A stretch of DNA of 64,000 bases from Ectocarpus siliculosus (Eukaryota; Sar; Phaeophyceae; Ectocarpales; Ectocarpaceae), in assembly GCA_000310025.1 (NCBI GenBank), contig FN649729.1:1900436-1964435 (forward strand). Direction: 5' to 3'. The position numbers and the translations under genes were made by a program. Below are positions 1-64,000 of this stretch, in pieces. How positions within the stretch are numbered: position 1 is the stretch's first letter; each line of letters starts with the position of its first letter. The notes beneath the pieces are model-generated. The model made no database searches. It had not been told where the DNA came from and saw only the letters and a program-made list of their open reading frames with translations.

Positions 1-945
1 ACCGACCCCCAAATCCAAGATTGAGCTCCTTTGCAGCTGACGGAATGACGCACATGTGCGTACCTTTTGCACGTGGGGACGGTGTCCTCGGAGCACCACC
101 CCTGTCCTGTATGTACGTATGCATGGTCGCCGTTCGCGCGGGATGCCAGTTGTTTTCATTCTTTTATTGGTATGGAAGTTGCCAGCCGTACACTCAACCA
201 AACACACAACGTACAAGCCGCACCCTACCCCACCCTACACAACACGAAACTATTGTACTGCTGCGCACGTACTGGTATCCGTAGAGGAAGACCGAAACGA
301 AAGCAGAAGATAATCTGATATCGTATATACCGGTACCTCAGAGGGAAACCACATCGTTTGTTGTCCTTGTCGCCATAGCCAAACTCGCCTTCAAACACAA
401 GACCCCTCGCTGCATGGAAAACTGGTACCAGCCTACGTTGCCATTACCGGTGTGCTTCCCACCAGCAACAACGGTACTACACGTGTATGCAAGAAGACCG
501 TGCGTGAGCGTGGGTATGCCTACACTGTATGGTGCCGGTCGGGGAGATGGCACCGGGGTGCGTGCATACAACACCTGTGTGTATTTCATCGGGAATCGCA
601 CCGGTCGGAGAGACCGCACCGGTGCCTTGAAAATCCTAAACGAAATGATTGAATTGATATTTCCGCACCGAGGTCGGAGAGATGGCACCGAGGTCGGAGA
701 GATGGCACCGGGGTGCGATGAATAGCCCAAGGAAAACGCATTTAACAAATCGATCGCACGCAGTGCCATCTTTCCGACTGTTTCGGTACGAATCTACGTG
801 GCTCATTCGTGGGTCATTGTCGTGCGCTGCTCTTCTCCTCCGATTGACATCCCCTCACGTGTTGTAGTCACACTGCGGGCTGCTCCGGCGCGAAAGATAA
901 AACTTGAGCGGCATAAGTGCCGTGCGGGCGTCCATTATCACATGA
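1..945. other. 5' flank of the ROCO gene, no supported exon
   Basis: I see no leucine-rich repeat exon and no P-loop (GxxxxGK[ST]) in any frame here, although ROCO proteins normally carry both upstream of the switch region. A 20-bp unit beginning GCACCGAGGTCGGAG is repeated in tandem from about 665 to 710, and a related copy lies near 535. The short reading frames overlap on both strands and look like chance. Confidence 0.5.
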
Positions 946-3900
946 ATGGTTGGTTTGACTCACCTTGTTCACTCAATGCACTGCCGCAGTTTGCGGCGCA
1001 GCATCACGACCGGGGGGCCGTGTATGACACAAAACGGTGGTGTGGAAAGCACTGTCCACGTGGATGTCGAAGACCACAAAGTCGATGGTCATCCAATTCG
1101 GATATTTGATTGTGCCGGTCAGGTGAGACCCATTGTGTTCCTTGCACACGCGTGCGTTGACCCAGTCAGCTTGCGTGGTGGGTCGGTGTACTTTTGATTG
1201 GACGTTCTGTGGCAATCATCGAGGCCGAGGTTGGAGGTCGAGATCGTTTCATTTTGTCGTGAGCAGCTTCCAACCGGAGTTTCAAGCTATTCGCATGGAC
1301 GTTTGGTGCGAGTACAGGACGGGGTTTACATGGCTTTCAAATCCCAGTCCGCGCGGGCGCACTGCCATTGATATCCGTCAGCTGACATGATCTTATTGCG
1401 GGGTGGGGTTGTCTAGTTTTCTTCATCGTTTTCAGAAACATGCAGCCGGCGGGTGACATCGTCCGTCCTTAGTCGCATCATTCCTCGGTCAGTATCATTG
1501 CGATAAGGACTTCACACTGTCCTGGACCCCGGCAGTGAACTAACACGTATCGTATTCTCCTGCACCCTGTTACCCAATTCACTTCCTTCGACACCATGTA
1601 TCCGTCATGTGCGCCCCTCGACGTGTCTGTGATCCCCCACCTTGACCACCGGACAGGTTGTCTACTACGGACTGCTCCAGCTATTTCTCACCCCTCGTGC
1701 CGTGTACCTGTTGGTATGGGATGCGGCGAAAGCCAGCGAGATGGATGGCTTGAACCTTGAAGACCTTGCCATTGCCCCCTGGCTACGTTACTTGACTTTC
1801 CGTGTGCCGGATGCAAACGTGATCCTTGTGGGGAACAAGTGGGACCGCGTGGTAAGGACCAGGGGTACAGTAGCGGATGACGTAGAATGCGAGAGCCGCC
1901 GATGGCTGAAGTCCTGGATGGAGAAAGCACATGGACATCAACCCCACGGACTTTCGTTGGAAGATGGCGTCAGCCTTGTGAGCTGCGCGCAGTCTGGCCT
2001 AGGCGTCTCGGCACCAGCGTTCGGTGGGGGAACAGGCTGGCCCTGCGACAAGAGCACCCCGGGGCTTTTTCATCGCATGATATACGATCCTGTCGATGAC
2101 AAGAGGACTGTTACCATGCATCTTCCGCCGAGCTACCGACTCGCCCTTGAGATGCTTGAGGAGCTGGCCTCTTCCAGTAGGTAAGGCCAAAGATGTTATG
2201 TATTTGTCGCCAAGTCATGCAGTCCCAGTACATCGATATGCACGTCAACGGCTTAAGCGATGTGTGTTTTTTCCACATGGAGCAATAGCGTTGCTGTGCC
2301 CGCTCAAGCGTTTCAAGCATTGCACCACGATTGTGTGTGTGTGTGTGTGTGTTATCATCTTGCGGTCGGGGATGCATTCATGGAAAGTTCACCTCCTCTC
2401 GATCGGACCCGTGCAATTTTAGGCGCAAGGCCGAACAACGAACCCGGGGCATCACAAGAGCGGATTTGGAGGAAAAGTGGCACGCCAAGGTGGCTGAGCT
2501 GAACGGAGCCGGCACGCCGGTAGCCGCCCCAGAAGCGGCAATGCCTGGTGCGATCTTGATCAGGTAAGTTCAATCGGCGGTGCGGTTTTGGGTTGACTTT
2601 GTGCTTGGTTGCCTACGAGTACCAGCTGTTCAACGTCCTGGTTTGCATGGATCGGAAATATATTTTATGTTTGTGATGTTTGTGTGGCTTAACATCAGGT
2701 GCACACACCAGGAAAAACGTTCACGTTGAATAGAGTAGAACCGTTTTCAGCCAGTAGAGCTAGTGCACATTTATGCTCTGCTCTGCGTCCCACTTGCTGT
2801 CGGGCCCGGTTTTTGTATCGTACAACCTCTCTGTGTGCAGGAAGTGGGAGGGAGGGCTGGTGGAATACGGCAACTACGTCTTCCTCGACGTCGAGTGGTT
2901 TGCCACAGTTCTGGACCCTTTGTTTAGTCACAGGCGAGATTCATACGGCGACATTGATCTGGGTGGTATTCGGGTGACCAACCTTGCAAGCTTGCGCCGG
3001 CTGGACAACGAACATGTTTTCGAGCCGCAACTCGCTGAGGAGCTGTGGACTCCAGAGCTCGCACCACACCTTCTCCTGGCGTTGAAGAGCGCAGGGCTGA
3101 CGTTTCCCTTACCGAACGACCCCAATGGGGGCTTGGTGATCCTTTTGCGCATGGACACAACGCGCCCACCTGAGTATGGTATCAAGCTCGAGCAAGTGCA
3201 CAAAGCTAGCGAGGCCGACCTGAGGCTTACTGTGGCATGCTCGTTCAGTCTAGGTTTGCCCCCTGGCTTTGTCGAGCGTCTCCTAGCGCGGTGCTGCCAC
3301 ATGGGCTATCCTTTCCCCTTCTGGCGATACGGGGCTCTGATAGTGGGGAATGGTGCGGAAAAAGGGTTGTTCTCACTGAGTGTAGAGTACTCTGAGGAGG
3401 ACAAGATCCTGGCATTGGAGGTGTTCGGAGGATGTGAGGAGGTGCATGCGTGGGCGGCTCTGTCGAAAGTCCTCTCCGTCATGATCAAGATGCTCTCGGA
3501 GTTCCCTGGTTTACCATGCGAGCTGATGTTCTTCTGCCCACAGCACAAGACCAAGGGCATGCCGATCAGGACGACAGATGTAAGCTCTCCATCTCGTTGC
3601 TGTACGTGTTTTTGCCTTGTTCGAGCGATGATCCTACTGTAGCTCCATCCTCAACATGGCGACGGTGGAACTGAGTGCCAACAGTTCAAAAATTGCTCTG
3701 CCATGGCCAATCTTGTGCTGGCCAATCAACACGGTAGCCGCCGCTCATCGCTGCAATGTTTCAGCTCATTATGCAGATTGCAGACGAGTGCTTCGGCACC
3801 ACAGATGCAAGAATACCCACTACCAAATTGCGCATTCATATAACTCACCAGTGCGCGCTTTCATGTTGACAGGGACGACCGGGATCCTGCCTGGTGGAGG

Positions 3901-5077
3901 AGAGCTACTTTTGTCAACTCTGCCAGGATCGTGAGGCGGGTATTGACCTTTTGGCAGCTGCTCTTCAGGTTGTGGAATTCTCAGACGAGAAGTTCCTCGA
4001 TGAACCGCTCCGGGAGCAGTTTGCCGAGAATGCCGAGAAGGTGGCTCGTCAGGGCTGTGCGTTATGGCCTGGGATGAACTACGAGGTGGGGTTTCTTTCA
4101 CCACAGGCAGTTGGCACAATGTACAGGCGATACATTCTATAGACACAGGCCTTCCAGGGTCGTACGAAGGCCTTCGTCTAGGCCATGATGTGGCTTGACC
4201 TGTACGCATTGAAAGTGTCGGACTGCTCAGGCCTCCGGGAATGTTGTTTTGCTCGTCTCGCAACCGTTGTTGTTTTCATACAGGTTGAGGTTTCTGGTCC
4301 GGCCTCTTCCGGCATCAGTCCGGGCATCCAAGCACCTGCCCAGATCAGATCGAGCAACCAAGCACCTGTGCAGAGTGGTTCGAGCAGCCAAGCATCTACA
4401 GAAGGCAGTCCGCCCAGCCAGGTTCAAAGTTGTAACAACATTAGCTAGGGTATAAGCAAGTGGCGATCAATGACCCGAAATCTGAGTGGCTGCCCAGTTG
4501 ATTCGACTTGTAAAGATCTGAATTGGCAAGTATGTAGAATTTCTAAACATGGCCGAAATTGTGTGAATTTCAGTCACTTTACCCAAAAGCCGCCTTGATA
4601 GTCCGCGTTCCACGGTTTCCAGATTGCATGGGCTTCGCTCGCGAGTTTCTCCTTGAATCTGGAGCATTGAGTCGTGTCTCCTGGGCTACGCTCCCGGAAT
4701 TCGTGTTGCGCTTCCGTACCTCACGTCGGTTGACCTTCCCGCCGATAGAAAATCGAACGGTAGCGACAAACAACATCATACGCCTCTTTTGCGTGCACGA
4801 GCCATCACAAACTTAAACTCCATTCCGTTACTGGTATGATGTACAGGTTTCGGGGACGCCATGGTATCAGGACGTGAAGACGTTGGTAGGCGCAGCCAGC
4901 GTGGCGTGTCTCACTGTCTTCGGGGTATTCGCTGCCAAGGAAGATGACGACCCTCGTCTGTGGGGGGTGTTCCTCGGCGTTGGCATGTTGTTGATTGGCG
5001 CAGAGTTCGTTTTGATTGCCAGAGAGCACAAGCTTTTGTGCTGCAAACCAAGGGTGGAAGCTGCGAGTGCTGTGTAG
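946..5077 (+). CDS. ROCO-family GTPase (Roc-COR), 3' part, with C-terminal membrane hairpin
   Basis: This is the C-terminal part of a Ras-of-complex GTPase. Exons are: up to 1122 (start unclear, 946 is the left edge of the open frame), 1657-2180, 2423-2563, 2841-3579, 3873-4085, 4284-4421 and 4847-5077 (stop). All junctions are GT-AG and phase-consistent. Exon 1 ends in the G3 motif DCAGQ. Exon 2 carries LLVWDAAKA and the G4 motif GNKWD. The long fourth exon is COR-like (LDVEWFATVLDPLFSHR). The sixth exon is a Ser/Gln/Pro linker. The last exon holds two hydrophobic helices (LVGAASVACLTVFGVFAA and WGVFLGVGMLLIGAEFVLI) before a Cys/basic tail. LRR-ROCO GTPases are known to be expanded in Ectocarpus. 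The P-loop and any LRRs are not visible, so the gene is either cut by the window edge, has a missed exon, or is truncated. Confidence 0.8.
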
Positions 5078-8000
5078 ACCCCGTCCTTGTCCGAACAAGG
5101 GCTACGTAACGTGTTGGGAAGGGCAGAGGGCTTTGGGATTTTCACTTTGCTGAGGTAGGGGAGGAGCTCTTGTGCCGTTGTGGGAGCAGTCGAGTTGCGT
5201 GTTGCGGCGTTTGGTATATGACCGCTCAGAGAATATCTCGTCGAATATTCTACGCGTCGCGCGTCCACCTGTTGGTTCAGAGACAACTAGACATGTTGTT
5301 AGACTAGTGAGGAGGCTCTGCTGCAACCCTTCGATGAAAGCGCCAACATTTCAGTTCTCGCCTTTCTCAAAATCTCGGATAATTCGCTCGTCACTCTAGC
5401 TGCGTTCGACGGGACAGTTGATGTGATGAACGTGGGTAGGACTATTGCTGTGATATCTCACGGAGTATCGGTGGGTCCGGACACAAGATGGTACCGAATT
5501 ATTCGTCCATCCAAGTTACTCAACGCCTGATGGCGGAAAACAAAACCCTCTGAAACCCCTTTAGACTAGACTATATTTACGATGTTTCTGTGACATTCCT
5601 GCTCACTACCATGGCGGCCTGACGCCGAACGTGGTACAAATCCGGCCCCAAAACGATGCAGAGGGTCTGCCACACGGCGGTGCCCCCCAACTCTCTATGA
5701 TGGAGCACACGTATGCGGCACCTCACAGTCACGCCTTCCCACCACCGTCTCCCGTCTCCGGTTCTCGCCACGACGTCAACGTTTCCCTCACCATGTGGTA
5801 CAACCGTAGCCCACACCCTTTACCTGATTCCTTGTTGTTGTGCAGTACCCCTTCCATGTAGACCTCGATACATGTATTTGTAGCAGCATCGACTACACCG
5901 CGGCGCTCGACGCAGATCTCCGCTCAGTACCGTCAATATTTGGTGCTGGTCCACGGGACGCGGACACCTTCCGTGGTCTCAAGCCAACTGCCCCAAAAAC
6001 GTGTGACGGCACTTCTTCTGTACTTTTCGCGCCTTTGTACACGTGTATTCACTTACCCGATGAATGGGCAAGGGCATCTCTGCTGCACCACATGTAGGAA
6101 TGAAGTGGTGGGGATTAGGAGTGGTTCCAGCGGTTGCTCGCTGTGTGAAAAGTTGTGAAATGAAGAGAGTACACAGATGAAGGTCCACAGATAAAAGAAG
6201 ACGTGGCAAGTCCCGGCCACTTTGAAAAACAACACATGATCATCTAAATCAAAGCAACGCGTGAAGCAGAGAGCCATCCTCAGAAGCTAAACCTGAATCA
6301 GGTTCGGTCTGACCGCGTTGTGTGTGCCCGACTTTCGTTGTCGTTTGGGGCGAAGGTTCAGCATCAGGCTATTGCATGGATGTCGTCACTCTGAAACAAG
6401 GGGACGTCACCCATACATACAAGGGTCATCATGTCAACCCTTGCTGCGGGTGCGATAACCCACATGCCACGATTTCCTGAAGAAGCGACAGGCCGCCCCA
6501 CCAGCGACGGCAACGCAGACGCTTCTTTGTCCGGCGTCCGCACCGAGGGGTCTCCGACGAAGAAAACGTCCTCCGAGAGAACCAACAGTCCTCTCTTCCG
6601 CGCTCGCGCATGACACCCGTAGAATATATGTACGTCTTCTGATGTTCCTCCAAACAAAACACGTCTGGTAACATTATGATGATGCCGTTCACATAGCACG
6701 CAGCCCCCCCCGAGGAGACATTCTAGTGCGCTCGCTACCGTCGCAACGTACACCGGGCAGAGGAGCAGCATCGGCTCCCTCAAGCTGCTGCTCGGTGCTG
6801 AAATTTTCAGCACGGGCATCCATGCGAACGCTTGGTATGCGCAAGGCTGCTATCCGGCCTGTCTGTCTCGAATATACGCCTGCCCGCGGTAGGCTCACAT
6901 ACATGCGACATTACGCCCCAACGCCCCCTTGACAAAAACAACACCTACCTCCAACAATACAATGAATCTCTGGAACACGGTTCACAGCCCTGAATGAATG
7001 TAACGCCCAGCGCACGCGAACCGCGCGGCCCCCTCTCTCCGTGCCTCCTCTTCCGTAACCTCACAGCCCAGTTGCCTCGTGGGGAAATAATAACGCTGAA
7101 TATAAAATAGCCTTGACTACGTTATATGCAATTGCACGACTAGGGGGGTCAAAGACCTACCTACCGGCGCTACTTGTAGAGTACGTTTGCTGCGTATTTG
7201 CAGCAACCAACACCAGCACAGTTGGGGACGCGCAAGCAGAACAGCGAGCTACAGTAGCAGATTTCTCGCGCTCTGTCTCTTTGCTTGCCGTCGGTAGAAC
7301 ACATCAGTATCCCCACGACATAAGGCTTCCGACGCGAATAGCAGGACACGCAGCGCGTCAAAAGCGGCGCGACTCCTGGAAGGGCCGCTCGGTTTGTCTC
7401 TCGAAGTAGGAGTACTCTGGAGGCTGACGAACATACGAACATACGCCTTACATTCCCGCTCGAACTGTAGCTATCCTTCAGAGACGTGCCTTCCCTCCCC
7501 GGTGCTTCCAGAGCTCGGCGGACCCTACAGTTTATAGCCCGCTACCACGAGCAAACCCGACCCGTTCTTGTGAGGCTCCGCGGAAACGGGACATTGAACG
7601 CCCCATCAATTCCCGCACTTTCTCTTGCCCCCTCCCCGTCCAGAAATCTGTCAGTTGAGAAATTTTCTCATTTCTCCGCAACAAAATTCCCTGCGTACAA
7701 TATTCTATAATGACATTCCTGTCAGACGTACAAGCCACGGGGACATAAAACCTTTACAACACAACTTACCAATAACTTCTATCGCATATTTCCCATGACT
7801 TCCCAAGAACATCAAATACATAGATTACTGACAACGCTACGCCAAAGGGGCGGCTCTCACACACCGCTCAAGGCGAATGCCGCTACAGCCGGTCCCAATC
7901 CCCGACAAATAACTACAAGACAACAAACAAGAACAAACCAACAGCACTGACTTTCATCCCCCCCCCCCCAACCTCGCTATTCTTGCAATGCGACATACGT

Positions 8001-8566
8001 GGCCGGCGAAAAAACCAAAAAACAACATCCCGGAGCAACGTGCAATGTTCACCCGGAGGTTGTTAACAACAACGATGTCTACCGCAAGTTGACAGCAGAC
8101 GGTGCACGGGCAACTTCATCAAAACGGCCCGTCTCGTATCCCGTAACTTTCACGGAACGGAACGAAACCGTTACACGTGTCGCCCGCTCCAGCCAGCCTT
8201 CCAGCCAGCCCCCAACCCCTACTTCACGTGCCGCAGGCGGCGATGCACAGAAACACACACACACACAAAACGCGCGAACGTGCGCGCACAAGACGCAAGA
8301 CCCCCTGGCAAGTCTACTCTAACCAGGCAGGTCGTCTTTGCCCTCCACTCGCTGCGTTCAATGAAAAACTCCCGCCCTGTTTCATTCCATCCCACGCCAT
8401 ATGTGGGCCTGTAGAAACGAACGCATTGCTCCGCGCCAACCACACAGATATCAATCGAGTAGCACTGTACCCTTCCTCGCACAATCATATCGTGCGTTCC
8501 TGCGGCGTCGCCATGAGTTTGGTCAAGGCCAAATAGAGTGCATCAGGTCTGGCCTGGCCTGTCCCT
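5078..8566. other. intergenic, 3' ends of two convergent genes
   Basis: The ROCO gene (+) and the OGT gene (-) converge here. The longest open frame (6364-6819, minus, 151 codons) has no recognisable motif and no supporting splice structure. The stretch next to 8566 must contain the OGT 3' UTR. A poly-C run lies near 7961-7970 and a short (CA)n tract near 8252-8268. I see no RNA gene or mobile element. Confidence 0.4.
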
Positions 8567-10775
8567 TTAGCCTTCGTCGCTGGCAGTCGCTTCGTCGCTT
8601 GCCCTTCTCTTTCGTCTGTTCCTCACCCCCTCCTCTTCCTCCTGCTGCTCCTCCTCCTTTACCGCTTCGCCCTGTACCGTCCCAGGGGCGGTCAAACTCT
8701 CCTCCCGCGCCGCCCCAACCGCAGGGCTGCTGCTCGTGGGCGATCCTTCGGCGGACACTGCTGCCGCCGCCGCCGCCGCCGCCGCTGTCCCCGCCGCCGC
8801 CGCCGCCACCGCCTCGCCGTCGTCTACCGGTGCCGCCGCTGTTTCCTGCTGCGGAGACGGCTGGCAGCCGTCGCTCCCCTTGACATCGCCGCTGCCGCTG
8901 CCGCTGTCGGCGGTAGCAGCAGGAGCAGCTGCTGCTGGCGTTGCAGAGGGGACTTCTAGGGACGGGGAAGAGGAGGGGGACGGCACTCCACCGTTGTGGT
9001 TGGCGTCCACATCGCCGCCGGCGGAGGAAGGGGGCTCCGCCGCCGGGGGCTGGGGGGGCACCGGCGTGGCGCCGACGGTGTCGTCCACCTTGAGGTCTTC
9101 GGGGTCAAGTCCTGCCTGGAATCGCTCGTGTGCCATCGCCAGACCAGCCTGCTCCGTCCGGGCCACGTGTTGCCGTGCGGTGGGTTGGTTGAAAGCCGCC
9201 GCGGTCCCATGTGTGTGGAGCCATCGGAGTAGGTGAGAAGGGCGACAACAAACACGACGGAGAGAACAGCGACCGTGGTCGGCGGGGGGCTTAGGGACTC
9301 GCTAGGCGTACAAAAAAGAAGCACGCACGCGTTCATGCTACAACCGATGGCCGCTGGTGGCGTCCCCCTAGAAAGACGGTCATTGCTGCACAACTCTCCT
9401 AAAGGGTTTCATCGAGGGAAGGGGAAGGTGGAGGCGGAAATAGCAACGACATACGGGAAAAAGGAAGATCGGAAGACCAAGAGCGATCGGGGCAGAGAAG
9501 GCGGGCTCAAGAGCCCTGCGGAATGGCACAAGACAACAAACCATCAAGGGCACACCGAAAGCGGCCCTTTCTTCTCTCTCTTCCCTCCTTCTAAAAGCTT
9601 GTGGCACAATAGACCCTGTACCGTCACACGCAAGACGGCATGCCACGCTTACCTCCATGTTTCGGACCCACCGCTGCGTGTCAAACAGCGGGCACGAATG
9701 TCTCGACTCCTCCAGACGGCTGCGGATCTACCGTACCACACCATGCCGTATCGAACGAACCGCACCGAGCGGTAGCCGCGAGGCAACAGAGGGGCGGGAC
9801 GGGTATGGCGTGGGGGGCACGCGGGTGAAGAACAGGGATGGCGGGGATATGTAGCATGCCAGTGCGGTTGTGTTCCGGGGGAACAAACACCGGTGAATCT
9901 CAGTAGTCACCGTGCATGCCGCAGATTGGACGAGAGCGAATGTGGTGGCCAAATAACTCTACGCAAGCGGGGTGTCACCCAGCCGGTCAACGTCTACATG
10001 GAAATCCACCAGGCCGACCGCTCTTAGCCACCGTGGTCACCATCCCATCACCCCGATCACGCCCACCTCGACATTGATCTATCGATCAACAACGCGTCTA
10101 TCCTTAAACCCGCTCACACACACCGAAAATATTAACTCGAGAGCCGACACAAGAGACGGAGAAACGCTATTATATTTTTGCATTCGCTGTGAGAAAGAAA
10201 GACCGGGAGACGAATACAGGAGTAACATGCTTGAGAGACAGAGAACACGCGCATAAATACAGCAGTAGTCTCTCCACGCAGCCCGTTCGTCGCTCTGCAA
10301 CAGCCTGTTAACAACACAGCAGAAGAAGATCTCGCCCAACATAGCCGAAGGCAATCGACCCACTACATAAAAATACCAAGCGCGCCAAGAGGACAAGATT
10401 TTACACCCACATCGATATGCGAAAAAGTTGGTGAATCCACGCGGTTGCAACCTTCGACGCAAGATTGCATGCAATGTTCGCATGTGTTGACCTACTGATG
10501 CCTGACCTGCCGGCACGTGGATGTGTAAAAATACGATAGTGCTAAACGAAGTACTTCAAGAAGCAACATTTGTGCTAAACTTCTCTCTTTCGGGAACCTG
10601 GGTACCTGTACCCACGCCATGCGAAATGCAAATCACATGAAAGCTACCGACCGAGGCTTCGAACTAAAATGAAAAATACATAACACACGCACATGTTTTC
10701 CGCCGCACGGAGACTAACGTACTATCATTGGTCAGCCAGTTACATGTAGAGCGGTCCATGCTAGTAAAAAATACA

Positions 10776-10812
<37 letters not shown>

Positions 10813-13800
10813 CGAAAAGCTTCTCAGGGTCCGTGGCCAGCGACACGGCCCTCTCCTCGTACTCCTCTAGGCTCTCCACGATCAGACCCGTGCCCTCCGC
10901 GCCCGCCGCCTTGAGCAGGGACGGCGCTACCCTCGTCGCCATCTTCGACCCGGCCATGGTCAGCATTGGCGTCCTGGAAGGCGTTTGTTATGTTGTTTCG
11001 ACCAACAAGACAATGGGGGGGGCGCCGCGCGGGGGGATTCGTTTTTTTATTTGAGGAGATGCCTCCAAGGCATTTCTTCTCCAACAGCTTGAATATTCAA
11101 AACAGGCGGGGCTTGCGTGTGTGTTTCTGAACTAGGATCGACCGCGCCATCCAGCTGGCCGATGTGTGTGCGTGTGCCGAAAAACAGTTACCTGGAATTG
11201 GGGAGGGAAAACATGAAAAAAGCACAAAGGTTCTGTGAAACGAAACGCCTGGAAAATAAAATCCTTCTCCTTGGTCACAAAGCATGAATCGATCGAACGT
11301 GCCCAGGGTTCGCACAACACGAACATTACGCGTGACAAAGTGAGCACAGATATGAACAACATTTTACAGGATGACGTGTTTGTTTCGCCGATTGTTGCGG
11401 GCCCCAGCAGGTCTTTGTCAGGCTTCAACTCCAAACGACGGCATGAAGATAAATTGTGTGCGGATGGACACCCTGCTCAAAGAGTGTTCCGCACTACTAC
11501 CATAGCAATTCAAAGGATCTGTCTGTCCGTCTCACCCGCTCCACAGGATGTCGCAGCCCGTGGTGTGCGCGTTGCAGCTCGGGGTGTCGAGAAAGAGGTC
11601 GGCCAGGTAACCCCGCTTGATGTGCTCCTCCTTCGTAGCCACGTCTGTGAAGTGCAGCTGTACCATACAAAACATTAGGAAAAGACGGGAATCGAGGGGG
11701 AGTGAGAAATAGAGAGTGGGAGGCAGAGAGAGGAGATCGAAAATCGCAATCGCAAGACGCTTTGCGATTGCTGGTGATACTGGTGATGCATTGTTGGACC
11801 TGCGGGTCTAGAAAAGAGGTGGATCGCAAGCAGAGCGACGTTATTGTCAGAAATCATACGAACATAGGACAGGCGGATCAAATATGACAGGTACAGAGCT
11901 GGCCCAACACAAGGAAGGTGCCCCACACATCATCATCATCAGCCAGACGTGACATCGTAACCTCCAGGTGCAGTAACATGGGAGAGTCCAAAAATTGGCC
12001 GGTAAACGTCGGGGCGACGATATTAACGAAAGCAACAGCAGCAATACTTGAAATGAAAGCCTTCACCCATACACCCTGTGTGACCTTCCTCCTGCCCTGG
12101 TGCGTCCAGAAATTCTATCAATGGGTGTAAGGACCGGCGTCCAGAGTAGATGGGACGACAAAAAACACACGCACACTGTTTCCAACCGCACTGAGACTGA
12201 CGTATTTTCATTGGTAAGCCGGTTTGCGCGGTCGATGGAAAAACACACACACACACACCAACACACACAAACACACAAACACACCTGCTCCTCTCTGACG
12301 CCCCTCTTCCTGGCCTCCATCCTGATGTTCGCCTCCCCCGCCGGAGGAAACCTCAGCAGCCACAGCACCGCGTTTGGCACCCTCTTGAGCACCGACATCC
12401 AGGTGGAGAAGATAGCCGGGTCCATCTTGTAGAGCTGGTTGAAGTTGCACAGCACGAAACGGTCCTCCGGCACGCCGTACGTGGCTCGGGTAGGGAGGAG
12501 CGTCCGATCCAGGACGTACCTAGCCGACTGTTGGCAGGAAAGCACCCGTGCAATTTTTGTTATATATTAAAGAACGGATCGGCACACATGAGCGATGGGT
12601 TGTTTTCCCGGCGGAAATCGGGTTTGGAGGGGGGGGGGTACGCAAAGTAACCGTCCGCCCGTCATCTGTTTCTTCTGCAGGATGGATGAGCACACATGAG
12701 GGGTGGAAATTGTTCTGGGGATTGTTACGCAAAAAACGTAAAAGGCCGCCACTACCCAGCCAATTGTTTTCTATGTTTTTCCGCCCGTCCGTTTTTCTTT
12801 TGTTTTCTTCAGAACCGACGAGCACACATGGGATATGGGGGGTATGGGGGGTGGTTACGCAACCTAGTCGACTGCTCGCAGCGTAATCGGTCCGTGCATT
12901 TGGTTTTAAATGAACAACGGATAGGCACATGACGGATGTTTTTTTCGGGGAGATACTTCAAGTTTGAGGTTGTCACTCAAGCGGAAAGTTGCGGCAGATC
13001 AGTCCGGAAATCGTAGTGCCAGTCATTTGGGAAGGCGGGAGTGCTGCCAACTACCAACTGCGGCCTGTACGCAAAACAACTCGGCGAGTGTCACCAGTCC
13101 CACCATCACTTCTGCCCCAACCCCCCCTCCACCCCCCCTCTCTCTCGCCCTCTTCCACCTTCCGCTCCCCTTCCCTCTCGCGACCAGAGAACTCTTGCCC
13201 CCCCCCTCCCATCTCACCTGCTTGTGGTCGTTGACGAAGTAGGAGTGAGGCATGTACAGGATGTTCTCGGTGTAGAACCGACGGCTCTCCCGCGGCACGA
13301 TGGTCTCGTCGGCGATCATGTACTGCATGTAGTCCGCACCGAGCGTGCCGCAGAACCCCAGGTAGGACACCTACAAAAACGAAACGTTGCGTTGTACAGT
13401 AGACGGAGGATGAATTATCTTGCCGCTGTCCAAAAAAAAAAAAAGGACCAACAAAAAAAAATTAAGGAATAATAAAAACACACACAGAAAGACTACCCAT
13501 TCGAGATATACCCACAGTCGAACGGGATGTGGTGGAGTCTTTTCAGTGAGTGGAGGGAAACCGGCTGGGTAAAACACAAGCGAGCCGTAGAACCCTGTGT
13601 AGGCAATGTAGGGCACCCGAATGAACAAACCGTTATGTTGTCGATGGAGAAACAGACTTGCCATTATGAAAAACAAAAAAAAGTTCAACCGTGTAATACA
13701 TGTAGAACCTCGGGTACAACACCAAAAAAAAAAACACTACTTTGTACCGTACGTACGGTAACGACGGAGTTGAAACATCAACCTCGCCATCACACGCAAA

Positions 13801-16800
13801 AAAAGAAGGAACTGTGCAAGAGAAAGGTGAAAAGAAGCACAGTTTACAATAGGACGAGAGAGCTTCTTGTTGTTGGCCAGCTGATAGGGCGGTCAGTTCT
13901 AATTTCCGAATTACACATACATATTCTTGCTATTCTTCCACGCCATTTTGTCTCCTCTCTATCATCTGATCCATCCTTCTTCGTCTGCTTGTCCTACCCC
14001 TTCGTCACTACAAGACATTTATTTTGTGGCGACAGAGGAGTAGAACAGGGAAAGACGAAAAAGGAAGGAAACAATCACGGAGGAGGACAAGATAGCGTAG
14101 GTGACCTACCGCACACCGAACGCTGCAGGAAATAGAGAATTGCCAACAATTAGAGAGGGGAATATCAGCCAAGAGAGGGCTGGGTAGAAGGAGGATGCTG
14201 AAAGCAGCAGCAACATGCCAAGGGGCCCGAAACAAACACGAGTGCACAGCACAGCACACACACGTGCGGTCTTCTTTTGTTGCAACCGTTCGGGTGTCTA
14301 ATCCGGACAGTAACTTAGCCTCCCCGACGACGCCCCCTCACGGGGTTCCAGATCATGGCCTTCGGAAGCATTTTCTACTTTCAGCCGCGCTGAGATCTGA
14401 CGCCTTTTCATTGGCCAGCCTGTGCGCGCAATAGATGAAACAAAAAACACACACACAAACAAGCAACACCCATGTATTGAACAAGACAAACACGCCCACC
14501 TGTACCGGTGCCGGCTGAAGGGCAAATATCTCGTTTCTAGCGCCCTTCGTGTACCCGTTGAGGTTGATGAGAATGTCGATCCCGTCCGCGTGTATCAGCC
14601 TGGCAACATCGCCATTCTGCAGCAAGCATCACCACAAAGAACCAGTGTTCCGGATTCAGATAGATTCAAGCATTTTACCGACCGTGCTGTGAACGCTGAT
14701 TTTTTAAGTCAAGTCAAGACAAGAAAAAACGACCGTTAAGAAGCAAAACAAAAAGAGTACCAGAGCGAGCGAGTGCGAGCAGGTGGAGCGCGACGCCAAG
14801 CATAATTATCGGCGATGCTACAGCGACAAGCATACGTACATCCGTCAAACGAAACAAATCATGGATCCAACAGGCCTGACGCCGGCGAGATGTAAAAAAA
14901 GCGCCGGCGAAATGCAAAAAACAAAATGATGTGCGCGTTCAGCGCGTCTATGTTTCAGCGACATACAAAATTAAAGGACAAAAAACCGGAACATGAGAAA
15001 CAGTCGATGTCTGCGAAAAAGAGAAAGTCAAAGGCGGCCGTGATGTGGTGCACGATTGAATATCATCGCACGTCACCAGGTGGTGAGTGAGCTACGCATA
15101 CATATGCATGCATTTCTATACAAAACCAACCAGTCACGGAATCCGAAAAAACACTGCCGTTGGTTAGAGAGAGACAGGTGTATGCATCCGCATACCATGA
15201 ATAAATACGGAGGCTACGTACGGTGAAGCCAATGAGCCAATAAATCGCACAATGAAACAATGCCTAGCGTCCAATCATGTCACCTGCAGCCCGGACACGT
15301 CGCAGAAGTGCTCCGACTCGCCCTCGATCTTTCGCCGCCATACGCTGTCGTCGTTCGCCGAGAGAGCGTAGCACTTCACCTAAGAAAAACAAAACAAACA
15401 AAAAAAGTGGGGGAGACGGTTTGTACGGGGAAGGATTTGTCTTGCCGGAAGACATGTAGTGACGTAGCTTGTGTCTACTGAAGGCACAAAGCTAAAGAGT
15501 TGTAGATCACGTGCGGAACAAGGATGAAGTGATCCAAGGGAAATTTTGTGCCTACAGAAGTTGGCGACATAAAAGCTGAAGCGTTTTAGACAGCAGACGA
15601 TAGGAGATCAAGGGGATGGAGAAAGTTTTCAAGAGAACAATATCGAAAATCGGGGCGTGCGGCGGTAAGGCATCCAAGGCGACAGGGGCCGCAAAACGTA
15701 CCCTCCAGACAACGTGTGCCAACTGCACGCAAAGAAGATATTACCGATAACAACAACAACAACAACAACGGCAACAACAAGAACAGCAGCAGGTATGAAC
15801 CAAAATACACCCTAACAGGTGATTTGCACCGGAACCTCGCCCGGAGTTGAATGAAAATACTAACGACGACAACGGCAACAACATCACATCAGCAACATAC
15901 CGTAGCAGAAGATACCGACATATTTCATCCTAGCAGGTGATAGAAATCTCAAACGGAGTTCAACAAGAAACCCTTCCCCTTTCGTCGCTACAAACCAACC
16001 TCTAACCTCACCTCGAAACGCGTCCTGTCGTGCATGCCGAAGACGCTCTGCATCAGGTGGCTCAAAGGGTGGTTGCCCAGGTCGCTGCTAACGTACCCAA
16101 CCCTAACAGGAAAAACATACCAGCACATAGACACAAAAGTAGTCAACATTTACAGCAGATAGTTTCCTGTCGAGTGCTTGTGGAACTCCATAACAACAAA
16201 CAAAATGCCATCAAGATCAACACTCTGGTCAAGGCATTCACTACATCCGGCAGCAGTACTGACGGGAACGGCAACACATCACAGCCCCCCAAACCCTACA
16301 ATCTCTTGCGATCACCTCTACTCGAGCGCTACTTGGGAAACGTTCAACGTAACGGTTTTCAATGTCCGATGCAAGGGCTTTCCACGCTAACCACCATGTC
16401 CATTTTTCCACGGACATGGCCGAATGCCATGGCCAAGACTCCCAACACATCGGGGGGAACGCCTGGACCAATTCCTCAGGGATGGGTATTAGACGATAGG
16501 CCCTCCTTTACGTGGTTTCGAAAAACAATTTTCGTTAGAAAAACAACAACACAAATTTCATTTCTATCCACAGGTAAATGCAGCGACGAATTATTCATAG
16601 TTGGTGTACGTGACCTACATACCGGCGGCTTTTCAAGTTCTCCGAAAAAAGATAATATACCGCCTACACCAATCCCTCACCCAAAAACAAAACGATAATT
16701 CAGGCGGAAAGCACCCACCTGATTCTAGCTTCCTTGGCTTTGCGGTGGAATCGGAAGGCGGGCATCTCGAGGAGGGCAACGTTCATCTTCACGCGCTCCG

Positions 16801-19800
16801 CGTACTTGCAGCTGATCTGTCGCCGCCAGCCCACGAGGCATGCGCGACAAGGCAAGACGACAAAACAAACACGCGGTTGGAAAACAAAATAATTGCATAG
16901 GAGGGGCGGGGCAAAAGCAACCCCGAAGCAGACCTGTGTTCCTTTCTTGTTTTTTCTGTTTGGACGTGTGTGTTTTTTTTTTCGAATATGCGTCGACCGC
17001 GCTAACCGGCTGACCCATGAAAAGAGAAAGCGTCCGTCGTAAAGCGGGTGTTTCTGTGTGGGTTGTCGTACGCCATCTCAGTTTGGTTTTGTTGGTGAGC
17101 TGATTTCATTCGAAATTGTGTCACGGTGCCATGTATATATTTGCAAAAATAGCGGGGCAGGGTGTGGAGGAACGAGGGCGAGGGATCGAGTCGAGGGAGA
17201 ACGTTTCCGCGCAGTCAAGTCACGGCAGCCCCAGAGCTGTGTCACGGTGCCATGTATATATTTGCAAAAATAGCGGGGCAGGGTGTGGAGGAACGAGGGC
17301 GAGGGATCGAGTCGAGGGAGAACGTTTCCGCGCAGTCAAGTCACGGCAGCCCCAGAGCTGTTGCCAGCACCACTCCGCCCTCACGAAAGTACACAAATAC
17401 AGTCCTGCACACAACGCACAGGAACGGGCTCTGTGTAGGACCAACAGACGCGCCACACGCAAGACCTTTACTTTCACCGCGCAGAGGGGTGTGTGTGACT
17501 GTGCTAAGAGCTAAGCTTGGTGCCGTAGACGGAACGAACTGACGTCTGTTGTGAAAAGGAAAGGACTCAAAAAAAGCATCCGGGGTGAACAAGAAGTGAT
17601 CTCGCGTAACCCCCGCCCCGCTACTACCGCTAAAACAGGTACCATGCACATTTTGTGTGTATGTACAACGGTCGGTTACAATGTAGCCGGCAGGACGCCA
17701 CGCGCCGCGCTGTGTCAGGAGCTGCGGGTGTTGGAAAATCGCTTGAAATCAAGGATTTTATTCTCTTAGTGGTTCCGCGTCGGTTCATGCTTTTGTTGTT
17801 GTTCTTCTATACTGTATACTTCATCATCAGCCGACCCTTTTTTCGCGCAAACGGAGGGAGGTCACAGCCCGCCGCAACATCGCCCGCCGCTACTGACACA
17901 GCGCATCGCGTGGCGCAAGACTCTCGGGTCCTGCCGGCTACATTATTCCCGCCGGGGAGCCGAAAGAACGACAGGAAGCAGAATAATGAACGTAGACCCG
18001 GAAAAAACCGGGCTCACGACAGAGCAGCGGCCGTCAAACGCAACAAGAACATGCTACTTGGAGGCATGTAGAACGAATGTATGTATGAATGTACGCATGT
18101 ACTGCACCTGCTGCATTTCCGCCAGGGAGAGCGGGTAGGCCATGGCGTGGAAGGGCTGCACCGACGGGAGCATGTTCTCCGTCGCCATCTGAGAAACATC
18201 GACAAGATCGACACCCACCGATGCAGATCAAGGGATGGGCCGGGCAACAGGGATGGTTACACAACAAGTCGTGGCGACATTCAATCACATCCAAACCCAT
18301 CCAAGAAACCGCCGTGTCAGGGAACGCAGAACAATAGGAAGAGGGAGGCAAGATACACCAACAGCGCAGACAGCGGTGGAAAGGAACAAAGCACCAATCG
18401 CAAAATGGCAGGAGGAAGGTGCGCGTCAGTTCAACTCCTGGGACCGCTGTCCTTGAGCAAAGCAGAGAGCGATACAAAAAACAGCACGACCGAACAGCAC
18501 AGAGATGCCGCGCAGTACAGAAAATGTCGAAAGCTTGGATCCGTCCACAAGGACAGAAGGTGTGGTTCCCACACATCGAGCTGGAGACTACCCACCCACC
18601 ACCACCACCACCATCACCATAGCAACAACAACAACAACCTCACAAACAATATATACGAGGGGGCACAAAAACGAAGAGCCTCCCGACCACAAAAACCAAC
18701 AATCACCGACACATGTCGCTCTCGCAGCAGTAGCAGCGAAATGGCACCCACCATGCCAATCGCACCGTCTGTCGTCACCGCACCTGCGTGGCCAGCATCT
18801 TCTTGAGGGCGGCGAAGTCGTCGTCTCGGTTGGACCAGTCGCACACGAAAACGAGCGAGTGCACGAGGTTGGCGAACGCGTCCGGGAAGTCGGGCCTCAG
18901 CGACAGGGCCTTCCGGTAGCACGCGATCGCCTGGAGGACGTCGTTGCCCTCCTAACGGTAGGAAACGCGCGGCAAAGAGGACACGAATTGGAGGGGGGGG
19001 GGGGGGTCGGATGAACAACATGGCATATCCCGAGGGGGTTCGTGATGTCATTCTCCGCAAAAGAAGAGAGTCATTCTGCTGGGATCGGAATAAGGTTTTC
19101 ATGTCCCCTCGAGAAGGTGACGACAAGGTAGGAACCGTCAGTTGGATTGGAAACAACGCGCGCGGGAGAACGAGGGAGCGGTCGGTCTCACAAGCATGAA
19201 GAGGCGTGAAAGGGACAACCGAAAAATGGTGGGAAAAGGCTACGGTTGCTTCATACGTTTCACTTCTTGCTTCGCCTGAGAGAATACCTTGCCTACCAAG
19301 CGCAGCCGCGTAGTAACGACCAGCGTCACCACAACGTTACACTACATTTCCACATCATCACTTCACATTACATTCCCACATCATCACTTCACATGAAATG
19401 ACATGCCACAACCTAGACGAGTGACAACACAAAAGAGTCCAAACAAGTCCATCACAATGAACTGTGGATTGAGGGAGCCGTGTCGGGCGGGGGGGCAGGA
19501 CAGGGAAGTTGTTTCACCTTGTAAGCGCTAGCGAGGTTGCTAAAGGCGTCGGCGAACGTCGGCTTGATATTGATGGCCGCGCTGATGAGAGAGAGCGAGA
19601 GGCAGAAAGAGAGAGAGAGAAAGAAATAGACAAGACAGACAGATAGACAAGACGCAAGCGTTAGGGGCAGAGAAGACGAAATCAACAGGGAAGATAGACC
19701 GCGAAGACGCAGGCATTCGAGAGAAGCAACACGGGAATAAGGCGGCAGCCGGGGAAGGTGGAAGCACAACAGACGGGGTGTTGCCATGGGTTGTGCGGTG

Positions 19801-22800
19801 ATAGTATATACAAATAGATGAGATTGATTGCTCTACGAAACGAACAGGTCGTCTCGTGTCGTGTCGCTATTGACACCGAGGCAAAAACGAACACATGTAA
19901 ACACGCACACGCCACAATGTACACGGGACCAGCTCCCCGACGGGCTGTGCGCGAAAGCACAAGCCCGAGACGCTTCTTGAGTTTGAAAGGTCACAACAAC
20001 AGATAATACCTCCGCCTCCGGTAGGCTGTGTTCTAACGTTGCAGCACGGACGCGTCTTTCTCACAGTAAAACGTTCCCGAAAAGTGCCATCCATCTACTG
20101 TAAATAGTACCTGTAGCACTTGATGGCCTCAGGGAGCCGGCCCATGTCCTTGTAGGCGTTGCCCATGTTGCTGTAGGCGTCGGCGAACCCGGGGTCGATC
20201 GCGATGGCTTCGTGGTAGTGCGCCAGCGCGTGTGCCTTCGTTGTTCATTTTCACAAAAAAAACGTCATAATATCGGAATTAAGGCTGGGATGGCAAGAAA
20301 CGTGTAGTGTTTGTCTCCATAACGAGGATCACATAATGCAAGCATTGAAGTTGTATTGCATTTGGATCACTTAATGAAAGTACTGGATATGGAAAACTCA
20401 ATGAAAGTATCGCATATGGATCGTTCAGTGAAAGCATTGGACATGCATCACATGGAAAAAGGGTTGGATTTGGGTGAGGCCCCCTCGCGCCGGCCTGTTG
20501 TCCTGCCCATACTTCGTTGCATCCCTCGAAAGTTACGAGTGTTCGACCCACAAACGGCCCGTTGCAGACTCGCCCAATCTTCATTAACACGCCGCCGCTC
20601 AGCTATGGGGTACTATTGACCCGTGCACCTTGCCGTGCTACACACATGCCTGGTCCCGTGGGTACCGCCGCGCCCAGCGATCTCTCGTGGGCGGTCTCTT
20701 CTTTCTCCTCGGGCAAGAGCTGCAAGGAGATGATAGGCGCCACGGCTCGAGCTATTACCACGAGCTTGGGTCGTTAGCAACCAAGGCTAGCCCTCGTCAG
20801 GGGGGGGCGCAGATTTTTGGCCCTCCGTCATCGAGGCGTCGGAAACGAAGAACACCGAGACTCTGCACGTAAGCTTACGCTAAGCTACGCATAGCTTACG
20901 TGCGGTGTGGGTCTTTTTGTCTGACGCCTCGATGACGGCGGGCCAAGGATCTGGTTGCTGGCCATGGTCGCCAACCCACCCAAGCTCGTGGTAAAAGCTC
21001 GAGCCGTGGCATCTATCACCTACGATCTCCTTGCAGCTCTTGCCCGAGGAGAAGAAGACGCCGCGCCCGAGATCGAGAGCGTTGGCGGGGGCGGCGGCGA
21101 CCACGGCACCACAGGCAAGCACATATCGCAGGCTGACAAAGACACACAACAACCCCCTGGACCGAAATAATACGTCAACATGCGTCGTAATATTACATCA
21201 CGAAGAGAATGCTGAAATACGTTTTTTGTAAACGCTCTCGAGGTTCCATGAGCTGCTCGAAACTTGCATCCGCTCATCTTCACTTCAAATCAGCGCTCAC
21301 AGCACTGGTGCAGTTCACTCCAACCCGTGGTCGCACAGAAGGGTTCCTCTCCCTAGAGCCCAATAGGACCGGTATTGTTCTACACCAGAAATGTGAGCAT
21401 CAAGAGCCAAACCAATGCGCTGCAGCGGCACTCCTCCTCCTTCCTCTCTGTCTCCGAGGTCCCTCTCTGTCTCCGAGGTCTGTCTCCCATATTCACTCCG
21501 CGCGTAACGCCGCCCCCCCCACCGGAAGATAAGCATCATGAGCATAGTCATCATAAACACCATACTGCCGCACTCGGCAGCCGCCCTCCCTGGCCTCTCG
21601 CCCCATCTCATCCCTCTCCCAATCCATCTTGTGGACTAACGCCACCTCTCCCATTTCACTCTCTCTCTCTCTATCACCGGTGCCGTCACAACTAAAAACA
21701 GCGACTTGCTTGCTCTCTCTCACCAGCTTGCCCTGCTCCTTCAGCACGCTGCCGAGGTTGCTGTGAACGGCCGCGAACTTGGGCATCAGCTGCACCGCCG
21801 TCACGTAGCAGTGTATCGCCTCCTTGATCAGACCCTGAGAAAGATACACCCGTGAACGTGTCCATGTTTGCATCGGGGAGGAGGGTATTGCAGTGAATCT
21901 CAAAGACGCATGCTGCTTCTCATCTGCTTCATTTCCACCAAACATGAAAAAAAGCACCCCCTTCTTGCCGTTCGCAGCCCGTCGGCGTGCGCAACCACAG
22001 AAACAAAATGCGGATTGACTGCTCGATCTCTTATGGCTCTGGTCCGAGTGAAAAGAACGGACCCGGGGGGGGGGGGGGGGGGGGGGGGGGGGNNNNNNNN
22101 NNNNNNNNNNNNNNNNNNNNNNNNNNNNNNNNNNNNNNNNNNNNNNNNNNNNNNNNNNNNNNNNNNNNNNNNNNNNTGTTGGGGGGGGGGGGGGTCAGGG
22201 ACGCAACGGCCGGCCGCTGACTTTGCCCAGCGTCGACTTCTTGGTGTTCAAGCCTTGGAACAACTAACGCATGTGTACACAAATGAAGATGTAGCCGGCT
22301 AAACTCTAGCATAACGTCACCCGAAAAGGTCAACGGTAGAGGTGAAGATACTTTCAGAAACATCACCACCACCAACAAAAAGCAAGGCGAAGGCCTAGGG
22401 TTACCTTGTCTTTCATAGCGTTCCCCAGGTTGTTGTAGGCGTGGGGGTGGTCCGGCTTGAGGCGCAAGGTAGTCCGGTAGCAGTTGATCGCCTCCTGCGT
22501 GTTTCGTACGGCATCCCATCGAATACGCACAGCATCGCGTCGTGGCGGCCAAAAAACAGGCGAGACAGTAATGCGTTGCTTTCACGCAGTTGCAATCGCC
22601 AGCTACCAAGCGCTACCAAACGCTACCTAACGCTATAATAGGCACAGATGTGCGTTCATTCGTTCACTTCCTCGTGCTTGGCACCAGTGGGGGTGAAAAC
22701 AACACCTACCCCAACAAACGTCCGCCCACCCGCATGCACTCACGAACGCGCACATGCGGCCGGAGCACAGCCCCGACGCTAGCGACGATACACGGGGGGA

Positions 22801-25800
22801 TCGTTCGTTTCGCCTCCTGTACCGTGACGGCAGCAGCCACGATATAAATCCACACGAACAGAACACACGCTAGCCCAAACAAAACATATTCAAATCAAAG
22901 ATGTTTTCCCTGTGGTTTGCCAGAGACGCATGCGGAAAGGACACCCCGTGTCCCCGCACCTCCAACTGTCCGGACTCTCTGAGGGCGTTGCCGAGGTTGT
23001 TGTACGCGTCCGGGAAGTTTGGCTCCAGCTGGATCGCGTACCGGAACGTCTTGATGGCCAGGTCCTGACACCTGCAGGTCAGGCAAGTAACCCGCACGGC
23101 ACAACAACGACAAGATAGACGATAACGAAGGATAGATTGGCTTGATGGTCCACAGAGGCACCTGGAGTTGATTCCCGCTAGGTGCAGAGTTTATCGAGAC
23201 GCCAATAACGAACAGGAAAGCCGGCACGCTGCGGTTGTGAAAGTCTGACCTTGGGCGTTAGTGTTTTTGTACGAAAAACGAGGGAGACGGAACGCATCTT
23301 ACCGACCCAAGAAGAGCTTTGAGTCATTCGCAGACACGCCACGCGTACCAGCTGCACCCTTCAACCAGGCGAATCGAACAAAACAACGTCACGAACCCAA
23401 AAATCGAGGCGTTCTGCCAGTCTCGCTCTCGGCCCTCGGATCAAAACATCCACACGAGGCGCCTGCAGATAGAGGACTTTGTATTAGTCCTGCTCCGAGG
23501 GTATGGCGGGGCGACCCCATCGACTACGATAAGTAACAAGAACAACAACAATGAGTCCCAAGACACCACAAGCAAGCAGCAACGCCACTCACCCGCAGTC
23601 GTAGTAGCAGCTGGCCAGGTTGCCGTACGCGATGGCGAAGTCGGGCCGGAGCTTGATGGCCGTCTGGTAGCACTGCATCGCGTCGTGAACAAGTCCCCTC
23701 TCCTGCAGGAAAAAAAAACAAAACGGAAACAAGGGACACAATAATTGTAATGAGCAGAGCAAGAACATATTTGAGAAGCTGAGACTTCTACCGCAGTAGC
23801 GAACACGGTTTAAGAGAGGGAATTAAAGAGAAAATCGGATATCACAGAGTGCTGCTGGATTGTCCCAGTCCTCTCTTGAACCGTATCGTAGCCACGATGT
23901 ATATCTAGGCAAGACACAGAAAGGAAGGCAACTTTCACGTGCAGCGGCCAAAGATACCTGAACAGGGTATACGTCGATGCTCTGGTTGAGGGCATCAAAA
24001 CAAGTGGTCTCGGGACGCCGCATACACCTGTACCAATTAATTTTCAAGCAGCAATCTGATGAGCTAGTATTAGAACAGATCGCGTATTTGTTGTCCTTCC
24101 CAGACAGATGACGACTGCCCGCCGTTCGCGTCCTCAAGAGTGGCTACTTCTGCATGAAATGTGTGCGAGAGGAGAATCACCGCACACATTTTGCATTCTC
24201 GTGTTGTTGCTAGCTGATCGCCCGCTATCTGGTCCACTTACTGACTGGACGGCAAACACTATCCGCCCACAAGGGTGAAGCACCGAACGGAGTACTGCTA
24301 CAAGTGGCGGCAAAAACGCTGAAGTGTTCGCAGAAACGTTGTTTCGTAGATACCGTAGATATCGTAGATACCTTGAGGACGTTCCCGAGATTGCTGTGGG
24401 CGTCGGCGAACTCCGGGCACAGCCGTATTGCCTCGCGGTAGTAGGCAACCGCCGTGGTAAGGTTACCCTGGAAACACAAACAGAAGTGTGAACTATTAGC
24501 AAGGCAAGAGGAGGGGGGTATGGGCAGCAGCGGCAGTTCTCGACGCCCCCCCCCCCGGAGCATAATGTTCCTCGTAGACAAAAGTGACTACGGCCGAAGA
24601 AGCACCACCAGTAGCACTATTACAAGCAGCAGCACCGTGCGTACTTCAACCGAAAGCAGAGCGCTGGGATACTGCAAAAGTCCCCTCGGTAGAGACGCCA
24701 AGAGGAGGGGCAGCAATACATGTACCAGCACCATTGTCGACGGCAGGGGTTCTGAAGCGACCCGCACACAACACACACAGCCGCCTTTCGAATTTTGGCC
24801 CCCGTCCGGGAGCTTTGACTTTCTTAAACTTCTGCCAACGTTGCATCTTTTCATTGGCCAACCGGGGCCACACAGCGCGGTCGATGCAAAAAAAAAAAAA
24901 ATGCTTCAACACAGGCTACGAGGGACACAAGACCAACGCGGCGAGAAAAGCAAAAACAACAAAACCGACCTCCTCCTTAAAGATCCCCGCGAGGTTGCTC
25001 CAGGCGATGGCGAAGGACGGCTGGATCCGGATGGCCTCCAGGTAGCACCGCTTCGCCTCCGCCAGCATGCCCTGGGCCTGCATAAAAACCATAGGCGCGC
25101 GATACAGTTACACGCCATCACAAGGATCCACGGTGAACGCAAAACTCGGAAGTCATGCCAGCAAAAATTACGCTCGAGGGCGCACAACGAACAGCAAGGA
25201 CCCCACACCCAAGCTACCTTTTCTAAGTTTACAACGATGGGTCGTTTCCTTTTTACAAAGAAATGAAATCATATAGCGGAACCCGAACCACAATATTTTG
25301 TTTCCCGAGTGCACAGCAGTGCGTAGGTTGATTGGGGTTGGCATTGCGACGGGCTTGTGGCGATGGGGCGAAGAAGAGCTTGCCTTGTAAAGGTTGCCGA
25401 GGTTGCTGTGCGCATCCACGAGTCCTCGGTTGAGCACCAAGGCCATCTGCGTTGCGTGGCGTGAATGGCGAGAACCGCGCAAGGAGAACAAAAGGGAGAA
25501 CACCCAGGAAACAAAGGGATGCAGAACAAAAACCTCACTTGAGCGTGGAAAAGCGATAACGACACCCAAGAAAAAATAAACACAAAACGAAGCAATACAA
25601 TAATGAGAGTACGGAAAACTGGCAAAGGAAAACGAAGTAACACCCCGTAGTGCGTGTTCCGGACGTATCACCATACGCCGCGCACGGTAGATCGTGTTTT
25701 TCAACGCATGCGTTTGAGTTAGCCTGCTATTTACGCGTCTAGAAGACCCCTTTCCCCCCGCTGGGTATGTATCCCGGCGACACCAAGAGCACTGGCCCCG

Positions 25801-28800
25801 ATACCATATTCAGTCTCTTTAGGGCACGTGCACCCTATTTAGTGTCGGTTGTCGGAGTGCTGGTACAAAGGGAGGTTATGCAGCTGCACCTAACGCTTAG
25901 GGCACGGCCAACACAAAAAACAGCGACGCTCCGGTCTGTGCTGATCAAAGGTCAGCAAAAAGGCCGGCACGAATCGCAGCCCGTCCCACACTCAACAGAC
26001 GGGCACAAGACTCGGCAAAAAGCCGCAATTTTGAATGACGTCACAACAAAACATCTGATAGCGCCAAACAACCATGGTGACGCACCATCTCATGGTAAAC
26101 TCCAGACACCCTATAACAGAAAGTTAGCAAAGGTTACGGACGTCGCCGCTGCCGCACCTGGTACGTCTCAATGGCCTCCTTGGTGTGCCCTAGCTGCATG
26201 TACGCCGACGCCAGGTTGTTGTACGCGTCGCAGAAACGCGGCTTCAGCTTCACCGCCTGCCACCGCCGCCGGGGGAGAGAGTTACAAGATAAATAAAACA
26301 AAAACGCACAAGATCGCGCGCAAAAAAAAAAAAAGAGCATGTGAACATCGAATGAATACACGGAGGTTGAGCAGAAAAAAAAAAACGCTCGTGCCTTCGT
26401 CTACTACACCGGTCGATACCTTGAGAGGGCAGGTTTCAACAAGAAGGAGCACAATACAAGAAGATTCAGGACAACGGAGGCCTCATTGCCGAAATCAGAA
26501 ACGCGTCATCATCGCAGAGGCGGTTTCGCCTTGAAAAAAAACAAAAACGCACCTCGGAAAAATAATACATAAAAAATACCTTGAGGTAGAACTGGATGGC
26601 GCCGCCCACGTCTCCCAGCTCCTTGAGGGCGTTCCCGAGGTTGGAATACGCCTCGGCAAAGTTTGGGTCGATCCGGATACATTGCTGCGTACCACGTGCG
26701 AGTGGATGGGGTTGAAGAGGAAACGTACGGAACGACGGTGAGAGAAGCGACCCACAACATGGAGAAGAAAAAAACGAGGGAAATCCGGGATATTCTGTGG
26801 AATGGCATACTTCCGGGTTTTTGAAGGGATTGCGAGGTGTACGGCTGCTGTTGTGCTATCGCTGCGGTTGTTGTTGTCTTTTGTCGTTTCTGTTGGTGAT
26901 CGAACGGGTTGGTGGCGGTGCTCGTTTCAGGCAATCTACAGCATAACAACCTGTCCTCCCCCCCTTCCAACCCAACATGAAGAACAGTCCGCAGCTCCGG
27001 TGTTAGGGGGCGCGTTTCGACAGGCAGGAGACAAGGCCAGCAAACAGAATGACGGCACCAGCGCAGACGAGGACAACTGACTGTGATACCATTACCACCA
27101 CCAACCAACCACGACAGAACACAGCCTTCTCAACAACCCGCTCGTCCGACGCTACTACCCCCTGCCCCCTGCCCCGAACGCCGGGTTAAACTGAAACCAC
27201 CTTACAACAACAGCAGCAAATCTACTCCCTCCCATGCCCACAAACCTGGTTGTAGAGAACACACTCGCTAAAGTTCCTGAGCTGAAAGTGGACGGCTCCA
27301 AGGAGAAGAAGGTTATCGGTCCGACACGCCCCCTGCCGGTACACGGACTCGCACAAAGCCTGGGCATCTTTGTATCTGCGAAGCGATCAAAGGTGGGCGG
27401 TTGCGCAGTAGTTTGGTCGCGCGACGCACGAAAGGTTTGTTGATCGCACGCGTCTGACCGTACACTAAACAAGCGATGTGATCGTGGGTCACGAAAACGG
27501 CGTGATTCGAGTGTTGCGCAAGATATTGAACACCATGGAAGAGATGAAGGGCGGGATACGGTGGGGGGGGGGGGGATCAAGCATACCCAGATAGGTTAGG
27601 CAGGGCACACGACAGTGGTGCATAACCTTGCTAGGGGTGCTGTGGTAGAAAGACTAAGGTTTTGCGAGCAGCGAGTGGGACTGATATCGCCATGCCCGTC
27701 CATTCTTGTGAACGGCGGCCAACATGGGTGTACGACAAGAGGGAAGGACAAGAGGGAAGGGCAAGCATGACCGCCACAGACACACGTGTCTACCAATACG
27801 AAGGTGCGTACGAGCACGAAGGACCAGGTCAGCCAATTGTAGGAGGGGCCATAGCATCGGATTACCTGCCTGTTAGTGAGTCATTTGCTACACTTTCACG
27901 CCATCCTTCAGCTTACCACCAACTCATGTACTTGGAAGTAGCACTATGGTTCTGCGATATTTCAACAATACCACATCGTCTCATCACAACAAAATAGAGA
28001 CCGTTCTGAAGATACAGCAGTACACCTACCTATCAGGGAGACGAGTCACAATCACGTTTCGCGAAAAAATGAACTACATGCCACGTCCAATCATCACGAT
28101 CTCGAAGTCGTAACATGCACCATGAAAAAAATACCATCAGCACGGCATCGCACCGCGCTACAAACACTGACACACACACGCACCTGCCGAGGTTGTAGCT
28201 CTCATGTGCCGCCGACAGCAAGGCCGCGAGGTCAGAATCCGCAGACTGTTTCGTGGATGCACCGAGACAAGTTTCGCATAGAGCGGAGCCCCCAACCGAG
28301 AAATACACCAAGCATCAGGGCGGAATGCGAGGGGAGAGGAGGGCTGAGGACAGGGTGTGTGTGGGACGAAGCCTGTAACGAGTGAGAGGACACGATAGGG
28401 TTGTATGACAGAGCCTTAAGAGCAAGCCCCAATACCTCAATAAATCCCCGAAAAAACCATCGTGAAACAATCGGATGAACCAAAATGGCGCTCCGCTCTG
28501 CCTGCGGCACATTCGCACAGAAAAAACTTGTGGCTACAAATAGATGGGCCCGGCAAGCCCAGCAACAGCCAGGGCGACAATGCCATTTCATCAAAACCCT
28601 TCCCGTCTCGTGTGTACAGTAGATGGCCCAGGGTTAGCACAATTGACCGAGAGAGAGCACCTCGCGGCACACAGGAATATGACACGCTTCGCCGCCTTCA
28701 GCACCTTTCGCTGTTTTCGGTAAATCGATGGTCACAGCACAGACAGGAAAATCTCCGAAATCATCCACGTCAGTGTACATAGCTACTGTAAAGACGGGAA

Positions 28801-30787
28801 CGAAATTCCACAAATTGTTCGCGATATGTTACAAGTCTCGGTACAAGACTGGCGAATTTTCATTGGTCAGCCGACCTCCGTGAGACCCGCGGTTTACGTC
28901 ACCGTCCCAGCCGTGCGCACCTGTTCCACGGAAGCCGCCAAGCTTTCTAGAGTCAGGCCTACAGTATAGTTGTTTGCGTATGCAGCTGAAAACCATGGGG
29001 GCCAGATTGCCTTCATTCGCAACACCCGTGCCGTGTGAGCCTTCTTGAGACTCGCCTGGCCTTTGTTTACTACTCCCGCTTCGCAAATTTTTCTACAAAA
29101 AAATACTACTTTTACATTACGGCTCGATGATTCAATAGTTACTACTGCTTGCTTTGATGAGCCCCCTCCGGAGGCGGGCCTTGAATGCAACAAATTCTAT
29201 CATCAACGCCGGGTGGGAGGCCATGACAAACGGGTGCTTGTTGTACGCTCGTGGTCGGTGCGTAAAAACAGCTATACCCAGCAAGAACCTATACCCACAG
29301 AGAAAGAAGGTGTTGCACGTACAGCAGTGAGCCAATTTTTCTAGAATATTGAGCCTCGATTGTTTTGAGGACGTTTCTCATGGGCGAGCCGGCACTACTG
29401 AAGGCATGCCCGGTGGTCAACGTCATCGTCTTCCTAGAGGTTCAAGGGTGCGGGGTTGTGTTTTATCTTGAGATGTAGGTGTTGACTGAGTTCGAACACG
29501 ACCAAAGAGCACACGCTCTCGCACACCGTGGACAGAGATCAGCACTGCTGCTGACGTGTACGTACAATTTATGTACCCGAAAAATATGTAAGACCCGCGT
29601 TCATCGGAGGAGGTGTTCCGCGCAAAGAGAACAAAAATATAGTCTAGGTACATTGTTGGTTGTCGAACAGAGAAGCTGTCGAGAACTGCTTCCACCAACG
29701 CAGGTACATACCAGTATCAGCGTCCGGTAGTCTACTACTGTACACCTCCGTGCGCAGTCTCAAATCAAGACAACATACCATCATATCTAAATCCAAGACA
29801 AACACAGGCGACACGGCAGGTCCGAGTAGCATTCGATATGACAGCCCCAGCAGCCGAATCTGAGCACGCCAACGCGCATGTCGGTGCTCCTGATCCCTGA
29901 AATACATAGTATCTGAGATCGCATCGGGACGTTCCTAAGAAGCTGGGTTGTCGCCATTTTCGAATTTTCGAATTTTCCTTTTGACAGCATGAATGCACAC
30001 GCCAGCGGTGCCGGCTTGTTCAACAAGCCACTCAAAGAGAAAATTGCCACCGCAGCATTAGGGACCAGATCCAGTGATATTCTTTGCAGCAGCCGCAGCG
30101 AAAGCTGAACAAACACACGGTAGGCGTGTCGAGTGGTCGCAGTACCACGCAGCGATGATTTGACAGGAGGATAACGCGTTAAACAAAACAGGAAGAAAGA
30201 CAGCAGCTTCACCCATCGTGTCGGACATGACGCAGAGGAGTCAGTGCTGCTGCTGCAGCGGTTGACAAGTAGTGTTTTCGCGGGCTCTTCATGGGGTATG
30301 TATGTGTATGTGCAGGCGCAAAGTCTTCTCAGTACATCATACACAGAGCGACGTTGATCTCGACCTTCCGTCTAGAGGCTGCTGGCGTTGACAATTGAAG
30401 GATGGATAAGCCAGGGGCTACAAGCGTCCTGCACCTCGCGCTGCTTCATTCTCTGCCGTAAGAAACGCATCGCGGTACCCGGCACCACACAGCACGCAGC
30501 GAGGAGGCGGACGCGGCGAGACTTGCACAACATCAACCGTGTTTTGTTTACTGCTGTTCCCCGACCGACACGCACGACGCCACCCTACGATCCTGCGGCT
30601 GCTGCTGCTGTGCGGCGGCGGCGAGGAGAGTGCTCACCTTCTTCGCGTCGGGGTCGCCAGCCCGCTGCTGTTGGTGGTGCTGTGCACTGCTGCTGTCACC
30701 GCCGTCATGCTGCTGCTGCGGCTGCTGCTGAGGTAGAGATGATCCAGTAAACAGCAGGTTGTTGTTGTTCACGTAGCCGTTCTCCAT
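8567..30787 (-). CDS. O-GlcNAc transferase, plant SEC-like (TPR + GT41)
   Basis: This enzyme transfers GlcNAc from UDP-GlcNAc to Ser/Thr of nuclear and cytosolic proteins. I assemble 25 exons (3480 nt, 1159 codons plus stop). Exon 1 is 30787-30638 (Asn/Gln-rich, GTGAGC donor); exons 2-15 encode TPRs, 16-25 the catalytic half (separate entries). Every junction keeps phase. About 450 residues of TPRs precede a GT41 domain with [43 protein letters not shown] and [21 protein letters not shown] closely resembles plant SECRET AGENT, and the metazoan intervening domain is absent. After about residue 985 there is an Ala/Pro/Glu-rich tail of about 170 residues ending near a basic NRRKRR cluster, possibly a nuclear signal. 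An upstream in-frame ATG at 30865 is an alternative start. No signal peptide is seen, consistent with a nucleocytoplasmic enzyme. Confidence 0.93.
10685..10810 (+). repeat. intronic repeat family, copy at the exon 24 donor
   Basis: The core CATTGGTCAGCC is followed by a segment like AGCGGTCCATG, an A-rich stretch and a (CA)n tract running directly into the OGT exon 24 boundary. Read on the gene strand, the (GT)n is the 5' splice site itself. The copy aligns along most of its length with the one at 12161-12284. Confidence 0.7.
12161..12284 (+). repeat. intronic repeat family, copy at the exon 22 donor
   Basis: The same order is present: CACACGCAC head, CCGCACTGAGACTGACG, core TTTTCATTGGTAAGCCGG, GCGCGGTCGATGG, A-run and (CA)n. 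The (CA)n, read as (GT)n on the gene strand, forms the 5' splice site of OGT exon 22 at 12284. Confidence 0.7.
14368..14499 (+). repeat. intronic repeat family, copy downstream of exon 20
   Basis: The copy contains GCCGCGCTGAGATCTGACG, core TTTTCATTGGCCAGCC, then GCGCGCAATAGATG, an A-run and a (CA)n/(CAAA) stretch leading to the OGT exon 20 donor at 14499. It is more diverged near the donor than the two copies at exons 22 and 24. Confidence 0.6.
16970..17045 (-). repeat. intronic repeat family, inverted copy
   Basis: On the reverse strand it reads TTTTCATGGGTCAGCCGG, then GCGCGGTCGACGCA, then an A-run and ACACACA, matching the family in the opposite orientation. It lies in OGT intron 16 on the acceptor side of exon 17, not at a donor. 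Confidence 0.55.
17118..17359. repeat. perfect 121-bp tandem duplication
   Basis: Positions 17118-17238 and 17239-17359 appear identical by eye. The unit begins GTGTCACGGTGCC and ends CCCCAGAGCT. It lies in OGT intron 16. One plus-strand frame stays open through both copies because 121 is not a multiple of three and neither frame has stops. I do not consider this coding. Confidence 0.85.
20335..20465. repeat. degenerate short tandem repeat
   Basis: Variants of GAAAGYATTGGAYATGGATCA recur about four times with irregular spacing in OGT intron 12. Confidence 0.45.
20640..21125. repeat. foldback (long inverted-repeat) element
   Basis: Two arms of about 200 bp are imperfect reverse complements. 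CTCGGGCAAGAGCTGCAAGG, GCCACGGCTCGAGCT, CACGAGCTTGGGT and CCGTCATCGAGGCGTC on the left all recur inverted on the right. The centre at about 20885 is itself palindromic (GCACGTAAGCT and AGCTTACGTGC). It sits in OGT intron 12. There is no transposase, so it could be a MITE or foldback element. A transcript would form a long hairpin. Confidence 0.75.
22063..22192. other. assembly gap between poly-G tracts
   Basis: There are 84 N at 22093-22176, with a run of about 27 G before and about 14 G after. It lies in OGT intron 11, so no exon is lost. The gap probably reflects failure to sequence through a long G homopolymer. Confidence 0.9.
24830..24905 (+). repeat. intronic repeat family, copy in intron 7
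   Basis: The core TTTTCATTGGCCAACCGG is followed by GCGCGGTCGATGC and an A13-14 run. It lies about 65 bp from the exon 7 donor at 24969, and the (CA)n end is missing. Confidence 0.55.
28835..28918 (+). repeat. intronic repeat family, copy in intron 1
   Basis: The core TTTTCATTGGTCAGCCG is present, but the flanks are diverged. It is followed about 45 bp later by a reverse-strand CAG|GTGCGC donor-like site at 28919 for which I could not find a phase-compatible exon. Confidence 0.4.
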
Positions 30788-31211
30788 CGCCTGGCACGAC
30801 CCCTTGCGACCACCATGGACCCCGGGCCGTGCGTCCGAGGCACAGCGCAACGCGGGGCTTTCCATCGTCTCGCCGCCACCTTTTCCTCAGCGTGGCGAGG
30901 AAACAACGAAAACGCAACTTGTTGCTGCGCTTGTTGCTGCTGCCTTGCCTGCTCACGCCTCCGCCGCCGCTGTTCCTCTTCCACGACCGCCAGCTTTCTC
31001 CCTGCGGTTCCGCACACGCCGACAGAATATTCGCGACGCCAATCTTGTCATCTAAAGAGGGTGCGGCAAGCCGTCTGTCTCTACCAACCCGTTTGCGGTG
31101 ACGTGCCTCCCCACCCCCAAGCTGCTCTGGGTAGCACTCCGCTATCGCTCCACACGTGATGGAATAAATCTGCCGCGCGCTCGCGTATGTGTGTGAAAAC
31201 GTAACCGTCAC

Positions 31212-32020
31212 CTAACGAGCAGATGAACAATTTGGATCTTCAAGGGGATAGAGCTGTTTGCCGAACCAACGCACCAGCAGCGCTGGGTACAGAATGTAAG
31301 CGCAGTTACCCAACAACCACCGGTGCGTGCGCGCTTTTACGGCAGGCCATGGGATCCCAGGTAGGTGCATCAGCGGCGAAAACTCTTTCAAAGTACAGCT
31401 AATGACGACGCCGATGCAAATACAACGTGTACGTGCTATGTGCACTTCATGCAGACATTTTTTCCGTTCACACTGGCTCTCCGGCAGAGAAAAAAGGCTC
31501 GACGGGCAAGGGGTACATTGAACAGCTGGGGATATACTTCTGTACGTTACTTCTGTACGTTACAGAGCGAGGGAGATGCACTTGTGTCTAACCCACTGAA
31601 AAGGTTGCGTTTAACAAGCACACGTACGCCTCATGCCAAAGCACCGACTCCCCTCCACGTTCACGTCGAACAAGTTTTTTATTTTTTTGGACTACAACTC
31701 AGAAGTTGCTCTTTCAACAACCACATCCATCCCTTCGTGTGTCCGACCACAACTTGCGAAAATAACGTCAGAACATTCGCCCGATCGTCCGATGAATCTT
31801 GTCCCTTACAGAAAAGTAGTGTATTCCGTCAGTTTCCGCCATCCCATGATCCATGGGAACGCCGCGTTCGGACCATCACGGAATACTTTTCGGGGATGGC
31901 TCGTGGGCGGGGGTTGCAACCTTGCCTGTGATGGTTCACATTTCATTTTTTTTTTTATTTAAACAACAGTTCCATCTCCATCCGACGCAAAGGCGTACGT
32001 GGTATTGTTTGTATCACAAT
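31212..32020. other. upstream flank of the OGT gene
   Basis: This is the 5' side of the minus-strand OGT gene and should contain its promoter and 5' UTR. I recognise no specific core promoter element. Open frames overlap on both strands without motifs. Confidence 0.35.
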
Positions 32021-32272
32021 GTGTAAGCTTTTCTTGCAAAGTGAGTTTTTCCCTCGCTTCCGCTCCTGGCCTAGTGAATATAGCGCTACATAGTTCGTGT
32101 GTACACAGAGGGAAGAGAGTGTTGAACTCTTCTCGCATTAAAAATCGAAGGCAAAGTTCCGCAGGAGGGGAGGAAGAGAGGGGCTCTTCTGTGTGACCAC
32201 GGGTTTTGGAGTAAACGGCACTAGTGCTGTGAGCGCTGAGATGATTTGAAGTGAAGACAAAAAAAAAAAAAA
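32021..32272 (+). mobile_element. SINE-like element, head-less copy
   Basis: From GTGTAAGCTT to the terminal A13 run, this aligns with the body of the element at 54905-55318. Shared blocks include CTCGCTTCCGCTCCTGGCCT, CGTGTGTACACAGAGGGAAG and TGAAGTGAAGACAA. The tRNA-like head is absent or too diverged to recognise. Confidence 0.65.
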
Positions 32273-33303
32273 TGTAAGAAAAGAGTAAATGGGAGATTAG
32301 CAATGAATTAATCTTGTATTTATTATTATTAGCGTCAGAAACTACCTGTATTTCTGCGGTTTCCCGAGCGGCACCAAACACAGCATTTGTGTGATCTGTG
32401 TGACCTGTCTAGTACGCTACGTACGTGACGTATGTACATGCATTATGCACACAGAAGCATGCGTAAACGATTATTTTCTCCCTGCCGCGTGTTCATATCC
32501 ACCCCCCCCCTGGCTGGCGGCGCGTGGTTGTGGTGTGGCGTCACGGTTTCAGCATGTATAGTCTATCTAGATATAGTACATCGCAGCGTGTAGAGGTAGG
32601 CGAAATCCCGATTGTCTCATGTGGAACGCGATCGGCCATCATCACAAATTGAGTACATATTGGGGTTTGTGTGGTGGTTCGTGTTCTCTTTGCCTGTACC
32701 AACCACATGCTATCTTCGCGTTTTTAGGGGTTTTGATTTCCGGGTCTTTGATTTTTCTTGAAAAATAAAAAAAGAAATATCTGTAGGTATGTATGATATG
32801 CTACTATTGTAGGAGCATGTTGTAGCGCTGAAGCTACGAACCATTTGCTAACTAACCTACCTATTACACCCTTTCTCTATGGATATTGTATAGAGATGGG
32901 TTCGCTGTTTCATACGATGCGTAGTCTAAGAAAATGAAAAAAAAAGACATCAATGTCGTTGGCCTTGGACCAACGAAGGCGTCGGAATGGTAGACGTGAA
33001 CGACATGTTGTTTCTCAGCCCGGCTGCGCTGCCGCCCGCGTGGTTCAATTCCTTCTCTTGCGCCGTGCTCAAGGTCTTCCTCATCCTCCCTGCTGCGCTC
33101 TCGATACCTCTTCCCTGTGGTTCTCACCGCCCCACAATAAACGGTGCTCAAGATTTTGAGTATTGTTGGCTCAATTTTCTCAACTGTCAAGTTCTTCTGA
33201 GCGGGCGGTAACTGTATGTTATTCTCATAATCGGGCGACTACCAACACACTTTACTGTAGATTCCATGTTCACTGCCCCCGCCCCCCCCCCCCCCCCCCC
33301 CCC
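32273..33303. other. intergenic, ends in a poly-C run before a gap
   Basis: No gene is supported. The last part (about 32857-33303) is the good-quality version of the garbled sequence that follows the gap, and it ends in a C homopolymer of about 23. Confidence 0.5.
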
Positions 33304-33403
33304 NNNNNNNNNNNNNNNNNNNNNNNNNNNNNNNNNNNNNNNNNNNNNNNNNNNNNNNNNNNNNNNNNNNNNNNNNNNNNNNNNNNNNNNNNNNNNNNNN
33401 NNN
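33304..33403. other. assembly gap (100 N)
   Basis: There are exactly 100 N, preceded by poly-C. It lies between the OGT and PX-DUSP genes. Confidence 0.95.
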
Positions 33404-33825
33404 AAATAACCTCCCTTTTCCCCCCTTTTTTTATGGATTTTTTTTAGGAAGGGGTTTGGGTTTTCTTTCGGGGGGGTGGTTTAAGAAAAAAAAAAAAAAA
33501 AACCTCAATTTTTTTTGCCTTGGGCCCAAAAAGGGTTTGGAATGGGAGGCGGGAAACCCCTTTTTTTTTTCCCCCCGGGGGGGGTCCCCCCCGGGGGGTT
33601 AAATTCCTTTTTTTGGCCCGGGGCCAAGGTTTTCCCTCTCCCCCCCGGGGGGGCCTCGAAACCTTTTCCCCGGGGTTTCCCCCCCCCCCCAAAAAACGGG
33701 GCCCAAAATTTTGGGTTTTTTGGGCCCAATTTTTTCAACCTCCAAATTTTTTTGGGGGGGGGGGAAATTTTTTTTTTTTTTCTTAATGGGGGGACCCCCC
33801 CCCCCTTTTTTTGTGGTTTCCTTTT

Positions 33826-33857
<32 letters not shown>

Positions 33858-33860
33858 CCA
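33404..33860. other. low-quality duplicate of 32857-33303 (assembly artefact)
   Basis: The sequence is full of stretched homopolymers. It follows 32857-33303 step by step with bases collapsed or extended; for example, a blurred TTGGCCTTGGACC, then TGGAATGGGAGGCGGG, then a C run of about 25. It looks like the bad end of a read placed as new sequence. Open frames here are meaningless. Confidence 0.85.
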
Positions 33861-34567
33861 ACTCTTCTTGTGTCTACTGAAATCTTGGGGGGCTTCGGCA
33901 AAAAATCTCTACATGTTCATATCGTGTCCCTCAGATCCTCAGATCTAGTTGCCTACCCTCTAGGGGACCGATCGTTGCGGTCTCTAGAGGTCTTACCACG
34001 CCGGACAAAAATATCTCATCAGAAGCGTTCATCGTGAAAGGAGGGTAACCTGCAGTCAGAGCTGATAGTCGAGTGTCTAATTGTGGAGGACGAGACATAT
34101 CTCCCATCCCTTTCTCTCTCTTAGCTCGGTTTTGATGTCTCCGCGGGGTACGTCATGGGAGCACAGCCGAGGGAAAACGAGTCAATATCATGTCACTTCC
34201 GGCCCTAGCAACAAGATGAAACTCATCTGTCGCCGTGAAGAGAGAGATGGTCTACATGGGCGAGATTTTCGAGCAGTGCAGCACGACACTTATCATGGTC
34301 TCTGTTCACAGTACCTTTCGATGTGTCAGGGCTCACATTACGAACCCTCAATAGAAGACACATCACTTTTGACCTTCCTTATCGGTAGACCAATCAGAAT
34401 ACCGCTGGCAGCTAAAGAAGCCGGTATTGGTGGACGGGGCGCTTCTCCTTCAACTCTCTCGTCCCAAACCCTTCCTTGCCCACATGGAAACAGCAACAAC
34501 GACGTCGAGGCACCCAGCGCTCATTGTACAGTCAGTCTTCGTCCCCGTTCCAACCAGCCATCGCCCT
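33861..34567. other. 3' flank of the PX-DUSP-IQ-PDZ-PH gene
   Basis: This short region is downstream of the minus-strand stop at 34568. It should contain the 3' UTR. I recognise nothing else. Confidence 0.4.
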
Positions 34568-37500
34568 TCAAGACACCGATGTTTTGGAGTGCCAATGTTG
34601 TTGCTGTGGTTGTTGTTGTTGCCGCGGAGGTTGCTGCTGCTGCCGCTGCTGACCGCGTATGGTTGTGAGCATGTCCTTCGGCTTGACGCGGCGCTTCACG
34701 GCTCCGTCCTTGTCCACGTACACCTGGGAGCCTTGCATCTCGCGGATCAAGCTCTGCAGGCCCCAGACCAAGAGATCACAGCGCTGTTTATTTCGAAGAC
34801 CACGTTCGAGCACGAGAAGAGAGGAAGACGGGGGTGGAGGAGCTGAATAAATACAGTAGTGGTTTCCAGCTAAGTGGGTACTCGGTACTCGCAGAGCGAA
34901 GAGGGATGGATGGCCCGAAGGAGGCGAGGGGGGGGGGGGGTGTTGTGCCAAAGTGGCGTTCCCCAGACATCAGCCTTTGTCGCATCTAACCTCGGCGACC
35001 AATCGCCAAAATACGGCATCACTCCCTCAGGGCGGAGCCACAAAGAGGAGCGTGCTTCGTTTCTCCTGGGCAGCTCAGAATGAGTCACCACTTGGAGCAC
35101 CTCTAAGAATCCCGAGAGACTCGCTCACTGTTTCCTCCATGGGGGAACCAATGGAGACTGCATACCACGTTGTTGTACAGGGTTGGGTTCAAGCTCACAT
35201 GCTTGAAAATGTTTGGACCCTTATGTAACTACCTTGTCCGGCATCACCACGCACCATGCAATCTCCTCTTCACCCACAGCGCAGTATGAGGCGTGGATTT
35301 AAAATCTGAGCTCAGCGAAGGGGGCGGTAAAGCATGGCCGTAAAGGTACGGGCATGTAATGAAACAAAAAGGTATCTACCGCTATGGTGCAAGCGTGTTT
35401 CCCCTGTACATGGACCGCCTTCTCGAGGATATTTTTTTTTCTATGAAATAAAGAGGTGGGCTTCCTATCCCTATCCCTACCCCTACCCCTACATCTAACC
35501 ACCAAGATCTGCCGCAATAGGTACATACCTGGCCGCTCTTGCCATCATCGGGGACGGTGGAGGGGACGGCAAAGTTGAGTACCTTGCCCTCGGCCGCGAG
35601 GCTGAAGCAGGCGTCGTCGCTCAGCCGGCGGGCGCTTTTCTTGAGGGTCGCGGTTGACTTACCCTTCACCACGAACCTTTTTCACACGCGCCATACACCA
35701 CATTTGTTTTCCGCACAGCGACAGTGAACAAACGTTCGCAGCTTTTTGAGATTGCTGCGTATTTGAAGTTAAACAGAATGTCGGTAACAGTAGTGGGAGT
35801 GTCCTGGCGGCAGTGGTTCACTCACAGGGTGTCTATGACGTGCACGTTTTTGCTCTTCCAGTTCTTGAAAATAATGTCATTGATTGTTTTCATGCTGTCT
35901 TTTCCCGAATCTCATCCTGTTTAGGAAACCTGTCATCGGGCTAAACTCGTGAACGCGCGCCTGAAGCCTTACTTCGCGCGAGGCAGCACCTCAAAGGGAA
36001 CGACAGACCCGTAGAGCGACCTCAGCCATGAGGAAGAACCTTTCCCTGGAGGCGACGATCAAGTTTCATTCGAAGAACGGGTGTCCGGTGTTCCGCATGA
36101 TGCTTCGGCGGCAGGTTCACTCCGAATGAACGATTCCCCGCCCGTTGTCACGAACACTATTGTCCGACTCGGACCACCCCACAGTGGCTTAGGGATGCGA
36201 GTTTTCCAAAGTTTGTGAAAATTGAAAATGTTGTTGTGAACAGGAAAGGGGTGTGATTACAGAAACGGTTGTGATCAAGGCCTTGTTATACCGATTCACT
36301 GAAAGCGAACCAGCCCGCTGGAGGTCGCATTCATTCGTGAAGGCTAGTCTGGTTCACGAGGACTTTTTCGATCGCTAAAGCGAGGGACGGGGTAGGAAGG
36401 AACTCATCGCATGCGCGCCTCACCGAAGTCACCCTACTCCGTCGAATACGTGCTTAGTCGTACCAATTCCTGACTGCTGCAACAAGAAGCACGGACGTCC
36501 AGTCGCGTCTTTACCGGGATGCGAGTGAGCCTCAGGTAATACATCGCCTTTGCCGCTCATGATACCGTCCAATGGGATAGCATCCCCCACGAATATCCCC
36601 CGGCGCTATGTTGAACCGTGAGAGTCTTTGCAGGCAAAATTTCTAAACACTCTTGGCATGCCCCTGACATGCACTGTATCCCCCCGTCCCCGCCCAACCC
36701 CGACCCGCCTCTCACTTGAGGTTGTAGAGCATGATGCCGCGCCGGGAGCCTTCGGGAAGGCTGACACGGTCCTTCCCCTGGTAGTAGAGGTTGTGATCAT
36801 CGATGGAAAGGAGCGTCAGGTACGGCTTGCTCCCGATCAGCGCCTTTCTGGGCGGGAACCTCAGCAGTTTCTGCGAGCACGCGTGTTGGGTTGATTTCAA
36901 ACGGGTAGAGTGCTTGCGGTGGACGAAAAGGCAGTGAATCAGCAGCGACAGCAACAACGGTTGCAACACAGAAACTGGTCGTTTGAAAAACACGGTGCGC
37001 CTTGCGTGTAGTGAGCGAATGATTTTCGTTGGAGGTTCCTGTTGTATTCAACTATTGGATTTGGTTGGGTGAGGCCTCCTGCACCGACAGGAGGGCCTCG
37101 CCGTGAAGTAACTCTTCGGGCTGGAAATACAGGCCGCAATATGCCCAGACCCGAAGCGTTGAGTGATTAGCACGTTCATGAATAGAATTTGTATTTGTAG
37201 AGCGGGTGGGATGGTCTTAAAATGTTCTTTCTCCTCTACTCCGGCGTATGTCGGGAGACTAAGAGGGGACTGAACAAGGTAGAGTCATTTTCCAACATGC
37301 TGCATGGGATATCTGACTCTTCCCGATTTCGTTCCGAAATCTGGATTCGTCTCAAATCCGAGGTTCCCGCCTCAAACGTCGAAGGACAAAGCGCAACATC
37401 ATCTGCCATTTTCGCCCTCCTCGCGATCCCTCTCCTGGTATCGCTTCCTTCGTCGATGCTATGAATAGCAGATCGTGCTGCTTTTACCCCCCTACCTCTC

Positions 37501-40500
37501 TCTCACACACACCCGTCTTCCTTCAAGGAATTGACATGAAAAAAATCGTAGAATTGAGCGTCGTGCTGGCATCCACCCTCTGCGCTTATCTGTTTCATGT
37601 TTCCACCATTATTGCCATCACTATTGTATGCGTGGGCAGGCATGATCACCTGTCCCCGCAGGAGCTTGCGCTTGAGATGCTCGAGCACGATGTCTTCGCT
37701 GAAACGTCCATCCGCCCTGGTGAGGCCATTTCCGCATACCGGCCAGTGCATCGGACGGAGAGGTACGAACACCAGGGCATAGTAGGGAGTGGGTGCTTGC
37801 AGAGGCCAGCACTATTTGGTGTGCGTGCGGGGGCGTTATGCGTGTGGCTCGTCGACGAAGCTTTCGGTACATGAAAAGCTGGTAGTATGTTGAAGAAAGC
37901 CGCCATTTGATTTGGGCGGTAAAACAAGAATGAAATATTGGGTTCCGTGGAATAAGGAAAGGGTGATTTGGGGCGACGGGGAAGCCATGTCACGTTGAAG
38001 AGCAGGCAAGGCATCTCCCTAGTTTCACTGTTTGGGTACCACGAGGGCAAACTCCAATAATCTTATGGAAACTCTTTGGGAGTTTATCTGCATAGCGGGT
38101 TACACCCAGGACTCCCGGCAGCCATTCCAGACGTAGCGACGGAATTATAACGCGGTGCAAAGTAAGGTCACAATAGAGGGAATCCACGTGTTGTTGAAAT
38201 GACGTGAAAGATTGACATTTCAGGAAGTTTTGACGTGAAGAGGTTGCGCCGCTTTTTTGGGGGCAAACTCTGACGGCGAAATTTTTGTGAGGAAGCGTCA
38301 AAATGTCAAAATTAAATTTCACCCAAAGATAAAACGACGCGAAAAGATTGACGCTTCAAACATCGCCAGACTGTGGCTCACACACGCTTGCTCTGCTGCG
38401 GTCTGCTGTGCGCGGTCAGCAGCGAACACATTGGCCATGCCTATACTGATTGCTCCTAGCGGTCCTGCACCCACGCGTCTCGGCAGTTCTCACGGCGGCC
38501 AAGTGGCCAGACGCGCGTGTTCGGCGCGCGCGTTCGGTAGATGCGCCGTCGCGATTGCGCACGGGCTTTCAGCAGCAAAAAGGGGCATAGGCAGGGGAGT
38601 GATTGGGGGAGTCTCGCCCACGAAGGCAGCACATGGAGAGGAGTAAGGGAGGGGTACACGGACTTTGCCAGTCAGTAGGTGCATTTCGCCCGCCCCCTCA
38701 CGGGGTTCGGTGCTCTGCTGCCGCAGTGACATCGGTATATACACAGCAGTGCAGCGAGCAGCTGCCTTACTCATCAGCAACGAACGGCAGTTTGACGCCT
38801 GGGAAGTCGCAGTTTGACGCCTGGGAAAAGTCGCCGCGGCAAAGGAGGGAAGGTCGGCGGGATGAGGCGAAGGGGTACACCTAGTCTCCTGGGAGCCTGG
38901 GGGTGTGAGTCTTCGCTTCGGAATGTCGACCCTGGGTGGCAGCCCGAACCAACCTTGAACTCTACCTCCACCATTTTTTTTTTTTCACCTCTCACGTGTC
39001 AACGGGCACACGCGGTGCGAATTTTTTCCCGTCAAAACCCTCAACCGTCACTTTATGTTGGCGTCAATCCTCAAAGGTCAAAATTCCGCGTCAATCCATA
39101 GTGGATACCCTATAATATGGATGCCGAATGACGCGGCACTAAGCGCCAATGACGCAGCAGCAGCCCTCTACAGATGAATACGTACCTCATATCGGCGATC
39201 TTAGACAGGCTGAATACGTCGCGCTCCTCCAAGGGGAGCCGGAACCTCAGCACCAGCGGCCAGGGCGCCTGCCGGATGTGCGCCATGGCCTTCCGGTGGC
39301 CCATGTTCGCCACCTTCACCAGAAAACCAGCAACATCCGCGCGGAGTCATCGCACGGCAAAGGGTGAGGCTCTTTGGGGTTGTTGTATGCAGGAAAAGAG
39401 GAGTACGCCCAAAGACGTGAAACTGACAACAATTTGTCAGAACGCAAATTGATTTTGTCTACAATATTTTCTCCGCTGAGTGATGCGGGGATTTATTATT
39501 TGTGAATGATGTGTTGGCTGTTCCAAACAAGAGGCTTTCGAACGTCGACGGATACGTTTCACGCCTCCACCCGACGCACCCGCCGTGTTGTAGCACACGA
39601 CGGGAGAAACGAGCCATCACCGCATGGCGTAGTTGGTCGGGTAAAATGCCGTCTCATCTACTGGACGTTGCCTGCAGTTTTTAGCTACCCTGCTACTGTC
39701 CCGCCGCCCCGACTGGAGAGTTTGAATCCGGGATGATACCAACAACTCCGATGAGGATCGTGCGTTAATATTTTTCCGCGATACGGTGTGAGCCATTGGT
39801 ATTCTCAAGCACGTTGTGTGTCTTCCTGTAGATGATCACACACCACTAGATGACCAGCACACGAGCGTCATGCGGGCGATTGGCAGCGTTCTGCGGCCGA
39901 CTTCCGTGCAGATCGAATTCGATTCTGACGCCTCAAGCCCCTCCCACCCCCGCCCGAGATAATTCGAAACCCAACGGGCCGAAGCATCGCCATTACTTAT
40001 TGGTACCTGCCACATCCCCTCCCTCCCTCCCTCCCTCCCTCCCTTCCTGCCTACCTACCTACCTCCCTCCCTCCCTGCCTCCCTCCCTCCCTCCCTCCCT
40101 CCCTCCCTCCCTCCCTTCCTCCCTTCCTCACCGGCATGTTGTTGACGGCAAGCAAGACCGACTCCTTCTTCACTTGGCCTTGAAGCTCGGCCGGGACATC
40201 GAACACGATCGTCTGCTCTACCCCGGCTCTGGCCCCGCCGCCGTCGCCGCCGCCGCCGCCGACTACGTGACCCACCGCACCTTGGACCCTGCCTCCACTC
40301 TTCATTTGACCGCCCCGCTGCCTGAGGCCAATGTTGAGCCCGGTGTCTTCGTCGAACCGCACGTCGTTATTCCTTGAGGGAGATGTAGGGGGGGGGGGGG
40401 GAGGGGGTGTACTCATAGTCGTGCATGCCGTAGTCGTTTGACCATTGACCTCGCATCCCTACAAAGCCGGGACGGAGCACGCCGGGTTCTCCCCGGACCA

Positions 40501-43500
40501 GGCTCTCGCATCACCAAGCGCGAAGCGCCGTGAGGTGTTCGGCGAGTCGCATGAAGGGTGCGCTGCATCGTGCTAAGGGTGTTCGGCATCTTGTGCTTAC
40601 TTCCTTGCGTACGGATGACAGCTGCGTATGACTTGATTTATTTTCTGGTGCTTTCACTTCCAGAGACAGTTACAAGCACTGTGTAACTGCCTCGAGGATG
40701 CCTTTCCATTTTAACACAACGTAGTGCGATCATCCCCCTTGCGCGAAGTGAGGATTCTCGACCCCGCACAACATGATCTACTCGACCACCATTATGGTTA
40801 CCGCAAAAAAAATAACCAGAGGTAAAAAGAAAAAACGGTAACTTGGTTGCCGAGTTCACGAATTGAATTGGCTTGTTTTTCAACGTCGTTGCCAAGCGAC
40901 GAAAACCTAATCCCGATGGCAAACACCGAGGGGGGGGCTTGTTTTACAACGTCGTTGCCAAGCGACGAAAACCCAACTCCGATTGCAAACACCGGGGGGG
41001 GGGGGAGGAAAAATAGCACGAGTTGAAGAGTTCCAAGCTCTGATTTTCGTGATACGTTGGAATACTTGTTGTTGTTGCTGTTATTGTTTCGGAATTCGTT
41101 TCTCACCTCTGCTCCTCCGATGTTGACGATACTCTTCACTTCTCGAACCACCATGGGCTTGTTCTTTGGTGGTTCCTGCGTTGACGACGCCACGAAAATT
41201 GAAAAATAAAGAAGACGCGACAAGGACGCGATTGTTTTTCATCGCTTGCCAGAAACGTTTCGTTGGCCTGAGAGTCGAAACGTTGTATCGTGTTCGCACC
41301 CTCTCGAAAGACGCTTTTTGGAATATATTCGCTGCGCGTGTTGAAGATGAAGTGGGCACAATAGAAAAGCGTAGACTCGATACTATTCGTTAGCACCCGT
41401 CGGGAAAAACGGAGGCCGTTCTACACGTCACTCCAGCGATGGATGGGGACGATGAATTCTTTCTTAGAACTATGGACAGTGTGGAAGCAAGCGGTGTAGT
41501 TTGTGCTTCGGCCTGCCTTGTGGACGCTGGCAGCACAAACCACTCTGGGGAGGGGGAGGGTAAGGGTAGCTTGGTGAACACTCACGCTGACGGTGTTGTC
41601 GGCCCTCTCGAAGACGTCTTGGATGTACTGCTGCGTCTCCAGCCTGTCCACCTGGTACGTGTAGCCCTTTTTTCGGCGCCATTCCACCTTGGTACATGTG
41701 CGAACCGTGTGGGAGTTCGGGGTGTTGTCCCACAGCATGACGCGGTACGGTGTGGTGAGGCTCGTATCCAGCGTGGATGAAATACCTGTAAATATCACTC
41801 TGGACTGCTTGTATGGCTGCTGAACGATAAAAATAAGGATCAACAAGGAAGGGCGAGAAATCGAATCAACGATGCCACCGGCCATCTTTCTCTTGCCGAC
41901 GCTACATCTCAGCGTCTTGATGCATGGCAGCATTCCGATGCCCATAACTCCAACTGAGATAACCAAGACCATTCCTCACGTTGTGCAAGAAGCGACACAC
42001 TCGCAAACACCATTGACTATGCGAAAGAAACGGCGGCATGCGTGAGGGAGTGAGACCACCGAGATTCCACCATCAAGTCCGCCCCGATCACAAGGATAAA
42101 AAAATAAATTCATTCTCATCTTGCCGGACACACCTGGGTGAAGAGGGCTGCCCTCGTCATCCTTCCCTTCTTCCTCTCCCGCCTTGCCGTCTCTATGTGC
42201 GCCAGCGCCGCCTCCTGGATGTCATGCAATCTCCTCTCATAGAGCGCCTGGTGTTCCGCGGCATTAAAACATTCACCCTGATTTCCGCATGCAGTTATTG
42301 TACCGGAGTAGTCAACTGCTTCTCCCCACCCACCCCCGTCCCCCAGGCCGATCATGGCGGTGCTAAGCGGGCGCGAAGCCCACCCGCACCTATACGGGGC
42401 TAACGCAGTATCAAGAGAGAAGTTTCGTTTGAAGCCCCGTGGGAGCTGTAGTTTGGTCGCCATTGTGCCTTGCCTTGCCAGTCCCATGGGACGCGCTCCA
42501 GCGTTTCCGTTCAGGAAAATCGCTGACTTCTCGCATGAAGAAAATAGACAACAAACACCACCTTCATATTCTAGATGCGTGAGGCGAGATACTCGCATTC
42601 CTTCAATTTTTCAGCCATTGTACCTTGGGCAAAACAAAAATGCAAAGAACGAACCAGTCGGATGAAATAATTCCATTCGTGTTTCGTCTCACAAAAACTT
42701 ACCTCTTTTGCCCCCGCGTGTTCCATGGCAAGTCTAGAGAAGTACTCCCGCCAGGCCCGCTTCCTCCCCAGGAAACCCCTGATGCTCGCTTGAATATTCA
42801 CTACCGCCGTCGGGTACGCTGCGTGTTTCCAGAGTGAATTATCGGTAGCCGCCAGAAGGAGAACGAGGCAGCAAACGACTGAGACAGCTCATCGAGGCGA
42901 TCAAGAAAGCGTGCTTGCCTGCCGAAGACGGCGGCGGGGAATATTTCGTGTTCGGCGGATTTATCCTGGAGGCAGGGCTTGCCACAGGTAGGTCTGTAGC
43001 TCGTGTTTATGGGATGACGCGCGGGCGGTCGCGTGGCGTCTTTGGCACGAAAAGTGCAGTAGGAGCGGAGCCCAGCTATCAATGCGTTTAAAGATGTCGA
43101 ACGGCTACCCTAAGGAGAAATGACCGAGTCAACGCAGCTGCTGTTGACAACCGATCGCCCGAAGGCCCACCGCAACCACAAAAAACACAACCTGAAAGAA
43201 CGGGGGATCAATTTATTACGAAGACTCCAACCAAGAAACAGGCGTGTACCTATTGCCGAGCGGCCGTAGATGTCCTTGGAGGCTCTACCGATGCTCGGCC
43301 CGCCGCCGTACACCAGTAGCCAGTACGTCCAAACGTTGAAGTTCACCAAGCGGTAGTCTTCCCCGAGCACCAAACCCTGCATGCATAGAGTGAGCGAATA
43401 TTGCGCGTGCCGAGGCTGCAATCAAGATGACTACGACGCTATCGCCCTGTTCCGTATGTACTTGCGCTTTGAATGCAACGGAGACCATCGGAACAGTTGA

Positions 43501-46500
43501 TCACAACCACTCTATGACCGAAGCGCGTTTCCTTGGCTTCACCACTCCACTCGTCCGACGTTTGCTATTGGGCGTGCGAAGCACCGAACCGCTGCTGCCT
43601 CTGTCCCCAAGCAAAACACGTCAGTTTTCGCTCGGACTAACAAGCGAGTTTACCTTCCGAGCTTTGTTTGGCGCATCAAGGAGCGACCGGTTGTCTATCT
43701 CTCCGGGAGCGTGATACCGACGGGCCCCTCGCCCGAGGACGAACTTTGTCCACCTCACCAGCCAGTCCTCTTCTACCACCTGGCGGCGACCGTAGCGTGG
43801 CGGGACGGGTGTTTGCTACACGCGTGCCTCGATCATTCAGACAGTGCGGCATCTGGCCTTTGTTGAAAAATTGGAAAAGGCTTGGTGGATGTGCGCTGCA
43901 TTAGGTTTTCCCGCACGAGCTCTTCTCTCGGCTTCACGAGCCACCTGTCTTCTGCCGGGTTTGTCTGAATAGAAGCGTTTCAGGTTGGATGTCAGGGATC
44001 TGTCACGGGGTCGGTTGACGGAGAGTGAACGTGTATTGTCGAAACCGCGACACGTTCCGTGGGGTGCGTGAATGCCGTCAGCATCTGCTATCTAGAGCAC
44101 GGGTGTGGAATCAGAGGTGTATCTATGTTCTCGTTGCTACATCACGACGGGTGTGGGTCGATGAGATGTAGCGGAGTTATACCTGAGTTTTTTTTCAATT
44201 TTGGAGGTGTGAACGTGTTCTTCAGTGGTCGAGGACCCCGGTGCTCTGGCGTGGGGCATCCCGTCACAGAAGGCACACGGCCTATTCCTCTATGCGGCTT
44301 CAGCGGGCACGGGAACACTACGCAGCAATACTACCACAACATGGGCGTGGCGCCGGGTCGCAGGTCGGAACCCATGGTTTCGTAGCGAGTGAGCCGCGCC
44401 CGTGCGAGGTGATGATGATCGACCTTCAAACTTGTTCTACTCAAGCAGCGGCCGCACCTGCCAGCACGTATCGGGCAAGAGGTTTCGGCTATCGAGGTTT
44501 TCGCTCACGACCCGCCCCTCCTCCTCGATGTGAACCCTGCCGAAGTCAACCTGGCAATGGTCGTGGTCATCGTTGCCTAGTTATGGTGTGTTTTTTTTCT
44601 CTGCCATCCTCGTTCGTCATGTGCATGTGCGTGACGAAAAGCCGCTTCCTCCGTGCTCGACCAAGAGGTGGCGAGAACAAGCGTTTCGCGACTATGTAGA
44701 AGAATACGGAGTATGTCGCACACCACAGCAACACAAAATACGACGAAAATGACAACAACCACTAAAGCGATAAAGCCGCAGCAGAAGGGTGGCAGCACCA
44801 CCACCACCACCACACCACCAAGGACAGCGAAACAAGACGTTGTGGAACTGTACGCCTCTGGAAACGTCCTGTGGTAGGTGACAACGCAAGGGCAACCCTC
44901 TTTTCTCTCACCTTCAAAAATTCCATGACTCTCGGACTAAAAACGCCTCTTTTCGCCAGCAGCGTGTGAACCCTCTGCACATAGGCGCACAGCTCTCGTC
45001 CCAACTCTTGCTTCCCTCCTAATATGGCGGATTTCAGGGTTAAGAGTTAGTGTTGAGGGGGGGGGCGGACAGAACTCGATCAAATAATTTTATGCTTTGG
45101 GCCAACGACCGCCTCCCCCGAGACCAGCAGGGCGCTGTCGTGACTATCAAACCTTCTCGAGTTCTCTGTTGCTCTACTTCTTGAAATGTCACCAAGTAGG
45201 CAGGCGCGCGTTCAGTTTCACTCCTTGAACGAAACCGGATCTGAAGAGACCCAGTGCGTCTGCACCAAATCAAGAACTTCCAAACCGAGCAGCAAACCCA
45301 GATATAGATACAGTTGGGGTCTCGGTTCGACGATCCCCTGTTTAGCGACATACCTTGTTTAGCGACCACAAAATCACGTGGCACCGCTGCACTCCAGTAG
45401 TGAAACTGACATGATATTGTTACACTGTAGTTCGGTTTAGCGGCCTTCCCTGAATAGTTGCTACTTTTCGTCGTGACACTAGGGGTCGCTAAAACCACCC
45501 CCCCCACAGCAATTGATTTTTCGTCTCCCCAAGGAGCTCCGTGCGTCTGTGTCGAACAAGTGCTGACCTAATCCCCCGTGCACGCACCCAACAGAGAAGC
45601 GATCTCTCCCCCTTCGGGAAAGTTTGGCAGGATGATGAGCTCGGCGGCCAACCTCGCGTGCAGCTGCTCAAAGTCGCTCAGAAACCTCTCCACGCGATGT
45701 ATCCGCATACAATACGACACCTGTGTTATGTTTGCCGACAGCATTGGTGATTTGGTGCAGGGAAAACGGAAGGATTGGCGAGGAGTTTGTCGTTGTGTTG
45801 AGGGTAAGGGCGGGGCATGAAATTAGTACGTGTGATGTCGCTAGGTGGCGGAACCAAAAGGGGCGGCGGGCTCTATCGGGAGCGCGGTGGGTTGCCCACA
45901 CGAAAAAAGCTAAACCACGGGCAAAGATGGGGACGCCTAGCGACGGTATATCTACGAGAAGAGGCCATAGCGAAGCGAGACAGCAGAGCAGGAACGATGG
46001 TTCCGCATGTCCTATTGCACCTCATCCATCAAGTCCGTCTGTACTCTCACCTCTAACTCGAACGCAACGCGAGGCATCCCGCTGGATCCCTTCCCCCCGA
46101 ACACCGTCACGGCGCTCTTGAGCTGCACCGCGAGCATCTTAGATGCCCTCGCGCTGGGCCCCACGCTTACCCCCTAGGTCCTCCCACGGAGCAAAAAGAG
46201 AGAGGAAGATCGACGGGAGCGACAGTGACAGGATCAACAGCAGCAACAAAAGGGGGCAATTATGTTCAGAATGCCGTTCATTGATGTTGGATAATCTATC
46301 TCGTATTTCTACAAGACCGGAGAGGGGCACGCCGGTTTTATCACACGATCGGGCTGGCACAACACTAACGCTGTGCGCAAGCAAACTTGCGAGACATGAC
46401 CAATATCCACACGCGAGGACCTATACTTCAGGACGGGTCTCGAGCACTGGCCAGGGCTAGGATACGGGCACACACCTTGGCCTTCAGCGGGCGCAGAGTG

Positions 46501-49254
46501 TTAAGGATGTCCCACGGGTTCGTGTTCTGCAGCAGGGGCGAGCCGTCCAGCGACCGGGAGAGTTTTCCGGCTGGCCCCGCCAGTTCACCCGTGCACATTC
46601 GGTAGGCGAACAGCACCTGGGTCGATACGTTTTGTTCAGCATCAAGCACGTGCATCGTGTGAACCCGGATCAGAAAATCGCCAGGCGTGAACGTGAACGT
46701 TCGTGACTTCAAGACCGCGACGCATATATATAGGATTCGAAAGAAGGAGGCATACGATGGGGATGCTTCCCTGTGGTAGGGAACACGTTCCGGAAGGGTC
46801 CACTGCACCTGGCGGAAGTTGTGAAAGCTGTGCTTGGCGAGGCCTTGGAGGCCAGTGAAGTCCGGCGTCATCTGCAAACATCGCTGATGAGAATGTGTTT
46901 CACCAAAGGAGGATTGCGAACGAGCAGCAGGGTGAAACTGGGTGCAGAGTCCAGGTAGGGGTGCGCAAGTGAAACGTTTGTGATTTGCTGGCTAGGCCTG
47001 CACAATAGGCGGGCAAGCTTGTGCAAGCGTATGAGGTATTGGTCTTTTCGCCGTACTATGCCACACAGAATCACACAGACCAAGACTCCTTCTCAAATAC
47101 CCTGCAACGTGGTCTTGGGCCATATTTCCGCTGTGGACCCCCCCCCCCCCCCCCGGTCCCCCCCCGGCCAAAAACGTCCCCCCAGTCCCCTGGGGGTTAT
47201 TCCTTGGAAAACCCCAAAAACTTAAAAAAACGACAAAACAATTGCGAAAGGGAAAGGGAAAGAAGCACACCCGGGCCTTTGCATATAACGTGAAAAATGG
47301 GCATTGTTTTTAAAAATTTCCCGCTGGGGAATGGACCCCCCCCAAAGGGTCCAAGTGGGGCAATATGGAAAAACCCCACAAAAAAGAAGGGATTGCCCAT
47401 GGAAATATGGCAGCCCCCCGAAAACAATTGCCAATCCCTATTAATATGACCCCTTGAAAATCCTTGCCCGTGAGGAAATATGAACGTCAGTGGGCCCAAA
47501 GGAATGGCCTTGGGAACTTCCCCCTTTCAAAAGACTGGGTGAAGGGGCGTTCCCGCCCTAAGGAGCTTCCCCCAAGGCCGAAATAAGGATGGAAATGCTT
47601 CCCTCCCGTGGTGCCGCTCCGAACTTTCATTTGTTTTTATGGCCGAAAAAGGGGAAGGGGGGACAATACCAAAAAATTCCTCCTTCCANNNNNNNNNNNN
47701 NNNNNNNNNNNNNNNNNNNNNNNNNNNNNNNNNNNNNNNNNNNNNNNNNNNNNNNNNNNNNNNNNNNNNNNNNNNNNNNNNNNNNNNNGCCCCCCCCCCC
47801 CCCCCCGTGTCCGCACCTGTCGAAAAGCGTCCCTCAAGTCCCATGGTGTTGATTCGTTGGAAAGCCCAAAGATCTTAAGAGAGCGACAAAACAATTGCGA
47901 AGGGGAAGGCGACAGAGGCACACACGGTCGTTTGCATATAACGTGAAGATTGGGCATTGTTTTGAAGAATTTCGCGCTGGGGATTGTACCTCGCCAGAGG
48001 TGTCGATGTGGTGCAGTATGGAAGACCTCAACAAGAAGGAAGGGATTGCACATGGAAGTATGGCAGCCACCGGATAGCAGTTGCGATTCACTATTAGTAT
48101 GACCCATTGAATATCATTGCCAGTGAGGATATATGAACGTCAGTGGTCCGAATGGAATGCCGTTGGGAACTTCCTCGTTTCAAAGGACTGGGTGATGGTG
48201 CGTTCCGGCCATAGGCAGCTTCGCCGAGGTCGGAATTAGGTATGGAATTGCTTCCATCCAGTGCTGCAGCTCGGAACTTCAATTTGTTTTAATGTCGGAT
48301 AAGGCGGATGTGGTGACAATACGAAAACATCGCTCATCACACGGGCACAACCGCGACACCGTCAGACTAAGTTAACTTTCAGCATTTTCGAGAACAGCAC
48401 ACATCCACCCGTCAATTAACAATGATTTGGGGGACAAGAACTCCTGTGAAGTATCCGTTTTGAGGTCTGAACGGTCTGTGCGTTCATGAATGATATACTG
48501 TACAAGCAAGGGCACAGCTTCACATCTCAAGTGTCATGTAGGTGTCCGGGGTGCAGGTATCGTGTACCATCTGGTTTCGCTGTAGTGCCATGGTGATGGT
48601 TGGACAGTGCAGCCCACTCTATTTTTCTCGAACCAAGGACATCCTAGTATGGGAAGGGCTACTGGCTTTCGCTCTACGCGGAGAATCAGCGACTACAAGA
48701 CATCCTTCAAGTAAAAAAAAAAATACTGCACTGTGGTTGAATCACACTGAATATCCCTCACATTGACAACCGAGGGCACAAAGTCGATTGACCCCTCGGA
48801 CTTCTAAAGCACCGTAGCCGTAACCATCGGTGTTACTCATTATGGGCAAGCAGCCTTGCTACGTGAAAGGCTTCATCCGGTTGCAGACGAGAAACGCGCG
48901 GCTGGAAAGTTCCAGCACGCATTCAAACGATCCCTGGCGGAACAACTGCCGACGGTCTACATGGCACTCACCAAACAAGAGTCTGGTGCCTACCTTCCAG
49001 GGGTTGACGTAAGTGTCCCTGAGATCTGGCGGCAGATCGTTGATGTCATCCTCGTCTGTCTTGAACCACCCATCTAACAGGAAGGCCATGCCAATTGGCA
49101 GCAGAGGAACGAGAGAAGCTACAGCGATCGCTGTCCAAGCGGCTACGCGTGAGAAATGCGGCGAAACTGTCCCTGCAATTCCGCCGCAATTTTCGGGCCA
49201 GTCGAAAGTCGAGGCGAGTGATGTTGTGATGTTGTGATGTTGTCGCTCCGCCAT
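34568..49254 (-). CDS. membrane-anchored PX-DUSP-IQ-PDZ-PH protein
   Basis: Seventeen exons join to 2463 nt (820 residues): 49254-48994, 46871-46809, 46616-46476, 46137-46051, 45720-45588, 45018-44912, 43376-43250, 42818-42703, 42247-42134, 41819-41586, 41175-41107, 40458-40132, 39313-39186, 37716-37650, 36870-36716, 35676-35529, 34753-34568. Phases agree at all junctions. In order I see: a membrane helix (about 37-62, IAVASLVPLLPIGMAFLL) followed by acidic KTDEDDINDL; PX (156-264, RVERFLSDFEQLH, ILPNFPEGG); the C-terminal core of a DUSP domain (265-309, GEDYRLVNFNVWTYWLL, YGGGPSIGR); an IQ motif (315-326, IQASIRGFLGRK); an unrecognised segment (384-484); PDZ (about 497-615, GLNIGL, VLLAVNNMPV, PWPLVLRFRLP); PH-like (659-770, VVKGKSTATLKKS, DDACFSLAAEGKVL); and a Gln-rich tail. 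By family, PX and PH bind phosphoinositides, IQ binds calmodulin and PDZ binds peptide tails. A membrane scaffold role is inferred. No deubiquitinase catalytic domain is present. Confidence 0.75.
40016..40128. repeat. (CCCT)n microsatellite
   Basis: About 110 bp of CCCT units with a few interruptions sits immediately after the donor of exon 12 of the PX-DUSP gene. On the gene strand the intron starts GTGAGG and continues as GGGA repeats. Confidence 0.9.
47136..47688. other. low-quality duplicate of about 47805-48330 (assembly artefact)
   Basis: After a C run at 47139-47154 the sequence repeats 47805-48330 base by base but with blurred homopolymers. Shared anchors are GACAAAACAATTGCGAA, TTTGCATATAACGTGAA and ATATGAACGTCAGTGG. 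It lies in intron 1 of the PX-DUSP gene, so the intron is probably shorter than shown. Confidence 0.88.
47689..47788. other. assembly gap (100 N)
   Basis: There are exactly 100 N between the blurred copy and the clean copy. A C run of about 15 follows at 47790. Confidence 0.95.
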
Positions 49255-51382
49255 TGAGGAGGTCGTGCAGATGGGAGGTTGGAGAGCGGAGTCGATAGCA
49301 AAGTACTACCTCTGTTGAGCCGTCTTCCCAAATGCAAAAATGATACCATGCGTGAGTTTCCTCACAGCCTGAACCGGCCAGAGTAGAATTACCTTGGAGG
49401 TATACCAAGAGCACAACAAGAGAGAATAAATGCCAACCCGCCTCTTGATGCGTTTCAATGGAAATTGAGCATTTCTGAAGGGTAACTTCACGCGGTTTGC
49501 TCGCTCGTCTTCCTGACAGCCGCATGCGTCGAAGAAGGGGTCGCACATTTCAGTAGTCGCCCTTGTCACCCAATAATGTATCTTCCAGGGTGCTGCTCCA
49601 GAGGTGTGGATCGCTGCCAAAATGGTCCAGTGCTGGTGTTCCAACACTCCTCATGATTTCAACACACCAAAAGGTTTTCCCTCAAATCCTTCCATGGGCT
49701 ATGCTACGTCTCGATCGAAAGGTCTTCTCGCTGGTTTGACTGCATTTTCTTGTTGGACGTGCCTTCCCATGGACGTCAGATCCAGAGCGCGTGAGAGAGG
49801 GGAGTCACATCCCCTCGCCGTTTTCACCACCTAGCCGTCGGGAGCCGAGCCGCCTCGGATACGGCCCACCGCCAACGGGAGAACAACCGGCTGCGTCGCA
49901 GCATTCGCGCCAGAAGCAGCCGAACCGCGTATTTGACACAGCCCGGGTCGGGAACTGCGGCGGCCCACCCAGGGAGCTGTTAGAGAAGGCACTGCGGGCG
50001 TTCGCCGGTGGGAGGCGGAGCGCAGGAGCTGACACGGCCGACACTGCCGGTACCGTACGCCCCCCGTGAGCGCGACGGGCGCCTTCCGGTCCCGCACAAG
50101 AAGCTGACTTTTGGGGGACACAACCAGCTGCAGATTGTTGTGGGGCCGTTAACCGTGGACCTCACAGCGTCGGTGCAGCGGGCGTAACAGGGGGACGCAC
50201 GCAGGTTGCCATCCTTCTTCCATTTCGACTGCCCGGGATAAGCTGGGTGTGGTAGACACTTGTGCTCCGACGAATCAAAAGTCCCGGCTTCGGAGGCTGC
50301 TGCATTTGGGATCCCCGCACCACGCCCCTAGATATGGCAGGGTTTGCCGGGCAGCATTCGGTGCAGTGCCGGCCGCGCGACATAAGAAAGTCGGAGTCCC
50401 GGATACCAAAGCGCATTGTCCCTTTCGATCGTTCTTCTGGCCCCGAACTCGCCACTTTATGAAAATGGCTATTTTCACATCGGGGTAAGGGATTCTCAAT
50501 GAAATAATTGCGTCAACAACTCGCAACACCAGCCCAAACCTATTCATACATGAAGCAACAAATGCTGTCGTTGCGAACGCCTGGGGCAGACCCGTCAGGT
50601 GCGTAAGTACCTACAGTGAGTTCATTCGCCCATGGGACAAAAAACGTCCACTCTTCCCTTCACACTACAGAAACGGCATAGCAAGGAATATAAATATACA
50701 AAGGGCCAACGTGTGGGGCGTGGAGTACAGACCCCCAAACGCACACGCACATCTTGCGCATGGAAGCCACATGTCCTGCAAATCAAACAGACCCGTGGTT
50801 GTTTCGATAAAAGCGGCAGTACCCGGCGAACCAAAACACGCAGGAGACCGCCGTCGAATATTCGTGGGTCGACAAAGGAGCAGCTTCCGGACTTCTAATC
50901 TCGTACAAGGCGTCATAGGAAGCCGCCTGTGACGCCATCGTCCTCTGTTTCGGGTCTGGAACGTTTGAATATGCCCTTCGGGTCGGAGAGGCACGGGGAG
51001 AATAGTTGCACGGGGAGGGGGCGGGGGGCCAACGGTGACATATAGGAGTCAGTGGGCAACGGGCATCACGGTCGTGTACAATAGTCGAGCCTCCAGGAGA
51101 TGTCCCGCAAGTAGCAAAAGAGGCCCCATACGGCGTTATGGTGTGCGCGACGACTGCTGCCCCACAAAACCGGATCCGTCTCCTCCACCATACATTGCAG
51201 AACCACCCCGGCAATATTTGTGCGTCCACCTCAAAAGACATCTCTCGAGAACCCGTCCGTGCGATAGTACCCACCAGCAACTAACCACCAACACGAGGTA
51301 GCTACCTCGTGGTGACTAGCACGCCACACTCAATTTTCGAAAACACAACCTGCGGTGCCGAACGAAAGCCTGTGGTACAAAC
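49255..51382. other. intergenic, possible XPA 3' exon
   Basis: This region separates the 5' end of the PX-DUSP gene from the 3' part of XPA, both on the minus strand. The last XPA exon should lie at its right end, but I could not identify it. A plus-strand frame at 49791-50069 (93 codons, with GGPPRELLEKALRAF) has protein-like composition but no start, splice or family support. Confidence 0.35.
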
Positions 51383-53285
51383 CTTGGTCCGCGCAAGGGA
51401 TCGGTCGTACTTGAGAGACTCTCGTCTTCTCCTCTCCGCAGCGAGGCCGTCCTCACTACCCCAACGCTTATAACTGTACGCCACGACCTCTCTACGGAGG
51501 TAAAGCTTCATCTGAAAGGAGCGAGGAGAGAACGGCAAGCGAGCCAGTGGGTTAGGGTGAGAGGATGCATGAGAGGGAGAAGAGAAGCACAAAGTGTCAC
51601 GTGTTTAGAAAGGAATTGCATTTGTACGAGTTATCAACGCTACCGCAAGGAGCGTGATTAAAGTTGGCCTACCAAGAACTAGAAAAACTCGCGCGGCTAT
51701 TGCGACGACGAAAAATGAAAAAAAAGCCGACAGAGGCCGCAAGCACAAAGAATTCCGACCATTCACGCAGACTCATAGAGAAACAGCGACAGCGCCAGAG
51801 AGAGGTAGCCGCGCTGCGGGTGCTTTCATTGTTTCGGCGGAGAGTACTAAAACCTCGAAAGGCACAATGAGTGTTTCGTCTTGCAGCTCAAAATGCTCGA
51901 TTGCTGCAACACGTCCATCCAACGAAGCGATACATGGCATCGACAAAGCAGAGCAAAGAAAACCGACATGATCTATGACTCAACACGTCGATAAGAAACA
52001 GTGGGCATCAAACAGGTGGAACGCTAGACACTCGTTCCACAAGTTGTTTCCCATGGAAAATAAGCATCTCACGCAACGGCAACAAAACCTCGTACATGGA
52101 GGGTTGTAGAAAAAACGACATGCAGCTGACCTCAAGGTCTGCCCACCCCCGGAGAAAATGGACCCAAAGGGAAGTTTCTGTCTTTTGTAAAAGTCCAAAC
52201 AGGGAACGTTCGGTGACACTGGCCGGAATAGATTGCTATGCATACGAAGTATTTCTTGCATTCGTAAGAAAAAAATCAGCTGAATAAATAGCGTACCTTT
52301 GTCCAGCTAGAGTGGTGCGGGTTGTCCCGCTCGACAAACTTGAGGACTGCAATGGTGCCCTGAGGCAGGAGATACGTGTCCTTCACGTCCTTGGTGGAAA
52401 CGTACTGGAACTCTTCTCGCGACATCTGTGGTAGCAGCAGAGGTACAGCACAGCAGCAGATACACGCGCGAAGTCCAGAAACCGCATTAAGTCACCGGAC
52501 GAGGAATCGGGGGATCATCGTGGCGAGCGAGAAGAGACTGGTACCGAATCATGAAGGTTGTTTCCTCCAAGCCGTGAACCAAGGGGAAATGCAAGCATGA
52601 GAAAATCCCTCCCCTCCAAAGACCAAGAGTATTCTCGATTTTTCCCGGTGTTTCTCGTCTCCTCCCATTGACAACACACCCAAAACAGCTCGCTATGTGT
52701 AGATACGGTCGGGTTATGACCAACCTTGCAAGTGCGGCACACAGAAATCCCGAACGCTTCCAGCAGCTCCTTGTCCATCCGCGCGTCGTCCTGCTCGCCT
52801 CCACACCCCTCACACGCGACCGCTACCGCCCCTGCTCCACCACCACCGCTACTACTTTTATTACCGACCGCTCTACCTTTATCCCCACCCCCGCCGCCTG
52901 CGCGAGTCCCTCGCGCACCCCCTCCTCCACATCTGGTGGATCCACTCGCTAACGGAGTCACTGCTGCTGATGCTGTTGCTGCCGATGCAGGTGCTGCTGC
53001 TGCTGCCGCTGCTATGGTTGTTGGTTGTTGTTGAGTCGACGGTCGGGCTGGCCCTTGTTGATCTTCTTCGAGTTGGGCATCTGCACCACCGGCTCTACTA
53101 GCACCGCCAGCTCTTTCGCCGCCGTCCTGTTTTGGCCGTTCTGGGCCGCTAGTACACGGTGGTGGAGACGCGCGGGTTTCGCCTACGCCAATCGCCGAGG
53201 CTGCAGGGATTTGCCTGTTGGGCGAACAGAGTGGAAAGAACGCGGTCAGGGCAGTTTGTTGGACGTGACAACAAGGGGCACCTGT
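51383..53285 (-). CDS. XPA: XPA DNA damage-recognition protein, partial
   Basis: XPA is the scaffold of nucleotide excision repair; it binds damaged or kinked DNA and RPA. Three exons are clear: an N-terminal exon ending at 52725 (start not found; the frame is open up to about 53285), 52425-52297 and 51511-51383, all phase 0. The first is Ala/Gly-rich and contains a CEGCG...CRTC zinc finger. The second gives STKDVKDTYLLPQGTIAVL and DNPHHSSWTK. The third gives MKLYLRREVV and WGSEDGLAAERRRRESLKYD. These match the XPA minimal DNA-binding domain in order. No in-frame ATG precedes the zinc finger in exon 1, so an upstream exon is expected. The C-terminal exon is also unassigned. Confidence 0.85.
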
Positions 53286-54904
53286 TTATTTCGGGAACAT
53301 ACTACCAGTATGCGGTAAAGTCTTCGTATCCACAGCAGTATTGCAAGGTGTAGTCTGTACGCAGCGGTGGACCCACAAGATACTTTTCGCGGTTGAGTTT
53401 TTAAGAAAAGTGGCGTATCTTCATGGGTTGGACAGAATCTGAAACGCACCCCAGCATGGTGGATACTCTGTTGACCAAAAGTGGAGCAACATTTTATTAA
53501 CCTGTAGACTAGAAAGACTATGCTACTTTGCCGTATGTACCGCCCAACAAGCGCGCGCGACTTGACGCAATATTGACAGCGATTTTGAGCCTCTAGAGCC
53601 GAACCTGCAGTTTTATCTAAGCGCAGCAGTAGTGCAGCAGTAGTGCAGCCTCTGGCGAGACGAGAGTAAATTTTTCTTGACACTTGATGTGTCCTCTGCT
53701 GGTTACTTCCAACAAAGCAGCCGCGCACCTGTGGACGCACGCGCTTTGCATTGTCACGAAACGCGAGGAGACACTCCGCAGACACAAATTCAAATTACAT
53801 ACCCACATACAATACATGGAATCGAACAAAGGATGACACCCGCGCTCACGTTTCTCTTTTCTCGCGCAAACGAGCCCTGGCCCTCGCGCGGTTCTCTCCC
53901 ATTCGCCGGCGCTGCTCATCGGTGAGGTTCATGGCCTATGTCCAACACGATGCGGCTACTCTGACTGATGTGACACGCCACCATCACAGGCACGACATCA
54001 CAGAGACTCCGCGGAATGACGGGGGTTTACACACCTAGTACCTAGCAAAAAACGATACCCAACCGTGCGACCCCTGCCGGATGATGCCGGATGCCGCATG
54101 CCGCTGTCACTCCTGCTGGCTGTGCCGTGGAGCTGCTGATATCGCATTTTGGTAGACCATGGGCGCGTTATGGACGATGACGGCAGTTCTAATGGGTTCG
54201 ATGGGCCTATGCGGCCTCTACAGGTGACTCGGACGCGTCGCCATATTATTTTTTGTCTGCCTTGCTTGAGAGGCGGTTGATGTAAACTCCATCATTGCTC
54301 TACGCCTCCACCATCAACGGCAAAGTCGGATCTCAAAGAGGCAGTTTGTTAGCCTGCTGCGAGGACAGAGGCGCTACCGGATGTACACAACGATGACCTG
54401 TCGATTATTTGTTCTCCCCGTGTGATCCATGCTCCTTACAGCAGAAGTGTCTCCTTTCGGAACGCGCCAACGGCAGCAGCGGTGACACCTGCACGTCACA
54501 CTGACTCTCTTTTCCCATTTTTTGTATCGATGTACGCATGCATATCATGTGTACATACAATACAGCGGCGTAGTTTTGGTGGGGTACTGTACCATAAGAG
54601 GCGCGGAAATAGCCTGTTAAAGCACACAGAAGCCCTTGACGAGATGTTTCCAAAACCACCACTTGTGGTGTTGGGTGTTGGCACGATCTTGGTTGTGGAA
54701 TCATTAATCATCGAGCTCTGAAAATCGGCCTGTTTTATGTAGGGGGTGCCATCGTGCCATCTCTCGGCCTCTTGTACGGAAGTCTTTTTTATGGTCGCTT
54801 CTCACGGGGGTGGAATAGTTGGTGACCTCGCAACCCCTGCCTCCCTACGCTGCAGGTTGAAACCTCCCTGAATCGAAAACATGCTCGCTTAATTCATAAT
54901 CTGA
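53286..54904. other. intergenic, upstream of XPA
   Basis: The 5' exon and promoter of XPA should lie here, but I cannot place them. Reading frames on both strands overlap heavily and show no motif. Confidence 0.35.
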
Positions 54905-55318
54905 TGCCGTCTACATAGGTGGTACAGTACATCTAAGTCCCGTCTAGTGGCCAGGGTCAGTGGTTCGAATCCCGGCGCGAGTGTAGCTTTTTTTTCAAAG
55001 CCAGGTTTCTCTCTCGCTTCCGTTCCTGGCCTGGGTGGATTGCGCTACTGCTTATTTTTCGTGTGTACACAGAGGGAAGAAATTTGCTGTTGTTATTGCT
55101 GTCTTCACATTTAAAACCGTTCCGATCTTTCTACCCAGCACCTTCATCTGTCCGTACTGATAGTGCTGCACGCGTTCTCGCACGAAGAATCAAAGGCATA
55201 GTATAGTAGCACGGCAGGAGGGGTGGGTAGGGGGCCTCAGGGAGAGGACCCTTCTGGGTGACCATGGGTTGAAGCAAACAGCACAACTGCTGTCAGCGCT
55301 GCTTTGAAGTGAAGACAA
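54905..55318 (+). mobile_element. tRNA-derived SINE
   Basis: A perfect RNA polymerase III B box (GGTTCGAATCC, 54962-54972) sits in a tRNA-like head. A weaker A-box candidate (TAGGTGGTACA) lies about 45 bp upstream. A body of about 330 bp follows and ends GAAGTGAAGACAAACCAAAAAA, an A-rich tail. The body recurs at 32021-32272 with a poly-A end. By family knowledge such elements are non-autonomous retroposons mobilised by LINE machinery. Confidence 0.7.
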
Positions 55319-55456
55319 ACCAAAAAATAAAAATAAACGGTTCAAGATCTATATCACAAGAAATCACTCACGCAGTGTCTCCGACAACCAAAAAATAAAA
55401 AAACACGGTTCAAGATCTATATCACAGGAAATCACTCACGCGGTGTCTCCGACAAC
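55319..55456 (+). repeat. tandem pair of about 67-bp units
   Basis: Two units of A-rich start plus CGGTTCAAGATCTATATCAC and CGGTGTCTCCGACAACC follow the SINE tail and differ at only a few bases. They could be an internal duplication of the SINE 3' end. Confidence 0.8.
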
Positions 55457-55508
55457 CCTGCCGCAATGTTTTCAGCGGAATGGACATTAAGTTCGGCGAA
55501 AAGGGGTT

Positions 55509-56234
55509 CTACTGCTGGAGCGCCTTCAGCCTGTTGATCACCGTGCTCTCGTCATCCAGGCGTGGGGTAGGTAAGACAGAAACTGTATTATTTTTCGAGC
55601 GGTATGTATTTAACGAAGACTGTGCATAGCATAAACCGTCTCGTCCGAGTTTTTTGGGGAGGGTTTTGTTTTGTCGCCGACCAGTCCAGCAAATCCACTC
55701 GGTGGCAAGTTGTGCATTTCGGCACTGTAGCTATGGGCGTCTTGTCCCATTGCGTTCGGCAGTACCTCACAGCTGGCACGGCGTTCGAGCAAAGCAGTAG
55801 AGAAGGTAGCTGTGTGTTGTTCATCCCGTCCGTGAATGTATTAGCCCTTCTTCGTTGCGCTTCGAGGAATCCAGCAGTGGTACACCGCTAGGACCGTCCG
55901 GAGCTCGATTGATGACGACACTGCCCCCGCTGCAGCAACAGCCGAAGAGGGAACAAACTACGCGCCTCACAGTCGGTGCTGGTTGGCCGGGTGTCTCCCT
56001 TCTCCGCCGCTCTTGCTCATCGCACTCCGGCGGCTGAATATCCTGAATCAACGCTTTGCTTTCGCGCCTGCTCCTCTCGCCTTGTTGTTGTGTGGGGGTG
56101 GTGCGCGGGGCGGTTCCAGTCGCTGCGGTCCTCCTTGCTGCGGGGAAAGGCTTTGGTGTGGAGCCGTTCGCGGTTCTGACCGTCTCGCTGTTGGTTTCCA
56201 AGGCCCTCTGCTCCAACGCGTTCAGCGGCAACAA
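55509..56234 (-). CDS. unidentified protein, last two exons
   Basis: An exon from about 56234 (start unclear) to 55886 ends in phase 1 at a G|GTGTAC donor. It joins 55582-55509, which completes the codon and ends in TAG. The product is rich in Arg, Gln, Glu and Pro (QGERSRRESKALIQDIQ, CDEQERRRRETPGQ). It then has a Cys-rich CSLFGCCCSGG and a tail LDDESTVINRLKALQQ. Codon third positions are GC-rich like its neighbours. I do not recognise the family. The opposite strand is also open here, so the strand call is not certain. Confidence 0.45.
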
Positions 56235-57220
56235 GCCAGACGACGATCCGGTGAGCTCACGATAAAATGTTGGGAACCCAAAACATCCGGTCCTGTTCTG
56301 TGTTATTTCTGTGTGTGTTGCGATGTGGTTTTGTGCATTTGGCTTTTTGCTGAAAAATCGCCGGTATTCTTGTTGAGCGGTACCGCGGCACGTACAAGAG
56401 GACAGGGGGTGATTGTCGCCGGCATGTGCAAAGCCGCGCGCCCTCGTGCATGTGCCTTGTTTCGAGTAGTATCACTGAGACGCGCGGTGGACGTTCTTGC
56501 TCAGGGAACACACCTGAATCGACAAACTCTGCGTACCCCGCACGAGGGACAAACCGGGTGGTACTTTATCCAGACTCCCACAAGTTAGTTCAAGATTCGC
56601 TGACGAATTAACTACTCTGTTTCTGTGTACGAGATGGTGGCCCGACTTGCGGCTATGATGGAAACACGGGCAGACCTGAAGTCTTGCCTCCCCCTGTCGT
56701 TCGGGGCCAATGTATATCCAAGACAAACGGAACATGTGGAAGAGCAGATGACCGCGTGCGAGCGTTTACACTACCCTTCCTGATGACGGCAGTTGTTACT
56801 GCACTGCCCGCTGTTTTGACGCTGTCGCTTGGGGGCATATATAACACACATTGTGAGTGGGTTGGTGGGGGTTGTCACCCGCCTTCTGTACTTCGATTTG
56901 GACACCGTTCAGTTTGGTGTTTTGGACGCACCGACCGGGGTCTCACAGGAGGGAAGCTATCAGCAGGAGTTTTGGCTTGTTATCGTCTCGTGACTTCCGT
57001 TTGAGGCGACGGCCCGCGTATTTATCGCAAGGGCCCTGAACCCGAATTTCTTCGTTCATATGAAGTGGAGTCCCCGTTATATTTGGGCGGTGTGGTGCAA
57101 CACGCATGATGCTCTTGGAGGAAAAGGATCATGCCCTTTAGTGTTGGAACGTGTGTCGTGGCAGACGACGCAGTCGATTCTGACCTTTGGCCTCTATAGT
57201 CACAAGGCGCAAGGTGCAAT

Positions 57221-58458
57221 ATGGCGAGGCTTTGGCCGCAACTTACCCAGACAACAGCAGTGGGCCTAACTTGCAGACATGAGGAACGAGGCCCCACCAA
57301 GACACAACAAGCCGTTGGGCAGATCGACTCAGCGGCAAGAGACAAGGGTCAGGTCAGAAGGAAACGTCGTTTGTTCGTGTGTGATCCAGACAACCGGAGA
57401 GGGTCCGAGGCCGTTGCCTCTGCTGTTCTCGACCGTTCCCAACCCCGACTTCCAATTTTTTGTGAAACAGGTTCCCCGGAAACCGTACGAGGAGGAGATC
57501 CGCGAACTTCTCTTCCAGAACGACCCCAGGTGGGCTGAGCTGATCGCGCCGCTGTTGACGTGTAGGAAAAAAAAACGAAAAAAAACAGTGTTAGGCACAG
57601 GCAGTCCGTTCCCCATCGCCAGCATGACCGTTACGGCAAAACCCACGGCGCGTCTATCCCAACTTGACGGGCGCTCGTGTGTTTTCCGGCAGGCGTTGAT
57701 CGCTCATGCGTCTCGATCTCCAATCAGTGCTTCACTGAATCGGAAGGGCCATGGTTTGATTGGGTCCTCCTACCCTGCCGCAGGGCCAAGAGCTCGTGCC
57801 AAAGCCGAGGCCCCAATCGATTCCATGGTGGTTTATCTTGCACTTGTTAGCCCGCTGATCCGCTTTCGCCATTTCCTACCGCTCTCGCCGCCACAAGTTT
57901 AGTCGCAAGGCGGGGTCTTTCCGGTCTGCAGGCATGCTAGCCGTGACAAAGTCATCCCCCCTTTGGCGCTGCGTGGCCCCGCAAACCCAACTTTCCCTGT
58001 CCTGGGTGTCTTGTAGAGTAGAGAGGCCTATGGTCAGACGCCCTCGTCATGGTTTCTCATGAGAACAACCCCGCATTGATCCGTTTCCTGATCGTTTCTG
58101 GTTCTGCCGCCTACTCGTACCCGCCGCGGGGCGCAGCCGTCTCCACCTCGTGGACTCCGAGCTGCGGCAGTACAAGGGGCGCGAGAGGGAGCTGCTGCGC
58201 AGGTACCAGGCTAGGTACGCTCCGGACCCGCCGATGCCCGCGGCAAACGACGGGCCTGGGCGGACCGCGCGGGGCGAAAGACGTCGGGGTGGCGGCGGGA
58301 TGGTGGACGATAATCAGGGCTACCACCGCGGCGACAGCGGGAACGCACGGCGGAACGACGTCAAGGAGCGGGCAAGGGAGGAGGAGCAGAGGCGCGTGCA
58401 GGCCAGCCTCGACGCGAGCCTCGATCGTATCCTGGGCCGGAGAAGTGGACGCCGTTGA
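57221..58458 (+). CDS. small unidentified basic protein
   Basis: Three exons give 170 residues: 57221-57352 (starting at an ATG), 57471-57529 and 58137-58458, with agreeing phases and a TGA stop. The middle exon reads VPRKPYEEEIRELLFQNDP, and the third starts RLHLVDSELRQYKGRERELL, an amphipathic VD..L..Y.GRE.ELL helix. A Gly/Arg-rich stretch and an Arg/Glu-rich coiled end (RAREEEQRRVQASLDASLD) follow. The last two exons are convincing. The first is a guess, since its GTCAGA donor is weak. Function is unknown. Confidence 0.45.
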
Positions 58459-58540
58459 GTATCGCCGGCTTGCGGTTGTTTTTGGTTACGACCACCTCGT
58501 GCTTGTACAGCAAGTGGTTGGCCTACACTTGTAGTAGGTA

Positions 58541-58689
58541 CCCCCCCCCCCCCCCCCCCCCCCCCCCCCGTTNNNNNNNNNNNNNNNNNNNNNNNNNNNN
58601 NNNNNNNNNNNNNNNNNNNNNNNNNNNNNNNNNNNNNNNNNNNNNNNNNNNNNNNNNTGGGCACCCCCCCCCCCCCCCCCCCCCCCCCC
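58541..58689. other. assembly gap between poly-C tracts
   Basis: There are 85 N at 58573-58657, with a C run of about 29 before and about 24 after. It lies just downstream of the small + gene. Confidence 0.92.
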
Positions 58690-59959
58690 GGCTTTGGCAC
58701 CCTCGGCTGACGATAGACTGCTCCTGTTCTTGTCTTTTCTGTCTTGGTTATTCCCAGAAGATTCGGTGGTGCGCTAGGTCTTTTCTTCCTCGAAGACGTT
58801 GATGCCATAACGGGGATAACCAGCCAGGTGTAGGTTTCGACAGTAGTATCAGTCTGCTTGCTATGTGGTACGAATCATTGTGTTTCTGTTGAATTGCGCG
58901 GGTTCAAAAGTATTATTTCATAACACACTACCATACATTTTTTGTGAGGTTTTCTTCCAGTGTAACCTTCCTGTAGGAATGCGTCTCTACCACGTCGACA
59001 AGCCACCGCAGGAGATAGCCATCCCGCACATTTCGATTGATAGCTCGTGGTCTCGAAGGGAGTCTGACCGGAGCTCGTCTGTTTTATCGAGGCGAGGCCG
59101 GTCCGCAACTTTCGTGTCTACCTTTTGTCTTCATGACAGGGAGGAAGCATGCGGCGGTGAATTCAAAGTTTGGAAGTTGTTGCTTTGTGGACTTACGTTG
59201 GCGAGAGAGCGGAGTTTTGTTCGTTGGCGTCGATTCGCACGCCTCTTTTTCTGTTTTTCGATAGTGTTTGTTTTCGTTGTACCAAGTACCCCACGCCTAT
59301 CGGGCTTAGGAACACCAAGGCTTCCGCATTCGTTCAGGTGGCGGGAAATATTCAGTGATTTGTACAAAAAAAGGGGCCACGTACATGCATGATTGGTGCA
59401 AATCCAATATAGAGTATGAAACTCCGAAGAGGCGGTATGCGGCGAAGTGTGCGAGTGCACCCCCGCCATGGCATATCATGTTGCTGCTATTGTTGTTGCT
59501 GCATGTTCCGTGCCGTTGCTGGTTTTTGCAGTAGCGTCGTGTGATACGTTGTGGGTGTACTTCGTGGGGAACATGTGTTACCTCTGGCAGGGTAGGCGTA
59601 GACTTGTATGAATATACTATGTTTTTGACGTTGTTGTCGAGTTGTCTCTTCAGATTCCGGTGTGTTGGTGATAGGGTGTTTTCGCGTAAGAAGCAAACTT
59701 GCAGATTGGAACGTCGATGATTGCGCTACGGTGTTCATCCATTTTGCAGCAGCAGTGAGCTGTAGGTCATCGTAGCCGCTATGCGCCGCATTTCCCAAAA
59801 CCCAGAACCACCGCAGATCTGAACACGGCAGGTCTGTCTGAACTAATTCGGCGCGAAAATGTGGAGATATGTCTGTGAATGAGCAAAGACTCAACTTGCC
59901 CTCCATCTCCACAATGAAGAAGGTTGTTTTTGAACACATCCCCTCGAGGCGGACTACAA

Positions 59960-60700
59960 TAACAGTTCTCTCTGTGACTCTGACGTGAATCTGAAACCCC
60001 TGTTTGGCGGGCGAACAACTGTACGGGGGTGAAGGTTGTGTGTCAGGCGGGGTTGGCTGTGCTTGTCCACAGCGAGCACAAGCCTCGGCCGCGCCTTCCC
60101 GTGGTGTACGCGCGGTGGACCTTCAGAGTGCACGTGCGTATCGCAGCGTTCGGGGGAAGGTCGCTCCGCTTGGTATTCATGGTCGGAAAAGAATGGCACG
60201 AAGAGTGGTCTCCGGGTGTGCTTGGCTCTAGCGTTGGACCACAAATCTCCGTACCTTCTCTCGAGGTACGCGTGGAGGCTTGTGCTCACAAGCTGTAAAG
60301 CATACAATGCGCCCGAGAAGACCGCCTTCTTGTCCTTCGGTTCTCCAACCAAGGAGGCGAAGTTAAGGGCCCTGGCCCCGCCCCGCGCGATGTGCGGCGG
60401 GGTGCTGGCATGTGAACCTAATGATCCGCCGCACGTACCTCAAGAAGAGGCCGTGGAAGTTTTGTGCTCGACAAGCACATCCAACCACGCCACCAGCTGG
60501 CAACCCTCAGCCCTTACTGAGACTGCTGTTCTCCTCCAAAGAAGGCCAAGCGGAGGTGATCTGCAGCCAGGCGCGCGTGGAGTACAGAGCGCTCTTCTCC
60601 AACTGCATGCAACTCGCAGACCACGACACTTTTTACCTACTGGCGGATATCTTTCCTCGGCGTACGAAAGCGTCGTCGTTGTTTCGCACTCTGTTTCGCC
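59960..60700. other. coding-like stretch, strand and frame unresolved
   Basis: Several long GC-rich frames overlap. On plus, one reads HSEHKPRPRLPVVYARWTF (about 60080) and another reads RTYLKKRPWKFCARQ and SSKEGQAEVICSQARVEYRA (60430-60610). On minus, one reads FSGALYALQLVSTSLHAYLE (about 60310). Candidate donors such as CTCGAG|GTACGC occur. I could not build a single phase-consistent gene and recognise no domain. Confidence 0.3.
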
Positions 60701-60719
60701 CCCGCAATTTTTTCATCAC

Positions 60720-62038
60720 TGTATAGCGCGTGTTTGCAGTGCGTGTTTTTCGTCATCTGGTCGAACGTATATCCATTTTTCCTTTTCCTGGCGTACCGCT
60801 TGTGGCTTCCGCGATGTTCATCGCGCGAAGTCCACCCTCTCGTCGTATTCGGCATCACTCATTTTTCTTATTTCGGCGTAAGGGCAAGTGGTCATGTTCT
60901 ATATGTTCGACTGCATATTGCTATCGACCGGTGGTATTCCATTTCGGTGACCCCGTTGGTTTATTCGAACCGTTATTCAGGAGACAATATATATATACCG
61001 GAAACGTTTTGTCATCAAGCAATAATTTTAGAATTCATCTGGTTCTTCTCGACATTTCCTGTACGTCGTGCCCTTCCACTCTCTCTCACCGTCGTCGCAC
61101 CTCGCCTGCATCTTACGGTGGTCGTCGTCTTGGTGAAAACTTAGCAGTGGTAGCGCGTCGGGTTGAGCCGCTCTGGGGAGCTTTCACTACAGGTCCTCGC
61201 TGAGAAGCAAAGACAGCTACTCAATCCAAGAGGCACACCACTGTTCAATGTTGCCAAACATCGCTCGGGTAGTCCTCAGGACGATGGCAAGATAGAAGTG
61301 CTGATGTTTTTCGGCTGACCCAACGACCAAAGTTGTGAATGGTCGACCGCCTATCTTGGCATCGTGAGGGCCCCTTGAGAACCGACCGTTAGCTGACAGT
61401 CCCGTACCGTGCACGTGTCACGGAGAGTGTTGCTTGTTGTGGTCCCTGCTCTCTTCTGTATAAACGGCACGGGTCTCTGCTAAGAGCTGAGCTGCTGTGC
61501 TGAATATCAATACTGCTCATAGCATACAAGCATTACGCACTCGTGCTAATATCCTCTTCATGATGTCACCAGCACGTCGCATCAACGCGCACCTTCCACC
61601 GGCGGGTCTTGATTGCTAAGCAAGGGCAATGTTTCCCTCTCTTTTAGGGAAGCTGCCGGCTTTCGCAAAGAGGGCTACGGGCTATTCTTTCAAATGAATA
61701 TATCAAGAGGAAGGGAGTGTTACAGCAAGAGCCAGGGTAATGTGTAGGCCTTGGAGTCTCAGGATCGCAGACACAAGACGACGTGACAACGAGGGCCCAA
61801 GGCCCAAGGGCCGGAAAAACCGAAACTGCATGATGACCACCCCCGAACCGGAAACATCCTACCTGATTTGGAAAACCCTTCTCTCCAATCCCCTCTCCCC
61901 GCGGAAACAAGAAGCAGCATCGAGCAACAAGCAACGAGCCACAGCAGCGACGGCGTGGTCAGGTACTGAACACGATCACGTGCAGTCGACGACGGCTTCG
62001 CCGCTGCTACTCTTCTCTCCACGCGACAGCTTGTTGCG
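60720..62038. other. intergenic, upstream of the carnitine acyltransferase
   Basis: No exon or repeat is recognised. This region should contain the promoter of the gene starting at 62039. Confidence 0.35.
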
Positions 62039-63261
62039 ATGTCGGCTCTGTCCTTTCGTAGTGCAGCCTCTGCTACATCGACGGCAGGAAGAAAGCTCCG
62101 CAGCAGCAGGCACAGCAGCATTCGTCCTCTTTCGAGCAAAGGTGTTTCTTACAATGATATGGTGAACGGCAACCCCCTCGACCTGCCTAGACTGCCGATC
62201 CCGAAGCTGGAAAACACAGTGTCGAGGTACTTGCAGGTGAGTGGACACGACGTGTGTGTGTATCTGCCCTCTGCTGCAAGGGTTGTTGCTGTTGCATTTG
62301 CTAAGAAAGGAACAACCGTGTTTGCAAATGTGCAAGTTGCGTCTTCAACAGCACCAGGGGTACCCTCTGGTCAAATGGGGCGTTTTGGAGGATATGGACA
62401 CATGTATCAATCAATGCGATGACATGGAGATGTTTGCGGCAACCGGGTAGTATCTGGGTGCCAGCAAAGTAGACCGAAGAGCTTAGACCGGCGGTGTTTT
62501 CGTTATGCACCATCAGACCATCAGCGGCGTAATTTGTGCCTGTTCAATCTACTCCGGACTTGTAACTTGGGACCTTTACAACAGCAGTCCTACTACTTCT
62601 GTAGGGTAGTCTTTTTTTTATTTGTCTTAAGGTGACAGAACGAATTCATCTCTATCATAGAAAAGAGTCAGAGACTTTCTGTAGTTGTATTTATTTTTCC
62701 TAAAACAGCAGTCCTACGGTTGATCTATAGCAGTAGAAGTTTGACAGCTTGGAACTTGGAACATGCCGATGGATTTGGAACTTACAACACCAGACCGACG
62801 CCAGACCAACTGGGGCACAACTTTTTAGAGCTCTTGAGCGCAGGTACCCGTTGCCAACGCTGGGGTCTGCTGTCTTGGTCCTGTGTACCTGTCGCAGTCA
62901 CAGTACGCAGCGGTTGCTCATGCACCTCTTGCACACCCGCCCGATTCTCACACCCTGTAGTAGTTGAACGATACACGGATGCCCGTTCCCGATTAATTAA
63001 TCCTGAACTACTCAGAATCTTGCGCAGAGATCTTACCGTTGAAAAATGTTGTACGTACGGTGGTGCAGCAGGCCTTGCTGTTCGGTGCGTTCTTCCCACC
63101 GCCTCCTCATCAATTCGTGCCCTCGCTTGTTCCGTGCCCGCCGTTTGGGTGCGGTGCAGAGCTTGGAGCCCCTGACGAGGGACCGCCCCGAGGACCTCGC
63201 CCGAGCGCGGGCGAGTGCCGACCGGTTTCTGAAAGGGGATGGCCCTTTGCTGCACTCCATG
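62039..63261 (+). CDS. carnitine O-acyltransferase, 5' end
   Basis: Two exons are visible, 62039-62236 (ATG) and 63160-63261, joined in phase 0, and the gene runs off the window. Carnitine acyltransferases move acyl groups between CoA and carnitine in mitochondria or peroxisomes. The N-terminus is rich in Ser, Arg and Ala (MSALSFRSAASATSTAGR) and looks like a mitochondrial presequence. The family signature follows: LPRLPIPKLENTVSRYLQ, then SLEPLTRDRPEDLARA and FLKGDGPLLHSM. This is the normal start of the acyltransferase fold. The catalytic His lies beyond the window. I cannot tell acetyl- from other acyl-transferases from this part. Confidence 0.85.
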
Positions 63262-64000
63262 GTGAGTGAGCGGGCGGGCAAGTTTCTGGATATTTTTTTT
63301 GTGTACAGTCGTGGTTCCGTTATAGACCTTTTGACGGATATCCTACGGGCTGAGGGCTCACGAGATTGCAGGAAATGCAATCCTGATGCTCTCGTGCGCC
63401 TAGGGCCCTTTTTTCGCGGTTTCTCCGCCCGTAGACCTCGCCTCGAAGCGAGACTTGCACCTACCGATAGCCCTGTGTTGCGAGGGCTCTCCCAGCGTCC
63501 CGCGCGCTCTCGGGGCGGACTGCGTGCAGCGCCAGCGAGGGCAGAAGTCGCGTCTCCGACATCTACCATGGATCCACCAATCACGCCCCGATTTCTTAAC
63601 AGTGGCTCCGATATATGAGGGTACCTTCTAAGAGGGGGCTCCGATATAGGAGACTCGAAATCGGTTGTCACGGACTCGACCCACCATAGTATAGCTGGGT
63701 ACCCTCTTAATACCCCAACAAGACGGGGCTCCGATATAAGAGGGTCGAGGGCCTTTGTCACACCACCCTCTTATATCAGGAGCGAGACTGTAATCTGCGC
63801 AGGAAGCCATCACCCACCTTATTAGACCCTTCTTGATGGAAACAGAATCTTGCAAATATGTCCTGGCAATTTTGACCCAAGATTTGCTTACAATATATCT
63901 CCGCCAAGATTGCAGTATCGCGATTTGTGGGGGGAAAATGTTGAATGTTGAAAATGCGGCGTGTTGTTCCTCTCTTCTGCTTGAAGTTGATAAAGGCACA
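63262..64000. other. intron of the acyltransferase with short dispersed repeats
   Basis: GGGCTCCGATATA(A/G)GAG and close variants occur at about 63605, 63637 and 63726, and an inverted form CTCTTATATCAGGAG occurs near 63770. No further exon of the gene is recognised before the window end. Confidence 0.45.

What the first reader, a model, noticed from the sequence alone, without database searches (positions are those of the whole stretch)
34568..49254. One protein combining a membrane helix, PX, DUSP, IQ, PDZ and PH modules
The 17 exons keep phase throughout and end at a single stop, so the modules appear to be one polypeptide. DUSP normally occurs in ubiquitin-specific proteases; here it follows PX directly and has no protease domain. 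Two lipid-binding modules, a calmodulin-type motif and a PDZ on a membrane-anchored protein suggest a calcium- and phosphoinositide-regulated scaffold. I know of no described protein with this order. Segment 384-484 is an unrecognised possible new domain.
Basis: partly seen in the sequence, partly recalled or inferred. Interest (0 to 1): 0.85.

Follow-up and report, generated by a model that had tools for sequence, protein, structure and literature searches.

The report
Multi-module adaptor gene with protease-free DUSP
This looks like a real adaptor-type gene that strings known protein modules together in an unusual order; the DUSP module, usually found in ubiquitin proteases, is certain, while the membrane anchor, the lipid binding and the unity of its two halves are unproven.

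Summary
I rebuild it with 20 exons, not 17. Codon use and third-position GC support coding. DUSP is certain (E 2.8e-13). PDZ is probable (E 2.1e-4, just below Pfam's cut-off). IQ is motif-level (E 0.03). PX shows only in SNX22 (E 0.018) and a small home-made profile. PH is a hint only. The PX aligns with none of the four PtdIns3P-binding residues, so 'two lipid-binding modules' is not supported. Two joins are weak: the membrane exon lies across an assembly gap, and a 615-bp genomic repeat blurs the join of the PX-DUSP-IQ and PDZ-PH halves. Protease-free DUSP is not unique here: two of four other DUSP places lack a nearby protease match. No relative was found, but no collection of algal genomes could be searched. 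Best reading: a single-copy adaptor, new as a combination, not as a kind.

The parts
48994..49254 (-). exon 1: ATG and the most hydrophobic stretch (residues 42-60, about 49131-49075)
   Evidence: lies on the far side of the 100-N gap from all other exons; codon score exceeded by 1.9% of intron stretches
47138..47788 (.). inside intron 1: 100-N gap (47689-47788) and a degraded copy (47138-47674) of 47790-48327; probably an unmerged contig end
   Evidence: 80.4% identity over 540 columns, colinear; genome search lists only the two flanks themselves, but it also missed this 80% copy, so it is insensitive
46476..46871 (-). exons 2-3 (46871-46809, 46616-46476), no recognised domain
44912..46173 (-). 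exons 4-6 (46173-46051, 45720-45588, 45018-44912): PX-like domain without the canonical PtdIns3P residues
44458..44550 (-). exon 7: linker and the first residues of the DUSP match
43250..43779 (-). exons 8-9 (43779-43654, 43376-43250): DUSP domain, residues 306-380 (the match starts at the end of exon 7)
   Evidence: Pfam PF06337 E 2.8e-13; USP11 chain 4mel E 3.5e-6
42703..42818 (-). exon 10: IQ motif IQASIRGFLGR (42795-42763)
   Evidence: Pfam IQ E 0.03, below cut-off; the motif pattern occurs once in 937 residues
   Evidence: no solved-structure match at E<=10, best Pfam DUF1571 E 0.026 below cut-off; AF2 of exon 12 alone pLDDT 50.9, three strands and a helix; the exon 12 donor of this model is weak (3.1 bits; the 17 donors the score was built from run 6.3-10.9), and a donor at 41652 scores better
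40391..41005 (-). about 615-bp dispersed repeat in intron 13, ending in poly-C before exon 14
   Evidence: 39 other full or near-full copies at 94-95% among the best rows
39186..40372 (-). exons 14-15 (40372 or 40317 to 40132, and 39313-39186): PDZ-like domain
   Evidence: Pfam PDZ 22.0 bits, E 2.1e-4, cut-off 23.2; PSD-95-type chains lead the solved-structure list from E 0.0013; start uncertain
34568..37716 (-). exons 16-20 (37716-37650, 36870-36716, 35894-35826, 35676-35529, 34783-34568): possible PLC-type PH domain, basic and Q-rich tail, stop
   Evidence: the PH reading rests on weak matches and a recalled motif

Best explanation
One single-copy gene encodes a multi-domain adaptor of roughly 900-940 residues. 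Likely working (inferred): DUSP and PDZ dock two different partners, the IQ motif binds calmodulin or a calmodulin-like light chain and makes the assembly respond to calcium, and the degenerate PX acts as a protein-binding fold or weak membrane contact rather than a PtdIns3P reader. A C-terminal PH-like fold, and perhaps an N-terminal helix, place it at membranes. Shown here: DUSP (strong), PX-like stretch (moderate), PDZ (moderate), IQ motif (weak), coding signal of the exons. Inferred: the single transcript, the membrane position, and every partner or regulation.
For: 20 exons chain in phase to one stop. In a leave-one-out codon score 19 of 20 exons are exceeded by under 5% of intron stretches (exon 6: 9.1%). 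GC3 0.748 against intron GC 0.523. The DUSP match runs across exons 7-9, the SNX22 match across exons 4-6 and the PDZ match across exons 14-15. Outside the gene itself the genome gave only two chance-level matches to residues 1-568 (E 0.11 and 0.53) and, for the rest, repeat-type matches to the start of exon 14. No UCH protease match in the window. Passages of PMC5343593 and PMC7935551 describe DUSP of USP15 and USP4 as a protein-docking domain.
Against: No transcript. The intron 13/exon 14 join has competing solutions, the acceptor behind the poly-pyrimidine tract (40372) does not fit the strongest donor (41107) in frame, and my exon 12 donor is weak. PX, PDZ, IQ and PH all fail or miss Pfam's cut-offs. 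Exon 1 lies across a gap. No orthologue could be examined (searches found none).
Confidence: 0.6

Rival explanations
1. Two neighbouring genes on one strand: a PX-DUSP-IQ protein ending soon after exon 13, and a PDZ-PH protein starting at or near exon 14.
For: The join is the weakest of the model: a 615-bp repeat sits there, the strongest donor (41107, phase 0) does not fit the acceptor at 40372 (phase 2), the exon 13 frame can run on to a stop near 40.8 kb, and the repeat offers an ATG in frame with the PDZ.
Against: Frame-consistent joins exist, for example 41107 to 40317, and the space between the halves is intron-sized. Promoters and polyadenylation sites were not searched for.
Confidence: 0.25
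2. One adaptor gene without the membrane exon: exon 1 belongs to another transcript or is a false exon, and translation starts at the ATG that opens exon 2 (46871). This can be true together with the best explanation.
For: Exon 1 is 2.1 kb away across a 100-N gap, exon 2 begins with ATG, and the residues after the hydrophobic stretch are strongly acidic, which by the positive-inside rule (recalled) would put the PX-PH part outside the cytosol.
Against: Exon 1 joins in phase with a GT donor. The gap flanks are two copies of one sequence, so the neighbourhood is probably right. The exon 1 codon score is exceeded by only 1.9% of intron stretches.
Confidence: 0.35
3. A decayed or inactivated gene: a repeat inserted at the exon 14 border spoils splicing.
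For: Repeat insertion beside the acceptor, homopolymer-rich border, and no clean frame-fitting join there.
Against: No stop or frameshift is needed in any of the 20 exons, and a poly-pyrimidine tract and AG remain behind the repeat.
Confidence: 0.08

Closest known systems
DUSP domains of ubiquitin-specific proteases (USP4/11/15; Pfam PF06337)
   Same: DUSP by sequence (E 2.8e-13; USP11 chain 4mel 3.5e-6)
   Different: no UCH protease and no ubiquitin-like domain in the Pfam scan; sits between a PX-like stretch and an IQ motif
PX proteins (sorting nexins; nearest by sequence SNX22, E 0.018)
   Same: PX-like stretch with SDFEQLH and LPNFP
   Different: lacks all four PtdIns3P residues by alignment; SNX27 has the order PDZ-PX-FERM (recalled)
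PDZ domains of PSD-95 type
   Same: PSD-95-type PDZ chains are the best solved-structure matches (E from 0.0013)
   Different: Gly-rich insertion, which also draws chance matches such as antibody linkers in that list; below Pfam's cut-off
PLC-delta1 PH domain
   Same: weak match of a 54-residue part and an end motif W-GL--LI (recalled)
   Different: not significant in Pfam and not listed in the solved-structure search with the corrected C-terminus
Other DUSP loci of the same genome without a nearby protease match (L011 on C6, L012 on C2)
   Same: DUSP halves and no UCH match near
   Different: no PX or PDZ among the few ORFs scanned there; upstream of L012 a weak kinase-like ORF (Pkinase E 0.28), not among the 138 kinase matches of the genome search (120 of 678 candidates scored)

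Membership tests
DUSP domain | Pfam DUSP above cut-off | tested here: met
   50.6 bits against 29.3
Ubiquitin-specific protease | UCH catalytic domain in the same gene | tested here: not met
   no UCH in the Pfam scan of the protein; none of 59 genome matches falls in the window
PX domain (sorting nexin type) | Pfam PX above cut-off | tested here: not met
   no PX listed at E<=10 in two scans
PX domain (sorting nexin type) | similarity to PX sequences beyond chance | tested here: met
   3-sequence profile 16.4 bits; best of 12,592 scored shuffles (20,000 made) 9.0; SNX22 E 0.018
PtdIns3P-binding PX | Arg-Tyr pair, PPK-loop Lys, alpha-2 Arg | tested here: not met
   aligned residues Phe, Leu, Gly, Leu; a one-residue shift would restore an Arg-Phe pair but not the Lys
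PDZ domain | Pfam PDZ above cut-off | tested here: inconclusive
   22.0 bits against 23.2, E 2.1e-4
IQ motif | Pfam IQ above cut-off | tested here: inconclusive
   14.5 bits against 20.3, E 0.03; the core pattern (recalled) is present once
PH domain | Pfam PH or significant solved-structure match by sequence | tested here: inconclusive
   none in Pfam; PLC-delta1 at E 1.6 behind an unrelated chain, absent; fragment test positive but small
PH domain | PH fold | not testable with these tools
Membrane protein | transmembrane helix in the mature protein | tested here: inconclusive
   one 19-residue stretch of mean hydropathy 2.31; linkage of its exon unproven

The most novel reading that the evidence does not exclude
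In this lineage DUSP has been freed from proteases and become a general docking module of signalling adaptors: here PX-DUSP-IQ-PDZ-PH in one calcium-sensitive protein, and two more DUSP genes without a protease in the same genome.
Probability: 0.25. Interest if true: 0.5.

Novelty: new variant of a known kind. Interest (0 to 1): 0.35.

Why it matters
If the gene is one transcript, it shows a ubiquitin-protease accessory domain used as a plain docking module in a calcium-linked adaptor, and gives a handle on signalling scaffolds in a lineage with few described ones. The searches 'DUSP domain' with 'ubiquitin-specific' and 'PX domain', and 'brown alga' with 'DUSP domain', found 0 papers in the held library. 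A 2010 survey of domains that occur with PX does not contain the word DUSP in its main text but lists PH, PDZ and IQ (PMC2837644, passages).

Tried and rejected
Exon 14 from 40458 was dropped as coding once 111 of 118 listed genome matches proved to be other places matching its first residues and the DNA proved a 615-bp repeat. The 937-residue translation still contains that stretch, so the true protein is probably shorter there. Exon 20 from 34753 was moved to 34783 because the longer frame reads VWGLQSLI, as in PLC PH ends (motif recalled); a first attempt was off by one base and was corrected. The move did not improve the solved-structure match.

Relatives: viral contigs and genome contigs gave pattern matches but none confirmed. 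Those collections hold viruses and prokaryotes, so this says little about algae or oomycetes. NCBIfam gave nothing for residues 1-545. AlphaFold2 on single exon pieces gave pLDDT 50.9 (exon 12) and 43.6 (40132-40374), too low for a fold search, so none was run. Rfam found nothing in the window at gathering scores.

Selection effects: SNX22 was chosen because it matched, so I repeated the PX test without it; the three sequences left came from the SNX22 search, where 17 chains matched and 5 alignments were printed; I used 4 of these. Shuffles that HMMER did not report count as below the score. The codon test uses exons picked for open frames and only the first 600 bases of intron 1. The genome searches go exon by exon: the DUSP search did not list the window's own DUSP, which an intron splits, so the four other places are a lower bound and a missing UCH is not proof of absence.

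Full report
What was checked. The window is a 64-kb piece of contig C4 of a 189-Mb genome in 492 contigs. I read 33.5-50.5 kb, translated the minus strand and chained exons by hand with GT-AG borders. The result, after the corrections described below, is 20 exons from the ATG at 49254 to the TGA ending at 34568, 937 residues as translated.

Is it coding? A codon score trained on the other 19 exons against intron triplets puts every exon above at least 90.9% of same-length intron stretches, and 19 of 20 above 95%. GC at third positions is 0.748 against 0.523 for introns. Matches run across joins: DUSP over exons 7-9 (residues 306-380), SNX22 over exons 4-6, PDZ over exons 14-15.

Modules. Pfam on the first 927-residue model gives DUSP 2.8e-13 (50.6 bits, cut-off 29.3), PDZ 9e-4, IQ 0.03, a chance-level Imm31 (3.4) and nothing for PX or PH. 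The PDZ piece alone scores 22.0 bits, E 2.1e-4, cut-off 23.2. PSD-95-type chains lead its solved-structure list (E 0.0013 down), but the Gly-rich insertion also draws antibody linkers and other unrelated chains lower down. For PX, the solved-structure search gives only SNX22 at E 0.018 as a sensible hit among 3. A profile of SNX24, a designed CISK-PX and nischarin, without SNX22, gives 16.4 bits for the window segment; the best of 12,592 scored shuffles (20,000 made) is 9.0, and pieces of the protein that do not overlap the segment score 0.2 or less among the 25 best printed. So a PX-like domain is likely. For PH, PLC-delta1 came at E 1.6 with the first C-terminus, behind a CdnE enzyme at 0.74, and was not listed with the corrected one, where only the CdnE chain appears at 0.69. 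The 54-residue fragment scores 12.1 bits against a best of 8.3 among 3,311 scored of 5,000 shuffles. That is a hint, not a proof. The segment after IQ has no family over cut-off (best DUF1571, E 0.026) and no solved-structure match at E<=10.

Lipid binding. Passages of PMC6449406 state that PtdIns3P-binding PX domains possess an Arg-Tyr pair, the PPK-loop Lys and an alpha-2 Arg, and that secondary sites have a His or Tyr at the start of alpha-1. Aligned with four PX sequences, the window has Phe-Leu, Gly and Leu at the four places, and Glu where SNX22 has His. A shift of one residue would restore an Arg-Phe pair but not the Lys. The alignment itself is of low identity.

Weak joints. (a) Intron 1 holds a 100-N gap; left of the gap 540 columns repeat the sequence right of it at 80.4%, colinear. 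A genome search listed only the two flanks themselves, but it also failed to list this 80% copy, so it would miss diverged repeats. The likely meaning is an unmerged poor-quality contig end: exon 1 is probably in the right place, but no sequence evidence ties it to exon 2. The hydrophobic stretch is followed by acidic residues, which by the positive-inside rule (recalled) would place the rest of the protein outside the cytosol, unfit for these modules. (b) Intron 13 holds a repeat at 41005-40391; one search lists 75 matches (the window itself included) from 40 scored of 2,730 first-look candidates, the full-length ones mostly 94-95% identical. Behind it, the acceptor at 40372 needs phase 2, while the strongest donor (41107) is phase 0; a fitting acceptor at 40317 exists but drops residues that look like the first PDZ strands. 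The Pfam PDZ match starts after both. My exon 12 donor at 41586 scores 3.1 bits where the 17 donors used for the score run 6.3-10.9, and the best-scoring solutions end exon 12 at 41652 instead. The union of the two halves is thus likely but unproven.

Context in the genome. The first half matches 13 places that are its own exons and two chance-level places (E 0.113 and 0.526). The second half matches 7 places that are its own exons and 111 repeat-type places at its first residues. DUSP matches at four other places; the window's own DUSP, split by an intron, was not listed, so this is a lower bound. Two (C12, C62) have UCH protease exons within about 5 kb downstream on the same strand; two (C6, C2) have none near. 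DUSP halves were seen there by Pfam (8.5e-6 and 0.03 at C2; 3e-6 at C6; each half below the cut-off set for the whole domain). A weak kinase-like ORF lies about 5 kb upstream at C2 (E 0.28) and is not among the 138 kinase matches listed for the genome. Five PX matches over the cut-off exist elsewhere, none in this gene. No UCH match lies in the window.

Mechanism. Passages of PMC5343593 and PMC7935551 describe DUSP as a docking surface (SART3 for USP15; RIG-I and Rheb for USP4). With PDZ and IQ this suggests an adaptor that brings partners together under calcium control. Every partner is inferred.

Literature, from search listings unless said otherwise. Searches for PX, DUSP, IQ and stramenopile (2 papers, neither with 'DUSP domain'), brown alga with DUSP domain (0), PX, PDZ, PH, DUSP and oomycete (8), DUSP or PX architectures (106, 20 listed; 14, 12 listed), 'DUSP domain' with 'ubiquitin-specific' and 'PX domain' (0), and Ectocarpus with PX domain (3) showed no title or abstract start that describes this order. 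Only openly licensed papers are held. Verdict: a real and unusual combination of known modules, with two important joins unproven; interest moderate to low.

Noticed in passing
41005-40391: A 615-bp dispersed repeat, full-length copies mostly 94-95% identical, sometimes in tandem and with partial 66-68-bp copies; both ends lie in poly-C runs (by eye).
   Followed up: partly
47138-48327: 100-N gap flanked by a good and a degraded copy of the same 540 bp (80.4%): probably unmerged contig ends in the assembly.
   Followed up: yes
32850-33860: Another 100-N gap (33304-33403) flanked by low-quality homopolymer-rich copies about 71% alike; probably the same kind of artefact.
   Followed up: partly
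12066-12566, minus strand: Exon of an O-GlcNAc-transferase-type gene (Glyco_transf_41 E 2e-28).
   Followed up: no
1633-3639, plus strand: Roc and COR-B pieces of a ROCO-type protein (E 4.1e-5 and 3.2e-4, both below Pfam cut-offs).
   Followed up: no
L013:9465-9821 with L012:4716-6065: A DUSP gene without a nearby protease match, with a weak kinase-like ORF (HGHVTPGRILF, Pkinase E 0.28) about 5 kb upstream on the same strand.
   Followed up: partly
L011:4886-5476, minus strand: First half of another DUSP (E 3e-6) with no UCH match on contig C6.
   Followed up: partly
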